NCBI GenBank assembly: GCA_900544765.1
Contig: UQWI01000007.1
Span: 1 to 64,000, forward strand
DNA length: 64,000 bases
DNA from: an uncultured Eubacteriales bacterium
Lineage (GTDB): Bacteria; Bacillota; Clostridia; Oscillospirales; Oscillospiraceae
Reading direction: 5' to 3'
Numbering within the stretch: the first letter of the stretch is position 1; the number at the start of each line of letters is the position of its first letter. Below the pieces are notes generated by a model. The model ran no database searches. It was not told the origin of the DNA and worked only from the letters and a program-made list of their open reading frames with translations. Made by a program: the position numbers and the translations under genes. Of this stretch, positions 1 through 64,000 are shown one piece after another.

Positions 1-97
1 GGTGCTTTTCGCATAAGCTTTTACTTACATTGTTTAATTTACAAGGTACACTCGCTTCGGGTTTTGGTCATCTTTCACAGTGCCGTGTCCCGAGCGC
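1..97 (-). other. Probable rRNA-operon leader, transcribed out of the window
   Basis: Read on the minus strand, positions 50 to 24 contain a CTTGTAAATTAAACAATG-type block. It resembles the CTTGAAAACT(G/A)AACA segment found in Firmicutes 16S leaders and 16S-23S spacers. It lies downstream of a consensus promoter at 104-132 and contains no convincing reading frame. The most likely product is the 5' leader of a 16S rRNA gene just beyond the left edge. No mature rRNA sequence is inside the window, so this is an inference from the leader block and promoter strength. Confidence 0.5.
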
Positions 98-103
98 TTG
101 ATT

Positions 104-132
104 AATATACCACTACTTCTCGCTCTTGTCAA
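104..132 (-). promoter_or_regulatory. Strong sigma-A promoter with UP-like tract
   Basis: On the minus strand there is a perfect TTGACA (127-132), a 17-bp spacer and TATATT (104-109). Upstream (about 133-165) is a run of A and T tracts typical of an UP element. Such a combination is usual for stable-RNA promoters. It faces away from the germination operon that starts at 283. Confidence 0.75.
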
Positions 133-282
133 CACCTTTTTTCAAAAAAACTCGATTTTTTTTGAGAGCCATCTTATTTCACAAATTGACCACTATATAT
201 TGTATTGTGCGTCCCAAGCGGACACACAAGAGAGCAATCTTATACTTAAATATCCCCGGCTCAAGCGGGCATAATACAGGTC

Positions 283-1797
283 ATGGACGAAAAAGACTTG
301 CGGCGGGACGGGCCGCACCCTGAAACAAAACCGAAATATCCAGGCGCTGTGTATTCAAAAGCCCTGTCCTCAATCTTTGCCGGATGCGGAGACTATGAAA
401 CTCGTACCGTGCTCCCGGGCCTCTTCATGGGTGCAGACGGCGTTGTGCTCTGCTGGCTGGACGGACTGGTCGACGGCATAACCGTTTCCGAGGACGTTCT
501 GCGCCCTCTGACCGACATTCAGCGCACTATAGGAGCGCAAAGCCCGGCGCAGCTGGAGCTCATATTGGAGCAGGGCGCAGCTTACAGCTATACGATGAGG
601 CGGAGGAAAACGCTCGACGACGTAGTCAGCGACCTCGTAAACGGCTACTGCGCCGTGTGCTTTGACTCCCTCGGCGAAGCTCTCACTTTCGATACGCGCA
701 CGAAGCTCACTCGCTCAGTGAGCGAGCCAACCGTAGAGAAGGCCATCAAAGGCGGAAAGGACGCCTTCGTTGAGACGATACGGACTAATACTTCGCTCGT
801 CCGTCGCAAGGTGCGCACACCCAAGCTCAAGATAAAGCAGTCTGTCGTCGGCCGCCTATCCAGCACCAGCGTCGCACTATTATATATAGAAGGCGTGGCG
901 CAGCAGGGTACGGTGAATGAGGCGTTCCGGCGCATAGGCAATATAGACATCGACGGGCTGCTCTCCTCAGGCGACCTGGAGGAGTATATAGTGGATTCCC
1001 CCCGCTCACCGCTGCCGCAGCTGCTGCACACGGAGAGGCCGGACACCTTCGCCATGCACCTGTTGGACGGAAGAATAGGCATACTCGTCGACGGGCTTCC
1101 CCTGGGCTTTCTGCTTCCCGCAGATCTGGCGGCTTTCATGCGCGTGCCGGAGGACAGCTCGATGCACTTCGCGGTGGCGAGTATGCTGACGCTGCTGCGC
1201 TGGGCAGCCCTGGCCATATCGCTGCTGTTCCCGGCGGTATTTGTGGCAATAAGCATGTACCATCAGGAGATGCTGCCGGTGAAGCTGCTGCTCAGCATGA
1301 CCTCGGCTAAACAGTTCGTCCCCTTCAACGTTGCGACTGAAGTTCTGGCTATGCTGATAGCCTTTGAGCTGCTTCAGGAGGCCGGCCTGCGCCTTCCCGA
1401 TCCTGTCGGCCAGACGGCCAGCATAATCGGCGCGCTGATAGTAGGCCAGAGCGCTGTTGAGGCGAAGGTTGTCTCTCCCATCGCCGTCATCGTGGTCGCA
1501 CTGGCCGGCATATCCGGATACACGATGCCGAGCCAGGACCTGGGCTCGGCCGTGCGCCTGGGCCGCCTGCTGCTTGTGGCTGTGGCGGCGCTGCTCGGCC
1601 TGTACGGCGTAATTGCCGCTACAGCTTTAATTATATGGTATGCAGCCGGGCTGGAGAGCTTCGGAAAGGCGTACACAGCGCCCTTCACAGGCTCTGACAC
1701 CGCAGCGCTGGTTCGGGTGTTTTTGAAGCGCCCCAATCGCGCCAACAAATTCCGCTCAGCCCATCTGGCCGGGGAAAACCGGCGCCGTCAGAAGTAG
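283..1797 (+). CDS. gerAA: GerA-family spore germinant receptor subunit A
   Basis: A 504-residue membrane protein of the GerA/SpoVAF family. This is the A subunit of the germinant receptor in the inner spore membrane that senses small molecules and starts germination. The soluble N-terminal half ends in the family segment with IEGVAQQGTVNE and the LLDGRIGILVDG stretch. It is followed by about five membrane segments from residue 310 onward, including the conserved FELLQEAGLRLP motif. The ATG has only a weak ACAGG upstream. It is the first gene of a three-gene operon with C and B subunits, 10 bp before the next gene. As a forespore gene it is expected to be read by sigma-G, but no clear promoter of that class was recognised. 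Confidence 0.93.
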   Translation: MDEKDLRRDGPHPETKPKYPGAVYSKALSSIFAGCGDYETRTVLPGLFMGADGVVLCWLDGLVDGITVSEDVLRPLTDIQRTIGAQSPAQLELILEQGAAYSYTMRRRKTLDDVVSDLVNGYCAVCFDSLGEALTFDTRTKLTRSVSEPTVEKAIKGGKDAFVETIRTNTSLVRRKVRTPKLKIKQSVVGRLSSTSVALLYIEGVAQQGTVNEAFRRIGNIDIDGLLSSGDLEEYIVDSPRSPLPQLLHTERPDTFAMHLLDGRIGILVDGLPLGFLLPADLAAFMRVPEDSSMHFAVASMLTLLRWAALAISLLFPAVFVAISMYHQEMLPVKLLLSMTSAKQFVPFNVATEVLAMLIAFELLQEAGLRLPDPVGQTASIIGALIVGQSAVEAKVVSPIAVIVVALAGISGYTMPSQDLGSAVRLGRLLLVAVAALLGLYGVIAATALIIWYAAGLESFGKAYTAPFTGSDTAALVRVFLKRPNRANKFRSAHLAGENRRRQK

Positions 1798-1807
1798 GAG
1801 GTGAAAC

Positions 1808-2941
1808 ATGCGTCACGCAAAGCTTGTCCCTGCTGTCATGGCCATGGGAATGCTGTTTTTAAGCGGCTGCACACTGTCAGTGTACAACAGCTATAGGGAC
1901 ATTGAAAACCTGGATGTCGTACAGGTCATAGGCCTTGACGCCGTTGACGGCGGGGGAGTCAGGTTCTCAGTCGCTACCGGCCCCGACTCATCCGGGCGGG
2001 AGCCCGTGCGCTTGACGCAGGATTCACCTTCGCTTGACGGCGCAATGCGGTCAATGGAGCAGCTATCAGGCCCGGGCAGCCTGTTTTACTCCGGCACGGG
2101 AGCCATAGTTATGGGTGAAAAGGCTGCGGACGACGCCGAACGTTGGCTGGACGCCGTTGCACGCAGCAAGGAGCTCAGGCTGGACACAGAGCTATATGTT
2201 TTAAAGCACGGGCAGGCCGAAGAGCTTATTGCCGGCGATGACGCGCCTGAGGATGTATTTGCAGACCTCAGCAGTCTGGCCAAACTGGTCCGTGAGGACG
2301 GCCCATCGCCCGTCCCGACATGCGCCGACGTGTCCCGCGCCCTGCTGTCCTCCGGCTCGTCGCTCGCGACCGCAATCGAATTGACTGAGGGTGCCGACGG
2401 CAAGCTCACGCCGGTAACCTCCGGCTATGCCATTCTGACCGGCAGCGGTCTCGCCGGTTGGCTCAGTGAGGAAGAAGCGCTGGGCGCCGGACTGTTTATG
2501 GGCGGCCCGGGGATAAGCGTAGTAGAATTGGAAGACGGCATAACCGCCGAGCTCGCAGGCGCGGATGTCGCGCTCGACGCTCGTTGGGGCAAAGACGGCG
2601 GGATTGAGGGCATAGATGTCTCCGCAGAGGTCAAAGGCAGCGTCATAGAGGCCCCTGCGGGCAGCAGCCTCGGCTCCAAGGAGGCCTGGGCGGAGCTGGA
2701 GCAGGAGCTTGCCGGATGCGTGTATGGCTGGGTATCAGGCGTTCTGGAGAAAAGCCAAACGCTCAACGCGGATTTTCTGAATCTGGAGCACAGAATCGAG
2801 TCGGCTCACCCTCTGAAATACGCTAATATGCCTGTACAGTGGAGCGAGACCTTCCGGGACATAGACATATCTGTCTCTGTTCAGGCCAAGATTGTAAACA
2901 TGAGGGAGTACTCCGTCTCGCCTTACGAGGGGGAAAGCTGA
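1808..2941 (+). CDS. gerAC: Ger(x)C-family germination lipoprotein, receptor subunit C
   Basis: A 377-residue lipoprotein, the C subunit of a GerA-type receptor. The N-terminus has a signal peptide ending in the lipobox LSGC, so the Cys near residue 21 should be lipidated. The N-terminal region has the YRDIENLDVVQVIGLD element typical of Ger(x)C proteins. A strong AGGAGGTG ribosome site sits 5 bp before the ATG. The stop codon overlaps the next start by one base (TGATG), indicating translational coupling. The family length is usually about 370-400 residues, so the gene looks complete. Confidence 0.92.
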   Translation: MRHAKLVPAVMAMGMLFLSGCTLSVYNSYRDIENLDVVQVIGLDAVDGGGVRFSVATGPDSSGREPVRLTQDSPSLDGAMRSMEQLSGPGSLFYSGTGAIVMGEKAADDAERWLDAVARSKELRLDTELYVLKHGQAEELIAGDDAPEDVFADLSSLAKLVREDGPSPVPTCADVSRALLSSGSSLATAIELTEGADGKLTPVTSGYAILTGSGLAGWLSEEEALGAGLFMGGPGISVVELEDGITAELAGADVALDARWGKDGGIEGIDVSAEVKGSVIEAPAGSSLGSKEAWAELEQELAGCVYGWVSGVLEKSQTLNADFLNLEHRIESAHPLKYANMPVQWSETFRDIDISVSVQAKIVNMREYSVSPYEGES

Positions 2942-4044
2942 TGGTTGAACCTACACGAAGGCAGCTGCAGGCCCTGAGCTTTATAATACTCATGTCGCCC
3001 GCTACACGGCTCATACCCGGCGCTTCCGCTCGGGCCGCGGGCCACGCGGGCTGGCTCTGTCCGATAGTCGCCGCTCCGCTGTGTGTGCTCGTGGTGCTAA
3101 CCGTGTCGCGCGCGCTCAAAAACAAGGCTGTTGGAGAGGGCCTTGGCGAAGTCGTCATGAGGGCTTTTCCGCGCTTTGGACGCGCAGTGCTGCTGCTCTA
3201 CGGATTGTGGCTGTCGCTGTACGCCGGTTTTTCGCTGCGCAGCGGCGCTTCGCGCTTCATATATACTATATACACCGGCTCATCCCCATGGCCCTTTGTG
3301 GCCGTTGGGCTGGCAGCAGGCGTACTGGCGGCGCTTGGCAGCGTAAAGCGCCTCGCGCGCTCAGCGGAAATATTCCGCACTCTGCTCCTTCTGGCCATAG
3401 TGCCCATACTCGGTTTTGGCCTGGCGCAGCTGGACTGGAGCGAGCTTCTGCCCGTATCCGTACTGGACACACAGGGCGTGCTTCTCGGCGGGATTGAGGT
3501 GCTGGGTACCGTCAGCTTTGTGCTGATAAACGTCCCCTTCCTCGAAACGGGCTCTCCGGTGGAGCGCAGGTCCCGCTCAATGTCGGCGTGGAGCGTCCGA
3601 GAGTGCCTGTTTCTCACCGCCGTAGTGGCCGCAGTGATAGGCAGATTTGGCCCGGAGCTGTCCGGCAGCCTGACCTACCCCTTCTTCGCCCTGGTGCGCA
3701 ACACGGGCCTGCTGGGCGTGTCCCAGAGGATAGAGGCCCTGGTCACGGCGCTCTGGGTGCTGTCAGATTTCGTGCTCTGCGCCTTTGCGCTCATGTCTGC
3801 CTCCGGGCTTATACGGCTCTCCCTGGGTATAAAGAGCCGCGCAGGCAAGGCGCGCATTTCCCCGCGCGTGCTGGTTACGCTCGCCTGTGCCGCTGCGGCC
3901 CTCGCCTGCGCTGTCACGATAGCGCCGAACTCGCGTGAATTGCGCATACTCTCCGACGAAATCATAGTGTATGTGAATTTAATCATGCTCTTCGCCGTGC
4001 TCATGCCGGTAATGATAATCGGCATAGTCAGGCACAGGATGTGA
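2941..4044 (+). CDS. gerAB: GerAB/spore permease-type receptor subunit B
   Basis: A 367-residue integral membrane protein of the spore permease family (APC superfamily), the B subunit of the germinant receptor thought to form the ligand-binding site. About ten hydrophobic helices span the sequence. The N-terminus TRRQLQALSFIILMSPATRLIPG fits the family, where the first helix begins soon after the start. The start at 2941 is chosen because it overlaps the upstream stop (TGATG). An in-frame ATG at 2839 would run 100 bp into gerAC and is unlikely. The order A-C-B differs from the classical A-B-C order but is common in Clostridia. Confidence 0.9.
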   Translation: MVEPTRRQLQALSFIILMSPATRLIPGASARAAGHAGWLCPIVAAPLCVLVVLTVSRALKNKAVGEGLGEVVMRAFPRFGRAVLLLYGLWLSLYAGFSLRSGASRFIYTIYTGSSPWPFVAVGLAAGVLAALGSVKRLARSAEIFRTLLLLAIVPILGFGLAQLDWSELLPVSVLDTQGVLLGGIEVLGTVSFVLINVPFLETGSPVERRSRSMSAWSVRECLFLTAVVAAVIGRFGPELSGSLTYPFFALVRNTGLLGVSQRIEALVTALWVLSDFVLCAFALMSASGLIRLSLGIKSRAGKARISPRVLVTLACAAAALACAVTIAPNSRELRILSDEIIVYVNLIMLFAVLMPVMIIGIVRHRM

Positions 4045-4125
4045 GGCTTCTCCGATATTTCACTCAAAACCGCATTAAAACAAAAAATCCGGGTTTTAAG
4101 AATGAAACCTGGGTTTTTTATAAAC

Positions 4126-4158
4126 AAAAATGCCCCCGATTGCGTCGGAGGCATTTTT
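4126..4158. terminator. Rho-independent terminator after gerA operon
   Basis: The inverted repeat AAAAATGCC / GGCATTTTT has partly paired inner bases and is followed by a T run. A and T tails on both sides allow it to work in either direction. Confidence 0.8.
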
Positions 4159-4247
4159 GTGGATATGGGAGTTTGGAAGAGGAAAATCATATTAACAGCT
4201 CGGCGTTGGGAGTACGCCTCGCTTACGATAAAAAAGTAACACAACTA

Positions 4248-4276
4248 TTGCTATTAGTAAAGAGAGAGTTTATAAT
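4248..4276 (+). promoter_or_regulatory. Promoter of the LysR gene
   Basis: TTGCTA (4248-4253), a 17-bp spacer and a perfect TATAAT (4271-4276) lie 40 bp before the LysR start. The region 4200-4315 between terminator and start is otherwise without a gene. Confidence 0.65.
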
Positions 4277-4315
4277 ATTTGATATTATGATAATTCATAT
4301 CCGGGAGGAAAGTAT

Positions 4316-5191
4316 ATGGACACGGCAAAGGTGAGAGCCCTGCTCGCCTCGGCGGATTTTGGGAGTATATCCAAGGCGGCGGAAACGCTGGGTTATACGC
4401 AGTCCGGCGTTACGCATATGATGCGCTCGCTGGAAGAGGAGGCGGGTTTCCCTCTGCTGCTGCGCGGCAACAGGGGAGTAAAGTTCACAGCCGAAGGGGA
4501 GCGCCTGGCCCCGCTGTTCCGGGATCTGCTCCAGGCTTCAGACCGGCTCGAGCAGGAAATGGCCCTTACACGCGGCGTGGAGCGAGGCAGCGTAAAGATT
4601 GGAACGTATTCATCTATATCGCTCCACTGGATGCCGAAAATACTAGAAGCCTTTCAGGAGAGGTATCCGAACATAGAGGTGGAGCTGCTTGAAGGCAACG
4701 GCGAGGAGATTGAGGAGTGGCTCTCGAGCGGGCGTATAGACATAGGCTACACCAGCCTCAGAACAGCCTCCAACTTCGATACGGTCAAGATAACCGACGA
4801 CCCCATGTTCGCAGTGCTGCCGAAGAACCATCCCCGCGCGCACGACGAGACCTTCCCCATAACGGCTTTTAAGGGAGAGCCCTTCCTGGTCTACGTCTCA
4901 AACACAAAACCGGAGGTCGATTTGGCGCAGGCGATGGAGATGGCGGAAGTAGGAGAAAAGTACAAGTTTTCGTCAAACTTCGATATGACCATACTCGCCA
5001 TGGTGGAACACAACCTCGGTATCACAATCATGCCCCGTCTCATTCTGGAGGGTTCTCATGCCGACGTCGCCGCCATACCTATCTCGCCTCCGATATCCCG
5101 CTCTCTCGGCATGGCCGTGCGCTCCATGGACGGCGTTTCACCCGCGATGCGGCGCTTTATGGACTGCACCCATGAGGTTTTGGGCGTGTAA
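4316..5191 (+). CDS. LysR-family transcriptional regulator
   Basis: A 291-residue regulator. The N-terminal winged helix-turn-helix covers residues 1-60, with SISKAAETLGYTQSGVTHMMRSLE matching the LysR recognition helix. The co-inducer domain from about 90 to 290 has the two-lobed periplasmic-binding-like fold expected of the family (KIGTYSSISLHWMPKIL, RIDIGYTSL). A GGGAGG ribosome site precedes the ATG. The gene is followed after 26 bp by a membrane protein that may be co-transcribed. The effector and targets cannot be read from the sequence. Confidence 0.92.
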   Translation: MDTAKVRALLASADFGSISKAAETLGYTQSGVTHMMRSLEEEAGFPLLLRGNRGVKFTAEGERLAPLFRDLLQASDRLEQEMALTRGVERGSVKIGTYSSISLHWMPKILEAFQERYPNIEVELLEGNGEEIEEWLSSGRIDIGYTSLRTASNFDTVKITDDPMFAVLPKNHPRAHDETFPITAFKGEPFLVYVSNTKPEVDLAQAMEMAEVGEKYKFSSNFDMTILAMVEHNLGITIMPRLILEGSHADVAAIPISPPISRSLGMAVRSMDGVSPAMRRFMDCTHEVLGV

Positions 5192-5217
5192 ATTGAATTT
5201 CACGGGGAGGCAATAGT

Positions 5218-5799
5218 ATGTCAAGAAAGCTGGTGTTTCTGCCTTGTCTGCCCTGGGACTCGGCCGCGCTCGGGGACTGGGCAAACGGCCTGGCGCGAGA
5301 CGGGCTGGAGCCGCGCCGTATATCCGCTGCATTGCCCTTTCTCGCCGTTGTGGGGGACGGGCCGGCCTGTACATACACTGTAGAGCCCGCGCACGGAGCC
5401 AAGCGGGACGGCTGCCGCGTACCCTGGGTTGGCTCCCGGATTGTGCGAGGCCGTCCGGCGGGAAAGTACCCCTACGGCGGGGCGCGGCGCCGCGCGCTGA
5501 ACCTAAACTACTTGCTTTTGCTTTTCTGCAACTTCGCGCTTGCCGTGACAATCATCGGTATATCCGACGGTCAGAGTTTTCTGAGCGGCGAGGCAGAGTT
5601 TTCAACATTGGGCTCAGTGATGTTCATAATGAGCCTCATTTCCATGCTCGTCTTAATAATCGGTACTATAAGCTGCATTGTCCTGACCATCCGCGTGAAA
5701 TACAACCGCGTCTGCCTGACGGCGTTTGTGCTCACATCCATATCCGTCTGGCTGTGGGCAATTTCCCGCACATTCATGTTGATAGTTACGCTGATATAG
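5218..5799 (+). CDS. DUF2812-like small membrane protein
   Basis: A 193-residue protein of unknown function. The first 60 residues (WDSAALGDWANGLARDGLEPRRI, ending CTYTVEP) resemble the N-terminal pattern of DUF2812 proteins: a Trp/Leu-rich helix, a Gly turn and a YxxE strand. Residues 95-193 hold three hydrophobic segments. A GGGGAGG site lies just before the ATG. DUF2812 genes usually follow PadR regulators; here a LysR gene is upstream. It is probably co-transcribed with the LysR gene and ends at a strong terminator. The family assignment is by eye and tentative. Confidence 0.6.
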   Translation: MSRKLVFLPCLPWDSAALGDWANGLARDGLEPRRISAALPFLAVVGDGPACTYTVEPAHGAKRDGCRVPWVGSRIVRGRPAGKYPYGGARRRALNLNYLLLLFCNFALAVTIIGISDGQSFLSGEAEFSTLGSVMFIMSLISMLVLIIGTISCIVLTIRVKYNRVCLTAFVLTSISVWLWAISRTFMLIVTLI

Positions 5800-5833
5800 A
5801 AAAATCCCGGAGCATGTTAGCTCCGGGATTTTT
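5800..5833. terminator. Rho-independent terminator
   Basis: A perfect 14-bp inverted repeat (AAAAATCCCGGAGC / GCTCCGGGATTTTT) with a 6-base loop starts right after the stop codon of the DUF2812-like gene. Confidence 0.9.
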
Positions 5834-5889
5834 GCGCCTGTTTATCAGGCTTTTCGTTGTAAAACAGCACAATCGTGTACAAAACCAGC

Positions 5890-6476
5890 ACGCGCCCAAG
5901 GTACCACCCCTCCGTCACGGCTTCGCCGTGACACCTCCCCTTTCAGGTGAGGCATATATCCAAGCGGCGCAGCCGACGTTAGACTATAGACTGTCAGCTG
6001 TACGCGAAGCGATTTTGTACCTGCCGGAGAAGCGCGCTTCTCCGGCAGAGAGGAGGAGCGATATAATGAGCGAGCTTTCGGCTTTAGCCGGAAGCGAGGG
6101 ATATGGAATCCGCGACGACGAGGTCGGCGATGTAAAAGTACCCTCTGACTACGGGATGGCCACGTTTCGGTCAGCTGTATTGGGTGATACGATGGGTACG
6201 TTGGTTTCGCACCTAAAGCGGATTTCCTTTCGGGGTCTGGGACGCTTTCTTTGTCCTGGGGTCCCCAACAGTGCCTTTGGCACTGTTGGGGAAGGAGGAG
6301 CAGCGAAACGACTGAGACTTCGGGCTTGCCCGGAGGCGAAAGATGTGAAGCTTGTGACGACGCAAAGCGCCCCAGGTGTGCAGCAGCCGCTCACGGCTGC
6401 ACCCCTCACGTCGGGCGACGTCGCATCCGGTGGGTACCCCCACGGGTCGGTGCAGCCACCTACGGTGGCTGCGCGC
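5890..6476. repeat. Dispersed non-coding repeat, copy A
   Basis: This stretch has no credible gene. It shares blocks with 36290-36665 and 38350-38526: TACGCGAAGCGA, GTACCCTCTG followed by CGGGAT and CCACGTTT, GGTGATACGATGGGTACGT, and TTCCTTTCGGGG followed by GCTTTCTTT. It contains several hairpins, for example arms around 6265-6296, 6383-6400 and 6452-6472. Short reading frames through it do not resemble known proteins and run in several frames. It is probably a mobile or decayed intergenic repeat of the genome. Confidence 0.7.
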
Positions 6477-7040
6477 TCAGCCCTTGTCTATGCTTATAAT
6501 GTTCCACAGCGCGCTTTCGCTGTACATACACTCGTAGACGCTGCGCACAACGGATTTGACCACGGGCGAAATGTTCTTCGCGCCCTCAAGCGGCTGGTAC
6601 ATCAGCGCGCTGTCGCGGCCGGAAAGGGTGTAGCGGCAATCCACGTCGGAGTAGCCGTTGCGCTGATAGAAGTCGTGCAGCTTGCGCGCCTTCTCGAGCT
6701 CTGGATACTCGGTGACCTCGAGCAGTATTCCCTGCCAGCCGTTGTAATACTCGCGGATGAGGCTCAGGAACTGTCCTCCTATGCCGCCGCCGCGTATGTG
6801 CGGATATACGGCCAGCCAGCCGAGCAGCACATATCCTGTGAGGCGGCTCTTTAGCATGAAGGCATAGCCGCACTCCGCGTTCTGCGCGTCCTTCAGGAGC
6901 AGCAATTCCGCCCCGCGCAGCATGGCGCGCTGGCACTCCAGGTGGCTCGGCCGCTCCCAGTCGTGGAAGTCGAAGGTCATCATAGGGTATATTCGCTTCA
7001 TATCGGCGTGACCGCCGCGTTCAATGTGGTAAACAGGCAT
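6477..7040 (-). CDS. GNAT-family N-acetyltransferase
   Basis: A 187-residue acetyltransferase-like protein. The central segment LGWLAVYPHIRGGGIGGQFLSL is the GNAT motif A, which binds the pyrophosphate of acetyl-CoA (R/Q-x-x-G-x-G/A). HDFYQRNGYSDV is the usual C-terminal motif B. A GGAGG site precedes the ATG. It is the last gene of the long minus-strand run that includes gyrA and lies 30 bp after an ABC exporter gene. The substrate is unknown. Confidence 0.85.
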   Translation of the reverse strand: MPVYHIERGGHADMKRIYPMMTFDFHDWERPSHLECQRAMLRGAELLLLKDAQNAECGYAFMLKSRLTGYVLLGWLAVYPHIRGGGIGGQFLSLIREYYNGWQGILLEVTEYPELEKARKLHDFYQRNGYSDVDCRYTLSGRDSALMYQPLEGAKNISPVVKSVVRSVYECMYSESALWNIISIDKG

Positions 7041-7070
7041 TGTTTTTCCTCCGTGGGTATTGGGCCAGGC

Positions 7071-8825
7071 TCAATCCTCGCCCTCGGTCTCAAACTGTGA
7101 TTTCCAGAGCTTTGCAAACTCGCCGTCCATGGCCAGAAGCTCTCCCGGCGTTCCAAGCTCCACTATGTGCTCGTTTTCGATTACGGCCACACGGTCGGCC
7201 CCGCGTATTGTGCTCAGCCTGTGCGCGATTATAACGCTGGTTCTGCCCACGCTCAGGCTGTCAAGGCTGGCCTGTATTCTCTGTTCCGTGACGGTGTCGA
7301 GCGCGCTGGTAGCCTCGTCCATCACAAGTATGGGCGGGTTTTTCAAGAACACGCGGGCTATGCTCAGGCGCTGCTTCTGGCCGCCGGAGAGCATTACGCC
7401 GCGCTCGCCGACAAAGGTGTCGTAGCCTTCGGGCATCGCCATGATGTCCTGGTGTATCTCCGCGCGCACTGCGGCGGCGATTATCTCGGCGTCGGTCGCA
7501 TCGGGTTTGCCGTAGCGTATGTTGTCGCGGATAGTGCCCGCAAATATGAACACGTCCTGCTGGATTATGCCTATGCTGCGCCGCAGCGACTCCTGAGTAA
7601 CGCTCCTCACGTCGTGCCCGTCCACGAGCACGGCTCCCTCGGTCACGTCGTAGAAGCGCTCAAGCAGCTGGCAGAGCGTGGTCTTGCCGCCTCCTGACGG
7701 GCCGACGACGGCGAGCTTTTCGCCCGGGGCAATTTTGAAGTTTATGTCTCTGAGCACCCAGGGCTTGTCCGGGCCGTAGCGGAAACCGACGTTTTTGTAC
7801 TCGACTTCGCCCTTTACCGTGCCCAGTTCACCGGCGTCGGGGGCATCCTTTATCTCAGGCTCCGTGCGCATGAGCTCGAGGAAGCGGGAAAATCCCGCCG
7901 TGCCCTGCATGAACACCTCGGAGAACTGCGCGAGCTTCCTCACCGGCGTGGTGAAGGTGGAGACGTAGAGGGAAAAGGTCATGAGGTCGATGTAGTCCAT
8001 GTCGCCGCGCATGATGAAGAGCCCTCCCGCGGCTATGACCAGAACCTGCATGATGCTGGTCGTAAACTCCATGCCGCTCATGAAGCCGCCCATGGCGTTG
8101 TAATACTCTTTTTTTGCGGACTTATAGCGCTCGTTGGCCTCGGCGAACTTGCTGTCCTCGGTCTTTTCGTTTGCAAAGGCCTTTGCCGTGCGTATGCCTG
8201 AAATGCCGCTCTCAATGGAGGAGTTTATCTCCGCCGTCTTGCGCTTGACCTCGAGGTTGGCCTTTTTCATCCTGACGCGCTGCGTCAGGGTAAAGCCTAT
8301 GAGTATGGGCAGCGTTATCGCCAGCACCAGCGCCAGGCGCCACTCTATTGTGAACATGACTGCCAGCGCGCCGATTATGGTCAGGCCGGAGATAAGTATG
8401 TCCTCGGGTCCGTGATGCGACAGCTCGGTTATCTCGAAGAGGTCGTTTGTGATGCGGCTCATCAGCACGCCCGTGCGGTTGTGGTCGAAAAAGCTGAAGC
8501 TCAGCTTCTGCATGTGGTTGAAGGCGGCGCGGCGCATGTCGGCCTCTATGTACACGCCCATGCGGTGGCCGAGTACGGTGATAAAGTAGTAGCACACGCC
8601 CTTGAGTATGTACGCCGCAATCATTATGGCTATCACGACGAAGAAGGTGGTGAACAGCTTCTCCGGCAGCAGAGTGGTCATGGACATGCGCGACACATAC
8701 GGGAACACCAAATCTATGATAGACGCCAGCGTAGCGCAGGCCATATCCATGAGAAAAAGGCCCATATGCGGCTTAAAGTAGGCGAAAAACTCGGCTAAAT
8801 CACTCTTTTTCTTAACCTTGGACAT
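7071..8825 (-). CDS. ABC exporter, fused permease and ATPase
   Basis: A 584-residue half-transporter of the MdlB/LmrA type. Residues 20-310 form the six-helix membrane domain. The ATPase domain has Walker A GPSGGGKTT, the signature LSGGQKQR, Walker B ILVMDEATSALD and the H-loop in IIAHRLST. Such proteins work as dimers in the membrane to export lipids, drugs or peptides; the cargo is not predictable. It sits 14 bp after rnhA and is probably part of the same transcript, although this is not a conserved functional link. Confidence 0.93.
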   Translation of the reverse strand: MSKVKKKSDLAEFFAYFKPHMGLFLMDMACATLASIIDLVFPYVSRMSMTTLLPEKLFTTFFVVIAIMIAAYILKGVCYYFITVLGHRMGVYIEADMRRAAFNHMQKLSFSFFDHNRTGVLMSRITNDLFEITELSHHGPEDILISGLTIIGALAVMFTIEWRLALVLAITLPILIGFTLTQRVRMKKANLEVKRKTAEINSSIESGISGIRTAKAFANEKTEDSKFAEANERYKSAKKEYYNAMGGFMSGMEFTTSIMQVLVIAAGGLFIMRGDMDYIDLMTFSLYVSTFTTPVRKLAQFSEVFMQGTAGFSRFLELMRTEPEIKDAPDAGELGTVKGEVEYKNVGFRYGPDKPWVLRDINFKIAPGEKLAVVGPSGGGKTTLCQLLERFYDVTEGAVLVDGHDVRSVTQESLRRSIGIIQQDVFIFAGTIRDNIRYGKPDATDAEIIAAAVRAEIHQDIMAMPEGYDTFVGERGVMLSGGQKQRLSIARVFLKNPPILVMDEATSALDTVTEQRIQASLDSLSVGRTSVIIAHRLSTIRGADRVAVIENEHIVELGTPGELLAMDGEFAKLWKSQFETEGED

Positions 8826-8839
8826 TTGCGCCCTCCCGC

Positions 8840-9283
8840 TCAGCCCTTGGCCGCGTACTCGTCGCGGCGCATCACCGCTAGCGCGTCGCAGCGGTTGTTC
8901 ATCTCGTTGTCGGCGTGGCCCTTGACCCAGTACACCTTGACCTCATGCGTGTGAAGCAGGCTGTCAAGCTCCTTCCAGAGCTCCAGGTTCTTGACCGGGC
9001 CGTCCTTGCGCTTCCAGCCGCGCTTTTTCCAGCTGTCGAGCCAGTGCTCATTGATGGCCCGCTCTATATACTGCGAGTCGGTGTAGAGTGTGACGGAGCA
9101 CTTCTCCGTCAGCGCGCTCAGTGCGGCTATGACGCCGGAAAGCTCCATGCGGTTGTTCGTGGTGCTCGCTTCTCCTCCGGAGAGCTCCTTCTCGTGGCCG
9201 TTATATGTCAGTATCGCCGCCCAGCCGCCGGGGCCCGGGTTTCCGGAGCAGGCCCCGTCGGTGTAGATGGTCACGGCTTTCAT
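8840..9283 (-). CDS. rnhA: Ribonuclease HI
   Basis: A 147-residue RNase H that cuts the RNA strand of RNA-DNA hybrids. The catalytic acids are in place: Asp9 in [14 protein letters not shown], Glu47 in NNRMEL and Asp69 in LYTDSQYIE. The basic [16 protein letters not shown] handle and the C-terminal [14 protein letters not shown] motif are also present. The start overlaps the gyrA stop (ATGA), so translation is coupled to gyrA. The length matches bacterial type 1 enzymes. Confidence 0.97.
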
Positions 9284-11823
9284 TCACTGTCCTCCGTATT
9301 TACGGCTTCGTCCGCAGCATTTTCTGCGTTATCCTGTTCCGGCACGTCGTCATCGTCCTCCTCTGCCTCCGTGAGCGCGGCGGATATGACCTTTGCACCG
9401 TCGTTGGGCCGCATAATGCGCACACCCTGCGTGGCGCGTCCCAGCACGGAGATACCGGCGACGTTAGTGCGGATTATCGTGCCGTCGTCAGCTACGATGA
9501 GCACGTCCTCGCTGCCGAGAACCATGCGCACGTCGGACACATAACCGGTCTTGTCCGTGACGTTGTAGCTCTTGAGGCCCATGCCGCCGCGCTTCTGCGG
9601 GCCGGCCTCGTCGCCGCCGCGCAGGTATTCGCTCACAGCGGTGCGCTTGCCGTAGCCGTTTTCGGTTATGCTGAGCACCTGGGCGCCGTCCACAGTGGGC
9701 AGGGCGCCGACAACGCGGTCTCCTTCACGCAGCTTTATACCGCGCACGCCCATGGCGTCGCGTCCCATCGGGCGCGCATCGTTCTCGTCGAAGCAGATGG
9801 CGTAGCCGTCGCGCGTGGCGAGCAGAATATTGCGCTGGCCGTCGGTGAGGCAGGCGGATATGAGCTCGTCGCCGTCGTCTATATTCAGGGCGCGTATACC
9901 GTTGCGGCGGATATTGCGTATGGTATCCAGGCTCATGCGCTTTACGGTGCCGTTTGCCGTGCATAGGAAGAGGAAGTTCGCCCCTTCGCGCTCATGCAGC
10001 ATGCAGACTACGCGCTCGCCCGGCTCTGTGGGCAGTATGTTGACGATATTTGTACCCTTTGCCGCGCGTCCGGCCTCGGGTATCTGATAGCCCTTGCGCT
10101 GATACGCCCGGCCCAGGCTGGTGAAGAAGAGTATCCTGTCGTGGGTCGAGGCGGTGAACACGTTCTCGACGTAGTCCTCCTCCCGGGTGGCCATGCCCTT
10201 TACGCCGCGGCCGCCGCGGCCCTGGGCCCGGTATTCGCTCGCGGGCAGTCGCTTGATATAGCCGGAGTGCGTCAGGGTAAAGACGCAGTTTTCCTCTTCT
10301 ATGAGGTCCTCTATGTCTATCTCGTCCTCGACGTCCTGAATCTCGGTCTTGCGCTCGTCGCCGTACTTGTCGCGCAGCGCGGTGAGCTCCACTTTGAGTA
10401 CGCCCTTTATCTTCTCCGGGTCGGCGAGCAAGCCCTCGTAGTAGGCTATGCGTTCCTCAAGCTCGCGGTACTCTTTCTCGAGCTTTTCGCGGTCGAGGCC
10501 CTGCAGGGCTTTAAGGCGCATGTCCAGTATGGCCTGGGCCTGCACGTCGTCGAGGCTGAAGCGGCTCATGAGGTTTTCCTTCGCGTCGTCATAGCTCTCG
10601 CGTATGATGCGGATGACCTCGTCAATGTTGTCCTGCGCTATGAGCAGGCCCTCCAACAGATGGGCCCTCTCCTGGGCTTTCTTGAGGTCGAACTTCGTGC
10701 GGCGGACAATTAGCTCCTCCTGGAAGTTCAGGTACTCGTCGATTATGTGGCGCAGGTTGAGTATCTTCGGCGCACGCTGGTTGTCCACAAGCGCGAGCAT
10801 ATTGATGGAAAAGCTGGTCTGCAGCTGAGTCTGCGCAAACAGGCGGTTGAGCACTACCTGGGGATTGGCGTCGCGCTTCAGCTCTATGACCATGCGCATG
10901 CCGTTGCGGTCGGATTCGTCGCGCAATCCGGATATGCCCTCAAGGCGCTTTTCACGCACCTGCTCGGCCATGTTCTCTATGAGCTGCTTCTTGTTGACCT
11001 GATAGGGCAGCTCGGTGACGACAATGCGGATACGGTCGTGACCGAACTCCTCCATCTCCGTGCGGGCGCGGATTATGACCTTGCCCTTGCCGGTGGCGTA
11101 GGCCGCGCGGATGCCGCTGCGGCCCATGATGATGCCCTTGGTTGGAAAGTCCGGGCCGGTGACGTGCTGCATGAGATCGTTAAGCGTTGCCTCAGGGTTG
11201 TCCAGCACGCAGATGCAGGCGTTTATGACCTCGGTGAGGTTGTGCGGCGGTATATTCGTCGCCATGCCGACGGCGATGCCGCTTGATCCGTTGACGAGCA
11301 GGTTGGGAAAACGCGCGGGCAGCACGCGGGGCTCCTTGCGGCTCTCGTCGAAGTTGGGGTCCCAGTCGACCGTGTCCTTCTCTATGTCGCGGAGCATCTC
11401 GTCGGAGATACGCGCCATGCGGGCCTCGGTGTATCGGTAGGCCGCAGGGGGGTCGCCGTCTACGGAGCCAAAGTTGCCGTGGCCGTCGACGAGCGGGTAG
11501 CGCATGGAGAAGTCCTGCGCAAGGCGCACCAGGGCGTCGTAGACGGAGGCGTCGCCATGCGGATGGTAGCGGCCCAGCACGTCGCCGACGCAGGTCGCGG
11601 ACTTCTTGAAGGGCTTGTCGGAAGTGAGACCGTCCTCGTACATGGCGTACAGTATGCGCCTGTGGACGGGTTTGAGTCCGTCGCGCACGTCAGGCAGCGC
11701 TCGCGCCACAATGACGCTCATAGCGTAGTCGATGAAGCTGGACTTCATCTCGCTGACTATCTCAGAAGAAACTATCTTCTGCTCGGGAAACATTATATCT
11801 TCTGGCTTGTAATCTTTGGCCAT
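9280..11823 (-). CDS. gyrA: DNA gyrase subunit A
   Basis: An 847-residue GyrA, the DNA-cleaving subunit of the enzyme that introduces negative supercoils. The catalytic Tyr is at about 131 in RYTEAR. The quinolone-determining segment is [15 protein letters not shown], with Ala at the position of E. coli Ser83. A GyrA-box-like [10 protein letters not shown] lies in the C-terminal beta-pinwheel. The C-terminus is acidic ([12 protein letters not shown]). The start is preceded by AGGTGG at 7-bp spacing. The frame remains open upstream through a 77-bp fragment that looks like a transposase end. Confidence 0.98.
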
Positions 11824-11964
11824 TTGGTTACCACCTTTGATTATCCGCGCCTTGAGGTAATATTCATCCTCAAACCAACGCGCGGGGTTGTTATTTATGC
11901 TTCTCTTCCGGCTGGGATATTGAATAATTCAGCTCTCTCAGCCGTACTGCTTTTCTCTTTTCCA

Positions 11965-11965
<1 letters not shown>
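11824..11965 (-). pseudogene. Remnant of a REP-associated (Y1/RAYT-type) transposase
   Basis: The gyrB-gyrA gap encodes two pieces in different frames. The first starts at 11965 by overlapping the gyrB stop (TGATG) and reads [15 protein letters not shown] before stopping at 11891. This resembles the N-terminal (N/R)RLxxYDYS signature of RAYT proteins. The second, 11824-11900, reads [16 protein letters not shown], which resembles their C-terminal NPARW-x2-D-x-YY end. It continues in frame into gyrA. The catalytic HUH and Tyr region is missing, which suggests a large internal deletion. The assignment rests on two short motifs. Confidence 0.5.
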
Positions 11966-13941
<1,976 letters not shown>

Positions 13942-13967
13942 CTAAGTTATCCATGTTTTAACGTTTA

Positions 13968-14213
13968 TCAGCCCATCCTCCGCTTCAGCGCGGAACCTGA
14001 CAGGCCGGAGAGGTAAACTCTCCTCTTTCCGCCCTCTTCGCAGACTATGAAGGTCCGGGGTATGTCCTCCGCGGCGTTTATAACCTCGCCGCGCTTTTCG
14101 GCCAAAGACAGCGCGTCTCGGGATATGCGCGAATACGTTGCGTTATCCATGTCGAAAACCGCTACGATGTCCCTGCGGCGCACAACAAATCCGCCGCCAA
14201 TGCTCAGATACAT
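13968..14213 (-). CDS. remB: RemB/YaaB-type regulatory protein (DUF370)
   Basis: An 81-residue protein of the DUF370/RemA-RemB family, beginning [23 protein letters not shown]. Members near recF in Bacillus (yaaB/remB) affect extracellular matrix genes, and the related RemA binds DNA. The start overlaps the recF stop by one base (TGATG), so it is translationally coupled. The position between recF and gyrB is the conserved one for Firmicutes. Its role in this organism is inferred from that position and family. Confidence 0.9.
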   Translation of the reverse strand: MYLSIGGGFVVRRRDIVAVFDMDNATYSRISRDALSLAEKRGEVINAAEDIPRTFIVCEEGGKRRVYLSGLSGSALKRRMG

Positions 14214-15316
14214 CAGTTTGCCGCCTTTCCGCCGCTTATCGTGATGACCTTGGCGCCGGTGCGCCGCGCTATACCGTCGTCCTCGCAGCAGGTGATGAGC
14301 GTCTGCCCGCCGCCTATCCTGTTGAGTACGAATTCCTGCCGCCTTGCGTCCAGTTCGCTGAGCACGTCGTCGAGCAGCAGCACGGGGTATTCTCCCGTCT
14401 CCTGCAGGTGTATTTCGCGCTCAGCCAGTTTGATGCTCAGCGCGGCAGTGCGCTTCTGGCCCTGTGACGCGAAGGTGCGCGCGCTCTTGCCATTTATTAC
14501 TATTTCTAGGTCGTCCTTGTGCGCGCCGGTCAGGCACTGCCCGCTCTCGAGCTCGGCCTTGCGGTGGCTCTCCTGGTGGTCGCAGACGGCGTAGTATATT
14601 TCGCGCTCGCTGGCGAAGGGGTTTTCCACAGTTGACACCGTCCTGTAGAAAAGTCTCAGCTCGTCGGAGCCGCCGGAGAACTCGCGGTGTATCGGTCCGG
14701 CCGCCTCGTCAAGCCGCGAGGCAAACGCCGCCCTGTAGCGTATCAGGCGCGCGGACAGGCGGCACATGCGCTCGGAAAAGTCGTCCAGCGTGTAGAGCAG
14801 CGAGGGTTTCTCACGGTAGTCGCGGAGTATGGCGCTCTTCTGTTCGTAGAGGCGGTTGTATTCCGTAAGTGCGGCGGCGTAGCCCGGGCGCAGCTGGCTT
14901 ATGGCGTTGTCGAGCATTTTTCTTCGGACGGACGCGCCCTCGCGCACGATAGCCAGGTCCTCCGGGCAGAATAGCACGGCGGTTATCGTTCCTGCGAGCT
15001 CGGAGGCGGTTTTTTTCACCGAATTTACGGTTATTTGCTTGCGCCTGCCCGGCGTCAGCAGGATTCTTATCGTCTGCTCCCTGCCGTGGGCCTCGATGTC
15101 AGCAAGTATCTCCGCTGATGAAAAGCCGAAGCCGACAAGCTCGCGGTCAAAGCGGCTGCGGAAGCTCCGCCCTGCCGCGAGCATGTATACGGCCTCGAGC
15201 AGGTTTGTCTTGCCCTGGGCGTTTTGCCCGCGTATTACGTTTGTGTTGGGTGAGAAGTCAAAGGCCTCGAAGTCGTAGTTGCGCCAGCCGTTCAGGGCAA
15301 TGCGCCGGACTATCAT
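14213..15316 (-). CDS. recF: DNA replication and repair protein RecF
   Basis: A 367-residue SMC-like ATPase that loads RecA at gaps via RecOR. Walker A is [11 protein letters not shown] (residues 30-40), the signature motif is in [11 protein letters not shown] and the Walker B region is [12 protein letters not shown]. The start overlaps the yaaA stop by four bases. The length matches the family. The genes on both sides are those expected around recF in Firmicutes. Confidence 0.97.
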
Positions 15317-15525
15317 GCCTCAGCCACCTCATAGCTTATTCCGTCAATCTCCACCCTGTCCCCGGGACGTAGCTTTTTCCCGCGCATGGTGCAGATTTCG
15401 CCGTTTACGAGGACTTCACCGTCCTCTATTGCCAATTTGGCTTCTCCTCCTGTCTCGCAGGCGCCGGAAAATTTTAAAAAGGCGTCGAGCTTGATAAATT
15501 CCGTGTTAATTTCTATTCTTTCCAT
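15313..15525 (-). CDS. yaaA: S4-domain RNA-binding protein YaaA
   Basis: A 70-residue protein consisting of little more than an S4 RNA-binding domain ([20 protein letters not shown], then DGEVLVNGE and RPGDRVEI). It always lies between dnaN and recF in Firmicutes. Homologs (YaaA/RlbA) are thought to bind ribosomal RNA. It begins 4 bp after dnaN ends and its stop overlaps recF by four bases, so the genes are coupled. Confidence 0.93.
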
Positions 15526-15529
15526 TTTC

Positions 15530-16636
15530 TTATTTTGCCAGTCTTACAGGCAGGACCATGTAGACGAATTCGTCGCTCCCGTCGGCCGGGACTATGACGC
15601 AGGGAGCGCTGCCGGTGTTTATGCAGACGGTGAGCTCGTCGGTCGGGGCCGCGCGCAGCGCGTCGCGCAGGTAGCGTCCGTTGAAGCCTATCTCAGTGTC
15701 TCCTCCGTTGCCTTCGCAGGGGCAGACGTCGCGTGCGGTGCCGAGGGCCGTGCCGCAGCGGAAGTCTATGGAGCTGTCGCCGAATACGAGCCTGATGGGG
15801 CTCTTCACGGTTTCATCAACGACAAGGCTTACGCGGTCTGTGGCAGAGAGCATTTCGCCGCGGTTTACGCCGAGCTTGTACTTGAAGTTTTCGGGTATGG
15901 TTTTGCGGTAGTTTATGAATTCGCCTTCGAGCAGGCGGGAGACTACTACGGTGTCGCCTATGGTGAAAGAGACGTGGCGCTCTCCGAGGTCTATCATCAC
16001 GGGGTCCTCGCCCTTGGAGCAGAGCCTGGCCACGTCCTGAAGTACGCTGCCCGGTACGATGAAGCTGGCGGATTGGGTTTTGCCGTTCACCTCGGCGCGG
16101 CGGAGCGCAAGCCTGTAGCCGTCGACGGATACGACCGTGAGGCGGTTTTCGTCCAGCTCAAATAGGCTGCCCATATATACCGGGCGGCTCTCGTTTGTGG
16201 AAACGGCGAAAATTGTCTGCTCTATGAGCTCTGAGAGCTTCTGCTGCTCCAGGGAAATGGCGTCGGCGTAGTCGCTCTCAGGCAGCTCCGGGTAATCCTC
16301 TGCGGGCAGGCTCATAAAGGAGAACTCGCTCATGCCGCATTTTACAGTGGTTTTGCCGCCGTCGGCGACTTCTACGGTGACCATGCCGTCCGGAAGTACG
16401 CGCATCATTTCGCCTATGAGCTTTGCAGTCATGACGACAGCGCTGCCGGGCTCCTCAACGTCGGCTTCAATGCTCTGGTATATGCCTTTGCGCAGGTCGT
16501 AGCCGGTTACGCGCACGTTTGCGCCGGCCTGTATGAGCAGGCCTTCGAGGGCCGGAATGGAGCTTCTTGCGCTGGCCGCTCTGGATGCGGCGTTTACGGC
16601 GTTTTGGAGCAGCTGTTTTTCGCAGGTGAATTTCAT
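15530..16636 (-). CDS. dnaN: DNA polymerase III beta subunit (sliding clamp)
   Basis: A 368-residue sliding clamp that holds DNA polymerase III on DNA. The sequence has the three-fold repeated clamp domain structure, an N-terminus [20 protein letters not shown] and the C-terminal [11 protein letters not shown] tail lining the hydrophobic binding pocket. A perfect AAGGAGG site precedes the ATG. It follows dnaA after a 253-bp AT-rich spacer that is the likely origin. Confidence 0.98.
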
Positions 16637-16721
16637 TGTTCGTCCTCCTTGTGAGAAAGCATGCCTACGTTCTGTAAGGAAGCTATATTATTCAGTCGTA
16701 ATACTAGTAGGCGATGTTGAT

Positions 16722-16879
16722 TGTTGAAAACGGCCTCAAAGCCTTGATTTTAAAGAAAATTTTGATGTTGAAAACTTTTTGATTTTTTCAACATGAAGTG
16801 ACAGGCAAAAGATGTAAAAATTTTTTCCGACATCTTTCAACAGAAAGTTTTTAAGCTTTCAACACAGCCGTGTTGAAAG
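16722..16879. other. oriC: Candidate oriC with six variant DnaA-type boxes
   Basis: The dnaA-dnaN spacer (16637-16889) holds six copies of a 9-mer TGTTGAAA(A/G). It occurs forward at 16722, 16766 and 16871, and reversed at 16785, 16834 and 16856. The last two form an inverted pair with a 6-bp centre. Read as TTTTCAACA, the 9-mer differs from the usual TTATCCACA at two positions. No canonical box was found. The interval 16740-16830 is very AT-rich and could unwind. Position next to dnaA is the usual place for a Firmicutes origin. That these are DnaA sites is an inference. Confidence 0.65.
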
Positions 16880-16889
16880 AGCGTGTGTT

Positions 16890-18200
16890 TCAGGAGCGGG
16901 AGTTTATGTTGGCGGATATGTCGCGAACGGTGGAGGCGACGTCGGGGTCGGACTTTATCATGTCCTCGACCTTGCGTATGGAGGAGAGGACGGTGGAGTG
17001 GTTTCTGCCCTCATACTGCGCGCCTATGTCTACGAGGGAGAGGTTGGTCAGGTTGCGCATGAGATACATGGAGACCTGGCGGGCCATGGCGGTATTCTTG
17101 CTGCGGCGCTGGCCCCGCAGGTCTGCGGGCTGCAGCGAGTAGTATCTGGCCGTCTCCTCGATGATTATCTCCGGCGTGGGTATGAAGCTGCCAACCCTGA
17201 TAACGTCCTTGATGGCGCGTTTGACGACGTTTATCGTGATGGTGTCGTTCATAATCTCCTTGTAGGCCGTCAGGCGCTTTACCACGCCCTCTATCTGCCT
17301 GACGTTGCTGGTGATGCTCTCGGCGATGAAGTTCACAACTTCGCTGGGCAGGACCAGGCCGAGCTGCGCGGCCTTGTTGAGGATTATGGCCGTGCGCGTC
17401 TCAATGTCGGGCGGCTGCACGTCGGCCATAAGCCCGCCCTCTATACGGGTACGGAGACGGTCGTCGAGCTGAGCCATGTCTATGGGCGGCCGGTCGGCGG
17501 TGAGGACTATCTGGTGCCCGGCCTCATAGATGCTGTTGAAGGTGTGGAAAGTCTCCTCCTGGGTGCTTCGCTTTCCGGCTATGAACTGTATGTCGTCCAT
17601 GAGCAGCAGGTCTATGTTCCGGTACTTCTCGCGGAACTCGCGGCTGGTGCCGGTCATGACCGAGTGTATCAGCTCGTTCGTGAAGTCGTCACCCTTCAGG
17701 TAGGCAATCTTGAAGTTCGGCTTGTCGTGGTGTATCTTCTCGCCTATGGCCAGCAGCAGGTGCGTCTTGCCCAGGCCGGAGTTGCCGTAGATGAACAGCG
17801 GGTTGTAGACCTTGCCGGGGTTATTTGCGACGGCTATTGCCGCGGCGTGGGCAAATTTGTTCGACGGGCCCACGACGAAGTGGTCGAAGGTGTAGCCCTC
17901 CATCTCCGGATAAGGGCTCGGCTCCTGGCCGTCGCGCTCGTACTCGAGCAGCTCGTCGCCGGCCAGGACCTCCAGCTCAAAGTCGCAGGAGAAGAGGTCA
18001 TAAAGGGCCTTGCGTATCATCTCGCCGAAGCGGTTTTCTATTATGTTCCGTTTGAAGTCGGAGCTTGTGTGCAGTACGAGTTTGCAGTCGGCCATGTCCA
18101 CGGCCTTGCAGTCGGAAAACCAGGTGTTGAAGGCCGTCGGGGTTATTTCCTTGGATATGATGTCCAGAATCTGCTGCCAAATCTCGTCCAGAGAATCCAT
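16890..18200 (-). CDS. dnaA: Chromosomal replication initiator DnaA
   Basis: A 436-residue initiator ATPase. Domain I is at 1-75, then a short linker. The AAA+ domain has Walker A GNSGLGKTH (139-147) and Walker B LLLMDDIQ (D202-D203). The DNA-binding domain IV is near 340-436. Its base-reading motif is GRNHSTV (about 398-404) instead of the usual GRDHTTV, so the Asp is Asn and the first Thr is Ser. This may explain the non-standard boxes beside the gene. It is the first gene of the minus-strand origin block, read from a promoter at 18263-18291. Confidence 0.98.
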   Translation of the reverse strand: MDSLDEIWQQILDIISKEITPTAFNTWFSDCKAVDMADCKLVLHTSSDFKRNIIENRFGEMIRKALYDLFSCDFELEVLAGDELLEYERDGQEPSPYPEMEGYTFDHFVVGPSNKFAHAAAIAVANNPGKVYNPLFIYGNSGLGKTHLLLAIGEKIHHDKPNFKIAYLKGDDFTNELIHSVMTGTSREFREKYRNIDLLLMDDIQFIAGKRSTQEETFHTFNSIYEAGHQIVLTADRPPIDMAQLDDRLRTRIEGGLMADVQPPDIETRTAIILNKAAQLGLVLPSEVVNFIAESITSNVRQIEGVVKRLTAYKEIMNDTITINVVKRAIKDVIRVGSFIPTPEIIIEETARYYSLQPADLRGQRRSKNTAMARQVSMYLMRNLTNLSLVDIGAQYEGRNHSTVLSSIRKVEDMIKSDPDVASTVRDISANINSRS

Positions 18201-18262
18201 GGGTATCCTCCCCTCAATAAAAAACGCCCTCTGCTGTGAGGACGCACAGGTGATACAGTAAT

Positions 18263-18291
18263 ATTATAAACGATTTCATCTCTCTTGTCCA
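18263..18291 (-). promoter_or_regulatory. dnaA promoter
   Basis: On the minus strand TGGACA (18286-18291), a 17-bp spacer and a perfect TATAAT (18263-18268) lie 62 bp before the dnaA start. No copy of the TGTTGAAA 9-mer was seen in this interval. Confidence 0.7.
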
Positions 18292-18394
18292 TAATGATAT
18301 TTATATTAAATAATAGTATGCGCCAATGTAAAATCCGTCAAAACCGAGAAAGCGTGACCGGCTGCGATTGCTTTCGGGAGAGAATGCTGTTATA

Positions 18395-21300
18395 ATGCCC
18401 TATGCTATGGATGAACAGAAAAACATACTGGCATTGTCAATATTGGATGACCCTGACGCCGCCGCCCTCCCCTCACCTGAGGAGAGCGGGCGGCTTCCCG
18501 CGCTTGTCTCGGGCCTTTCGGCCGTACACAGGGCGCATCTTGCAGCGGCGCTGAGGGTTAAATATAAGCGCCCGCTTGTGGTGCTGTGTCCGGACGAGAC
18601 GGCGGCTTCAGCCCTGGCTGGAGACATATCCGCCCTGACCGGCGAGACCTGCAGCCTTCTCTCCGGGCGCGACTACGCCTTCTACAGCGCGGACGCCATG
18701 AGCCGCGGCACGGAGCAGCGGCGCATCAACGCCCTGGCCGCCCTGATGAACGGCGCAAGCGTTACAGTCGTGACTGCGGAGGGGCTGTTTCAGCGTACCA
18801 TGCCGCCGGAGGTGTTCCGCCGTGCGGTGTTTGAGATAGATATGCAGAGCCAGACGGCGCCCGAGGACGTTGAGGACGCGCTTTTGCGCTGCGGATATTC
18901 GAGGGCCGTTCAGGTAGAGGGACCGGGACAGTTTTCGCGCCGTGGCGGCATACTGGACTTCTTCTCTCCGGCTTACAGCCAGCCTGTACGCATTGAGTTC
19001 TGGGGAGACGAGATAGACTCCATGGGCTTCTTCGACACGGGCACTCAGCGCCGCACGGAGAGCATAGACAGGTGCGCCGTGGTCCCGGCCGCCGAGGTAC
19101 TGCCCACGCTTGCAAAGGGCGGTGCGCACGCCCTGGCAAACGAGCTGGTCAGGCTGGCGGACAGGGCAATGAAGCGGCGCTCGGGCGAGACTGGTCCCGC
19201 CCTGGCCGCCGTGCTGCGCGAGGATGCCGACAGGCTGCTCTCCGGCGCGGAACTGCCCGCTGCGGACCGCTACGCCTCTCTCATCTACGGCGACACCACG
19301 ACTGCCATAGACTACATACCCTCCGGCGCGCTCATCGTCATGGACCAGCCGTCCAGGTTCAGCGAGAACGCGAGGGCGTACATAAAACGCGTCACAGAGG
19401 ACGTCACAAGCCTCACACGCGCCGCAAAGCTCATATCCAAACCCGACGACTACTTCATCCCCTTCGACGCCGCCATGCGCCGCCTGGGAGCCATGGCGCT
19501 GTATATGGCCGACTCTTTCACCGCCGGACGCTATCCCGTCGAGCCGAGGAGCGTCAATGTAGTGCGCGCAAAGCAATTGCCAAGCTACGGCGGCAGCTCC
19601 ACGCAGGCGGCGGAGGACATCTCCGGCTATCTGAAGGGCGGCTTCGCCGTTGCAGTGCTTGCGGGCGACATGCGCCGTGCAAAGCTGCTGACGGAGTTTT
19701 TGAACGGGCACGCGGTGAAATGCCTGCTCTCGGAAAATCTCAGCGCCCTGCCGAAGCCCGGTGAGTGCGTCGTGACGGCCGGAAGCCTGTCTGCCGGGCT
19801 CGAGTACCCGGGAATACGCCTCGCGGTGCTCACGGACACGCAGATAGCCGGCAGCGGCTTCAGAAAGCCGAAGCGCAAGGCAAAACGCAAGCTGTCGAAC
19901 GCAGAGCGCATAGGCTCGTATACCGACCTGTCCGTCGGCGACCTCGTCGTACACGAGCACCACGGCATAGGCCGTTTTGCGGGCGTTGTGCGCATGCCTG
20001 TCGACGGCGTGGAGAAGGACTATATCAAGATAAGCTACGCCGGCAGCGACGTGCTGTACGTTCCCGCGACGCAGCTGGATTTGGTGAGCAAATACATAGG
20101 CGCGGGCGAGGACAGGCCGGTGCGCCTTTCCAAGATGGGCGGCACGGAGTGGCAGCGCACAAAGACCCGGGCAAAGGCCGCGGCGAAAAAGCTGGCCGGC
20201 GAGCTCATAGCGCTCTATGCCGAGCGCGCCCGCCGCCAGGGTCACGCCTTTGCGCCGGATTCTCCCTGGCAGACTGAGTTTGAGGAGCGCTTCCCCTACG
20301 AGGAGACCTCCGACCAGCTCCGCTGCGTGGAGGAGATAAAGTCCGACATGGAGAAGCCCGTGCCGATGGACCGCCTGCTTTGCGGCGACGTGGGCTACGG
20401 CAAAACCGAGGTCGCCCTGCGCGCCGTGATGAAGTGTATCCTCGACGGGAAGCAGGCGGCCATACTCGTGCCGACCACCGTCCTGGCCCAGCAGCATTAT
20501 CAGACGGCGGTGCAGCGCTTCGCAGGTTACCCGGTTGACATACAGGTGCTGAGCCGTTTCCGGACGGCGTCGCAGGTAAAAAAGACGCTCTCCGACGTGG
20601 CCGACGGCAGGTGCGACTTGGTCATAGGCACGCACCGCCTTTTGCAGAAGGACATCAGATTCAAGGACCTGGGCCTGCTTGTCGTCGACGAGGAGCAGCG
20701 CTTCGGAGTGTCCCACAAGGAACATATCAAGGAGCTCAGCCGTCAAGTAGACGTGCTGACCCTCTCGGCGACGCCGATACCGCGAACGCTGAATATGGCG
20801 CTCAGCGGTATACGCGACATGTCCACGATAGAGGAGCCGCCTATGGAACGTCTGCCGGTGCAGACCTTCGTTATGGAGCACGACTGGGGCGTCCTGGCCG
20901 ACGCCATGCGCCGCGAACTGGACAGGGGCGGCCAGGTCTATTATCTGCACAACCGCGTGGACAACATAGAGCGCACGGCGATGAAAATATCCGAGCTCAT
21001 GGACGGCGCAGTCGTCGCCGTGGCCCACGGCAAGATGGACGCCGAGCAGCTCGGCCGCATCATGGAGGACATGGCCGAGGGCAGCATACAGATACTTGTG
21101 TGTACGACGATAATCGAGACGGGCATAGATATACCCAACGTTAACACCCTCATAATCGAGGACGCCGACAAGCTCGGCCTCGCGCAGCTGCACCAGATTC
21201 GCGGACGCGTTGGGCGCAGCGCGCGCAGGGCGAGCGCGTACTTGACCTTCCGGCGGGACAAGGTGCTCAGCGAGATAGCCGAAAAGCGGCTCGAGGCCAT

Positions 21301-21952
21301 ACGCGAATTCGCGGAGTTCAACTCCGGCTTCCGCATTGCAATGCGCGACCTCGAGATACGCGGCGCGGGCTCTCTGCTCGGCGCAGAGCAGAGCGGCCAC
21401 CTCACAGACGTGGGCTACGACATGTACCTGCGCCTGCTTGAGGAGGCCGTGCTGGAAGAGCGCGGGGAAAAGAGCGAGCAGCGCGCGAACACCACGGCGG
21501 ACTTCGCCGTCAGCGCGAACATCCCCGAGAGCTACGTCACCTCGAGCGAGCAGCGCATGGACCTCTACCGCCGCATAGCCCTCATACGCACGGAAGCCGA
21601 CGCCGACGACGTGCTCGACGAGCTCATAGACCGCTTCGGGGAGCCGCCCGGCTCCGTCACAAGCCTCGTGCGAGTGGCGCTTGTGCGCGGCCAGGCCGGG
21701 CGCGCCGGCATCACCGACATCACGCAGAAGGGCAATATATTGCGCTTCACCCTCGCAGACTTCGACATGGAGCGCGTGAGCGAGCTCTATTCCCGCAGCA
21801 AATACAAGGGAAGGCTCAAGGTCGAGGCGTCGAAAAAACCGGTCCTGGCCCTCAAACTCGCGCCCAAGTCCCGCGTGCTGGACGAGGCCGCGGCCTTCAT
21901 AGATGACTGGCAGAGTACGGACAAAACTTCCAACAAAGAAGGAGATAAATGA
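18395..21952 (+). CDS. mfd: Transcription-repair coupling factor Mfd
   Basis: A roughly 1185-residue translocase that removes stalled RNA polymerase and recruits UvrA. The N-terminal UvrB-like module is at about 1-330. The RNA-polymerase-interacting CarD-like domain starts at VGDLVVHEHHGIGRF. Walker A is GDVGYGKTE, the DExx box is DEEQRFG, and the TRG motif region is in the second RecA-like lobe (QIRGRVGRS). The start is uncertain: ATG at 18395 is taken, with 18407 and a TTG at 18368 possible. A promoter-like TTGCTT-N17-TATAAT overlaps 18368-18396, which would favour the later ATG. It diverges from dnaA. Confidence 0.95.
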   Translation: MPYAMDEQKNILALSILDDPDAAALPSPEESGRLPALVSGLSAVHRAHLAAALRVKYKRPLVVLCPDETAASALAGDISALTGETCSLLSGRDYAFYSADAMSRGTEQRRINALAALMNGASVTVVTAEGLFQRTMPPEVFRRAVFEIDMQSQTAPEDVEDALLRCGYSRAVQVEGPGQFSRRGGILDFFSPAYSQPVRIEFWGDEIDSMGFFDTGTQRRTESIDRCAVVPAAEVLPTLAKGGAHALANELVRLADRAMKRRSGETGPALAAVLREDADRLLSGAELPAADRYASLIYGDTTTAIDYIPSGALIVMDQPSRFSENARAYIKRVTEDVTSLTRAAKLISKPDDYFIPFDAAMRRLGAMALYMADSFTAGRYPVEPRSVNVVRAKQLPSYGGSSTQAAEDISGYLKGGFAVAVLAGDMRRAKLLTEFLNGHAVKCLLSENLSALPKPGECVVTAGSLSAGLEYPGIRLAVLTDTQIAGSGFRKPKRKAKRKLSNAERIGSYTDLSVGDLVVHEHHGIGRFAGVVRMPVDGVEKDYIKISYAGSDVLYVPATQLDLVSKYIGAGEDRPVRLSKMGGTEWQRTKTRAKAAAKKLAGELIALYAERARRQGHAFAPDSPWQTEFEERFPYEETSDQLRCVEEIKSDMEKPVPMDRLLCGDVGYGKTEVALRAVMKCILDGKQAAILVPTTVLAQQHYQTAVQRFAGYPVDIQVLSRFRTASQVKKTLSDVADGRCDLVIGTHRLLQKDIRFKDLGLLVVDEEQRFGVSHKEHIKELSRQVDVLTLSATPIPRTLNMALSGIRDMSTIEEPPMERLPVQTFVMEHDWGVLADAMRRELDRGGQVYYLHNRVDNIERTAMKISELMDGAVVAVAHGKMDAEQLGRIMEDMAEGSIQILVCTTIIETGIDIPNVNTLIIEDADKLGLAQLHQIRGRVGRSARRASAYLTFRRDKVLSEIAEKRLEAIREFAEFNSGFRIAMRDLEIRGAGSLLGAEQSGHLTDVGYDMYLRLLEEAVLEERGEKSEQRANTTADFAVSANIPESYVTSSEQRMDLYRRIALIRTEADADDVLDELIDRFGEPPGSVTSLVRVALVRGQAGRAGITDITQKGNILRFTLADFDMERVSELYSRSKYKGRLKVEASKKPVLALKLAPKSRVLDEAAAFIDDWQSTDKTSNKEGDK

Positions 21953-23079
21953 TGAAAAAGTTTCTTGCATGCGCCCTGGGCGCCATTATGCTCATAACTT
22001 CGCTCGCGGCCTGCGGCGAAGCGCCGACGGCGGACCCGAGCCCCAGCCCGAGCGCGAGCCCGGCCTCCTCCGCCGACGTCGAGTACGACTGGGCTTCTGC
22101 CTATGCCAAGTACCCGGCCGACACGGTAGTCCTCAGCGTGAACGGCGAGGACGTGACGTGGGACGAGTATTTCTACTGGCTCTACAGCGAGTATGTGCAG
22201 AACGTGAGCGGCATGGCGATGGACGTTATGCTCAACGGCGTTATGACCGTCAGCGAATATCTCAGGCAGGACGTTGAAAACTTCTGCGTCCAGTACCGGG
22301 TTCTCAACCAGCAGGCCGCTGCGAACAGCATCGAGCTGACCGAGGACGACCAGAAGGTGCTCGACGAGCAGCTGCAGAGCGACATAGATTCGCTCGTCGG
22401 CGAGGACGGCACCGAAGAGGAGCTTTATGACTATCTCGCAACCATCTACGTCACCCCGGAGATATACGAGTACATAAACCGCATGATGGTGCTCTATCCG
22501 CGCGTGTTTATCGAGATGTACGGCCAGAACGGCGAGAAGCTCACCGACGAGGAGGTTATGGCCTTTGCCGACGAGTACAGCTTTATGACGGCCAAGCACA
22601 TCCTGTTCAGAAACACCGACGACGAGGGCAACGAGCTCTCTGAAGAGGAGATGTCCTCCAAGCTGGAACAGGCCAACGAGCTGGTCAGCGAGCTGCGCGC
22701 CGTGCCGGAGGCCGAGCGCGAGGCCCTGTTCGACCAGATGATGAACGAGTACAGCGAGGATCCGGGCCTGGCCAATTACCCGGACGGCTACTGCTTTGAG
22801 CCCGGCGTGGTCGTGCAGGAGTTCTCCGACGGCGTCGCCGCGCTCGAGGAGGGCGGCATAAGCGACGTCGTGGAGAGCAGCAGCGGCTATCACATTCTGA
22901 TGCGCGAGCCGGTAACTCCCGACGACCTCGTCCTTCTTGGCACCGCCCAGCCCTATACCCTGCGCTACGCGGCGGCTGTCATGGACTACAACACCACCTT
23001 CACCGGCTGGACCGACAGCGCCGAGGTGGTATACGCCGACGAATTTGCCGACTTTGAACCGGCGCAGCTCTTCGAGTAA
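21952..23079 (+). CDS. PrsA-like peptidyl-prolyl isomerase lipoprotein
   Basis: A 375-residue secreted foldase. The signal peptide ends in the lipobox SLAAC, followed by a Pro/Ser-rich linker. The N-terminal SurA/PrsA-like helical region is at 50-210. The parvulin domain from about 220 has TAKHILF, a central EYSEDPGLANYPDGY and the C-terminal SSSGYHILMRE motif. AAGGAG lies 7 bp before the ATG at 21952; the ATG three bases earlier is possible. The start overlaps the mfd stop, so the two are one operon, an arrangement seen in other Clostridia. Confidence 0.88.
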   Translation: MKKFLACALGAIMLITSLAACGEAPTADPSPSPSASPASSADVEYDWASAYAKYPADTVVLSVNGEDVTWDEYFYWLYSEYVQNVSGMAMDVMLNGVMTVSEYLRQDVENFCVQYRVLNQQAAANSIELTEDDQKVLDEQLQSDIDSLVGEDGTEEELYDYLATIYVTPEIYEYINRMMVLYPRVFIEMYGQNGEKLTDEEVMAFADEYSFMTAKHILFRNTDDEGNELSEEEMSSKLEQANELVSELRAVPEAEREALFDQMMNEYSEDPGLANYPDGYCFEPGVVVQEFSDGVAALEEGGISDVVESSSGYHILMREPVTPDDLVLLGTAQPYTLRYAAAVMDYNTTFTGWTDSAEVVYADEFADFEPAQLFE

Positions 23080-23088
23080 TAGAGCAAA

Positions 23089-23118
23089 TCCCCGGCAGGA
23101 AACTGCCAGGGACTTTTT
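23089..23118 (+). terminator. Terminator after mfd-prsA
   Basis: The stem TCCCCGGCAG / CTGCCAGGGA has one mismatch and a GAAA loop, followed by CTTTTT, 10 bp after the stop codon. Confidence 0.8.
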
Positions 23119-23160
23119 GAACGTGAGCGGGTTTTCAACCGGGCTCGCAATTTTTGAATA

Positions 23161-23190
23161 AAAACACCCGCCAGAGCAGGCGGGTGTTTT
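23161..23190. terminator. Bidirectional terminator between convergent genes
   Basis: A perfect 12-bp stem AAAACACCCGCC / GGCGGGTGTTTT with a 6-base loop has A and T tails on both sides. It directly follows the stop of the YibE/F gene on the minus strand. Confidence 0.88.
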
Positions 23191-23193
23191 TAT

Positions 23194-24360
23194 TCAGCTC
23201 TCGGGAAACTCAATCCGGGCCTTTGGCGCGGCGCGGCGAGTGAGCAGTATGCCGCTGGTGACGGCGGTGAGGGGCGCGACGGTGACGAGGCCGAAGCAGC
23301 CGACGAGGGTGTGAAGTATCTCGGCGGCGACGTACTTGAGGTTGAAGATGGTGTAGAGCGGGGTACCCTGCGCCATGAACACCATCAGCAGAGCGATGAA
23401 GCCGCCGGAATAGGCCAGCAGCAGCGTGGTGGTCTGGGTGCTCAGCGCGGCGCGGCCCACGGTGAAGCCGGACTTTATGGCCTCACGCGCGGTGATGTCG
23501 GGCTTCTTTTCCACAACTTCGCTCACGGAGCTGGTGATGTCGACGGCGAGGTCCATGACCGCGCCGGAGGCGCCTATAAATATGCTGGCCATGAAGATAC
23601 GAGTCAGGTTCAGCTGGCTGTAGCCCGAGTAGAGCAGGCTCTCGGAGTAGCTCATGACCGCGCCGTGAATCTTGAACTGGTCGGTGAAAATCATGCCCAT
23701 GACGCAGGTGACGATTACGGCCAGGACGCAGCCGGAGAGCGAGGAGAGAGCGCGGTAGTCAAAGCCGTAGACCAGCGAGACGGTCACGGCGGCCATTACA
23801 AGCACGACGCCGAGGCCCACCCAGATGGGATTCATGCCGTTCAGGCAGCAGGGCACAAGCACCTTCCATATCATCAGTACGCATACGGCGAAGCTCACCA
23901 GCGCCCTCACGCCGGTGCGCCCGGCAAAGAGGACCAGAAGCACACAGAAAAGCGCGGCCAGTATGAGCTCGCCGGGGATGCGGTAGTGGTCTATCATGGA
24001 GACGTTGAGGATTTCGTCGCCCTCGTAGTTTATGCGGACGAGGGCCTTGTCGCCCACGGCGAAGAGCTTGTCCTGCTCGAGCGAGCCGTTCAGGCCGTTG
24101 TTGCCCTCGCATATTTTGCCCTTGAAGCGGCCGGAGAGTATCTCCAGTTCGCAAATCTGGTCGCCGGAGCGCACCAGGCCGGTGTCGACGACGAGGCTTT
24201 CATCGGTCGAAAGTACGCGCGCCGGGCTGATGATGCTCTCCTGATAGACTATGTTGTCCTCGTAGCCCGTGGGCAGCAGGATGAGCGCGGCTATAAGTAT
24301 GAGGCCCACAATTATGGGGCCGTATTTAGATAAGAAGCTGCGGTTGAAAATTTTCTGCAT
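23194..24360 (-). CDS. YibE/F-family membrane protein
   Basis: A 388-residue protein of the YibE/F family, function unknown. One N-terminal membrane helix is followed by an extracytoplasmic region (residues 40-130), then about seven helices. The signature region ASIFIGASGAVMDLAVDITSSVSEV is present. Bacterial YibE/F proteins are often proposed as transporters, without proof of substrate. It lies downstream of an alkaline phosphatase gene on the same strand with a 104-bp gap, so linked transcription is possible. Confidence 0.85.
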   Translation of the reverse strand: MQKIFNRSFLSKYGPIIVGLILIAALILLPTGYEDNIVYQESIISPARVLSTDESLVVDTGLVRSGDQICELEILSGRFKGKICEGNNGLNGSLEQDKLFAVGDKALVRINYEGDEILNVSMIDHYRIPGELILAALFCVLLVLFAGRTGVRALVSFAVCVLMIWKVLVPCCLNGMNPIWVGLGVVLVMAAVTVSLVYGFDYRALSSLSGCVLAVIVTCVMGMIFTDQFKIHGAVMSYSESLLYSGYSQLNLTRIFMASIFIGASGAVMDLAVDITSSVSEVVEKKPDITAREAIKSGFTVGRAALSTQTTTLLLAYSGGFIALLMVFMAQGTPLYTIFNLKYVAAEILHTLVGCFGLVTVAPLTAVTSGILLTRRAAPKARIEFPES

Positions 24361-24464
24361 TGGTTCTCCTTCGCCGCAAAGCCGCCCCCATATGGGGGCG
24401 GCTCCGCCGCAGGGTTGTGTATTTTTATGTGGATTTTGCTTTTGCGGAGACTGACGGCAGCCTA

Positions 24465-26030
24465 TTACTCGACGCCGAGCATACCGGAGAGCTTGTTGTA
24501 GATGTCGGTGTTGTCGTAGTAGCCGTTGAACTCATCGGCGCCCACGCCGTCGGCAAAGACCGCGACAGGCAGGCCGGTGTGGCTGTAGCTGGTGAAGCTC
24601 ACGCCGGACTTGTTGTTGATGATGTGGGTGATGGTGACGCTCAGGGGCTCGTAGGTGCCGTAGAGGACGTACTCCTCCTGGTCATAGCTGCTGGTGGCGG
24701 TGCCGTTGACGCTCTTCTCGTAGGCGGCGCGCAGGGTCTCAATCTCGTAGTCGGTGAGCACGAGCTTGTCGCCCTCTTCGCCCTCGGTCTTGAGGCCGAA
24801 GAGCTCCTCAATGTCGACGAGGACTTCCTCAAAGCTGGTGCCGTTGGCCTTGTAGTTGGCGACGTACTGCTCGTCGAACTGGGCAAAGCTGATGGTCTGG
24901 CTCTCGAGGAGGCTCAGGTAGGTGTCGTAGTCGGTGCCGGCAAAGCCGATGGTCAGGCCGCCGGTCTCGTGGTCGCCGGTGACGAGGATAAGGGTCTCCT
25001 CGGGGTGCTCCTCAGCGAAGTCGATGGCCACCTGGACGGCGTCGGCGAAGGCCAGGGTGTCGTGGATAGTGGCGGCGGCGTCGTTGGCGTGGCAGGCCCA
25101 GTCAATCTTGCCGCCCTCGCACATCATGAAGAAGCCGGTGTCGTTCATGAGGACGTCGATGCCCTTTTCAACGTAGTCGGAGAGAGCCCAGGTGTCGTCG
25201 GTGCGGTCGAGCTCGTAGGCGAGGGAGTCGCTGTCGGCGAGGTTGGGGTCGATGAGGACGGCCTTGTCGTCGGCGGTGACGGCGTCGTGGCCTTCGTAGT
25301 CGAAGCTGACGACGTAACCGGCCTCTTCGGCGAGGTCGTAGAGGTTGTCGCTCTCACCGGAGTTGTCAGGGTCGAGCAGTCCGCCGCCGGCGAAATACTC
25401 AAAGCCGCTGCCGACGAGCTCTTCGCCTATCTCGTAGTAGTCGCTGCGGCTGGCCTGGTGGGCGTAGAAAGCGGCGGGGGTGGCGTGGTTGAGGTTGACG
25501 CTGGTGATGACGCCGACCTCCCAGCCAAGCTGCTCGTGGACCTTCTCGGCGATGGTCTCGTACTCGACCGTGGCGGTCTCGTCGACGTTGATGGAGCCGG
25601 AGTAGGTCTTATAGCCGGTGGCAATGCTGGTGGCGGTGGAAGCGCTGTCGGGCGCGAAGCTGTTGGAGTCGTAGGTAACGGCGCTTCCGGCGGCCTCAAA
25701 GTTCATGAAGTTCAGGGCCACGGGGCCGTCGAGTACGGCGCCGCCGTTGTCGTCGAGGCTGGGCTCAGCCTGCATGTAGTCGTCGTCCTCGAGGGCGCCG
25801 AGATAGTCGGCGGTGGCCTGAATCTGCGGGTAGCTCATGCCGTCGCCGATGAACAGGAACACATACTTGGGAGCGCTCAGCTCGTCGGAAGCGAGGGCGC
25901 TGATCTGGGGACTTACGGTCGCGGGGTCCTGGGTGGGACTCGCCGCGTCGGCCGGCTGGCCGCAGCCGGAGAGAAGGCCGAGAGACAGCGCTCCGGTGAG
26001 GGCAAGGGCCGCGATGCTTTTCTTTTTCAT
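24465..26030 (-). CDS. Lipoprotein alkaline phosphatase
   Basis: A 521-residue extracytoplasmic phosphomonoesterase of the PhoA superfamily. The signal peptide ends in LLSGC, so it should be a lipoprotein. The metal and active-site motifs are FIGDGMSYPQ, DSASTATSIATG (the nucleophilic Ser), CEGGKIDWACHAND, and LILVTGDHETGG. The start at 26030 is chosen because CGGAGG precedes that ATG; an upstream in-frame ATG at 26054 lacks a site. It would release phosphate from organic esters outside the cell. No clear Pho box was found. Confidence 0.93.
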   Translation of the reverse strand: MKKKSIAALALTGALSLGLLSGCGQPADAASPTQDPATVSPQISALASDELSAPKYVFLFIGDGMSYPQIQATADYLGALEDDDYMQAEPSLDDNGGAVLDGPVALNFMNFEAAGSAVTYDSNSFAPDSASTATSIATGYKTYSGSINVDETATVEYETIAEKVHEQLGWEVGVITSVNLNHATPAAFYAHQASRSDYYEIGEELVGSGFEYFAGGGLLDPDNSGESDNLYDLAEEAGYVVSFDYEGHDAVTADDKAVLIDPNLADSDSLAYELDRTDDTWALSDYVEKGIDVLMNDTGFFMMCEGGKIDWACHANDAAATIHDTLAFADAVQVAIDFAEEHPEETLILVTGDHETGGLTIGFAGTDYDTYLSLLESQTISFAQFDEQYVANYKANGTSFEEVLVDIEELFGLKTEGEEGDKLVLTDYEIETLRAAYEKSVNGTATSSYDQEEYVLYGTYEPLSVTITHIINNKSGVSFTSYSHTGLPVAVFADGVGADEFNGYYDNTDIYNKLSGMLGVE

Positions 26031-26225
26031 ACTTTTCCTCCGTTTTTCACGCACAGCGTGTTTTACGAATTTATTCTAAGCACGGCGCATCAAATGCTCA
26101 ACCGGCGCAGGGTTAAATCTGTGTGAGAAATAAGCGCGCTTTTTGCCCGCATTCCCACGAAAATTTAACATTTGCGCCCTATTGTAAATTCGCCGGCAAA
26201 TGGAGGCCAGGAATGTGCAAAAGCA

Positions 26226-26262
26226 AAAAACCGGTATGCGGTCTTTCCGCATACCGGTTTTT
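26226..26262. terminator. Terminator after the CarD gene
   Basis: A perfect 16-bp stem with a 5-base loop (AAAAACCGGTATGCGG and its complement) lies 15 bp past the CarD stop on the minus strand and ends in a T run. The 26031-26225 interval upstream of the phosphatase shows no gene. Confidence 0.9.
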
Positions 26263-26277
26263 GATTGTCAATCCGGC

Positions 26278-26775
26278 TCAGGCCCTGCCGAGCCTTTCGC
26301 ATATGTACGGCTCCACCTCTTCAAAGGGGATGCCCAGCGCCGCGGAGAACTCGCCGTAGAGCAGCTTTTCCGCCAGCTTCATGAATTTGGCGTCTATCTG
26401 GCCGAACCTGCGGCCGGATCGCTCGCTTTCCAGCTTTTTTGCGCGGATGGACACCACCAGCCCGGCAATGTCCGAGCACTCGTGGGAGCAGAGCAGCTGC
26501 TGATAGTGAGCGGCAAGCTGGGTGAAGTTGCGCTCGTGCAGGGTCTGAGCGGGGATCTCCGGCAGGGAGTCGATTATCGCGTCGGCCTCCTCATGCGAGA
26601 TTACGGGCCGCATGAACACCTTCCCGTTTACGGGCGCGGAGATTGTGCCGCTCTGATAGAGCGGGCGCAGGCGGTAATACTGCTTTTCTTCCCCGTCTAT
26701 GCTTTTTGTCTCCACGGCCTCCACTTCGCACACTCCGGTGCCGCCGTACACGATGAGCTCCCCCACTGAATACAC
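26278..26775 (-). CDS. CarD-family transcriptional regulator
   Basis: A 165-residue CarD-like protein that probably binds RNA polymerase beta and stabilises open promoter complexes. The N-terminal Tudor-like RNAP-interaction domain reads YSVGELIVYGGTGVCEVE; the rest is the helical DNA-contacting domain. The start is taken as GTG at 26775 because GGAGG lies 8 bp before it and family members begin at this point. An in-frame ATG at 26790 would place the ribosome site inside the gene. It is transcribed divergently from the kinase-like gene. Confidence 0.88.
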   Translation of the reverse strand: MYSVGELIVYGGTGVCEVEAVETKSIDGEEKQYYRLRPLYQSGTISAPVNGKVFMRPVISHEEADAIIDSLPEIPAQTLHERNFTQLAAHYQQLLCSHECSDIAGLVVSIRAKKLESERSGRRFGQIDAKFMKLAEKLLYGEFSAALGIPFEEVEPYICERLGRA

Positions 26776-26858
26776 TTGATGCGCCTCCATCCGCAAAAAA
26801 TCCCCGGGGTAAAAGCACTTTTTGCCCCGGATCAACGTTTCTTCTTATTCTACGACCT

Positions 26859-26887
26859 ATTATAACACATTTCTGTCCGTTTGGTAA
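26859..26887 (-). promoter_or_regulatory. Promoter of the CarD gene
   Basis: On the minus strand TTACCA (26882-26887), a 17-bp spacer and a perfect TATAAT (26859-26864) lie about 85 bp before the GTG start. Confidence 0.6.
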
Positions 26888-27018
26888 GAACAAATTTACC
26901 GGACAGGAGGGACTTTTTTGTTCCAAATCGCACAGCACTGTGTTATAATATAAAACAGAAGGGCGTTGGGTGTTCCGGCGCGCTATCTGCCCATATACTC
27001 TATAAAGGGGGGTTACGG

Positions 27019-27633
27019 ATGGGGATCAAGGTAATCACAGTAAGCAGGCAGTTTGGTTCTGGAGGAAGAAGCGTGGCCAAGCTGGTCGCGGAGAAGCTTG
27101 GCTGGGACTATTACGACAAGGAGCTGGTCAGGAAAATTGCCGCGGAGAGCGGGCTCGCTGAGAGCTACATACTCGACAGCGGCGAATACGCCTGCTCCAC
27201 GAATTCGTTTTTGTTCAACTGGGCCATGAGCGCGGAGAGCGGGCGCAACCCGGGCACATTGCCGGTGTCGGACCAGCTCTACATCGTGCAGAACAACGTC
27301 ATCCGCGACCTGGCTGAGAAGGGCAGCTGCGTTATAGTCGGCCGCTGCTCCGACTACATACTGCGTGACCGCACGGATGTGCTGAACACCTTCTTTCACG
27401 CGGGCAACGAGTTTAGAGCCGATCGCATCGTCAAACTCTACGGCGAGACGCTGGACAAACCGGCCAAGCGCCTCAAGGAGAAGGACGACAAGCGCAAGAC
27501 CTACTACCGGCACTATACCGGCCGTATCTGGGGCGTAGCGGACAACTACGATTTGAGCCTGGACACGGGCCGCCTCGGCGTAGAACACTGCGCGGAGATT
27601 GTCGCCAAGGTCGTCGAAGAACTCAACAAATAA
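27019..27633 (+). CDS. Cytidylate-kinase-like P-loop protein
   Basis: A 204-residue protein of the cytidylate kinase-like family. The N-terminus MGIKVITVSRQFGSGG is the modified P-loop (GSGGRSVAK), followed by LGWDYYDKELV. CVIVGRCSDYIL matches the core strand. These proteins are common in Clostridia beside the true cmk; the substrate is not established. The start at 27019 follows an AAGGGGGG site. An upstream ATG at 26881 would add residues with no family match and is rejected. Confidence 0.85.
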   Translation: MGIKVITVSRQFGSGGRSVAKLVAEKLGWDYYDKELVRKIAAESGLAESYILDSGEYACSTNSFLFNWAMSAESGRNPGTLPVSDQLYIVQNNVIRDLAEKGSCVIVGRCSDYILRDRTDVLNTFFHAGNEFRADRIVKLYGETLDKPAKRLKEKDDKRKTYYRHYTGRIWGVADNYDLSLDTGRLGVEHCAEIVAKVVEELNK

Positions 27634-27648
27634 GCTTTTAAGCAACAA

Positions 27649-27678
27649 AAGGACACCCCCGGAAATGGGGGTGTCCTT
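27649..27678. terminator. Bidirectional terminator
   Basis: The stem AAGGACACCCCC / GGGGGTGTCCTT with a 6-base loop lies between the convergent kinase-like gene and clpB. T-rich sequence follows on both strands. Confidence 0.85.
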
Positions 27679-27684
27679 GCTTTA

Positions 27685-30273
27685 TCAGTGCCTGCACACC
27701 AGCTCGCCGTTTTCCACATCGAGGGTGATGGTGCTGCCGGCGGAGATGTCGCCGCGGAGTATCTCGCGGGCGATGAGCGTCTCGGCGCTGCTCTGCAGAT
27801 AGCGCCTGAGCGGGCGGGCGCCGTAGAGCGGGTCGTAGCCGCGGTCGATGATGAGCTGTTTGGCGGAGTCGGTGAGCTCGAGACCCACGCTCCTGTCGGC
27901 CAGGCGCTTCCTGAGGCCGTCGACCATGATGTCAACAATGCCGGAGAGGTTTTCGCGCGTCAGCGGACGGAACATGATTATCTCGTCGAGCCTGTTCAAA
28001 AACTCGGGCCTGAAGGCGCCGCGCAGCTCGGCCCTGACCGCCTGCTGGGCCTCGGCCGAGATGCTGCCGTCGGGCTGTATGCCGTCGAGCAGGTACTGGC
28101 TGCCCAGGTTGCTGGTGAGGATGATTATCGTGTTCTTGAAGTCGACCGTGCGGCCCTGGCTGTCGGTTATGCGGCCGTCGTCGAGAATTTGCAGCAGGAT
28201 GTTGAAAACGTCCGGATGCGCCTTTTCGACCTCGTCGAAGAGCACGACGGAGTACGGCGCGCGCCTGACGGCCTCGGTGAGCTGGCCGCCCTCGTCATAG
28301 CCGACGTATCCCGGTGGCGCGCCGATGAGGCGCGAGACGGAGTATTTCTCCATGTACTCGGTCATGTCGATGCGGACCATGTTGCGCTCGTCGTCGAAGA
28401 GGCACTCGGCCAGGCTCTTGGCCAGCTCGGTCTTGCCGACGCCGGTGGGGCCGAGGAACAGGAAGCTGCCGATGGGCCGGTTCGGGTCGGAGATACCGGC
28501 GCGGGAGCGCTGTATGGCCTCGGTGACGAGCCTGACGGCCTCGTCCTGGCCCACGACGCGCTTGTGTATGACGTCGGAGAGATGCAGCAGCTTTTCGCGC
28601 TCGCCCTCCATGAGCTTGCTGACGGGGATGCCCGTCCACTTGGCGACGATGCCCGCAATCTCCTCTTCGGTCACGGTGTCGTGGATGAGGTCGTCCTCGG
28701 CGCCGCGCTTCTCGGCGGCGGCTTCGGCCTCGGCGAGCTTTTTCTGCAGCTCCGGCAAGTCGGAGTATTTGAGCTTTGCGGCGCGCTCGTACTCCAGGTT
28801 CATCTGCGCGCTTTCAATGTCGGCGTTCATCTGCTCGATCTCGCCCTTGATGCGCTTTACGGCGTCGACGCTGTCGCGCTCGGCCTCCCAGCGCGCCTTC
28901 ATGACGTTAAACTTGTCCTTGTTCTCGGCAAGCTCCTCGCTGAGCTTGGCCAGACGGTCGCGCGAGAGCTGGTCGTCCTCCTTCTTGAGCGCCATCTCTT
29001 CAATCTCCTGCTGCATTATCTTGCGGCGGATGTCGTCGAGCTCGCTGGGCATGGAGTCTATCTCCGTGCGAATCATGGCGCAGGCCTCGTCTACGAGGTC
29101 TATGGCCTTGTCGGGCAGGAAGCGGTCGGTTATGTAGCGGTCGGAGAGCGTCGCGGCGGCGACCAGGGCGTTGTCGTGTATGCGCACGCCGTGGAATATC
29201 TCGTAGCGCTCCTTGAGGCCGCGCAGGATGCTTATGGTGTCCTCTACGGTCGGCTCGGCGACCATTACGGGCTGGAAGCGGCGCTCGAGCGCGGCGTCCT
29301 TTTCAATGTACTTGCGGTACTCGTCGAGCGTAGTCGCGCCGATGCAGTGCAGTTCGCCGCGCGCCAGCATGGGCTTGAGCAGGTTGCCGGCGTCCATGCT
29401 GCCCTCGGTCTTGCCCGCGCCGACGATGGTGTGCAGCTCGTCGATGAAGAGTATCACCTTGCCCTCGCTGCGCTTTATCTCCTCCAGCACGGCCTTGAGC
29501 CGCTCCTCAAACTCGCCGCGGTACTTCGCGCCGGCGATGAGCGCGCCCATGTCGAGGGAGAATATCGTCTTGTCCTTGAGGCCGTCCGGCACGTCGCCGC
29601 GCACTATGCGCTGCGCCAGACCTTCGGCGATGGCGGTCTTGCCGACGCCCGGCTCGCCTATGAGCACGGGGTTGTTCTTCGTCTTGCGGGACAGGATGCG
29701 TATGACGTTCCTTATCTCGCTGTCGCGGCCGATGACGGGGTCGAGCTCGTTGTTTTTCGCGCGCTGGACGAGGTCGGTGCCGTATTTGCTAAGAGCGTCG
29801 TAGGTGCTCTCGGGGTCGTCGGAGTTCACCGGGCCGCTTTTGACCTTGGCGAGCTCGCGGTTGAAGGCGTCGCGGGTCACTCCGTGGTCGGAGAGCAGGC
29901 GGCGCACGGCGGCGCTGCCGTCGTTGAAGATGCCGAGCATCAGGTGCTCCACGGAGACGTAGCTGTCGCCCATCTTCTCGGCGACCTTCTCGGCGAAGCG
30001 CAGTATCTTGCCCAGCTCCGGCGAGGCGTAGACCTCGCCGCTGCCGCCGCTGATGCGGGGCAGCTTGCCTATCTCGGTGTCCAGCTCCGCGAGCAGCGCG
30101 TCGCAGTCGACGCCCATCCTGCCGAGCAGTGTGCCGATGAGGCCGCCGTCCTGGTCGACAAGGGCGTAGAGCAGGTGCTCGCTCGTCAGGTACTGGTTGC
30201 CGTTTTCCTGGGCCATAGCCTGGGCGGTGTTTATTGTTTCAATCGTTTTCTTGGTGTATTTTTCAGCGTTCAT
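27685..30273 (-). CDS. clpB: ATP-dependent disaggregase ClpB
   Basis: An 862-residue Hsp100 that pulls proteins out of aggregates together with DnaK. The N-domain is at 1-150. AAA-1 has GEPGVGKTA near residue 205 and [14 protein letters not shown]. The long coiled-coil M domain at about 400-530 distinguishes ClpB from ClpC and ClpA. AAA-2 has [10 protein letters not shown] near 600. The gene follows a ribbon-helix-helix protein gene by 32 bp and shares its promoter. No CIRCE or CtsR-type repeat was seen in front of the pair. Confidence 0.97.
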
Positions 30274-30305
30274 GGTGATAACACCTCATTTCGGATGGGA
30301 AAGTG

Positions 30306-30956
30306 TCAGATATAGAGCATTCTGCGGCTCAAATCCGCGTAATACTCGCTCTGGACGTCGTTAGTGTCATAGCGCCCGGAGAGCCAGCCCTTCATCAGAC
30401 GGTCGAAGAGCTTGATGTAGTCGGAGAGCGCCTCGGCGACGTCGTCAGCAGTCACGTCGCGGCCCGTGGGTACGGCGATGGAGCGCACAAATTTGCCGTC
30501 GTAGAGCGCGTAGTCGATGTTCTCGCTCATCAGCGGGGCGAGCAGCCTGTCCTCCGTGTGCTTCCACAGGCGGAAGAACTGCGTCATCGCCTCAATCAGC
30601 GCGGCGCTCTGCGTGCGGAAAACTACGGAGAGCTCGCCGAGAGGCCCGTCGGTGGAGCGGAAGAGCTGCACCTCGTACTTGACCGTGGGGCGGTACTTGT
30701 ACTCGAGGCTTGACTTGAGCGACATCGTCAGCGCGCGCGGCGAGAAGAAGGGCACCAGCTCGCGGGAGGGCGCCAGCATCTGCTCTACAGCGTGGAAAAT
30801 GTCGTTTATTCTGCGCTCCGGCGTGGTTATCGAGACGTAATCGGCCAGAATTTGATTTATAAGGTTGGAGCGGCTGGTACCCATCGAGTGAGCAACCTCG
30901 TCCACCGCGCGGACGACGTCATCGCTGAGCATCAGGCTGTACAGTGTCTTTTTCAT
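30306..30956 (-). CDS. Ribbon-helix-helix-like protein upstream of clpB
   Basis: A 216-residue protein of unknown function. Residues 1-45 (KKTLYSLMLSDDVVRAVDEV, then GTSRSNLINQILADYV) look like a ribbon-helix-helix DNA-binding domain: a beta strand, a helix starting at Asp-Asp, and a second helix after the TSRSN turn. The remaining 170 residues were not recognised. The start at 30956 is preceded by AGAGGTG; an upstream ATG at 31010 is unlikely. It is the first gene of a probable two-gene operon with clpB, so it may be a regulator of that operon. This role is inferred from position only. Confidence 0.75.
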   Translation of the reverse strand: MKKTLYSLMLSDDVVRAVDEVAHSMGTSRSNLINQILADYVSITTPERRINDIFHAVEQMLAPSRELVPFFSPRALTMSLKSSLEYKYRPTVKYEVQLFRSTDGPLGELSVVFRTQSAALIEAMTQFFRLWKHTEDRLLAPLMSENIDYALYDGKFVRSIAVPTGRDVTADDVAEALSDYIKLFDRLMKGWLSGRYDTNDVQSEYYADLSRRMLYI

Positions 30957-31020
30957 ATCTTGACACCTCTTGAATAAGCAAATTATCAGCGGGGACACTG
31001 CGCCCTCCACTGCAAGATAA

Positions 31021-31070
31021 AGTATAACGCCGCCCTAAACTTTTGTCAAGAGAATTATATAAATATAATT
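31021..31070 (-). promoter_or_regulatory. Promoter of the RHH-clpB operon with adjacent palindrome
   Basis: On the minus strand a perfect TTGACA (31044-31049), a 17-bp spacer and TATACT (31021-31026) lie 65 bp before the RHH start. Directly upstream of the -35 box, at 31053-31070, is an AT-rich palindrome with arms AATTATAT and ATATAATT. It could be an operator for the RHH protein or an UP-type element. Confidence 0.75.
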
Positions 31071-31128
31071 ACGAATTATTTGTGAACTCACACGAGAAAC
31101 AAAAGCTTGTAAAACTCGCGTCAAATTA

Positions 31129-31157
31129 TTGCGAACAGCGGCGATATACATTATAAT
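31129..31157 (+). promoter_or_regulatory. Promoter of the SLH surface protein gene
   Basis: TTGCGA (31129-31134), a 17-bp spacer and a perfect TATAAT (31152-31157) lie 47 bp before the start codon. Confidence 0.65.
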
Positions 31158-31204
31158 GCATGTAAAAACTGAGATTGCTTACATTTTGAAAGGCGTGGTT
31201 ACTT

Positions 31205-34200
31205 ATGAAAAGGCTTACGACGTTACTGCTGTGCGCGGCCGTGCTGGTCGGCCTGTTCCCGACGGCGGCGCTGGCGGATGATTGGAAACAGCTGAGATCT
31301 GGTGTTTTTACTGAATACAATGAGACAGACAAAACCGTTTCGGGGGAGATTACACTGAATACGGTTTCGGGCCAGCCGGGCTACGTCGTACCGGCTGAGA
31401 GCGATGCGTACTTCGTCTGCGACAAAAACACCGAGGTCGGTTTCGCTAACGGGCTGGGCACCGAATGGGATAAAGAAATAAACGGACTGAGGGTGTACAA
31501 ACTCAAGCCATATCAAAATTACCGCGACTATGGCGAGCTGATAATAAACGCCGGCGGAAACGGGACCGTCTACCGCGTGCAGTTTGAGGGGCAGGAGCCA
31601 ATTGAGCCCTCCGCGCCAAAGGGCGGCGGGATGTATACCGGGTATGAAAGCGAAATGGCAACCGGCCCGGTGACCTATCAGGATGTAAGCGAAATAACAG
31701 GCGACAGCGACAACTGGATCTGGGGCTACGTTGTGCCGGAGAGCGCGAACAATACGGCTTACTTCGTGTGCCAGGAAGGCTGGAAGTGCGTGCAAAAGAC
31801 GCAGCCCGACGGACGCACAGGCCTGAACGTGGAGCAGGTCGACGGGCAAACCGGCGTCTACAAAATCACGCCCGGCGATGCCTACGGCGGCAGCGGCGAC
31901 TTCCGGCTCGAAAACTCCAACGGCGGTGGAATGGGTATAATCGTTATTTTCAACGGCTACGACCCGGACGTACTCGCGCCCGCGCACGCGGTCACGGAGG
32001 ACGAGCGCGCTGCGGCGCTGCCGGAAAGCGATTACGGCCCGGTGAGCTTTGTGCTTGACGGCGTGACCTACTACATGGGCATTACCGACCCCGCCACGAA
32101 TCAGCCGGCCAGCTACGGGGGCATGGCCGCCCGGCAGGACAGCGTCGTGGATTACCCCGTGCGCGTCGGGTTCTGGACGCTCGACGGCAGCGGCTATCAC
32201 GCAGTCGAAGGCAACACGGCGAACGACATATTGAGCCAGCTCGGCGCTGATATAGATATAGAGCTCTACGCCGAGAGCGGCGGCATTGAGACATACCCGG
32301 CAGAGCTCAAAACCGGGCCGAACGACGGGCTTGCCGCGCACAGCTGGCGCTTTTCCGGTCAGGACTACACCGGCAACTGGCAGTTTCGCGCCGTGTGGAA
32401 AATGAATGACGACACAACGCTCATCAGCTATGTGCGCTTCAGCCTGGAGCTGTATCAGGTCGTGGAAAGCGAGCCGCTCACGACGGTCGGGGCGGTCAAC
32501 GAATGGCTCGAGAGCAACTATAAGAAATATGGCCTTAGCTGCAACTACTGGGTAAATCTCGCCCCGGGTGAATTTAACGGCTACATATCCATACCAAACG
32601 GCATGGTTTTCTCCATCATAGGCTCCGGCGTCGATGCGACCACGCTCAACGGCGGGCTGTACGTCGGGCCGGGCGGACACGGCGGCATCCATGACCTCAC
32701 GATGACGGGAGACGGTGAGAAGCACAGATACTGGCGCGGCAACGGCAACAAATTACCGAACTATGGCATCTACGGCACAAACAGTACGGCATCCTTCTAC
32801 AATGTCACGTTTGAAGACTACTATTACGCCGTGTACAACGCCGACGGCTTCGGCTCCTTCGGGCCGGGCGAGAACGGTTCCGGGCAGACAGTGTTCAGAA
32901 ATAACGGTGCGGGCATCTGCGTTGACGCCCGAGACGGCGTCGGCGGGCTGAGCACCCCGCTCACCGGTACGGTCTTCGAGGAAAACGGCAAGGCGATAGA
33001 GCTCCTGAGCTTCAACTCCGACATACCGCCGAGTTATTACCCAATCTACCACTGCAAATTTATCAACAACGACGTAGACGTGTACAACGAGAGCGGCCGC
33101 AATTTCTTCATGCCGGGCAACTACTTCTACCACGACAGGCAGAGCGATGGCAGCCACAACTACATAGAGACGGACTCCAAGAACCCCGGCAAGGACAAGA
33201 AGGACAACAAGAACCTCGTCTCCGCCTATCCGATGATGAACGAAGATTTCACGGAGTATATCTATGGCGAGGACGACGTTGCCGTGCCGAACTCCGGCGA
33301 AGAGAGTTATATGACCCCGTACTCTGAGCTGCCGGGCATGGACATCATGGTCGTGGAGACCGGCGGCGCGGAGGACGTCCCCCTGCTTAGCTTTGCCTTC
33401 CCCAACGCCGCGGCCGGCTCCAACGGCGGCACGGCGCGCGCCGCGTCCGCGTCGGACGCGCGGAGCTTCGACCCCTCGGTCGGGTACGAGCGCACGGACA
33501 CAAAAATAACGCTGACCATCAGCGACATACCCGGCGGCCTTGCGCCGACGCTGACCGTCTATTGCGACGGCTGGGACAACGCCGCCGTCAGCTTTGAAGG
33601 CAGGACGCTCGCGAGCAGCTTTGCCGATGAGGCCGTGAGCTTCACTGCGTGCGAGGGCGGCGTGTACACGATAACCCGCACGTCTGCCCCGGTCCGTCCC
33701 ACCGTCCCCTCCGCGCCTGAGGAGCCCGAAACTCCCGCCGCACCGGCCTTTGCCGACGTGCCGGAGGACAGCTATTATGCCGACGCCGTACAGTGGGCGG
33801 TGGAGGCCGGCATCACCGACGGCACCGGCGAGCACAGCTTCTCGCCCAACGACGGTTGCACCCGCGCGCAGGTCATAACCTTCCTCTGGCGCGCCGCGAA
33901 CAGCCCGGACGCCGGCGGCCTGCCCGAGTTCGGCGATGTTGACGACGGCAGCTACTACGCCGAGGCCGTCGCGTGGGCCGTATCCGAGGGCATAACCACC
34001 GGCGTCTCCGACGGAGAGTTTGCACCGGAGCTGACCGTGACGCGCGCGCAGTTCGTCGTGATGCTCTACCGCGCGGCGGGCGAGCCAGAGGTTGAGGACG
34101 CGGACGGGTTTGACGATGTCGACCCCGCCGCGTACTACGCGAAGGCCGTGGCCTGGGCGGCGGCGCAGGGCATCACCGACGGCACCGGCGAGCGCACCTT

Positions 34201-34264
34201 CTCCCCCGACGAAACCTGCACCCGCGCGCAGATTGTGACCTTCATGTATCGCGCGCTGGCGTAA
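31205..34264 (+). CDS. Secreted beta-helix protein with three SLH domains
   Basis: A 1019-residue cell-surface protein. A signal peptide (MKRLTTLLLCAAVLVGLFPT, cleavage near ALA-D) starts the protein. Residues 30-400 are unrecognised beta-rich sequence. Residues about 440-650 look like a right-handed parallel beta-helix of the pectate-lyase type (repeated turns such as GGIHDLTMTG, ASFYNVTFEDY, TVFEENGKAIELLS). A Pro-rich hinge near 835-850 leads to three C-terminal SLH repeats (about 850-1019), each with FxDV, AVxWA and a TRAQ motif, that bind cell-wall polymer. No catalytic residues could be assigned; carbohydrate binding or lysis is a guess. Confidence 0.85.
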   Translation: MKRLTTLLLCAAVLVGLFPTAALADDWKQLRSGVFTEYNETDKTVSGEITLNTVSGQPGYVVPAESDAYFVCDKNTEVGFANGLGTEWDKEINGLRVYKLKPYQNYRDYGELIINAGGNGTVYRVQFEGQEPIEPSAPKGGGMYTGYESEMATGPVTYQDVSEITGDSDNWIWGYVVPESANNTAYFVCQEGWKCVQKTQPDGRTGLNVEQVDGQTGVYKITPGDAYGGSGDFRLENSNGGGMGIIVIFNGYDPDVLAPAHAVTEDERAAALPESDYGPVSFVLDGVTYYMGITDPATNQPASYGGMAARQDSVVDYPVRVGFWTLDGSGYHAVEGNTANDILSQLGADIDIELYAESGGIETYPAELKTGPNDGLAAHSWRFSGQDYTGNWQFRAVWKMNDDTTLISYVRFSLELYQVVESEPLTTVGAVNEWLESNYKKYGLSCNYWVNLAPGEFNGYISIPNGMVFSIIGSGVDATTLNGGLYVGPGGHGGIHDLTMTGDGEKHRYWRGNGNKLPNYGIYGTNSTASFYNVTFEDYYYAVYNADGFGSFGPGENGSGQTVFRNNGAGICVDARDGVGGLSTPLTGTVFEENGKAIELLSFNSDIPPSYYPIYHCKFINNDVDVYNESGRNFFMPGNYFYHDRQSDGSHNYIETDSKNPGKDKKDNKNLVSAYPMMNEDFTEYIYGEDDVAVPNSGEESYMTPYSELPGMDIMVVETGGAEDVPLLSFAFPNAAAGSNGGTARAASASDARSFDPSVGYERTDTKITLTISDIPGGLAPTLTVYCDGWDNAAVSFEGRTLASSFADEAVSFTACEGGVYTITRTSAPVRPTVPSAPEEPETPAAPAFADVPEDSYYADAVQWAVEAGITDGTGEHSFSPNDGCTRAQVITFLWRAANSPDAGGLPEFGDVDDGSYYAEAVAWAVSEGITTGVSDGEFAPELTVTRAQFVVMLYRAAGEPEVEDADGFDDVDPAAYYAKAVAWAAAQGITDGTGERTFSPDETCTRAQIVTFMYRALA

Positions 34265-34304
34265 GGCGCAGGTTAGCGGCGAGATATAACGAGATATAGA
34301 ATAA

Positions 34305-34342
34305 GACAGCCTGCGATAGATTAAAATCTCTCGCAGGCTGTC
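34305..34342. terminator. Terminator-like hairpin after the SLH gene
   Basis: A 12-bp stem GACAGCCTGCGA / TCGCAGGCTGTC lies 40 bp past the stop. The T run is weak. The interval 34343-34474 holds no recognisable gene. Confidence 0.6.
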
Positions 34343-34474
34343 AACCGTTTTCACACATTCAGGCTCTATCGGCTCGCCGGGGCGGTCAATGCGGCCGGGA
34401 TTTGTTTTGCTTGAGGCCGCGGGCTATCACCGTGAGGCTGTCGAGCTCCTCGCGGGAGCCGGATTCTTAGCCTT

Positions 34475-34702
34475 TTATTTTCCGTGGCGCGGCGGATACG
34501 GCCGGCGTTCGTCCGTGCGTTCGAGCAAGTAGTCCACACTGGTGCCGTACAGGTCGGCCAAAGCCGAGAGTGCTTCGCTTGGTATATCTCTTTTGCCGAG
34601 ATCGTAGTTTGAATGGCACACCTGCGTGCACTTCAAGTATTCTGCCACATCCATTTGTCTCATGTCTGAATCCTCGCGCAAATCGCGTATTCGCCTGTAC
34701 AT
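34475..34702 (-). CDS. Xre-family helix-turn-helix regulator
   Basis: A 75-residue Cro/CI-type DNA-binding protein. IRDLREDSDMRQMDVAEYLKC is the helix-turn-helix region and LADLYGTSVDYLLERTD the usual helix 5. It is essentially a single DNA-binding domain, as in SinR-like or prophage-type repressors. GGAGGG precedes the ATG at 7-bp spacing; a GTG two codons upstream is less likely. The target is unknown. It is flanked by two hairpin terminators and seems to be a single-gene unit. Confidence 0.85.
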   Translation of the reverse strand: MYRRIRDLREDSDMRQMDVAEYLKCTQVCHSNYDLGKRDIPSEALSALADLYGTSVDYLLERTDERRPYPPRHGK

Positions 34703-34829
34703 TACCACGCCCTCCGCTTCACGTCTGGTAAAAAGTATAGGTAAAACGATTTGTTTTGTTGACTTTTAAAATAAATTGTTATGTATTTGTGCTGAGGAGG
34801 CGGATTCTGTCTCTGTAATTATCTGCAAT

Positions 34830-34867
34830 AAGCAAGCCACCCGACATAAAAGCCGGGCGGCTTGCTT
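34830..34867. terminator. Terminator-like hairpin
   Basis: The stem AAGCAAGCC / GGCTTGCTT is extended by CCCG / CGGG after one mismatch. It lies downstream of thiN on the minus strand and ahead of the Xre gene. The region 34703-34966 otherwise contains no gene. Confidence 0.65.
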
Positions 34868-34966
34868 TATTTAAACCTTACGTTGGTTCTTATTTTCTTT
34901 CTAACTGAAAGCCATTTACCCCATAAACAACAAACGCCTTACGAAAACGGGGAGGCTTTACAGACC

Positions 34967-35620
34967 TCATATCCTTTTCATCACCGGCAGGGGAAGCGCC
35001 GGGTCGTCGGCCCAGTAGACGATGAGGAGTCCACGCTCCACGGAGACGAAGGCGCTCTCGCCGGTGAAGCTGTTGCTCACGCCGAGCGGAAAGTGCGCGG
35101 TGAGGTCAGCGCCCTCGAGCGTGTAGCTCAGGCCGCGCTCGGTGACGCCGGCGGCGTCCTCGCCGAGGCAGAATACGGAGAAGTCGCCGCGATAACGCTC
35201 ATCGAAGCTCAGGCTGTGTCCCCCGGTGAGCGCGGCGAGGCAGCAGCCCTCGCCGACGAGATAGGCCGCCGCGCCCTCGTTGGCCGCCCAGGCGATGGTC
35301 TGGACGTTCGCCAGCGTGTGGTCGAGGCGTTTCCCTCCCAGGCAGCCGAAAAACAGCAGCTCGTCACAGCCGCGCTCGAGCGCACGCCGCGCCGCGAGCA
35401 TGGAATCCGTGTCGTCCTTGCGCACGGGACAGACCTCCACGTCCGGGTAGTCCGGCACATGGCCCAGAGAGTCAAAGTCGCCGAGAATGAGCCCGGGCTT
35501 TACGCCCAGCCTTTCAAGATGCAGTATGCCCGCGTCGGCGGCGATGACCAGGTCGCCGTCCTCGGGTTTGAAACGCGCGGGGGCGAAGTCTGCCGCCCCG
35601 GCGATGTAGCACTTTTTCAT
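34967..35620 (-). CDS. thiN: Thiamine pyrophosphokinase
   Basis: A 217-residue enzyme that converts thiamine and ATP to thiamine pyrophosphate. The N-terminal catalytic part has VIAADAGILHLERLGVKP, LILGDFDSL and KDDTDSMLAARRAL, which bind Mg2+ and ATP, followed by GCLGGKRLDHTLAN. The C-terminal part is the thiamine-binding beta domain. The start at 35620 is preceded by GGAGG. It follows the NTPase gene by 10 bp. No TPP riboswitch was found upstream. Confidence 0.92.
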   Translation of the reverse strand: MKKCYIAGAADFAPARFKPEDGDLVIAADAGILHLERLGVKPGLILGDFDSLGHVPDYPDVEVCPVRKDDTDSMLAARRALERGCDELLFFGCLGGKRLDHTLANVQTIAWAANEGAAAYLVGEGCCLAALTGGHSLSFDERYRGDFSVFCLGEDAAGVTERGLSYTLEGADLTAHFPLGVSNSFTGESAFVSVERGLLIVYWADDPALPLPVMKRI

Positions 35621-35630
35621 GGTACCTCCA

Positions 35631-36116
35631 TTATGCCTTCGCCCACTCGAGCGTCCAGTGACGGAGCGCCCCAGAGGCGTTGATGTCGTACTTGCCCGTA
35701 GTGCGCAGGATGAGCGTGTCCGGGTCGCGAGCGAGCAGCGCGTACAGCTCCTCCCACTCGCCGTCCGGCGCGCCGTCGCGGCGCAGCACGCCCACAATGG
35801 GCACGGCGGCGAATAGTAGGCGGATGAGCGCGTCGTAGTAGTCCGGGTCTGAGAGCGCGGCCCCGCCGAGCTCATCGAAAACCGCAAAGGGCTTCATCCT
35901 GGCCCCGGCGACATAGTTCGCGGCGAGCGTGTGCGAATATGCCTCGCGGCCGCGGCGGCGTATGTTCGGTACGGCCAGCTCCGAGGCGGGCAGTATCATC
36001 CCGCCGGGAAGCACGGCGTAGCCGCCCGCAAACTTGGCCTGCGCACCCAGCGCGCGCTCTATCATCAGGCTCTTGCCCACGCCGGGCGCTCCGGTCAATA
36101 AAAGGCGGCGTTTCAC
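35631..36116 (-). CDS. THEP1-like nucleoside-triphosphatase
   Basis: A 161-residue P-loop protein. Walker A is TGAPGVGKS at residues 8-16 and the Walker B region is AVFDELGGAAL, as in the THEP1/NTPase_1 family. The remaining motifs (FAAVPIVGVLR, preceding the region toward the C-terminus) also fit. The start is GTG with AAGGGGG at 7-bp spacing. It is co-transcribed with thiN, but a functional link is not established. The cellular substrate of this family is unclear. Confidence 0.75.
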   Translation of the reverse strand: MKRRLLLTGAPGVGKSLMIERALGAQAKFAGGYAVLPGGMILPASELAVPNIRRRGREAYSHTLAANYVAGARMKPFAVFDELGGAALSDPDYYDALIRLLFAAVPIVGVLRRDGAPDGEWEELYALLARDPDTLILRTTGKYDINASGALRHWTLEWAKA

Positions 36117-36289
36117 AGCGCCGCCCCCTTTATGTGATTCATGCGGTTATTTCTCCTGTCAGATTGTTGTGCAGCGTCCAACTTGCAGCCGCACCGTAAG
36201 GGACGGCGTCCCGCCGTGAATTCAGAATCACAACAGCGCGGGTATATTATCCGCCCGACATCCATTTTAACGCGCGGCAGCGATAGATT

Positions 36290-36665
36290 CATCGACAACC
36301 CCTCCGGTGCAGCGCGCCACCTCCCCTTCAAGGGAGGCGTGTAACTAAGGCAGCGCAGCAGAGCCACCTACTACCACCCGTTAGCGGTACGCGAAGCGAG
36401 TCCGCGGTCGGCGATGCACAAGTACCCTCTGGCCGCGGGATGACCACGTTTGATTACGCGGACGGTGGGTGATACGATGGGTACGTCGGTCTCTCGACCA
36501 AAGCGCCTTTCCTTTCGGGGGTGCGGGGGTGCTTTCTTTGTGCAAGTAACAAAGAAAGCATCCCCACGGGTGTCCGCAACCGCCTCCGGTGGGTGCATGT
36601 CCCAGGCCACCGGTACGGTGCGCCCTACACACAGGCGGGACGTCGAGGACGCCGACCTGTTTGAC
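36290..36665. repeat. Dispersed non-coding repeat, copy B
   Basis: A second copy of the repeat described at 5890. It shares TACGCGAAGCGA, GTCGGCGATG, GTACCCTCTGG, CCACGTTT, GGTGATACGATGGGTACGT and CCTTTCGGGG blocks with copy A. Near 36529-36563 it forms a long stem in which GGTGCTTTCTTTG pairs with CAAAGAAAGCATCC, with a G-U pair near the base. It fills most of the otherwise gene-free stretch 36117-36671. Reading frames through it are different in each copy and are judged non-coding. Confidence 0.7.
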
Positions 36666-36671
36666 GTGTGC

Positions 36672-36839
36672 TCACAGCCAGTTGAGCGGGTTGAGCACCT
36701 CAAGGTACAGCCCCCAGAAGGTACGGCGCGCGGAGTCTTTGAACGTGCTGCGCTTGTCGAGCGCGGCGCGTATGAGCGCGATGATGGCGCAGACTGCAGC
36801 GTATATAACCAGTGCAAGCAGAACAACCATGTCGGCCAT
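36672..36839 (-). CDS. Small membrane protein, hypothetical
   Basis: A 55-residue reading frame beginning MADMVVLLALVIYAAVCAII and ending LEVLNPLNWL. One hydrophobic helix spans residues 4-24, followed by a basic segment. It begins 22 bp after the stop of the GNAT gene upstream on the same strand, so it could be the last gene of that operon. The ribosome site is weak (TTAGG). No family was recognised. The coherent membrane topology and operon position support it; the small size and weak site do not. Confidence 0.4.
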   Translation of the reverse strand: MADMVVLLALVIYAAVCAIIALIRAALDKRSTFKDSARRTFWGLYLEVLNPLNWL

Positions 36840-36861
36840 CCTAAGGCAAAATTTGTACGGT

Positions 36862-37377
36862 TTACGTATGATTTCTACCTATTTTGTATATGATGTGGGG
36901 CATATCCATGCCGTGGTAGTGTTTCATCATCACACCTGCGGGCCTCATGCCCAGGCGCGCGGCCACGCGGCGCGAAGCGTAGTTCACGTCGCGGATGATG
37001 GCGTAGACCTCGTTCACGCCGAGCGAAGCAAAGGCCAAGTCGCGCACGGCAAGCGCGGCCTCGGTGGCGTAGCCGTGGTTCCAGTATTCGCGCGAGAACA
37101 CATAGCCTATTTCCGGGACGTGCCCGTCCAGGCAGTCCTGTACCGTGAGCCCGCACTGTCCTATGACCTCGCCCGTGGCTTTGAGCTCCACGGCGCAGAG
37201 CGAAAAGCCCCAGACTTCGCGCCGGGATATCTGCCGCGCGAGCCAGCCGGCCACATCACGGTCGGAAAAGGCGTGGCCGTAAGCCCACATCGTGTCCGCG
37301 TCCATGATGCGGCGCAGCGCGTCGTAGTCGCCCGGCGCCAGGTCGCGGAGTATCAGTCGTTCGGTTTCAAGCTTCAT
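36862..37377 (-). CDS. RimJ/RimL-type GNAT acetyltransferase
   Basis: A 171-residue acetyltransferase. The N-terminus KLETERLILRDLAPGDYDAL is typical of the RimJ/RimL group. Motif A is represented by EIGYVFSREYWNHGYATEA, and VYAIIRDVNYASRRVAARLGM is the usual C-terminal part. Its ATG overlaps the stop codon of the upstream lipoprotein gene (CAATGA), so the two are coupled. Substrates of this group include protein N-termini and small amines; the one used here is unknown. Confidence 0.9.
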   Translation of the reverse strand: MKLETERLILRDLAPGDYDALRRIMDADTMWAYGHAFSDRDVAGWLARQISRREVWGFSLCAVELKATGEVIGQCGLTVQDCLDGHVPEIGYVFSREYWNHGYATEAALAVRDLAFASLGVNEVYAIIRDVNYASRRVAARLGMRPAGVMMKHYHGMDMPHIIYKIGRNHT

Positions 37378-38132
37378 TGAGTTACCTCGTCAGGTGTGTA
37401 GTTTATGCCGAGCGAGAGCGGCAGCTCCACGGTATCCAAGGAGAAGACCGCGTCAAGGCTCAAGCCTGTCGCCGCGCCGACCTGCTTCGCACTCAGGTCA
37501 ACCGAATAGAGCGCGCGGAGATTCTGCGCCTTTTCGTCGCCAGGCAGGTTAAAGCTAAAGCCCAGGTCCTCAACCGCCAAACTCTCCGGTAAGGCCCCGT
37601 AGGCTGTGTGGTGCAATTCTCCGTCGGCACGGGTCTCGGTGTGCGTGTATACGACCCGGCAATCGGCGGGTGAGGTCTGGGAAAAGCCGCTTAAAACCGC
37701 GTCGCTGATGGAGAGACGCTGCTCTCCCCTATCGTCAGGCAGCTCGGGCATCTGAGTGTAGAAATACACGCGGAAGTCTCCGCCGCTTTGCACAGCGACG
37801 AGCGTCAGCCTCAGCCGCGCGCCTGCCTGCCTGGTGTACTCGGCGTAATTTATTTCCCGCGCTTCTCCGTCCTCGAGGCTGTAATACCGGCTGTGTACGG
37901 CTATGTTGTCGGCCAGGGCAAAACAGTCAAGGTCCTCCGCGTCCAGAAGGGACTGAAAGCCGTCGGAGAGGCCGCGCTCAATCAGGCGTATTGTAGCTTT
38001 GATATAGTTTTCCGTGTATTCTTGTGTGTCCTGGATTAACGGCTGGTATCCTGAATTGTCACCGCAGGCCGGGAGTGTGAACGCCAGAGCCAGGGCGAGT
38101 ATACATGCCGCGAGCTTTTTCGTGTCGAGCAC
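37374..38132 (-). CDS. Lipoprotein of unknown function
   Basis: About 252 residues. The N-terminus has two lysines, a hydrophobic core (LAACILALALAFTLPAC) and a lipobox-like LPAC-GD, so it is likely exported and lipidated. The rest is mixed alpha/beta without a recognised family. The start is uncertain: GTG at 38132 gives a normal-length signal peptide. An ATG at 38177 lies in repeat sequence and would add a hydrophilic extension. The stop overlaps the start of the GNAT gene. Confidence 0.65.
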   Translation of the reverse strand: MLDTKKLAACILALALAFTLPACGDNSGYQPLIQDTQEYTENYIKATIRLIERGLSDGFQSLLDAEDLDCFALADNIAVHSRYYSLEDGEAREINYAEYTRQAGARLRLTLVAVQSGGDFRVYFYTQMPELPDDRGEQRLSISDAVLSGFSQTSPADCRVVYTHTETRADGELHHTAYGALPESLAVEDLGFSFNLPGDEKAQNLRALYSVDLSAKQVGAATGLSLDAVFSLDTVELPLSLGINYTPDEVTQ

Positions 38133-38349
38133 CCCTTCTGTAGGAAATTTGTCGTAGCGGGTAGCTCCGGGCGGCATGCAGCCACCGGAGGCGGCTGCGC
38201 CGCCGTGCCGCCATGAATTTAAAACCGCTGGGGCGCGGGTAGAACGTAAGCCACTACAGAACCCTTACGAACGCAGCTGCAACTTATGCCCACGTTGCAA
38301 GCATCTGCCGACTTCGGTTGCGCGGAAACGCATGTCCGTTTTGCCCTGT

Positions 38350-38526
38350 ACGATACGGTATATGGCCGGGTGGTTGCTGCTTGGCGCGATGCGGTACCCA
38401 AGCGCTTTTCCTTTCGGGGTCTGGGACGCTTTCTTTTGGCGCAATTAAAAGAAAGCGCCCCAGGGGTCTGCAACCCTTCGGGTTCACCATCCCCGCCTGG
38501 CGGCGGGCGGGACGTCAGGGACGCCG
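38350..38526. repeat. Dispersed non-coding repeat, copy C (short)
   Basis: A shorter copy of the repeat seen at 5890 and 36290. It has TTTTCCTTTCGGGGTCTGGG followed by CGCTTTCTTTT, then a loop and AAAAGAAAGCGCCCC, and near the end GGGACGTCAGGGACGCC, which matches GGGACGTCGAGGACGCC in copy B. The stem differs from copy B by paired changes. The flank 38178-38349 also appears non-coding and may belong to a second repeat type. No gene is supported between 38178 and 38526. Confidence 0.65.
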
Positions 38527-39054
38527 TCATTTCGCCACAAACCGCCAGGGCCGCGCCTGGTCCTCGGGCGAGGCGAAGCCGATGCCGACACGCTCGGCCG
38601 TGCCGACGGAGAAGCCGCGCTCACGGGCGGCGAACCACAACTCGGGGCACTCATCGACCACCTTCGCCGTGAAATCTCCGCTTATGTCCAGTGCCTTTGT
38701 TAGCCTGCCCGGGCCGGGATAGCCCTCGCAGGCGCGGATGAGCACGCCCTGGGGCCTGTCCTCCTCGCCCGTGATGGCGTTGAGCAGCCAGTGTACGCCG
38801 TAGCAGAGATAGACGTAGAACACGCCGCCGCGCATGTATAGCGGCGCGTTGCGCTTCGTGCGGCCGTGACGGGCGTGGCAGGCGGTGTCGCTCTCGCCCA
38901 TGTAGGCCTCGGTTTCGGTGATGGTCAGGATGCGCGCCTCGCCCGTGGGCAGGACGCGCACAATTCGGCAGCCGACCAGCTCCGGCGCGACGACCAGCGC
39001 GTCGCGCTCAAAAAATTCACGCTCAATGGGCGCAGGAAGCTTGATTTTGCTCAT
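38527..39054 (-). CDS. 3-methyladenine DNA glycosylase (AAG/MPG family)
   Basis: A 175-residue base-excision repair enzyme that removes alkylated purines. The family signatures are ILTITETEAYMGESDTACHA (with the catalytic Glu), RTKRNAPLYMRGGVFYVYLCYG and the GPGRLTKALDI segment. The start at 39054 lies inside the end of the upstream flavoprotein gene, a 32-bp overlap. An ATG at 39162 would extend the overlap and adds unrelated residues. It is the last gene of a six-gene minus-strand run. Confidence 0.92.
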   Translation of the reverse strand: MSKIKLPAPIEREFFERDALVVAPELVGCRIVRVLPTGEARILTITETEAYMGESDTACHARHGRTKRNAPLYMRGGVFYVYLCYGVHWLLNAITGEEDRPQGVLIRACEGYPGPGRLTKALDISGDFTAKVVDECPELWFAARERGFSVGTAERVGIGFASPEDQARPWRFVAK

Positions 39055-39637
39055 TTTCGTACAAATTCCGCCCAAATTCGTAGGCGCGATCAAGGGCGTC
39101 CGTCTCACCGGCGCGGGACGGGCCGTTCGTGTCGCCGCAGCCGCCGCAGAGCAGACGGCCACGGTCGGTAAAGCCTATGTAGTTGACTATGGCGTAGCTG
39201 TAGTAGCCCTCGGCCTCGCGGAAGGTCCAGAAGTTGTCGTCGGCGCTGGTCATGATGAGCGCGCTGTCATGCACGGGGTAGCGCTCATAGCGGCCCTTTG
39301 GCGGGTCGGGGTCATACTCGGCGAGACAGTAAAAGCGCTCTATAAAGGCCTTTATGCGAGCTGAGAGAGTCCAGAAATAGAGCGGCGAGGCAAAGACCAC
39401 GCAGTCGGCGGCCTTGACCTTCGGCGCGATGTCGTTGAAGGCGTCGCGCTGGACGCAGGGCTTGCCGTAGCGGCAGGCGTTGCATCCCAGGCAGCCGCGC
39501 ACCTCGTGCTTGAGCAGGGATATGACTTCGACCTCGTGACCGGCCTCACGCGCGCCGCGCGCGAAGGCCTCGACCACCTGCGCGGTGTTCCCGTGGGGCC
39601 TTCCGCCTCCGAGGACGACGAGTATTTTCCGGCCCAT
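39023..39637 (-). CDS. NADPH-dependent FMN reductase-like iron-sulfur flavoprotein
   Basis: A 204-residue flavodoxin-fold protein. KILVVLGGGRPHGNTAQVVEAF is the FMN phosphate loop, and FASPLYFWTLSARIKAFIERF the second FMN site. Between them is CLGCNACRYGKPC (a C-x2-C-x2-C-x5-C cluster), similar to the compact cysteine motif of iron-sulfur flavoproteins that binds a [4Fe-4S] cluster. A further CGGC lies near the C-terminus. It starts 2 bp after the stop of a zinc-ribbon gene, so it is clearly co-transcribed with the small membrane proteins upstream. Confidence 0.85.
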   Translation of the reverse strand: MGRKILVVLGGGRPHGNTAQVVEAFARGAREAGHEVEVISLLKHEVRGCLGCNACRYGKPCVQRDAFNDIAPKVKAADCVVFASPLYFWTLSARIKAFIERFYCLAEYDPDPPKGRYERYPVHDSALIMTSADDNFWTFREAEGYYSYAIVNYIGFTDRGRLLCGGCGDTNGPSRAGETDALDRAYEFGRNLYENEQNQASCAH

Positions 39638-39639
39638 AC

Positions 39640-39885
39640 TCACAGGTCGTGCCCGCAGTAGGGGCACTTCTTCAAATAGAGCATGCCGCGGGTCGGCAGC
39701 TTTTCCTTGCAGTAGGGGCATCTGACGACTATCGTGGGCAGGACTATCATGAACAGCACAAGCATGATCAGGCCTATGTAGAACAGGTACATGTAGCCGG
39801 TGGCCATGCCAATGGCCCCGATGATAAATCCGAGGATAGTCATTACCCAGCAGAATCTTGCAGCATTGCGGGGGGAAACACCCAT
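39640..39885 (-). CDS. Small membrane zinc-ribbon protein
   Basis: An 81-residue protein with two adjacent hydrophobic helices (about 11-50) and a C-terminal zinc ribbon of two CPYC knuckles (CPYCKEKLPTRG, then KKCPYCGHDL). Two neighbours at 40113 and 40394 have the same design. It is followed within 2 bp by the iron-sulfur flavoprotein gene. Function unknown; the layout suggests a membrane-anchored metal-binding or protein-contact module facing the cytoplasm. Confidence 0.75.
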   Translation of the reverse strand: MGVSPRNAARFCWVMTILGFIIGAIGMATGYMYLFYIGLIMLVLFMIVLPTIVVRCPYCKEKLPTRGMLYLKKCPYCGHDL

Positions 39886-39912
39886 TTTATCTTACCTCCT
39901 TGGGATGTTTGT

Positions 39913-40095
39913 TTACAGGTTGCGCGGTATGAGCACCTCGGTGACCACCAGCACGGCGATGGCGGCGGCGCCGGTGAGCCACCACTCGAACACCACTGCG
40001 GCGACGCCGAGGGCGAAGGCGAGCACGCTTATTACGCGGCAGACCGTGCGGGCCGTGCGCTCGTGCTCGCGGAGCTTGTCTAAAAGCCTGGACAT
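39913..40095 (-). CDS. Small two-helix membrane protein
   Basis: A 60-residue protein starting MSRLLDKLREHERTARTVCR, with a hydrophobic hairpin at about 21-56. It resembles the membrane part of the neighbouring zinc-ribbon proteins but lacks the CPxC knuckles. It lies 17 bp after the zinc-ribbon gene at 40113 and before the one at 39640, so it is part of the same operon. Its role is unknown. Possibly a paralog that lost the ribbon. Confidence 0.65.
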   Translation of the reverse strand: MSRLLDKLREHERTARTVCRVISVLAFALGVAAVVFEWWLTGAAAIAVLVVTEVLIPRNL

Positions 40096-40112
40096 ATGTA
40101 AGCCTCCAAAGG

Positions 40113-40382
40113 TCAGAAAATCTCCTCGCCGCAGTACGGGCAGAAGTCAAAGCCTGCAGAGCCGTGAATCGGGAGCGGTTTGCCGCACTTCGGGCAGCGC
40201 CAGAACACGACCATGACCAGCAGCGCCAGTGCTACAACCGCCGCGCCTACTATCAGCAGCCAGAGCGCGTCGTCAAAAACCGCCGACAGCACGCAGATTA
40301 GGAATCCCGTCCAAAGCATGACCCAGAATGCCAGCCGTGCGGATTTCGGCGAAGAACGCAGCTTACCAAAAAGCTTTTTCAT
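40113..40382 (-). CDS. Small membrane zinc-ribbon protein
   Basis: An 89-residue protein. A basic N-terminus (MKKLFGKLRSSPKSARLAF) leads to two membrane helices (about 18-65). The C-terminal zinc ribbon is RCPKCGKPLPIHG followed by FCPYCGEEIF. The start at 40382 is chosen over an ATG at 40466 that would overlap most of the preceding gene's end. It begins 11 bp after the gene at 40394 stops. Same architecture as its neighbours; function unknown. Confidence 0.72.
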   Translation of the reverse strand: MKKLFGKLRSSPKSARLAFWVMLWTGFLICVLSAVFDDALWLLIVGAAVVALALLVMVVFWRCPKCGKPLPIHGSAGFDFCPYCGEEIF

Positions 40383-40393
40383 GGCGCTCCACT

Positions 40394-40669
40394 TCAGTCC
40401 AGCTCCCTGCCGCAGTAGGGGCAGCGCTTTTTTGTGACGCAGGAAATGGGCAGCACTTCGTCGCACTCAGGGCAGCGCCAGAACACGGTCAGCGCCAGCA
40501 CGACGCAGCAGACGCCGGCGGCCATCAGGACGATGCCCATGACCTCGGAGTCGAGCTGGAGGATGATGAAGCCGATGATGAGCAGCGCTATCATGGCGAT
40601 GACGCTGAGCTTGAGTATTTTTATGGGGTGGTTTACAAGGCTGTCCTTGCTCTCGGGGTTCTTATTCAT
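40394..40669 (-). CDS. Small membrane zinc-ribbon protein
   Basis: A 91-residue protein, first of the zinc-ribbon set. Two membrane helices lie at about 18-62, and the C-terminal ribbon is RCPECDEVLPIS followed by RCPYCGRELD. GGAGG lies ahead of the ATG. It probably starts an operon of four small membrane genes, the iron-sulfur flavoprotein gene and the AAG glycosylase gene. No family name was recognised. Confidence 0.75.
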   Translation of the reverse strand: MNKNPESKDSLVNHPIKILKLSVIAMIALLIIGFIILQLDSEVMGIVLMAAGVCCVVLALTVFWRCPECDEVLPISCVTKKRCPYCGRELD

Positions 40670-40717
40670 ATTATAATACCTCCTGTAGCTAAATGTCGAT
40701 AAAAGTTCAACATGCGG

Positions 40718-41323
40718 CTAGGCCTGCGTGAGGCCGTTTATCAGCTCTAACACGAGCTCCGCGGCGCACCAGACCAGCGCGAGGGCCATGACGCCGTTGA
40801 CTGCCCTGGTGTGCTTCCTGTACGCGCGCTCTAGTACGGCGCCGCACAGCGCCCATGCGCAGCAGCAGACAAAACAGGACGCGGCCATCAGCAGGGACAC
40901 GAGCACAACGGGCAGCGCCCCGCTGTAATGCGGCAGGAAATAGGAACCCATGGCCGTCACGGCGAAGAGGATGCCTTTGACGTTTATAAACTGCATCGCT
41001 ATGCCTGAGAACACCCCGCGGGAACGGGCCGCGTCTCCGCCGCCGCCGGGCTCGGAACGCCAGACCTGCCGGGCCAGGTACAGTATATACGCCGCGCCGA
41101 GCGCGAGCAGCCAGGGCTCAATGGCCGGAAGCAGGTCGTAGAGCAGGGCCGTAAAGCCGCCCGCGAGCAGACTGACGGCAAAGAAGCCGATGGCTGCGCC
41201 GCTTATGTATCTCAGGCTGTAGAGAAAGCCACGCTGCGCCGCGCCGGACAGGCTGATTGTGTTGTTCGGCCCCGGCGTTATACAGTTTAGGAACACATAG
41301 GACAGAAAAGACAGCCAGTCCAT
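40718..41323 (-). CDS. LysE-family amino-acid exporter
   Basis: A 201-residue membrane protein with about six helices. The N-terminal LNCITPGPNNTISLSGAAQRG is the LysE/RhtB family signature (TPGP), and FINVKGILFAVTAMGSYF is the second conserved segment. Family members export amino acids such as lysine, threonine or homoserine lactones. It follows the VOC gene by 6 bp on the same strand. No lysine riboswitch is visible. Confidence 0.9.
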   Translation of the reverse strand: MDWLSFLSYVFLNCITPGPNNTISLSGAAQRGFLYSLRYISGAAIGFFAVSLLAGGFTALLYDLLPAIEPWLLALGAAYILYLARQVWRSEPGGGGDAARSRGVFSGIAMQFINVKGILFAVTAMGSYFLPHYSGALPVVLVSLLMAASCFVCCCAWALCGAVLERAYRKHTRAVNGVMALALVWCAAELVLELINGLTQA

Positions 41324-41329
41324 GGCGGC

Positions 41330-41701
41330 TCAGCGCTCGGGGACAATTTCTATCCAGTAGCCGTCCGGGTCCTCTATGAAGTATACGCCCATGGACGGGT
41401 TTTCAAAGCAGACGCAGCCCATCGCGTCGTGCTTTTTCTTTGCCGCGTCGAAGTCGTCCACGCGGAAGGCGAGGTGGCTCTCGTTTTCGCCCAGCTCATA
41501 GTCGCGGTCGGCGTGGTCGCGCAGCCAGGTCAGCTCGATCTGAAAACTGGCCGCATCGTTTGCGAGGAAGGCCAGCTTGAAAGAGCCGTCGGACGCCTCC
41601 TTCTCGCGCACGACGGAGAGGCCGAGCGCCTCGGAGTAGAATCTGACGCTGCGCTCGAGCTCGCGGACATTGATGTTGCAGTGGTAGAACCTGAAAGTCA
41701 T
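41330..41701 (-). CDS. VOC-family glyoxalase-like protein
   Basis: A 123-residue vicinal-oxygen-chelate protein, similar to lactoylglutathione lyase. Metal ligands are plausible at His7 (FYHCNINV), the Glu of IELTWL, His in ESHLAFRVDD and the Glu in YWIEIVPE, matching the H-E-H-E pattern of glyoxalase I. The two halves show the duplicated beta-alpha-beta3 fold. It is translated just upstream of the LysE gene. Whether it detoxifies methylglyoxal or another substrate cannot be told. Confidence 0.85.
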   Translation of the reverse strand: MTFRFYHCNINVRELERSVRFYSEALGLSVVREKEASDGSFKLAFLANDAASFQIELTWLRDHADRDYELGENESHLAFRVDDFDAAKKKHDAMGCVCFENPSMGVYFIEDPDGYWIEIVPER

Positions 41702-41784
41702 ATATGTAAGCCTCCCGGCAGTATTTGCTTACAGCATACCCCAGGAGGCCTGATTTAGCAAGTGTTTTTGCTGAGCGTACCGCT

Positions 41785-42033
41785 TTAGCAGTTGGGTTTA
41801 TACTTCTGCTTTACCTTCTGGGTCTGCTGCGGGCCGGCCTGCTCCGCGGCGTACCAGCCCTTGCGCTGCATTTCCTTGTAAATCTCGTCCTGCATGCCGA
41901 GCTCAAAGTTCAGCGCGGTGGTGAAGGCCTGACGCACGTTAGGCGTGCTGGATTCGATGGCGCCGTGCATATAGAGATCGCAGACGCCCTTGGTGGTGTT
42001 GAGCAGGTTTTCCATTATCATCTTGTCGTCCAT
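41785..42033 (-). CDS. Spore coat protein, CotF family
   Basis: An 82-residue coat protein of the CotF family (MDDKMIMENLLNTTKGVCDLYMHGAIESS, then ALNFELGMQDEIYKEMQRKGWY). Members are produced in the mother cell late in sporulation and form part of the spore coat. It begins 11 bp after a second small CotF-like gene. Upstream in-frame starts would overlap that gene. This gene supports a spore-forming host. Confidence 0.85.
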   Translation of the reverse strand: MDDKMIMENLLNTTKGVCDLYMHGAIESSTPNVRQAFTTALNFELGMQDEIYKEMQRKGWYAAEQAGPQQTQKVKQKYKPNC

Positions 42034-42044
42034 GTTTTGCCTCC

Positions 42045-42218
42045 TTACACCAGGTCGTAGAAACGTCCGTACATCTGGCAGTGCTGCTCCGCAAACTGCT
42101 GGACGCACTGCTTGAGAGATGCGTCCTGGAGCATGTTGGCGGCCTCGCGGCACTGCTGCGTCAAAAACTGCGCGTGACCGAGCGCGTCGTCAAGATAGAG
42201 AGTTTCCTTAGTGGTCAA
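42045..42218 (-). CDS. Small CotF-like spore coat protein
   Basis: A 57-residue protein (TTKETLYLDDALGHAQFLTQQCREAANML, then FAEQHCQMYGRFYDLV). It has the helix pattern of CotF-type proteins (LYLDDAL, KQCVQQFAEQH) and pairs with the gene at 41785. The start is taken as TTG at 42218 because GAGGTGA precedes it at 5-bp spacing. A GTG at 42227 is possible. An ATG at 42287 would place the ribosome site inside the gene. Confidence 0.7.
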   Translation of the reverse strand: MTTKETLYLDDALGHAQFLTQQCREAANMLQDASLKQCVQQFAEQHCQMYGRFYDLV

Positions 42219-42312
42219 AGTAATCACCTCGCGCGTAGTATGTGCGCGCGGGCGTGATTTATGCACAGCGGCGCGATGTTGACGCATATTTGAAAAATTG
42301 CGTATATAATTT

Positions 42313-42561
42313 TCAATCCCCCAGCAGCTCGTCGGCCGTCACGCCCAGCACGCGTGAAATTGCGCGCAGCTCTATGTCCGTGACAAAGCGCTCGCCGCTC
42401 TCTATGCGCTGCACGGCGTTTTTGTCGAGGTCGAGCCCCTCAATTTGCAGCCGCTCGGCCAGAGCGCGCTGGGATACGCGTCCGGGCATCGCCAGGCGCA
42501 GTGCGCGCACACGCTCGCCGCACAGATTGTTGCCGCCGTGAGGCGACCTGTTTTTATACAT
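42313..42561 (-). CDS. Xre-family transcriptional regulator
   Basis: An 82-residue helix-turn-helix protein: GERVRALRLAMPGRVSQRALAERLQ, then KNAVQRIESGERFVTDIELRAIS and the ending LGVTADELLGD. The ATG at 42561 has GTGAGGATT in front. The upstream region carries two 19-bp dyads that are good candidates for its own operator. It diverges from an ABC exporter operon, so it may control that operon too. Confidence 0.88.
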   Translation of the reverse strand: MYKNRSPHGGNNLCGERVRALRLAMPGRVSQRALAERLQIEGLDLDKNAVQRIESGERFVTDIELRAISRVLGVTADELLGD

Positions 42562-42574
42562 AATCCTCACCGTT

Positions 42575-42593
42575 TGACATTTAGTACTTGTCA
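42575..42593. promoter_or_regulatory. Candidate Xre operator O1
   Basis: The 19-bp dyad TGACATTTAGTACTTGTCA is 14 bp before the xre start. It overlaps a plus-strand promoter-like pair TTGTCA (42588-42593)-N17-TATGCT (42611-42616). Confidence 0.6.
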
Positions 42594-42627
42594 TTAGCCA
42601 GATTAAATGCTATGCTGAGACGCGAAT

Positions 42628-42646
42628 TGACATTCACTAAATGTCA
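42628..42646. promoter_or_regulatory. Candidate Xre operator O2
   Basis: The dyad TGACATTCACTAAATGTCA has perfect 7-bp arms. On the opposite strand it shares its first 11 and last 5 bases with O1, 53 bp away. The spacing is close to five helical turns, which would suit cooperative binding. Confidence 0.6.
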
Positions 42647-42677
42647 TAGTGGGAATAGAAATTTAACTATGATTCAC

Positions 42678-42706
42678 TTGCCAGGTATATACCGGCCATG
42701 TATAAT
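42678..42706 (+). promoter_or_regulatory. Promoter of the ABC exporter operon
   Basis: TTGCCA (42678-42683), a 17-bp spacer and a perfect TATAAT (42701-42706) lie 35 bp before the start at 42742. Confidence 0.7.
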
Positions 42707-42741
42707 GAGTCTAGCCCCAAAACAGGACATTGGAGGTCAAC

Positions 42742-43452
42742 ATGGGTAAAGAACTGCTTCGCATAGAGCACGTCACAAAGAGCTACGGCAAGACCGTGGC
42801 CAACCGCGACATCAGCTTCACGGTGAACGCGGGCGAGACGGCGGTGCTGCTCGGCCCCAACGGCGCGGGCAAGAGCACCATAATAAAATGTATCGCGGGC
42901 CTGCTCCGTTTCAAGGGCGGCATCTTCATCGACGGCGAGCCGAACAAGACGATAGAGGCCAAGCGCCGCCTGGGCTACATACCGGAGATGCCGGCGGTGT
43001 ACGAGCTGCTGACTGTGGCCGAGCACCTGGAGTTCATACGCAGGGCCTGGCGCATTGAGGACGACGGCTACGGCGAGGAGCTGCTCGAGCGGCTGGAGCT
43101 GGCGGACAAGCGCGATAAGCTGGGCCGGGAGCTCTCCAAGGGCATGCAGCAGAAACTGTCGATAGCCTGCGCCATGGTGCACAAGCCGGAGGTGCTCATC
43201 TTCGACGAGCCTCTGGTCGGCCTCGACCCGCACGCCATCAAGGAGCTCAAGAGCATATTCCGCGAGCTGCGCGCGGACGGGCGCGCCGTACTGATATCCA
43301 CGCACATGATAGACTCTGTCGAGGACTACTGGGACGTGGCCCACATAATGATGAACGGCGAGTTCGCCGCTACGCGCAGGGCCTCCGAGACGGAGGGGCG
43401 CGACCTCGAGGAGCTGTTCTTCGCCATAACCGAGGGCGGTGAAAAGGAATGA
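42742..43452 (+). CDS. ABC transporter ATP-binding protein
   Basis: A 236-residue ATPase subunit. Walker A is LLGPNGAGKST, the Q-loop region is RRLGYIPEMP, the signature LSKGMQQKLS, Walker B VLIFDEPLVGLD and the H-loop ISTHM. The signature is the type found in ABC-2-like exporters. GGAGG precedes the ATG. The stop overlaps the permease start (ATGA), so it works with the permease encoded next. Cargo unknown. Confidence 0.95.
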   Translation: MGKELLRIEHVTKSYGKTVANRDISFTVNAGETAVLLGPNGAGKSTIIKCIAGLLRFKGGIFIDGEPNKTIEAKRRLGYIPEMPAVYELLTVAEHLEFIRRAWRIEDDGYGEELLERLELADKRDKLGRELSKGMQQKLSIACAMVHKPEVLIFDEPLVGLDPHAIKELKSIFRELRADGRAVLISTHMIDSVEDYWDVAHIMMNGEFAATRRASETEGRDLEELFFAITEGGEKE

Positions 43453-45002
43453 GCGCGCTCACCTATCTGACCCTCACTCAGCTGAAAAACCGCGTAAAGG
43501 GAGTTTTTCGCTCCCCTGCCAAGCTTATCTACGCCGTGATAATCGTGGCGCTGCTGGTGCTCGTCGTATTCGCCGGGAACATGGACGCCGGTGAAGGCGA
43601 CGTGGGTACGCCGAATGCCCAGCTCGGGGCGATAATCATCGGTTACTTCGCTCTGATGTTCCTGATGACGGCCAACTCCGGTTTTTCCACAGGCATGAGC
43701 ATCTTCAAGATGGCCGACGTGAACTTCCTCTTCGTCGGACCGTTCAAGAGCGTGCGCGTGCTGTTCCACGGCATGTTCAACCAGATGGCGACGGCGCTCA
43801 TCATGGCGGTTGTGATACTTTTCCAGTACGGCTGGATGCACGGCTCTTACGGCGTCGGCGCGCTGGAGATGGTCTTCATCATGGCGGGATATTCGCTGAC
43901 CGTGTTCACCGCGCAGATAACCGCGATGGTCATCTACGCCTTCAGCTCGGGGCGCCCCGGGGTGCGCAAGGCGCTGCGCACGGTCTACGTCGTGGTTTGT
44001 ATCGCCTGGGCGGCGTACATCGGATACCGCGCGCTCGGCGCGCAGAGCGTGTTGGACGGAATCTGCGGCGCCGTGGCCGACCCGATAGGCCGTCTTTTCC
44101 CCGTCGCGGGATGGCTCGGCGGGGCCTGCTATGAGGCCGTGCTGGGCAATTATCAGACCGCACTATTCCTGCTCGCAGTCTGGGCGGTGTTCACCGCCGC
44201 GCTGATAATACTCATGGCTCGCGCCGACCAGGACTTCTACGAGGACGTGCTGCAGAGCACCGAGACTACCTTCGCCGCCCAGGCGGCGGCCAAGGAGGGC
44301 CGCGTGAGCGAGATCGCGCCGAAAAACGTCAGCGTCGGCAAGACCGGCCTCGGCGGCGGCTGGGGCGCGAGCGCCTTCTGGTACAAGCACCGCATCGAGA
44401 ACCGCCGCAGCCGCAAATGGCTGCTGAGCGGCATGGAGATAGTGTTCATCTGCGTGAACCTCGGCTTTGCGTTCTTCATGCGCGACTCGGGCATAGTCGC
44501 GCCGCTGGCCTTCGCGGCCTACATGATGTTCTTCTTCGTCGCCATAGGCAGGCTGCTGAAGGAAATGACAAAGCCCTACGTCTACCTCGTGCCGGAGCCG
44601 CCGACAAAGAAGCTGCTGTGGTGCCTGCGCGAGAGCGCCGCGGGTTACGCTGTCAGCGCCGCGCTGAGCTTTGTGCCCATGATGTTTTATGTGGACGCCC
44701 CTGCGGCCAGCATACTCGCCGCCGGAGTCGCGTACTTCACCTACGCCTACCTCTTTACGGCGGGCAACCTCGTTACCGAGCGCGTCTTTGGCTCCGTGAC
44801 GGTGAAGGCGCTCATCTTCCTCTTCTACTTCATCGTACTCATTATCATGGCGGCGCCGGGCGTCGCGGCGGCAATCTTTGCGGGCATGGTAATGCCCGAG
44901 TGGTGCGCGCTGCTCGTCCTCGCCGCGGTGAACGTGCTGGTTGCCCTTCTGGGCATATTCGCCTGCCGAAACATACTCGCCAGCGCCGAATTGAACAACT
45001 GA
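43449..45002 (+). CDS. ABC exporter permease
   Basis: A 517-residue membrane protein with roughly 12 hydrophobic segments in two halves. It has a long cytoplasmic loop in the middle (about 255-330, with ADQDFYEDVLQSTE). It resembles the putative ABC exporter permeases found in Firmicutes beside this type of ATPase. Its ATG overlaps the ATPase stop. It ends at a strong terminator. The substrate cannot be inferred. Confidence 0.85.
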   Translation: MSALTYLTLTQLKNRVKGVFRSPAKLIYAVIIVALLVLVVFAGNMDAGEGDVGTPNAQLGAIIIGYFALMFLMTANSGFSTGMSIFKMADVNFLFVGPFKSVRVLFHGMFNQMATALIMAVVILFQYGWMHGSYGVGALEMVFIMAGYSLTVFTAQITAMVIYAFSSGRPGVRKALRTVYVVVCIAWAAYIGYRALGAQSVLDGICGAVADPIGRLFPVAGWLGGACYEAVLGNYQTALFLLAVWAVFTAALIILMARADQDFYEDVLQSTETTFAAQAAAKEGRVSEIAPKNVSVGKTGLGGGWGASAFWYKHRIENRRSRKWLLSGMEIVFICVNLGFAFFMRDSGIVAPLAFAAYMMFFFVAIGRLLKEMTKPYVYLVPEPPTKKLLWCLRESAAGYAVSAALSFVPMMFYVDAPAASILAAGVAYFTYAYLFTAGNLVTERVFGSVTVKALIFLFYFIVLIIMAAPGVAAAIFAGMVMPEWCALLVLAAVNVLVALLGIFACRNILASAELNN

Positions 45003-45007
45003 AAAAG

Positions 45008-45044
45008 AATCCGTCCCGCGGCATGTGCCCGCGGGACGGATTTT
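45008..45044. terminator. Terminator between convergent genes
   Basis: A 14-bp stem (AATCCGTCCCGCGG and complement) with a T run lies between the permease and the lipid-kinase gene. Confidence 0.9.
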
Positions 45045-45049
45045 GGCTT

Positions 45050-45949
45050 TCAGCAGATTATCCTCACGGCGCGGCGGTGGTTGGTTATCGTGAGCTCCGT
45101 GACCGTGCCGCCGGGCTCCCCGTCGCGGGTGAAGGTCATGGGCTTTTCAAACTCGAAGTGCACCTGGGAGGCGTGGAGTATCTTGAGGGCGGGGCCGTCG
45201 GTATTTTTGCTGACTGCCTGTCCCATCAGGGCGTTGAGCTCAGAGAGGTTGCCCGGGTTGCGCACCAGGCTGATTTCAAACTTGCCGTCGTCCAGGCCGA
45301 CAAGCTCTGGGTCGAGCTTGATGAGCCCGGCCACGGACAGCGAATTTGTCACGCCGCCGAAGATGTAGTCGCCCTCTTCAACCTCGCCGTTGTCAAGCTC
45401 CACGCGGCAGTTGCAGTGAGGCAGGCGGGTGAGGCGGTTCATACCCTCGAGCAGGTACGCGAGGTGGCCGAGCGCCTGCTTGTTCTGCTGCGGCGTCTCG
45501 TAACTCACGTCGGTGAAGGCGCCGAAGGCCGCGACGTAGGTGAAACACCTGCCGTCGCCGAGGCCGCCGACGTCCCACCAGCGCTCCTCTCCCCCGGCGA
45601 TGCGGCGCGCGCAGGCGGCGCTGTCGCCCTTGGGCAGGCGCAGGGTCGTGGCGACGTCGTTGGCGGTGCCGAGCGGGAAATAGCCTATGGGCGGGCGCTC
45701 CCCGGGCTCGAGGCGCATCAGGCCCTCTATGACGTCGGACAGGGTGCCGTCGCCGCCCATGCAGCAGACGAGGTCGTAGCCAACGCTCTGCTGCGCCAGC
45801 TCCACGGCCTCGCCGGCGCGGGTGGTAAAGCGCACCGTAGGCACATATCCGGCCGAGTGCAGCACATGCAGGGCTTCGCCGAGGCCGTTTTTGTACATGC
45901 CGCGCCCGGCGACGGGATTAATTATCAGGAAAAGATTTTTCATACCCAT
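45050..45949 (-). CDS. Diacylglycerol kinase-family lipid kinase
   Basis: A 299-residue kinase of the DagK/YegS family. INPVAGRG starts the catalytic domain, CCMGGDGTLSDVIEGL is the GGDGT nucleotide motif, and PLGTANDVATTLRLP is the conserved GTxND segment. The C-terminal half is the beta-sandwich lipid-binding domain. It could phosphorylate diacylglycerol released by lipoteichoic acid synthesis or another lipid alcohol. It begins one base after the cysK stop and is probably co-transcribed. Confidence 0.92.
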   Translation of the reverse strand: MGMKNLFLIINPVAGRGMYKNGLGEALHVLHSAGYVPTVRFTTRAGEAVELAQQSVGYDLVCCMGGDGTLSDVIEGLMRLEPGERPPIGYFPLGTANDVATTLRLPKGDSAACARRIAGGEERWWDVGGLGDGRCFTYVAAFGAFTDVSYETPQQNKQALGHLAYLLEGMNRLTRLPHCNCRVELDNGEVEEGDYIFGGVTNSLSVAGLIKLDPELVGLDDGKFEISLVRNPGNLSELNALMGQAVSKNTDGPALKILHASQVHFEFEKPMTFTRDGEPGGTVTELTITNHRRAVRIIC

Positions 45950-45950
45950 A

Positions 45951-46859
45951 TCACATCACGCTCAGATAACGCTCGCCCGTGTCGGGCAGCAGGCAGACTA
46001 CCAACTTGCCGGCAAACTCCGGCCTCTCCGCGACGGCCCTGGCCGCCCAGGCGGCGGCGCCGGAGCTCACGCCGCAGAGCAGGCCCTCGGACCTGGCCAG
46101 CTCGCGCATTGCGCCCAGCGCGGCCTCGTCAGGCACTGTGATTATCTCGTCGTATATCGAGGTATCCAGCGCCTTCGGGACGAAGTTTGCGCCTATGCCC
46201 TGGATGGCGTGGGGGCCGCTGCGCCCCTCGCTCAGCAGCGGGGAGCTCGCGGGCTCGACTGCTATTATGCGCACATCGGGGTTGCGCTCCTTGAGATAGC
46301 GGCCGACGCCGCTGATGGTGCCGCCGGTGCCGACGCCCGCGACGAACGCGGCGACCTCGCCGTCCGTGTCGCGCCATATCTCGGGGCCGGTGGTCCTGTA
46401 GTGGGCCTCGGGGTTGGCGGGGTTCTCGAACTGACCGGCGATGATGCTGCCGGGATTTGCCGCGTGCAGCTCTTCGGCCTTCGCCACGGCGCCGGCCATG
46501 CCCAGGGCGCCCGGAGTGCGCACGACTTCCGCGCCGTATGCCTCAGTGAGCTTGACGCGCTCTATGCTCATCGAGTCCGGCATGACGATGACGGCCCTGT
46601 AGCCGAGCACCGCCGCGAGCGCGGCTATGCCTATGCCGGTGTTGCCGCTGGTGGGCTCTATTATCATGCCGCCGGGGGCCAGGACGCCCTCGGCCTCGGC
46701 AGTGCGTATCATATTCAGCGCGACGCGGTCCTTGGCGCTACCCGCCGGGTTGGCGCGCTCAAGCTTGGCCGCCAGGCTCAGCCCCGGGGCAAAATGTGCA
46801 AGACGCATCAGCGGCGTCGAGCCTATGAGCTCGGTGATGTCATTATATATGTGTGCCAT
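45951..46859 (-). CDS. cysK: Cysteine synthase
   Basis: A 302-residue PLP enzyme that makes cysteine from O-acetylserine and sulfide. Lys43 in NPAGSAKDRVAL is the Schiff-base lysine. EPTSGNTGIGIA binds the substrate, GVGTGGTISGVGRYL the phosphate of PLP, and CGVSSGAAAWAA closes the domain. The start at 46859 follows GGAGGTG. A divergent promoter shared with asnS drives it. The length is typical for CysK. Confidence 0.95.
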   Translation of the reverse strand: MAHIYNDITELIGSTPLMRLAHFAPGLSLAAKLERANPAGSAKDRVALNMIRTAEAEGVLAPGGMIIEPTSGNTGIGIAALAAVLGYRAVIVMPDSMSIERVKLTEAYGAEVVRTPGALGMAGAVAKAEELHAANPGSIIAGQFENPANPEAHYRTTGPEIWRDTDGEVAAFVAGVGTGGTISGVGRYLKERNPDVRIIAVEPASSPLLSEGRSGPHAIQGIGANFVPKALDTSIYDEIITVPDEAALGAMRELARSEGLLCGVSSGAAAWAARAVAERPEFAGKLVVCLLPDTGERYLSVM

Positions 46860-46885
46860 TATTACACCTCCGCCAGAGAAAGGCA

Positions 46886-46936
46886 TTGAAAAATCTTGCA
46901 GGTTTGATTATAATACAAGAATGTGGTTCGTGTAAA
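46886..46936. promoter_or_regulatory. Overlapping divergent promoters for cysK and asnS
   Basis: The plus strand has TTGAAA (46886-46891)-N17-TATAAT (46909-46914) toward asnS. The minus strand has TTTACA (46931-46936)-N18-TATAAT (46907-46912) toward cysK. The two -10 boxes share ATTATAAT, so only one polymerase could bind at a time. Confidence 0.6.
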
Positions 46937-47011
46937 TACACACATAATGAACACTTAACGAGATTTTGACAAAGCACCCCGGCAGCGGGGCGCTCCAGGG
47001 GGTATTTTAAC

Positions 47012-48406
47012 ATGAAACGCGAGCGGATATCCGCTATTTTTGCCGACGCGGCGAGCTTTACCGGCCGCGAGATAACGGTCTGCGGCTGGGCGCGCACCAT
47101 CCGCGACATGAAGAACTTCGGGTTTATCGAGCTCAACGACGGCTCGGCGCACTCCAACCTTCAGGTCGTGCTCGAGCGCTCCAGCCTCGCCAACTACGAT
47201 GAGATTGCCCGCCAGAACGTCGGCGCGGCGCTTATAGTCCGAGGCGAGCTCATTCTCACGCCCGAGGCCAAGCAGCCCTTTGAGCTCAAGGCGCACTCCG
47301 TCGAGGTCGAGGGCGTGTCCACGCCGGACTACCCGCTGCAGAAGAAGCGCCACAGCGTGGAGTTCCTGCGCACCATCCAGCACCTCAGGCCGCGCACCAA
47401 CCTCTTCTCCGCCGTGTTCCGCGTCAGGAGCGTCGCCGCGGCCGCGATACACGAGTTCTTCCAGCAGCGCGGCTTCGTCTATGTCCACACGCCCATCATA
47501 ACCGCCAGCGACTGCGAGGGCGCGGGCGAGATGTTCGAGGTCACGACCCTCGACATGGCCAACCCGCCGCGCAACGAGGACGGCAGCGTGGACTACTCCA
47601 AGGACTTCTTCGGCAAGCGCGCCAACCTCACCGTCTCCGGCCAGCTCAACGCCGAGAACTTCGCCATGGCCTTCGGCGACGTGTACACCTTCGGCCCCAC
47701 CTTCCGCGCCGAGAACTCCAACACACAGCGCCACGCCGCCGAGTTTTGGATGATAGAGCCGGAAATGGCCTTTGCCGACCTCACCGACTACATGGACAAC
47801 GCCGAGGCGATGATAAAGTACGTCATCAACCGCGTGCTGGAGCGCTGCCCGCAGGAGATGGAGTTCTTCAACAAGTTCGTTGACAAGGGCCTGCTCGAGC
47901 GCCTGCACCACGTCGCCACGAGCGATTTCGGCCGCGTCAGCTACACCGAGGCCGTCAGCCTGCTGGAGAAATACAACGACCGCTTCGACTACAAGGTATT
48001 CTGGGGCTGCGACCTCCAGACCGAGCACGAGCGCTGCCTCACCGAGGAGATATTCAAGCGCCCGCTGTTCGTGACCGACTACCCGAAGGAGATCAAGGCC
48101 TTCTACATGCGCATGAACGACGACGGCAAGACCGTCGCCGCCGCCGACTGCCTCGTGCCCGCCATCGGCGAGCTGATAGGCGGCAGCCAGCGCGAGGAGC
48201 GCCTCGACATGCTGGAGGCGCGCATGGACGAGCTGGGTCTCAACCGCGACGACTACTGGTGGTACCTGGATCTGCGCCGCTACGGCTCCTGCCGCCACGC
48301 GGGCTACGGCATGGGCTTCGAGAGGCTCATCATGTACCTCACCGGCGTGCCAAACATCCGCGACGTGCTGCCGCACCCGAGAACGGTCGGGAGCGCGGAC
48401 TTCTAA
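47012..48406 (+). CDS. asnS: Asparagine-tRNA ligase
   Basis: A 464-residue class IIb aminoacyl-tRNA synthetase. The N-terminal OB-fold anticodon domain has [22 protein letters not shown]. Motif 2 is near [23 protein letters not shown]. Motif 3 is [22 protein letters not shown]. The N-terminal GWxRxxR and the Asn-specific motif 2 support AsnRS rather than AspRS. It is a single-gene unit between its promoter and a terminator. Confidence 0.97.
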
Positions 48407-48412
48407 AAACGT

Positions 48413-48443
48413 AAACGCCGCCGCAAAATGCGGCGGCGTTTTT
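48413..48443 (+). terminator. asnS terminator
   Basis: The stem AAACGCCGCCGC / GCGGCGGCGTTT ends in a T run that abuts the -35 box of the next promoter. Confidence 0.9.
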
Positions 48444-48444
48444 G

Positions 48445-48490
48445 TTGACAAATGGGTAACTAGTTGCTATACTTAAATAGGTAACTAATT
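48445..48490 (+). promoter_or_regulatory. marR promoter with two operator-like repeats
   Basis: TTGACA (48445-48450), a 17-bp spacer and TATACT (48468-48473) precede the marR gene. GGTAACTAGTT (48455-48465) lies between the two hexamers and GGTAACTAATT (48480-48490) lies just after the -10. They are direct repeats 25 bp apart. Their positions would let a bound repressor block polymerase. Confidence 0.65.
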
Positions 48491-48510
48491 ACGCATATGG
48501 GGGAGTGAGA

Positions 48511-48999
48511 ATGGAGCTATCCGAGCTGGCCGAGCGCTATTCAGGAGGTACGCCTGAGCGCTGCAAGGCCATATTCAGCACTATATTTATAGTAAGCAAC
48601 CGGCTGCAGGCCATTTTCGACAGGCACATACCCCGCCTGACGCTCCGGCAGTTCATGCTGCTGAGCATAGCTAGGCAGAGCGCGGAGCCGCTCACGCTCA
48701 CGAAGCTCGGAGAGCTGCTGGGCTGCTCGCGCCAGAACGTTAAGAAGCTCGCACTTGCGCTTCAGGAGAAGGGCTTCGCCAGGCTGCGCCGTTCGGACGA
48801 GGACGCGCGGGCGCTGACGCTCGTGGTGACGGGCGAGGCGGAGAAGTATTTCACCGGGGAGTTTGCCCGTTACGCCGGGGAGCTCGGCGCGCTGTTCTCG
48901 GTCTATACCGAGGAGGAGATAGCGGAGCTGTTCGGGCTTATGATGCGGCTCTACGAGGGCCTGGACAGACTTGACGCAGTAGGGGAGGACGAAAAATGA
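48511..48999 (+). CDS. MarR-family transcriptional regulator
   Basis: A 162-residue winged-helix regulator. RQFMLLSIARQSAEPLTLTKLGELLGCSRQNVKKLALALQEKGFARL is a MarR domain with the recognition helix SRQNVKKL, followed by the wing RRSDEDARALTLVVT. The start at 48511 is preceded by GGGGGAGTG. Its stop overlaps the flavodoxin start (ATGA). The repeats in its promoter suggest autoregulation. The inducing ligand is unknown. Confidence 0.92.
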   Translation: MELSELAERYSGGTPERCKAIFSTIFIVSNRLQAIFDRHIPRLTLRQFMLLSIARQSAEPLTLTKLGELLGCSRQNVKKLALALQEKGFARLRRSDEDARALTLVVTGEAEKYFTGEFARYAGELGALFSVYTEEEIAELFGLMMRLYEGLDRLDAVGEDEK

Positions 49000-49517
49000 G
49001 GACCACAGTGTTGTACAAATCCAAATACGGCGCGAGCGCGCGCTACGCGAGCATGCTGGCCGAGGCGCTGGGCACAGAGGCGCAGGAGCTGGACAAGGCG
49101 GGAGCCGCCGCGCTTTCGGGCTGTGAGCGCGCCGTGTTTGTGGGCGGAGTGTACGCCGGGGGCGTGGCCGGACTGCAAAAATTCGCAAAGCTGCTCTCGG
49201 GCTGCTCCGTGGGGCGAGCCGCCGTACTGTGCGTGGGTGCTTCGCCGTATGACGAGGGCGCGATTGCACAGCTGAGAGGGCGCTGCCGCGCCCTGGACGA
49301 AAGTGTACCGCTCTTTTACGCGCGCGGGGCCTGGGACGAGGAGAAAATGTCGCTCAAGGACAGGACGATGTGCGCATTGCTTCAGAAGATGGTCGCAAAA
49401 CGTCCGCCGGAGGAGACAGAGCCCTGGATGCGGGAGCTGTTGGGCGCAAGGGGACAGAAACGAGACTGGGTAAGCGGGGAGTATTTGACGCCGCTGCTCG
49501 AATACATGAGAGGATAA
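48996..49517 (+). CDS. Flavodoxin-domain protein
   Basis: A 173-residue protein with a flavodoxin fold. The N-terminus TTVLYKSKYGASARYASMLAEAL is a flavodoxin phosphate-binding loop (SKYGxSxxYA), and VFVGGVYAGGVAGLQKFAKLL is the second FMN strand. It resembles the Flavodoxin_5 group related to HemG. It is coupled to the marR gene and so is likely under its control, a common arrangement for redox or drug-stress pairs. Partner unknown. Confidence 0.85.
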   Translation: MRTTVLYKSKYGASARYASMLAEALGTEAQELDKAGAAALSGCERAVFVGGVYAGGVAGLQKFAKLLSGCSVGRAAVLCVGASPYDEGAIAQLRGRCRALDESVPLFYARGAWDEEKMSLKDRTMCALLQKMVAKRPPEETEPWMRELLGARGQKRDWVSGEYLTPLLEYMRG

Positions 49518-49519
49518 AC

Positions 49520-49550
49520 AGGGGCCGCGCCTTTTTGGCGCGGCCCTTTT
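49520..49550. terminator. Terminator between convergent genes
   Basis: The stem GGGCCGCGCC / GGCGCGGCCC with a TTTTT loop and a trailing T run lies between the flavodoxin and ppk genes. Confidence 0.85.
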
Positions 49551-49566
49551 ATGAATTGGAGGGATA

Positions 49567-51684
49567 TTAGCTTTTCCTTATGCGGCGCAGGAGTTTCGTG
49601 ATGACTCCGGCGCGCTCCGGCTCGGGCTCAGGCTCCGCCGCGGCGGCGAGCGCCCTGTCCATCTGCAGCTGCTGGGCGTCTACTCGCTCGGCGCCGCCGG
49701 GGGCGGGGCTGTAGCTGCCGTCGGAGTGCAGCTCCCGGGCCTTGACGTTGTCCGCAAGGCAGGCGTCCATGATGCCGTGGATTTTTTCGCGCACGGCGCT
49801 GTCGTAGATAGGGCAGGCGGTCTCCACGCGCCTCTGCGTGTTGCGGGTCATGAAGTCGGCCGAGGAGATGTACATCTTCTCGGAGGGGCCCTCGCCGAAG
49901 ATGTAGATGCGCGAGTGCTCGAGGAAGCGTCCCACTATGCTGACGATGTGTATGTTGTCCGTCTCGCCCGGTATGCCGGGCAGGATGCAGCAGATGCCGC
50001 GCACGACCATGTCTATGTGCACGCCGGCGCGGGAGGCTTCGCGCAGCTTTTCTATGATGTCGATGTCGGTGAGCGAGTTTATCTTGAACTTCATGCGGCC
50101 GAAGGGGCCCTTGGCTATCTCCTCGTCCATCAGGCGCAGTACGGTGCGCTTGAGCGAATAGGGCGAGACGAGCAGGTGCTTGTATTCGCCGTCGAGCTCG
50201 CCTATAGACATGTTCTTGAAGAACTCCACGGCGTCCTGGCCGATGCCGGGGTCCGCCGTGAGCAGGGACACGTCCGTATACTGCTCGGCGGTCTTTTCGT
50301 TGTAGTTGCCGGTGCCGACCTGGGTGATGTACTGTATTTCGCCGCGCTCGCGCCGTGTGATGAGGCATATCTTGGAGTGAATCTTGTAGTTTTCAAAGCC
50401 GTAGAACACGGTGCAGCCCGCGTCCTCGAGCCGCTCCGACCAGTCGATGTTGTTCTGCTCGTCAAACCTGGCGCGCAGCTCTATGAACACCGTGACGTCC
50501 TTGCCGTTCTCGGCTGCGTTGCAGAGGTATTCTACGAGTTTGGCTTTGCGCGCGAGGCGGTAGATGGTTATCTTTATGGAGATGACGTTCGGGTCATCGC
50601 TGGCCTCCTTGAGCAGGTTCAGGAAGGGCGACATGCTCTCGAAGGGAAAACTCAAAAGCCTGTCGGCGCGGGCAGTCTGCTTTATCATGCTCTCGCCGGA
50701 GCGCAGCCCGGCCGTGCGGCAAGGCCTGAACTCGGGATAAGTCAGGCTGCGGCGCTTGTCGTCCGGCAGCTTGCCCGCGAGGGAGAAGGCGTAATCGAGG
50801 CGCAGCGGCGCGCTCGTAAAGTATATCTGTTCATCCGTGACGGGCAGGCGGTCCTTGAGGTAGTCGAGGAAGCTGCCGCCTATCCTCTCGCTCAGCTCGA
50901 GCCGGACGGGGGCGAGGCGGGTTCGCTGGCGCAGCGCCTTCTTCATCTTCTTGCGGAAGTCCTCATTCTCGTCCATGTCGAAGGCCTCGTCCTCGGGGTT
51001 TATATCCGCGTTGCGCGTCACGCGGAACACACACTTGGCGCGCACGTCGTAGTTCGAGAAGATGTCCTCCGTGTGATGGAGCAGCAGCTCCTCCATGTGG
51101 ATGTAGCGGAGCCCGTCGTCGCAGGGCAGGAACAGCACGCTGGGCAGGACGTCGGGCAGCGGTATTACGCCGAACACGTCGCGCGAGTGGTACTTGACCC
51201 ACGCCCCTATGTGCAGGACGTTGTTCTTCAGGTGCGGGAATGGGTGATGGGTGTCCACAATCTGCGGCGAGATTATGGGCTCGACCTCGGCGCGGAAATA
51301 GCGCTGGCAGAACTTCTTCTCGCTGCCGGTTAGCTCGCTCCACTCGAGGCGGCTGATTCCGTAGCGTCGCAGCAGCCGCTCAAGGCCGACGCACACGGCC
51401 TCGCGCGTGCGGTAGAGCGGCCGGACGGCGGCGTATATGGCGTGCAGCTGCTCCTCGGGCGTCATGTTGGAGCGGGAGTCATGCCGCTCGGGCTCAATGC
51501 CCTTTAAATCCCAGAGGCTGCCCACGCGGATCATGAAGAACTCGTCGAGATTGCTCGTGAAGATGCTTGCGAACTTGAGCCGCTCGAGTATGGGCACACT
51601 CTCGTCCGCGGCTTCGGCGAGGACGCGCTCGTTGAAGGCGAGCCAGCTCAGCTCGCGGTTTTGCGTGTATATGTGCGCACTCAT
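49567..51684 (-). CDS. ppk: Polyphosphate kinase 1
   Basis: A 705-residue PPK1 that makes polyphosphate from ATP. The N-terminus NRELSWLAFNERVLAEA is conserved. The catalytic part has FENYKIHSKICLITRRE (the phosphorylated His) and GTGNYNEKTAEQYTD. The last 50 residues are low-complexity (AAAEPEPEPERAG) and probably flexible. The start overlaps the ppx stop (ATGA), so enzymes for making and degrading polyphosphate are coupled. Confidence 0.96.
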   Translation of the reverse strand: MSAHIYTQNRELSWLAFNERVLAEAADESVPILERLKFASIFTSNLDEFFMIRVGSLWDLKGIEPERHDSRSNMTPEEQLHAIYAAVRPLYRTREAVCVGLERLLRRYGISRLEWSELTGSEKKFCQRYFRAEVEPIISPQIVDTHHPFPHLKNNVLHIGAWVKYHSRDVFGVIPLPDVLPSVLFLPCDDGLRYIHMEELLLHHTEDIFSNYDVRAKCVFRVTRNADINPEDEAFDMDENEDFRKKMKKALRQRTRLAPVRLELSERIGGSFLDYLKDRLPVTDEQIYFTSAPLRLDYAFSLAGKLPDDKRRSLTYPEFRPCRTAGLRSGESMIKQTARADRLLSFPFESMSPFLNLLKEASDDPNVISIKITIYRLARKAKLVEYLCNAAENGKDVTVFIELRARFDEQNNIDWSERLEDAGCTVFYGFENYKIHSKICLITRRERGEIQYITQVGTGNYNEKTAEQYTDVSLLTADPGIGQDAVEFFKNMSIGELDGEYKHLLVSPYSLKRTVLRLMDEEIAKGPFGRMKFKINSLTDIDIIEKLREASRAGVHIDMVVRGICCILPGIPGETDNIHIVSIVGRFLEHSRIYIFGEGPSEKMYISSADFMTRNTQRRVETACPIYDSAVREKIHGIMDACLADNVKARELHSDGSYSPAPGGAERVDAQQLQMDRALAAAAEPEPEPERAGVITKLLRRIRKS

Positions 51685-52598
51685 ATTCTTACACCCCTGG
51701 ACTCTAGCACACTGAGCATGTATCCCTCACGCACGCCGTAGGGGCTGGTGACCACGGTGCGGGAGCCGTAGAGCTCCGACGCCGCGCTCAGCAGGGTGAT
51801 GCCGGGCAGCATGGTGTGGATGCGCTCGGGCGCTATTTTCAATATGCGGCGGGTGAGCTTTTTCGGGTTCTCCTGGGCCTGGCGCAGCACCTTGGCGAAG
51901 AACTGCGTTTCGTAGCCCTCCTTCGGCAGTTCGCCCACCATGCCTCGGTAGAGCGCCAGCGCGCCGCGCGCCGTGCCTCCAACGCCGCACATGGGCTGGG
52001 CGGAATAGCCCTGGGAATCCGGCAGCGCGTCGGAGAGCGCCTTGCGGGCCTCGACCTTCATGGCGGCGAGTTCGGCGGCGGTGGGGATTATGCCGGAGAC
52101 GCACTTGTTGAAAAGACTCAGCGAGCCGAGCGGTACGCTCCTTGCGGCTGCGGCGCGTCCGCCCCTGAAGAATACGAGCTCTGTGCTGCCTCCGCCGACG
52201 TCGACGAGCAGACCCTCTTCGCCGGGCATGGAGCGCACCGCGCCGCGATAGTCGAGCATGGCCTCCTCGTAGCCGGAGAGGACGCGGATATCGAATCCCG
52301 TCTCCTCGCGCACGCGCTCGATGACCTCTTCCCTGTTTGTTATGTTGCGCAGCGAGGCCGTCGCGAATGGGAAGGTCTCGCAGTCCGGCAGGAGGTCAAC
52401 CGTGTCGCGGAATTTACCCATGACCTCGACCAGCCGGTCTATGCCCTCCGGGGCCATCAGGCCGTCCTTGCCGATGTAGGCCGCCAGTCCGGCCGTGTAT
52501 TTGTTGTTGAGTATGGCCGTGATGCCGTCTCCATCCACGCGGTATACAACCAGGCGTATCGTGTTGGAGCCAATGTCTATAACGCTGTACAAGTACAT
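51681..52598 (-). CDS. ppx: Ppx/GppA-type exopolyphosphatase
   Basis: A 305-residue phosphatase of the ASKHA fold. The phosphate loops are VIDIGSNTIRLVVYRV and LLVDVGGGSTELVFFRGG; ATASLRNITNREEV and LSGYEEAMLDYRGAV are other family motifs. It is of the short type without the C-terminal HD domain. It releases phosphate from polyphosphate ends or hydrolyses pppGpp. It is followed by and coupled to ppk. Confidence 0.93.
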   Translation of the reverse strand: MYLYSVIDIGSNTIRLVVYRVDGDGITAILNNKYTAGLAAYIGKDGLMAPEGIDRLVEVMGKFRDTVDLLPDCETFPFATASLRNITNREEVIERVREETGFDIRVLSGYEEAMLDYRGAVRSMPGEEGLLVDVGGGSTELVFFRGGRAAAARSVPLGSLSLFNKCVSGIIPTAAELAAMKVEARKALSDALPDSQGYSAQPMCGVGGTARGALALYRGMVGELPKEGYETQFFAKVLRQAQENPKKLTRRILKIAPERIHTMLPGITLLSAASELYGSRTVVTSPYGVREGYMLSVLESRGVRI

Positions 52599-52625
52599 CC
52601 CTCTTTTATAACTTTACATACATAA

Positions 52626-52885
52626 TTATTATAACACGGCAAAACGCAGCTTTTCCGCAAATCGAGGTGAACATATTGTAAAATTTGAGTAAATATTAGA
52701 CAGCCGCCGCGAAAGTACCGGGACATTCCTATAATGAAAAGCTATTCAGCAAAACGAAGAATTGACGCAAAGCCCATGGCGGCTTCGCGTCAACAGTAAG
52801 GCGTATAAAAACGAAACCGAAACCTATGGTTTCGATCCTGGAAGGAGGAGCAGCGGGGTGAGCGCGGGACGACGATTGTTCTGAA
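52626..52885. other. Non-coding stretch before tRNA-Ser
   Basis: No gene was found here. The interval has a hairpin (TTGACGC / GCGTCAA at about 52762-52795) and GC-rich sequence of no recognised type. Confidence 0.5.
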
Positions 52886-52923
52886 AGAAAAATCGCCGTC
52901 GCAAGCGATACATAGCTTGCGAC
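52886..52923 (-). terminator. Terminator of tRNA-Ser
   Basis: On the minus strand the stem GTCGCAAGC / GCTTGCGAC is followed by GGCGATTTTTCTTTC, immediately after the CCA end of the tRNA. Confidence 0.8.
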
Positions 52924-52927
52924 GACG

Positions 52928-53016
52928 TGGCGCAGCGGGAGGGATTCGAACCCTCGTGCAGTTTCCTGCAAACTGATTTCGAGTCAGCCCCGTTATGACC
53001 ACTTCGATACCGCTGC
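52928..53016 (-). tRNA. tRNA-Ser (anticodon CGA)
   Basis: An 89-nt tRNA with CCA encoded. The acceptor arms GCAGCGG and CCGCTGC pair perfectly with discriminator G, as expected for serine. The T arm GAGGGTTCGAATCCCTC is complete. The anticodon loop is CTCGAAA, giving anticodon CGA for UCG codons. A long variable arm (TTTGCAGGAAACTGCA) marks a class II tRNA. Confidence 0.95.
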
Positions 53017-53028
53017 ACAGTGCATTAC

Positions 53029-53057
53029 ATTATACCCGTATAGCGGGGAAAAATCAA
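53029..53057 (-). promoter_or_regulatory. Promoter of tRNA-Ser
   Basis: On the minus strand TTGATT (53052-53057), a 17-bp spacer and a perfect TATAAT (53029-53034) lie 12 bp before the mature 5' end. Confidence 0.7.
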
Positions 53058-53117
53058 GTGTTGTTTGCCCGGTTTGGCGGTGATATAATCCCTACATTAT
53101 AAATAGGAGGGATGAAA

Positions 53118-53891
53118 GTGAAGTGCTATCATGTTGACGCATTTGCGGAGAAGCTGTTTGAGGGCAACCCGGCGGCTGTCTGCGTAATGGATGAATGGCT
53201 GCCGGACGGGCTCATGCAGAGCATTGCGGTCGAGAACAACCTGTCCGAGACCGCTTTCACCGTGCGCGAGGGAGAGCACTGGCGCCTACGCTGGTTCACA
53301 CCAGGCGGGGAGATAGACCTCTGCGGCCACGCTACGCTGGGTACGGCCTTCGTGCTGGCCAACTACTGCGAGCCGGACACGGCGCGCTTCGTGTTCGACA
53401 CGCTAAGCGGTGAGCTGGCCGTGACGCGCCGCGGCGACATGTACGAACTGGACTTCCCCGCCTACGAGATGAAGAGCGTCCCCGTCACCGGGGCGATGGA
53501 GGCGGCCATAGGCAAGCCGGTGAAGGCCGCGTGGATGGCGCGCGACCTCGTCTGCGAGCTCGGGAGCGCGTCCGACGTCATCTCTGCCGAAGTCGACCAG
53601 GCGCTGGTGGCGCAGCTCGACGGACTGCTTTTGCACATCACCGCCGCGGGGACGGATTACGACTGCGTCTCGCGCTCCTTCGCGCCGAAGCTCTCCGTGG
53701 CCGAGGACCCGGTTTGCGGCAGCGGACACTGCCATATCGCACCCATCTGGTGCGAGCGGCTGGGCAGGGACACGCTCCGCGCGCGGCAGGCGTCGAAGCG
53801 CGGCGGAACGCTGCTCTGCACGGTGGACAACGGCCGCTGCAAGCTCGCGGGAGGGGCCGTACTTTACTCTGTCGCAGAGCTGAATATATAA
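53118..53891 (+). CDS. PhzF-family isomerase-like protein
   Basis: About 257 residues, a PhzF-type protein with the diaminopimelate epimerase fold. The catalytic Glu lies in ENNLSETAFTV, followed by RWFTPGGEIDLCGHATLGTA and EDPVCGSGHCHIAP, the two family signatures. The start is taken as GTG at 53118 because AGGAGG is 7 bp before it; the ATG at 53112 has a spacing of only 1 bp. Substrates of this family are mostly unknown. Confidence 0.9.
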   Translation: MKCYHVDAFAEKLFEGNPAAVCVMDEWLPDGLMQSIAVENNLSETAFTVREGEHWRLRWFTPGGEIDLCGHATLGTAFVLANYCEPDTARFVFDTLSGELAVTRRGDMYELDFPAYEMKSVPVTGAMEAAIGKPVKAAWMARDLVCELGSASDVISAEVDQALVAQLDGLLLHITAAGTDYDCVSRSFAPKLSVAEDPVCGSGHCHIAPIWCERLGRDTLRARQASKRGGTLLCTVDNGRCKLAGGAVLYSVAELNI

Positions 53892-54104
53892 TGTATACGG
53901 AACAAAAGCGGAACGGATATGGCCGTTCCGCTTTTTGTTATACAGGTGAGTAAAAACTGCGCCGATTTAACCTGTAACATACTGTGATTTTTACAGGAAT
54001 TTTCGCTTTTAGCTGTTCCATTTTGTAAAAAAGCATAGTATAATACACTCGTTAGGCTGAGGACAAAAATCTCCAGGCCGAAACTTTATTAAAGGAGAAT
54101 CGAT

Positions 54105-56348
54105 ATGAAAAAGCTGCTGTCTGTTTTCCTGGCGCTTATCATGGTGTTCGCACTGTGCACCGGCGCACTGGCGGCCGAAGGCGCAGATGTGCCGACCGCC
54201 GACACCACTGGGGAAGCCGCCACCGAAGGTACCGCCGCCCCGGCCGGGGACATCGTCGTGCTGTACACCAACGACGTACACTGTGAGATAGGCGGAGACT
54301 TCGGCTACTCCAACCTCGCAGCCTATGCCGACGAGATGGAAGCCGCCGGGGACTACGTCACCATCGTCGACATCGGCGACGCCATCCAGGGCGGCCCCTA
54401 CGGCACCCTGACCGACGGCGAGGCCCCTGTTGAGATCATGAACGCCGTCGGCTACGATGTCGCTACCATGGGCAACCACGAGTTCGACTACGGCATGGAT
54501 CGCTTCTTCGAGCTGGCCGACATGCTCGACTGCGGCTATGTCAGCTGCAACTTTGTCGATCTGCGCACCGGTGAACTCGTCTTCGAGCCCTACAAGATGA
54601 TCACCTACGGCGACACCCAGGTCGCCTACGTCGGCATCACCACCCCCGAGACCTACACCAAGTCCACCCCGACCTACTTCCAGGACGGCAACGGCAACTA
54701 CATCTACGGCTTCAGCGGTGACGACCTTGCCGCCAAGGTACAGTCCGCCGTTGACGCCGCCCGCGAAGCCGGCGCCGACTACGTCATCGCCGTCGGCCAC
54801 CTCGGCATCGACACCGAGAGCAGCCCCTGGATGAGCACCGAGATCATCCCCCAGGTGTCCGGCCTGGACGCCTTCCTGGACGGCCACAGCCACAGCACCA
54901 TTGCCTCCCAGACCGTCAACGGCGCTGACGGCGAGCCCGTCATCCTCACCTCCACCGGCACGAAGTTCGAAAACTTCGGCAAGCTGACCATAAAGGCCGA
55001 CGGCACCATCACCTCTGAGCTCATCGCCGCCGACAGCTACACCGCCACCGACGCCGATGTCGACGCCGTCGTCGCCCAGCTCGTGGCCGAGAACGAGGCC
55101 GAGCTCAACCAGGTCGTCGCCAAGAGCGATGTCACGCTGCGCATCAACGACGACAACGGCACCCGCCTCATCCGCAACCAGGAGACCAACCTCGGCGATC
55201 TGTGCGCCGACGCCTACCGCGTCATGGGCAGCGCCGACATCGGTCTTGTAAACGGCGGCGGCATCCGTGCCGACATCCCCGCCGGCGACATCACCTACGG
55301 CCAGATAATCAACGTCCACCCCTACAGCAACATGCTCTGCGTCGTTGAGGCCACCGGCCAGGAGATAATCGACGCGCTCGAGATGGGCGCCGCCTCCTGC
55401 CCGGGCGAGAGCGGCGGCTTCCTCCAGGTCTCCGGTCTGAGCTACACCATCGACACCACGATCCCCAGCACCGTCACGACTGACGACGCCGGCATGTTCA
55501 CCGGCGTGTCCGGCGCGCGCCGCGTCAAGGACGTCATGGTCGACGGCGAGCCCATCGATCTCAGCGCCACCTACACCGTTGCCAGCCACAACTACATGCT
55601 CAAGGAAGGCGGCGACGGCATGAGCATGTTCATGGACAACACCATCCTCGTCGACGAGACCATGCTCGACAACGAGGTGCTCATCAACTACATAACCGAG
55701 ACCCTGGGCGGAGTCGTCCCCGCCGAGTACGCCGAGCCGCAGGGCCGCATCACCGTCCTCACCGAGGCGGCTGCCGAGCCCGGCTTCTTCACCGACGTGG
55801 CTGAGGGCGCCTGGTACTACGACTACATCGTCACCGCTTATGAGAACGGCCTGATGACCGGCGTGAGCGAGACCGAGTTCGCCCCCGACGTGGCCGTGAC
55901 ACGCGCCATGCTGGTCGCTATGGTCTACCAGCTCGAGGGCAGCCCCGAGGTCGAGGGCGCCGCGAGCGAGCTCTTCACCGACGTGGCCGACGACGCCTGG
56001 TACGCCGACGCCCTTGTCTGGTGCAGCGCCAACGGCCTGCTCGAGGGCTTTGAAGGCGAGACCTTCGACGCCGACACCGTCATCACCCGTGAGGACGTCG
56101 CCGTCATGCTCTACGCCTACGAGCTCTACAACGGCGCTGAGGAAGTCACCGACGCCGAGCTCACCTGGGCCGACGCCGCCGACGTCTCCGAGGATGCCGT
56201 CGCTGCGGTTGCTTACTGCACCGAGTCCGGCCTGATGAACGGCGTGACCGAAACCGAGTTTGCCCCCGACGGCAGCGCGACCCGCGCCCAGTGCGCCACC
56301 GTGCTCGTCCGTCTGTTCGAGGCCGCTTCCGAGGAAGCTGCCGCCTGA
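54105..56348 (+). CDS. SLH-anchored 5'-nucleotidase / UDP-sugar hydrolase-like protein
   Basis: A 747-residue secreted phosphoesterase. The signal peptide (MKKLLSVFLALIMVFALCTG, AxA cleavage) is followed by the metallophosphoesterase domain: TNDVHCE (D57, H59), DIGDAIQGG, GNHEFDYG (123-130) and GHSHS. The 5'-nucleotidase C-terminal domain has NGGGIRADI. Three SLH repeats (about 560-745) anchor it to the wall. It may release phosphate from nucleotides outside the cell, as an alkaline phosphatase at 24465 also could. Codons end in C far more often than in neighbouring genes, a mark of high expression. Confidence 0.93.
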   Translation: MKKLLSVFLALIMVFALCTGALAAEGADVPTADTTGEAATEGTAAPAGDIVVLYTNDVHCEIGGDFGYSNLAAYADEMEAAGDYVTIVDIGDAIQGGPYGTLTDGEAPVEIMNAVGYDVATMGNHEFDYGMDRFFELADMLDCGYVSCNFVDLRTGELVFEPYKMITYGDTQVAYVGITTPETYTKSTPTYFQDGNGNYIYGFSGDDLAAKVQSAVDAAREAGADYVIAVGHLGIDTESSPWMSTEIIPQVSGLDAFLDGHSHSTIASQTVNGADGEPVILTSTGTKFENFGKLTIKADGTITSELIAADSYTATDADVDAVVAQLVAENEAELNQVVAKSDVTLRINDDNGTRLIRNQETNLGDLCADAYRVMGSADIGLVNGGGIRADIPAGDITYGQIINVHPYSNMLCVVEATGQEIIDALEMGAASCPGESGGFLQVSGLSYTIDTTIPSTVTTDDAGMFTGVSGARRVKDVMVDGEPIDLSATYTVASHNYMLKEGGDGMSMFMDNTILVDETMLDNEVLINYITETLGGVVPAEYAEPQGRITVLTEAAAEPGFFTDVAEGAWYYDYIVTAYENGLMTGVSETEFAPDVAVTRAMLVAMVYQLEGSPEVEGAASELFTDVADDAWYADALVWCSANGLLEGFEGETFDADTVITREDVAVMLYAYELYNGAEEVTDAELTWADAADVSEDAVAAVAYCTESGLMNGVTETEFAPDGSATRAQCATVLVRLFEAASEEAAA

Positions 56349-56371
56349 ACAAGCGGCATAACTACATAAAC

Positions 56372-56400
56372 AAGGCCCCGGGAAATTCCCGGGGCCTTTT
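56372..56400 (+). terminator. Terminator after the nucleotidase gene
   Basis: A stem of 11 bp (AAGGCCCCGGG and complement) is followed by TTTT, 23 bp past the stop codon. Confidence 0.88.
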
Positions 56401-56423
56401 CTTATTTAAAAATCTCCGCTCAG

Positions 56424-56993
56424 TCAGCCGTCGAAGCCTATTGTCCACATGTAGCTGAAGGCCTGGGCCCATGAGCCGAAGGTCTCTCGCTGTACCAGCT
56501 CGCGCAGCTCGCCGCGGCTGTACCAGCGCGCGGTTATCTCCTCGCCCGTCTCCTTGCTGGGCGCAATCTCGCCGCCGGCGACGCCGAAAACGCAGATGCA
56601 CTGCTCGTTGGAGAGTCCCACGGCGCTGTAGCTCGGCGGCATGACGTGCCGTATCTCCAGCAGGTCCAGGCCGGTCTCCTCCTTGAGCTCACGCTTTGCC
56701 GCTTGCTCGGGCGTCTCGCCCTCGTCAATCAGGCCGGCTGGCAAGCCGTATATCGTGCGGCCCAGCTCCAGGCGGAACTCGCGGATGAGCAGCAGGTGTT
56801 CCCTCTGCACATCCGTCATGATTATCATTACCGCGTCCGTGCGCGGGTGCAGCAGCTTCTCGGGTGAGTCTATATCCGGGTCGCGCGAGAACATCTCGTA
56901 CACCTTCTCGCCGCCGGAGGGGGTCTCGTATTTTACATCGTAGCGGGACAGGTATGTCCAGCCCGCGACCTTTTCAACGCTCTTGAGTTTCAT
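56424..56993 (-). CDS. Nudix hydrolase, ADP-ribose pyrophosphatase-like
   Basis: A 189-residue Nudix protein. The Nudix box GLIDEGETPEQAAKRELKEE is complete (G-x5-E-x7-RE-x2-EE). The preceding REFRLELGRTIYGLPAG is typical of ADP-sugar pyrophosphatases. Its start overlaps the stop of the metallo-hydrolase gene. Substrate likely a nucleoside diphosphate sugar, by family. Confidence 0.9.
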   Translation of the reverse strand: MKLKSVEKVAGWTYLSRYDVKYETPSGGEKVYEMFSRDPDIDSPEKLLHPRTDAVMIIMTDVQREHLLLIREFRLELGRTIYGLPAGLIDEGETPEQAAKRELKEETGLDLLEIRHVMPPSYSAVGLSNEQCICVFGVAGGEIAPSKETGEEITARWYSRGELRELVQRETFGSWAQAFSYMWTIGFDG

Positions 56994-57601
56994 CTGACCG
57001 CTTTTGGTACGAGCGTCACCTTGCCGCTGTAATCAGCGGGGTCAAAGCTGCTGCCGTCCAGATACTCCACGTCGGAGCAGAGCCTGGTGTAGTCGCTGAG
57101 CGGGCCTATCACGTCGTAGCCGAAGCCCTCGCCGCGGTAGTGCATGGGCACTGTGATGCGCGCGCCCACCTTCCCGGCAATTTCATATGCCTGCGCGGCG
57201 TCTATCGTGTAATAGCCGCCGACGGGTATGAGCAGCACGTCGGGGCGGCTGAGCCTGGCGTACTGCGCCTCATCCAGCTCGTGGCCCAGATCGCCCATGT
57301 GTACAACGCGCACCCCGCCGCCAGTTACGATGTGGATTGTGTTCTTGCCGCGCTTCGCGCCCTCTGCGTCGTCGTGGAAGCACTCGACGGCGTCTATCTG
57401 ATATGAGTGCTCCCTGCCGCTGAGCGTGACCTTTTCCACGCCGCCGTGGTCGGAGTGTCCGTGGCTGCACAGCACTGCGTCTGCGCTGAGCCGGGGCAGC
57501 GTCCAGCCGGGGACCGAGCCGTCGGAATAGGGGTCGAACACGAGCGTCCCGCACTCGCTCTCGAGCATGAAGCAGGAGTGGCCGTACCAGGTTATCTTCA
57601 T
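56990..57601 (-). CDS. Metallo-beta-lactamase-fold hydrolase (UPF0173-like)
   Basis: A 203-residue protein of the MBL superfamily. The metal motif is CSHGHSDHGG, with VVHMGDLGHEL and VPMHYRGEG giving the other ligands. The N-terminus KITWYGHSCFMLE is typical of the UPF0173/YtkL group of uncertain function. It ends in an ATGA overlap with the Nudix gene. Confidence 0.88.
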   Translation of the reverse strand: MKITWYGHSCFMLESECGTLVFDPYSDGSVPGWTLPRLSADAVLCSHGHSDHGGVEKVTLSGREHSYQIDAVECFHDDAEGAKRGKNTIHIVTGGGVRVVHMGDLGHELDEAQYARLSRPDVLLIPVGGYYTIDAAQAYEIAGKVGARITVPMHYRGEGFGYDVIGPLSDYTRLCSDVEYLDGSSFDPADYSGKVTLVPKAVR

Positions 57602-57661
57602 GTGAATTACCTCCGTGTTTTTTTATCAGTATAGCACTCATGCGCCCGGCGTACAAGCGCC

Positions 57662-57690
57662 TTGACCGGCAGGGCGAAAAATGTTATTAT
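57662..57690 (+). promoter_or_regulatory. Promoter of the VanY-like gene
   Basis: TTGACC (57662-57667), a 17-bp spacer and TATTAT (57685-57690) lie 15 bp before the start codon, which implies a very short leader. Confidence 0.6.
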
Positions 57691-57705
57691 CTGCTCGGTG
57701 ATACT

Positions 57706-58470
57706 ATGAAAACTAAAAACCTGATAGCCCTTGCGCTGTGCGTGCTGATTTGCGCCGCAGCGATAGGCGCGGTTAGATATATGGCCGAGGCCGCCGTGCT
57801 TGACAATGGTGGTGCGGCTTCCGCACCGCCGGTGACAACGCCGGATATCACACCGTCCCCGACCCCGATGCCGACGCCCAGCCCCACGCCGGAGCCCACC
57901 CCCGAGCCGACGCCGGAGCTGCCGGCCGTGGATATCAACAGCTGGGAGCTGCGTCTGGCCAACATCAACAACAGTATAGGCGAATACGAGCCGGAACTCG
58001 AGGAGATTGAGAACGGCCAGATGTTCGACACCCGCGCCGCCGACGCCCTGCGCGAGTTTATGCAGGCCGCGCGCGACGAGGGCCTGAGCGTGTTCCTCTC
58101 GAGCGCCTATCGCGGCTACGCAGAGCAGCAGTATCTGTATAACCGAAAGGTTGCCCAGGTGGGTGAAGAGCAGGCCAAGACCATTGTCGCGCCCCCGGGC
58201 ACCAGCGAGCACCAGACTGGCCTCTCCGCAGACATAACGGACAGGTACTACGAGGTCAAGAACTCCAGCCTCGAGAACACCGAGCTCTACAAGTGGATGA
58301 GCGCGCACTGCCAGGAGTACGGCTTCATCGTTCGCTACCCCAAGGACAAAGAGGACGTGACCGGCATCATCTACGAGCCGTGGCACTTCCGCTATGTCGG
58401 AGTGGAGGCCGCCACCTACATCATGGAGCACGGGCTCTGCCTTGAGGAGTTCATTGAGCTTTACAAGTGA
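57706..58470 (+). CDS. VanY-type D-alanyl-D-alanine carboxypeptidase
   Basis: A 254-residue secreted or membrane-anchored peptidase. A hydrophobic N-terminal helix is followed by a Pro/Thr/Glu linker with TPSPTP and TPEPTP repeats, then the VanY domain. The zinc site is SEHQTGLSADI and IYEPWHFRYVG; SSAYRGYAEQQYLYN is the substrate segment. It trims D-Ala from peptidoglycan stems. The start at 57706 (MKTKNLIAL) is favoured by the signal helix; an ATG at 57640 lies upstream of the promoter. Confidence 0.9.
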   Translation: MKTKNLIALALCVLICAAAIGAVRYMAEAAVLDNGGAASAPPVTTPDITPSPTPMPTPSPTPEPTPEPTPELPAVDINSWELRLANINNSIGEYEPELEEIENGQMFDTRAADALREFMQAARDEGLSVFLSSAYRGYAEQQYLYNRKVAQVGEEQAKTIVAPPGTSEHQTGLSADITDRYYEVKNSSLENTELYKWMSAHCQEYGFIVRYPKDKEDVTGIIYEPWHFRYVGVEAATYIMEHGLCLEEFIELYK

Positions 58471-58476
58471 AAACGC

Positions 58477-58510
58477 GCGAAAGGCCCGCCAAATTCGGCG
58501 GGCCTTTCGC
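58477..58510. terminator. Bidirectional terminator
   Basis: A 14-bp stem GCGAAAGGCCCGCC / GGCGGGCCTTTCGC lies between the VanY-like gene and rpsT. Confidence 0.85.
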
Positions 58511-58537
58511 TTACGCGTTATGCGCAGAAACAACGCA

Positions 58538-58798
58538 TTACATGGCGTTGAGCTTCTGAGTCATGGCGCTCTTCTTGTGCGCGGCATTGTTCTTGTGGAT
58601 GAGTCCCTTGGCCGCGGCGCGGTCGACGGACTTGACAGCAACTTTATAGGTGCCGGCAGCTGCCTCCTTGTTGCCCTCGGCGACTGCCGCGTCGAACTTC
58701 TTCATGACGGTCTTAAGCGCGGTCTTCTGCGCGCGGTTGCGGGCGTTCTCCACCTTGCTCTTGGCGTCACGCTTCATGGCGGACTTGATGTTGGGCAT
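58538..58798 (-). CDS. rpsT: Ribosomal protein S20
   Basis: An 86-residue 30S subunit protein. The N-terminus PNIKSAMKRDAKSKVENARNR and the C-terminal GLIHKNNAAHKKSAMTQKLNAM are typical. It is a single-gene unit with a strong AGGAGGAGGTGG site and its own promoter. Confidence 0.97.
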   Translation of the reverse strand: MPNIKSAMKRDAKSKVENARNRAQKTALKTVMKKFDAAVAEGNKEAAAGTYKVAVKSVDRAAAKGLIHKNNAAHKKSAMTQKLNAM

Positions 58799-58854
58799 GC
58801 TCTCTTTGCCACCTCCTCCTATAAAATAACGTGGTTATGCACTCACGGACTGTT

Positions 58855-58883
58855 ATTTTACCATCTGGCGCTCCAAAAATCAA
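58855..58883 (-). promoter_or_regulatory. rpsT promoter
   Basis: On the minus strand TTGATT (58878-58883), a 17-bp spacer and TAAAAT (58855-58860) lie 56 bp before the start codon. Confidence 0.6.
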
Positions 58884-58977
58884 GAGCCTTTTAACATTTT
58901 CACGGTGTTTTTTGAATATACCGGCCGTCATGGCAGAGAATATACAGCATCTTGTGTCAGGGAGGTCGGAACACACT

Positions 58978-59820
58978 ATGGCTAAGGTCGTAAGGACGGA
59001 TTTGGCCCTCGAAATGCGCGAAAACTCCGGCTCCGGAGAGCTAGAAGGGGTTCGCGCCGGCGAGTGGGAGACGAGGGGCTTCAGCATCACGCGTGTGGAC
59101 ATACTGAATGAAAAAGGCTCCGAAAAATTATGTAAACCAATCGGGAGCTACATCACCATGTCTGCGAGAGCTCTTGCGGAGCGCAGGCCGGAGGCCTTCA
59201 ACGACGGCGCCTCCACCCTGGCGGAGCTGATACGGGGCCTGCTGCCCTCGCCGGGCGGGCTGACGCTGGTTGCGGGCCTGGGCAACGCGGCTATGACGCC
59301 GGACGCCGTGGGGACGCTCGCTGCTGAGTACATCATAGCCACGAGACACCTGAAGCAGAGTATGCCGCAGGAGTTTGAAGGTCTCTCCCCTGTCTGCGCC
59401 GTCAGGCCCGGAGTCCTGGGCTCTACCGGCATTGAGAGCGCCGAAATGCTTCGCTCTGTCTGCGAGAGCGTGCAGCCCGCGCAGGTCATTGCAATAGATG
59501 CGCTTGCGGCGGCCTCGCTCGACCGCCTTTGCTCCACCTTGCAGCTTTCAGACGCCGGTATTGTGCCCGGCTCGGGTGTCGGCAACAACCGCGCCGCGCT
59601 GAGCGAAGAGACGCTCGGGGTGCCTGTTTTGGCGATCGGCGCTCCCACCGTGGTCGACGCCTCGGCCTTTTCGGACGAAGAGGCCGCCAAAGGCATGTTC
59701 GTGACGCCTCGAGACATCGACTCATCTGTTCGCTCCCTGGCAAAGCTCGTGGGATACGCGGTCAATCTTGCGCTGCACGACGGCCTGACGGTGTCGGATA
59801 TAGACATGCTCAAGAGCTGA
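58978..59820 (+). CDS. gpr: Germination protease GPR
   Basis: A 280-residue endopeptidase that degrades small acid-soluble proteins when the spore germinates. It has the N-terminal RTDLALEMRE segment, SYITMSARAL, LVAGLGNAAMTPDAVG and PGVLGSTGIES motifs of the family, plus GSGVGNNRAALSEETLGVPV. It is shorter than Bacillus GPR, as is usual in Clostridia. The start at 58978 has GGGAGG 12 bp upstream. A parS-bearing palindrome follows the stop. Confidence 0.92.
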   Translation: MAKVVRTDLALEMRENSGSGELEGVRAGEWETRGFSITRVDILNEKGSEKLCKPIGSYITMSARALAERRPEAFNDGASTLAELIRGLLPSPGGLTLVAGLGNAAMTPDAVGTLAAEYIIATRHLKQSMPQEFEGLSPVCAVRPGVLGSTGIESAEMLRSVCESVQPAQVIAIDALAAASLDRLCSTLQLSDAGIVPGSGVGNNRAALSEETLGVPVLAIGAPTVVDASAFSDEEAAKGMFVTPRDIDSSVRSLAKLVGYAVNLALHDGLTVSDIDMLKS

Positions 59821-59827
59821 GAGCTAA

Positions 59828-59857
59828 AGGCCTGCGTTTCACGTGAAACGCAGGCCT
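59828..59857. promoter_or_regulatory. parS: parS site 1 inside a 30-bp palindrome
   Basis: GTTTCACGTGAAAC (59836-59849) matches the ParB target core exactly. It is the centre of a perfect palindrome 59828-59857 (outer arms AGGCCTGC and GCAGGCCT), 7 bp after gpr. The hairpin could also act as a weak terminator. Confidence 0.9.
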
Positions 59858-59893
59858 GCGAAACAAAAAGGCACTTGAGTTCTGTCTGGCGAC

Positions 59894-59907
59894 GTTTCAC
59901 GTGAAAC
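59894..59907. promoter_or_regulatory. parS: parS site 2
   Basis: A second exact GTTTCACGTGAAAC, 58 bp from site 1 and 83 bp before parA. Confidence 0.9.
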
Positions 59908-59934
59908 CGTTACGAGAATGAAAGGTGAAACATG

Positions 59935-59963
59935 TTGAAACGTGGCGGACGGTCTGATATAAT
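59935..59963 (+). promoter_or_regulatory. parAB promoter
   Basis: TTGAAA (59935-59940), a 17-bp spacer and a perfect TATAAT (59958-59963) lie just after parS site 2. The -35 box is inside TGTTGAAA (59933-59940), the same 8-mer as in the origin region. Confidence 0.7.
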
Positions 59964-59989
59964 TAGCAGGTAAGAAAAGAGGGTAGTAT

Positions 59990-60745
59990 ATGGGCAAGAT
60001 AATCGCTGTGGCGAACCAAAAGGGCGGCGTGGGCAAGACCACGACCTGCATAAACCTCTGCGCCTCACTGAACAAGCGCAACCGCAAAGTCCTGCTGGTC
60101 GACTGTGACCCGCAGGGCAACAGCACCTCCGGCATGGGCGTGGCGAAAGACCGCATGCCGAATATCTATGACCTGCTCGTCCGCGGCACGGCGCTGAGCG
60201 AGTGCATAGAGCACACGCCCTACGGAGACGTGCTGCCTGCCAACCGCGAGCTCTCCGGCGCCACGGTGGAGCTGGTAGACATGGACGCGCGCGAGTATGT
60301 GCTGAAAACGGCGCTGTCCGCTGCTCGCGACGCATATGACTACATATTCATAGACTGCCCGCCGTCGCTCGAGCTGTTGACAGTGAACTCGCTCGCAGCA
60401 GCGGACAGCGTCCTGATACCGGTTCAGTGCGAGTATTACGCGCTGGAGGGCATAACCGATTTGATGACCACCATTAAGCTCACAAAGCGCTCACTGAATC
60501 CCGGGTTGGAGATACAGGGCATCGTGTTGACGATGTACGATTCCCGCACCAACTTCTCCGAGCAGGTGGCGGCGGAGGTGACTCGCTTCTTCGGTACAAG
60601 CGTCTACAAGACGCGCATTCCCAGGGCCGTGCGAATAGCCGAGAGCCCCAGCCACGGCCAGCCGGTTATCAAGTACGACCGTATGTCGCGTGGCAGCAGG
60701 GCGTATTTGCATTTGGCGGACGAGTTTATAAAGAGGGAGGAGTGA
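59990..60745 (+). CDS. parA: Chromosome-partitioning ATPase ParA (Soj)
   Basis: A 251-residue ATPase. The deviant Walker A KGGVGKTT is at residues 11-18. DCDPQGNSTSGMG and FIDCPPSLELLTVN are other motifs of the Soj type. It works with ParB and parS in moving replication origins, and in Bacillus it also regulates DnaA. It is followed by parB after 2 bp. Confidence 0.96.
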   Translation: MGKIIAVANQKGGVGKTTTCINLCASLNKRNRKVLLVDCDPQGNSTSGMGVAKDRMPNIYDLLVRGTALSECIEHTPYGDVLPANRELSGATVELVDMDAREYVLKTALSAARDAYDYIFIDCPPSLELLTVNSLAAADSVLIPVQCEYYALEGITDLMTTIKLTKRSLNPGLEIQGIVLTMYDSRTNFSEQVAAEVTRFFGTSVYKTRIPRAVRIAESPSHGQPVIKYDRMSRGSRAYLHLADEFIKREE

Positions 60746-60747
60746 CC

Positions 60748-61608
60748 ATGGCGGGCAAAAAGGGACTTGGAACTGGGCTGAACGCTCTTTTCGGCGAGGC
60801 CGAGCGCGATGAATCACAGGAAATACAGATGCTGCCCATTTCAAGGGTGGAGCCTCGCGAGGAGCAGCCGCGTACAAATTTTGACGAGGCGAGCCTGCAG
60901 GAGCTGGCGGAATCCATACTCGAGTACGGCCTGATACAGCCGATAACCGCGCGACGCCTGAGCTCAGGCTACTACCAGATAATCGCCGGCGAGCGCCGCT
61001 GGCGTGCCGCGCGGATAGCGGGCCTGCATGAGGTGCCCGTCCGCGTCATAGAGGCCGATGACAAGCTGGCTACAGAGCTCGCGCTGGTAGAAAACCTGCA
61101 GCGCGAGGACTTAAACCCGCTGGAGGAGGCGTTGGGCTACAAGACTCTGCTCGATATCTACGGCATGAGCCAGGAAGAGGCGGCGAAACGCGTAGGAAAA
61201 TCCCGCCCGACAGTGACGAACGCGCTGCGCCTTCTGAATCTTGCGCCGGAAGTACAGCAGTTCGTGGAGCAGGGGCTGCTCTCTGCAGGGCACGCCCGCG
61301 CTCTCGTGCCGATAAAGCCCGAGGAGGCGCAGATTGACGCCGCGCGGAGCGTTATAGCCAACGGCCTTTCCGTCAGACGCACGGAACAGCTGGCCGCAAA
61401 GCTGATGCGCGAGCCCAAGCCTCAGGCGGCTGACAATGAAATACACGTCGATTACGCCGCCGAGGTCACGAAACGGCTGGAAAAAGCGCTGGGCCGAAAA
61501 GTTAAGTTGACCGAGAGCGGCAAGCGCGGTAAAATAACGCTCGAGTACTACGATGCTGACGACCGCGAGAGGCTTATCGCGCTGCTCGCGGGACTTGAAA
61601 ACAAGTGA
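60748..61608 (+). CDS. parB: Chromosome-partitioning protein ParB (Spo0J)
   Basis: A 286-residue ParB. The N-terminal CTPase/clamp domain has the GERRWRAARI motif (81-90) and LALVENLQREDLNPLEEALGY. The helix-turn-helix MSQEEAAKRVGKSRPTVTNALRLL reads parS. The start at 60748 has GGAGGAG in front. It binds the two parS sites upstream of parA. Confidence 0.96.
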   Translation: MAGKKGLGTGLNALFGEAERDESQEIQMLPISRVEPREEQPRTNFDEASLQELAESILEYGLIQPITARRLSSGYYQIIAGERRWRAARIAGLHEVPVRVIEADDKLATELALVENLQREDLNPLEEALGYKTLLDIYGMSQEEAAKRVGKSRPTVTNALRLLNLAPEVQQFVEQGLLSAGHARALVPIKPEEAQIDAARSVIANGLSVRRTEQLAAKLMREPKPQAADNEIHVDYAAEVTKRLEKALGRKVKLTESGKRGKITLEYYDADDRERLIALLAGLENK

Positions 61609-61624
61609 TTGAGAGGGAAAACCA

Positions 61625-62932
61625 ATGCTGGACATAAAATTTGTGCGTGAAAACCCCGAGCTCGTAAAAGAGAACATAAAGAAGAAGTTCCAGGACGAGA
61701 AGCTGCCCCTGGTGGACGAAGTCATAGAGCTGGACGCAAAGCAGCGCGCGGCCATCACAGAAGCCAGCGAGCTTCGCGCCGAGCGAAACAAGCTCAGCAA
61801 GCAGGTGGGCGCGCTCATGGGCCAGGCCAAGAAGGACCCGAGCAAACTGGCCGAGGCCGAAGAGCTCAAGGCCAAGGTGAAGGCGCAGGCCGACAGGCTC
61901 ACCGAGCTCGAGGCCCAGGAGGCCGAGCTCGAGGAGAAGGTGCGCGACATCATGCTGCGCATCCCGCAGATGATAGACGCAAGCGTACCCATCGGCCCTG
62001 ACGACAGCTATAACGTCGAGGTGCAGCGCTTCGGAGAGGCCAAAGTTCCGGACTTTGAGATACCCTATCACACCGAGATAATGGAGAGCTTCGGCGGCAT
62101 AGACCTGGACAGCGCCCGCCGCGTAGCCGGCAACGGCTTCTACTACCTGCTCGGCGACATCGCACGGCTGCATGAGGCGGTGCTGGCACGCGCCCGCGAC
62201 TTTATGATAGACAAGGGCTTTACCTACGTCATACCGCCCTTTATGATACACGGCGCGGTGGTCGAGGGCGTCATGAGCTTCCCTGAAATGGACGCGATGA
62301 TGTACAAGATAGAGGGCGAGGACCTCTACCTCATCGGCACCAGCGAACACAGCATGATAGGCCGCTTCAAGGACCAGATTCTCTCCGGCGAGGACCTGCC
62401 GCAGACGCTGACCAGCTACAGCCCCTGCTTCCGCAAGGAGAAGGGCGCGCACGGCCTCGAGGAGCGCGGCGTGTACCGTATACATCAGTTCGAGAAGCAG
62501 GAAATGATAGTCGTCTGCAAGCCCGAGGATAGCATGGCCTGGTACGAGAAGATGTGGCGCTACAGCGTTGAGCTGTTCCTGAGCTTCAACATCCCCGTGC
62601 GCCAGCTCGAATGCTGCTCCGGAGACCTGGCGGACTTGAAGGTGAAGAGCTGCGATATCGAGGCCTGGAGCCCCAGGCAGCAGAAATACTTCGAGGTCTG
62701 CTCCTGCTCCAACCTCGGCGACGCCCAGGCCCGCCGCCTGAAGATACGCTATCGCGGCGAGGACGGCAAGACCTATCTTGCTCACACGCTGAACAACACC
62801 GTTGTCGCACCTCCGCGCATGCTGATAGCCTTCCTGGAGAACAACCTCAACGCCGACGGTACCGTCGACATCCCCGAGAGCCTGCGTCCTTACATGGGCG
62901 GCAAGGAAAAGCTTATACCCATTAAGAAGTAA
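61625..62932 (+). CDS. serS: Serine-tRNA ligase
   Basis: A 435-residue class II synthetase. The N-terminal coiled-coil arm is at residues 26-100 (for example SELRAERNKLSKQVGAL), which holds the long variable arm of tRNA-Ser. The catalytic part has CFRKEKGAHGLEERGVYRIHQFEKQEM (motif 2) and the C-terminal NNTVVAPPRMLIAFLEN (motif 3). It lies 16 bp after parB and could be in one operon with parAB, as in other Clostridia. Confidence 0.97.
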   Translation: MLDIKFVRENPELVKENIKKKFQDEKLPLVDEVIELDAKQRAAITEASELRAERNKLSKQVGALMGQAKKDPSKLAEAEELKAKVKAQADRLTELEAQEAELEEKVRDIMLRIPQMIDASVPIGPDDSYNVEVQRFGEAKVPDFEIPYHTEIMESFGGIDLDSARRVAGNGFYYLLGDIARLHEAVLARARDFMIDKGFTYVIPPFMIHGAVVEGVMSFPEMDAMMYKIEGEDLYLIGTSEHSMIGRFKDQILSGEDLPQTLTSYSPCFRKEKGAHGLEERGVYRIHQFEKQEMIVVCKPEDSMAWYEKMWRYSVELFLSFNIPVRQLECCSGDLADLKVKSCDIEAWSPRQQKYFEVCSCSNLGDAQARRLKIRYRGEDGKTYLAHTLNNTVVAPPRMLIAFLENNLNADGTVDIPESLRPYMGGKEKLIPIKK

Positions 62933-62944
62933 ATCTGCCTGTAG

Positions 62945-62975
62945 AAAACCCCTGCGGATGTTCCGCAGGGGTTTT
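62945..62975. terminator. serS terminator
   Basis: A 14-bp stem AAAACCCCTGCGGA / TCCGCAGGGGTTTT lies between the convergent serS and phosphatase genes. Confidence 0.9.
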
Positions 62976-62981
62976 AGCACA

Positions 62982-63764
62982 TTATCGAAGCAGCTCTATT
63001 AACTCGTCATGGACAAGCCCATTCGAGGCCAACAGGCTACCGCCGTTTTTGAAATCCAGCGGGCCGCCCTCGCAGTTTGTGACGCGACCGCCTGCCTCGG
63101 CGAGTATCAGCGAGCCAGCGGCATAGTCCCAGGGGCAGAGGTAGCGCTCCTCGTAGGCGTCGGCACGTCCGCAGGCCACGTCGCAGAGGTCGAGGCTGGC
63201 ACATCCGCTGCGGCGTATATCCAGGCCGCGCTCGTAGATGCGCCTTATGTCCCGGAACACGAGCTCCGTCCACTCGCGGTGGCCGGGAGCCGTGCCTGCG
63301 CAGACAAGACATTCGGCGAGAGTCGCGGCGGCAGTGACGTGGATGGTCCGCCCGTTCAGCTTCGCACCGGCCCCGAGCACGGCGGTAAAGAGCTCGCCTG
63401 CGTAGGGGTTGTAAACCACGCCGAAAACCACGCGTCCGGCCTCCGCCAGGCCGAGGGATATGGCGCTGTGGCGCAGCGCCCGAATCAGGTTCGTTGTACC
63501 GTCCACCGGGTCGAGTATCCAGAGCGGACGCGACCAGTCAATGGCGGAGTTGTCCTGCTCCTCGCCCATGAACTGCACCTCGGGCAGCAGCTCAGCGAGC
63601 CTTGCCTTGAGCGTCTCCTGGACGCGCACGTCCACGTCAGTGACAAAATCCGTGCGGTTCTTGGCGTGTATCTCATGCACCGCGCCTGCGCCGTCCAGCA
63701 GCTTGCCGGCCTCAAGCACAGCGGATATTATCTCGTTTTCAGGCAGTCTTTCCAGTATGCTCAT
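62982..63764 (-). CDS. Inositol monophosphatase-family phosphatase
   Basis: A 260-residue Mg2+-dependent phosphatase. FMGEEQ (E68/E69), WILDPVDGTTN (D85, D88) and CPWDYAAG are the metal- and phosphate-binding motifs of the IMPase family. Substrates can be inositol phosphate, 3'-phosphoadenosine phosphate or fructose bisphosphate; the sequence alone does not decide. Its start overlaps the stop of the asparaginase gene. Confidence 0.93.
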   Translation of the reverse strand: MSILERLPENEIISAVLEAGKLLDGAGAVHEIHAKNRTDFVTDVDVRVQETLKARLAELLPEVQFMGEEQDNSAIDWSRPLWILDPVDGTTNLIRALRHSAISLGLAEAGRVVFGVVYNPYAGELFTAVLGAGAKLNGRTIHVTAAATLAECLVCAGTAPGHREWTELVFRDIRRIYERGLDIRRSGCASLDLCDVACGRADAYEERYLCPWDYAAGSLILAEAGGRVTNCEGGPLDFKNGGSLLASNGLVHDELIELLR

Positions 63765-64000
63765 GTTTCCTCCTTGCCGGGCAGCCGTGAGGTCAGTATG
63801 TCCTTGCTAACAGGCGTGTAGAAGAGCCGCGCGGCCTCCGCCTGGGATAAGGCCAGCGGCAGCAGCCACATGAGCTTCGTGACCGCCGCCTCCGTTGTCA
63901 TGTCGTAGGCTTCGAGGATAAGCGGGTCCTCGCTCAGAGGACGGCCCGTGCCGTAGACCGCAAGATCGCTGCCCTCATTCTGCACCTGTGTCGTCATGAC
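63761..64000 (-). CDS. L-asparaginase, C-terminal part only
   Basis: The frame is open to the right edge of the window. The visible 80 codons contain TTQVQNEGSDLAVYGTG and YDMTTEAAVTKLMWLLPLAL, matching the C-terminal domain of cytoplasmic type I asparaginases (usually YDMTTEAALTKLM). An ATG at 63997 is probably internal. Its stop overlaps the start of the phosphatase gene. The enzyme splits asparagine to aspartate and ammonia. Confidence 0.8.
   Translation of the reverse strand, partial: VMTTQVQNEGSDLAVYGTGRPLSEDPLILEAYDMTTEAAVTKLMWLLPLALSQAEAARLFYTPVSKDILTSRLPGKEET

Follow-up and report, generated by a model that had tools for sequence, protein, structure and literature searches.

DnaA and its binding site, the DnaA box, are essential and commonly called highly conserved. 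The locus analysed here raises the question of whether protein and site can nevertheless change together, as the first-pass annotation of this DNA had proposed on the basis of unusual repeats beside dnaA and unusual residues in the encoded protein. The stretch of DNA that was analysed, referred to as the window, spans 64,000 nucleotides and comes from an Oscillospirales bacterium that resembles Candidatus Scatomorpha. In a genome scan, its closest DnaA relatives (81-88% identity) were found in two Candidatus Scatomorpha species and in uncultured Oscillospiraceae and Clostridia assemblies. Leftward, the locus encodes dnaA, dnaN and a recF-like gene, and rightward mfd, which is divergent from dnaA (18201-18500). 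The rpmH-dnaA gene order known for other Firmicutes was not observed here because a simple pattern search returned no rpmH start, neither in the window nor in any of 20 loci over 6 kb (20/20 negative). The features discussed below are collected in Table 1.

Table 1. Position, strand and basis of assignment of the features at the dnaA-dnaN locus of the window.
Feature	Position	Strand	Basis
dnaN	15530..16636	-	ORF; Pfam
dnaA-dnaN spacer, 253 bp, proposed replication origin	16637..16889	.	flanking genes, box cluster, trio
AT-rich stretch past trios, possible unwinding start	16680..16691	-	sequence
DnaA-trio run TAC TAG TAT TAC GAC TGA	16692..16709	-	sequence; likened to C. difficile trio (PMC7561715)
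ATCAACA, shorter second BUS box abutting the first	16715..16721	-	clade alignment
DnaA box TTTTCAACA, BUS box beside trios	16722..16730	-	sequence match, trio position
DnaA box TTTTCAACA	16766..16774	-	sequence match
DnaA box TTTTCAACA	16785..16793	+	sequence match
DnaA box CTTTCAACA	16834..16842	+	sequence match
DnaA box CTTTCAACA	16856..16864	+	sequence match; inverted-repeat partner of 16871-16879
Inverted repeat, two 10-bp arms and 4-nt loop	16856-16879		sequence
DnaA box CTTTCAACA	16871..16879	-	sequence match
dnaA, 436 aa	16890..18200	-	ORF; Pfam Bac_DnaA, Bac_DnaA_C, DnaA_N

Six 9-mers, three copies of TTTTCAACA and three of CTTTCAACA, are located in both orientations within 158 bp between dnaA and dnaN, as the first-pass annotation had described. 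It had also noted the lack of the classical box TTATCCACA from the spacer, and indeed no exact copy could be identified in the 64 kb and no one-mismatch copy in 16500-18420. The 8-mer TTTCAACA occurs 6 times; shuffling the spacer 2000 times with dinucleotides preserved gave a mean of 0.078 and a maximum of 2 copies, and any 8-mer at all reached at least 6 copies in 9 of the 2000 shuffles. The copy number of TTTCAACA is far above chance given the composition of the spacer. Whole-window shuffles were dropped as a null model in favor of spacer shuffles because intergenic AT content probably inflates box counts. A second box cluster is not found elsewhere in the 64-kb window. Lone copies outside the proposed origin are TTTTCAACA at 5599, 28200 and 52106 and TTTTCCACA at 14622, 23507, 27710, 32394 and 43683. 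The two boxes closest to dnaA are convergent and form the inverted repeat, located 10 bp past the dnaA stop codon, which might fold within the dnaA transcript.

The E. coli box consensus is given as TTWTNCACA (PMC7561715). All six boxes of the window carry A in place of C at position 6, which represents a true departure, while the T at position 3, initially counted as a second difference, fits the classical consensus and is none.

The dnaA-dnaN spacer is probably a replication origin of the basal unwinding system (BUS) type, an arrangement known from B. subtilis among other organisms (PMC8287927, PMC10721633), as a tandem box is followed by a run of DnaA-trios. The box cluster expected in the dnaA-dnaN spacer of such origins is present in the form of the six variant-sequence boxes. 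In the direction of dnaA, the BUS box is followed by the abutting ATCAACA, by TCGCC, by the trio run and finally by the AT-rich stretch. The trio run starts 12 bp past the BUS box and thus lies within the 16 bp of a box specified by the BUS rule (PMC8287927). The arrangement can be aligned across the genus-like clade of the window, where the BUS box is present in 14/14 loci. Inspected by eye, it reads TTTTCAACA in 7 loci, TTTTCCACA in 5 and TTTTGAACA in 2, a second BUS box of the form [AT]TC[AG]ACA is found at the same place in 8/14, and the alignment column of the box at 16834..16842 retains TGTTGAAA[A/G] in 10/14. The two loci with TTTTGAACA (L036, L037), in which position 5 is changed, are near relatives with Leu423.

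That the repeats are sites for another DNA-binding protein and not DnaA boxes is scarcely credible: the inverted repeat and the departure from TTATCCACA would suit such a protein, but the aligned BUS site in relatives is the classical-type TTTTCCACA, placed directly before the DnaA-trios. Regarding the spacer as an origin, DnaA would bind the box cluster via its domain IV, the tandem box beside the trios would steer a DnaA filament onto one of the strands, after which the duplex would open. While the BUS-type anatomy can be read directly from the DNA, such DnaA-dependent function is what the anatomy predicts. GC skew across the window gave no clear signal, and the strand layout of ORFs was dropped as origin evidence as it picks antisense ORFs, including dnaA's own.

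With the BUS origins of B. subtilis (boxes 6/7 and trios) and C. difficile (oriC2), as described in PMC8287927 and PMC7561715, the spacer shares the position between dnaA and dnaN, the tandem boxes, the short gap and the trio run; it differs in that its boxes are TTTTCAACA and CTTTCAACA. In addition, C. difficile carries box clusters on both sides of dnaA according to PMC7561715, whereas in the window no box of the forms searched occurs within 300 nt upstream of dnaA (18201-18500), so the arrangement seen here is not that of a bipartite origin.

Alignment of the protein confirmed that domain IV of the window's DnaA reads GRNHSTV instead of GRDHTTV, meaning that Asn433 and Ser435 (E. coli numbering) replace Asp433 and Thr435. 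Further changes are found near the contact residues: helix 4 reads LSLVDIG, compared with LSLPKIG in many other Clostridia examined, and Ser occupies the place of E. coli H439. Base-specific contacts are listed for residues 399, 423, 432-435 and 438-439 (PMC5043019), and Asp433 and Leu438 have been assigned to box position 7 (PMC8235120). For Asp433 this is position 7 and not position 6, which weighs against tying residue 433 to base 6.

For an analysis of covariation between residues and boxes, dnaA-dnaN loci were gathered from close relatives and from the family, order, class and phylum. From 414 loci read, including the window, 55 duplicate spacers, 25 loci in which no dnaN was found, 7 loci with unsuitable spacer length and 4 with a short dnaA were removed, which left 323 loci. 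Boxes were counted in the form NTNTC[A/C]ACA, and 22 of the 323 loci had neither an A6 nor a C6 box and did not enter the regression (301 loci), which was corrected for spacer GC and for a tree of DnaA built with the contact region omitted. The composite state Asn433-and-not-Ala435 was framed after part of the data had been inspected. As a guard against hindsight, the full DnaA alignment was scanned for every composite that pairs the presence of one residue state with the absence of another ('X and not Y'), provided that at least 12 loci remained. Further, a prediction was written down beforehand for the 90 last loci, 67 of them usable, which are also included in the 301.

Boxes with A6 are concentrated in loci whose DnaA combines Asn433 with a hydroxyl residue at position 435. 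Asn433/Ser435 (48 loci) has 105 A6 to 55 C6 boxes and Asn433/Thr435 (10 loci) 15 to 5, while the ratio is 37:134 for Asn433/Ala435 (40 loci), 71:299 for Asp433/Thr435 (104 loci), 87:203 for Asp433/Ser435 (83 loci) and 4:32 for His433 (11 loci). Pooled, Asn433 with Ser/Thr435 shows 120:60 versus 158:502 for Asp433 with Ser/Thr435. The five Asp433/Ala435 loci lean to A as well (10:6; coefficient 0.31, t 2.4). After correction for GC and tree, Asn433 without Ala435 raises the A fraction by 0.38 (t 5.8, likelihood ratio 31.2, 301 loci), with split coefficients of 0.42 for Asn+Ser, 0.40 for Asn+Thr, 0.04 for Asn+Ala and 0.01 for Asp+Ser. Among 978,229 composites, Asn433-and-not-Ala435 is the only one to reach its own |t|, and the largest |t| of any of 1660 single states is 3.45, with Asn433 alone at rank 69. 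The effect holds for each of four box definitions, persists without the window's clade (t 5.2) and is found both outside the main Asn433 clade (9/207 loci, t 3.6) and within it (49/94 loci, t 3.5). In the held-out set, 8 loci carry Asn433 with Ser/Thr435, and the 3 of these that have boxes show 6 A to 2 C, versus 50:109 for Asp433 with Ser/Thr435, a result in the predicted direction with little power.

Phylogenetically independent pairs favor the composite by 12.0 to 1.8 (p about 0.013). On a Ser/Thr435 background, Asn is favored over Asp by 8.2 to 0.6 (p about 0.04), on an Asp433 background Ser over Thr by 9.8 to 7.8, which amounts to no effect, and within Asn433 Ser/Thr over Ala by 6.5 to 1.6, which is not significant (p about 0.29). 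A natural contrast is provided by two GKNHSTV loci, with A6:C6 counts of 4:0 and 4:0, and four related NRDHSTV loci with 0:4, 0:4, 0:5 and 0:5; in the tree, L228 is adjacent to L241, L249 and L254, and residues 423, 431 and 432 also distinguish the two groups. The expectation that D-to-N and T-to-S would both accompany the variant boxes is thus borne out in part: D-to-N does so provided that 435 is Ser or Thr, while Thr435Ser was rejected as a cause, as the Asp+Ser coefficient is near zero and Ser and Thr behave alike. Asp433Asn alone also failed as a tracker of the box, as Asn433 with Ala435 mostly keeps C6.

Raw base counts point to positions 6 and 5 as the main differences between the two Asn433 classes, with A6 at 0.66 for Ser/Thr435 versus 0.23 for Ala435 and C5 at 0.66 versus 0.93. 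In Asp/His433 loci, A6 stands at 0.24 and C5 at 0.80, and A3 is commoner and A9 rarer; at positions 7 and 8 the three residue classes resemble one another. Position 3 was dropped as part of the change, as its raw difference (A3 0.05-0.10 for Asn433 versus 0.32 for Asp433/His433) fails tree correction and no covariation with the residues is left (beta -0.02). A decoy with G at position 5, comparing NTNTGAACA (A6) with NTNTGCACA (C6), shows a weak, non-significant lean the same way (t 1.5).

Base composition has some influence, as the A fraction falls with rising spacer GC (t about -3.6). Together with loci that carry many CAACA boxes alongside GRDHTTV or GRDHTTI (L070, L077, L083) and with the occurrence of A or C in the same BUS box among window-clade loci, this is what would be expected if clostridial DnaA read position 6 loosely, AT-biased mutation and drift spread A6, and the link to 433/435 were a phylogenetic coincidence. 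We regard this as unlikely. The association survives correction for GC and tree, comes top among the 978,229 composites and is seen again beyond the main clade; GRNHSTV spacers are GC-richer than GRDHTTV spacers (mean 0.44 versus 0.36) yet hold more A6; and dnaA coding DNA shows no A6 excess in the Asn433 with Ser/Thr435 class (8:30, compared with 5:28 for Asn433 with Ala435 and 43:94 for Asp/His433).

Even less probable is that a linked domain IV residue, at helix 4 position 423 or at 438/439, sets the preference while 433/435 hitchhike. A hydrophobic residue at 423 appeared predictive in the first 138 loci, and two loci combining Val423 with Asp433 (L121, L250) have more A6 than C6 boxes. 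However, the 423 term weakened as loci were added (t 1.0), which led to its rejection as the reader, Lys423 together with Asn433 and Ser/Thr435 is also accompanied by A6 boxes (28:9 and 8:1), and no single state at 423, 438 or 439 ranks higher than 141st of 1660.

The proposed joint change of box and reader can therefore be retained as a covariation across Oscillospirales, but not as an obligate switch. The 64 loci with Asn433 and Ser/Thr435 include 35 with more A, 11 with more C, 12 ties and 6 with neither, and A6-only boxes occur in 12 of 192 Asp433 loci (for example L121, L285, L286, L298 and L320). In the window's clade, the motif is GRNHSTV in 13/14 loci and DRNHSTV in 1/14, despite the mixture of TTTTCAACA, TTTTCCACA and TTTTGAACA as BUS box. 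Relatives with GRNHST that keep classical boxes had been named in advance as evidence against a joint change, and the five classical-type BUS boxes of this clade partly answer to that description. A shifted and relaxed preference, as opposed to a strict switch, is suggested because mixed boxes occur in both residue classes. From these comparisons of sequences, we consider it likely that DnaA with Asn433 and Ser435 goes with a base-6 preference moved from C to A, with C still accepted, in a BUS-type origin.

In chemical terms, Asp433 is limited to accepting hydrogen bonds, while Asn433 could both donate and accept them, as in the common Asn-adenine pair, such that adenine may be tolerated or favored next to the contacted A7. 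Asn433 would be the main factor, residue 435 would need to carry a hydroxyl (Ser or Thr), and Ala435 would cancel the effect. With Asn433, A6 boxes would then function roughly on a par with C6 boxes, and drift or selection may move box sets towards A6. A broader hypothesis, to which we would give even chances, is that residues 433 and 435 jointly act as a code for base 6, with a looser hold on base 5, and that Oscillospirales changed this code several times and in both directions, rewriting whole box sets each time; Asn433 combined with a hydroxyl residue at 435 would be the relaxed state that lets C6 become A6.

Altered boxes have been described in other lineages. The Mollicute box TTWTCAACA contains the same C6-to-A change (PMC3322544), and the window holds three exact copies of this 9-mer and three with C at position 1; the lineage is a different one, and the comparison is between box sequences. 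The source of the motif itself doubts TTWTCAACA in phytoplasmas (PMC3322544). Epsilonproteobacterial DnaA likewise combines an altered box core with altered helix-5 residues, among which Ser is frequent at 435 (PMC5043019). In that group, box position 5 carries T, and the same source describes residues 433-434 as a highly conserved pair, while in the window position 6 is changed, residue 433 is Asn and the boxes read TCAAC in place of the TTCAC core (positions 4-8). The cyanobacterial box TTTTCCACA has T3, as do many relatives of the window, and C6, unlike the window, and a single box with the C6-to-A change has been predicted in a cyanobacterium (PMC4674748). Coevolution of DnaA and its box is stated in general terms in a review (PMC4285127), and residues 435, 438 and 439 were suspected earlier (PMC5043019). 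C6-to-A boxes and coevolution in general are thus already known, and what appears to be new is a specific residue pair tied to a specific base. A published link of residues 433/435 with position 6 did not come up in literature searches limited to openly licensed papers, which is weak evidence of absence.

The data single out one residue pair and one base, and related lineages differ in opposite ways. The joint change of an essential initiator and all of its sites thereby becomes a directly testable question. Further, origin finders tuned to TTATCCACA can overlook origins of this kind.

A loss of the box cluster upstream of dnaA seemed linked to Asn433 across the complete set (5 boxes in 39 loci and 8 in 24 versus 129 in 77), but the link was discarded, as counts in the window's clade and its near kin are low for Asp433 (6 boxes in 14 loci) as well as for Asn433 (12 in 58). 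Two loci with the DnaA motif NRNYTTI, in which His434 is changed as well (L097, L098), have 0 and 1 recognizable spacer boxes, respectively. Five Asn433 loci of the order (L344, L347, L357, L364 and L397) have spacers without an A6 or C6 box of the searched form and may use yet another box.
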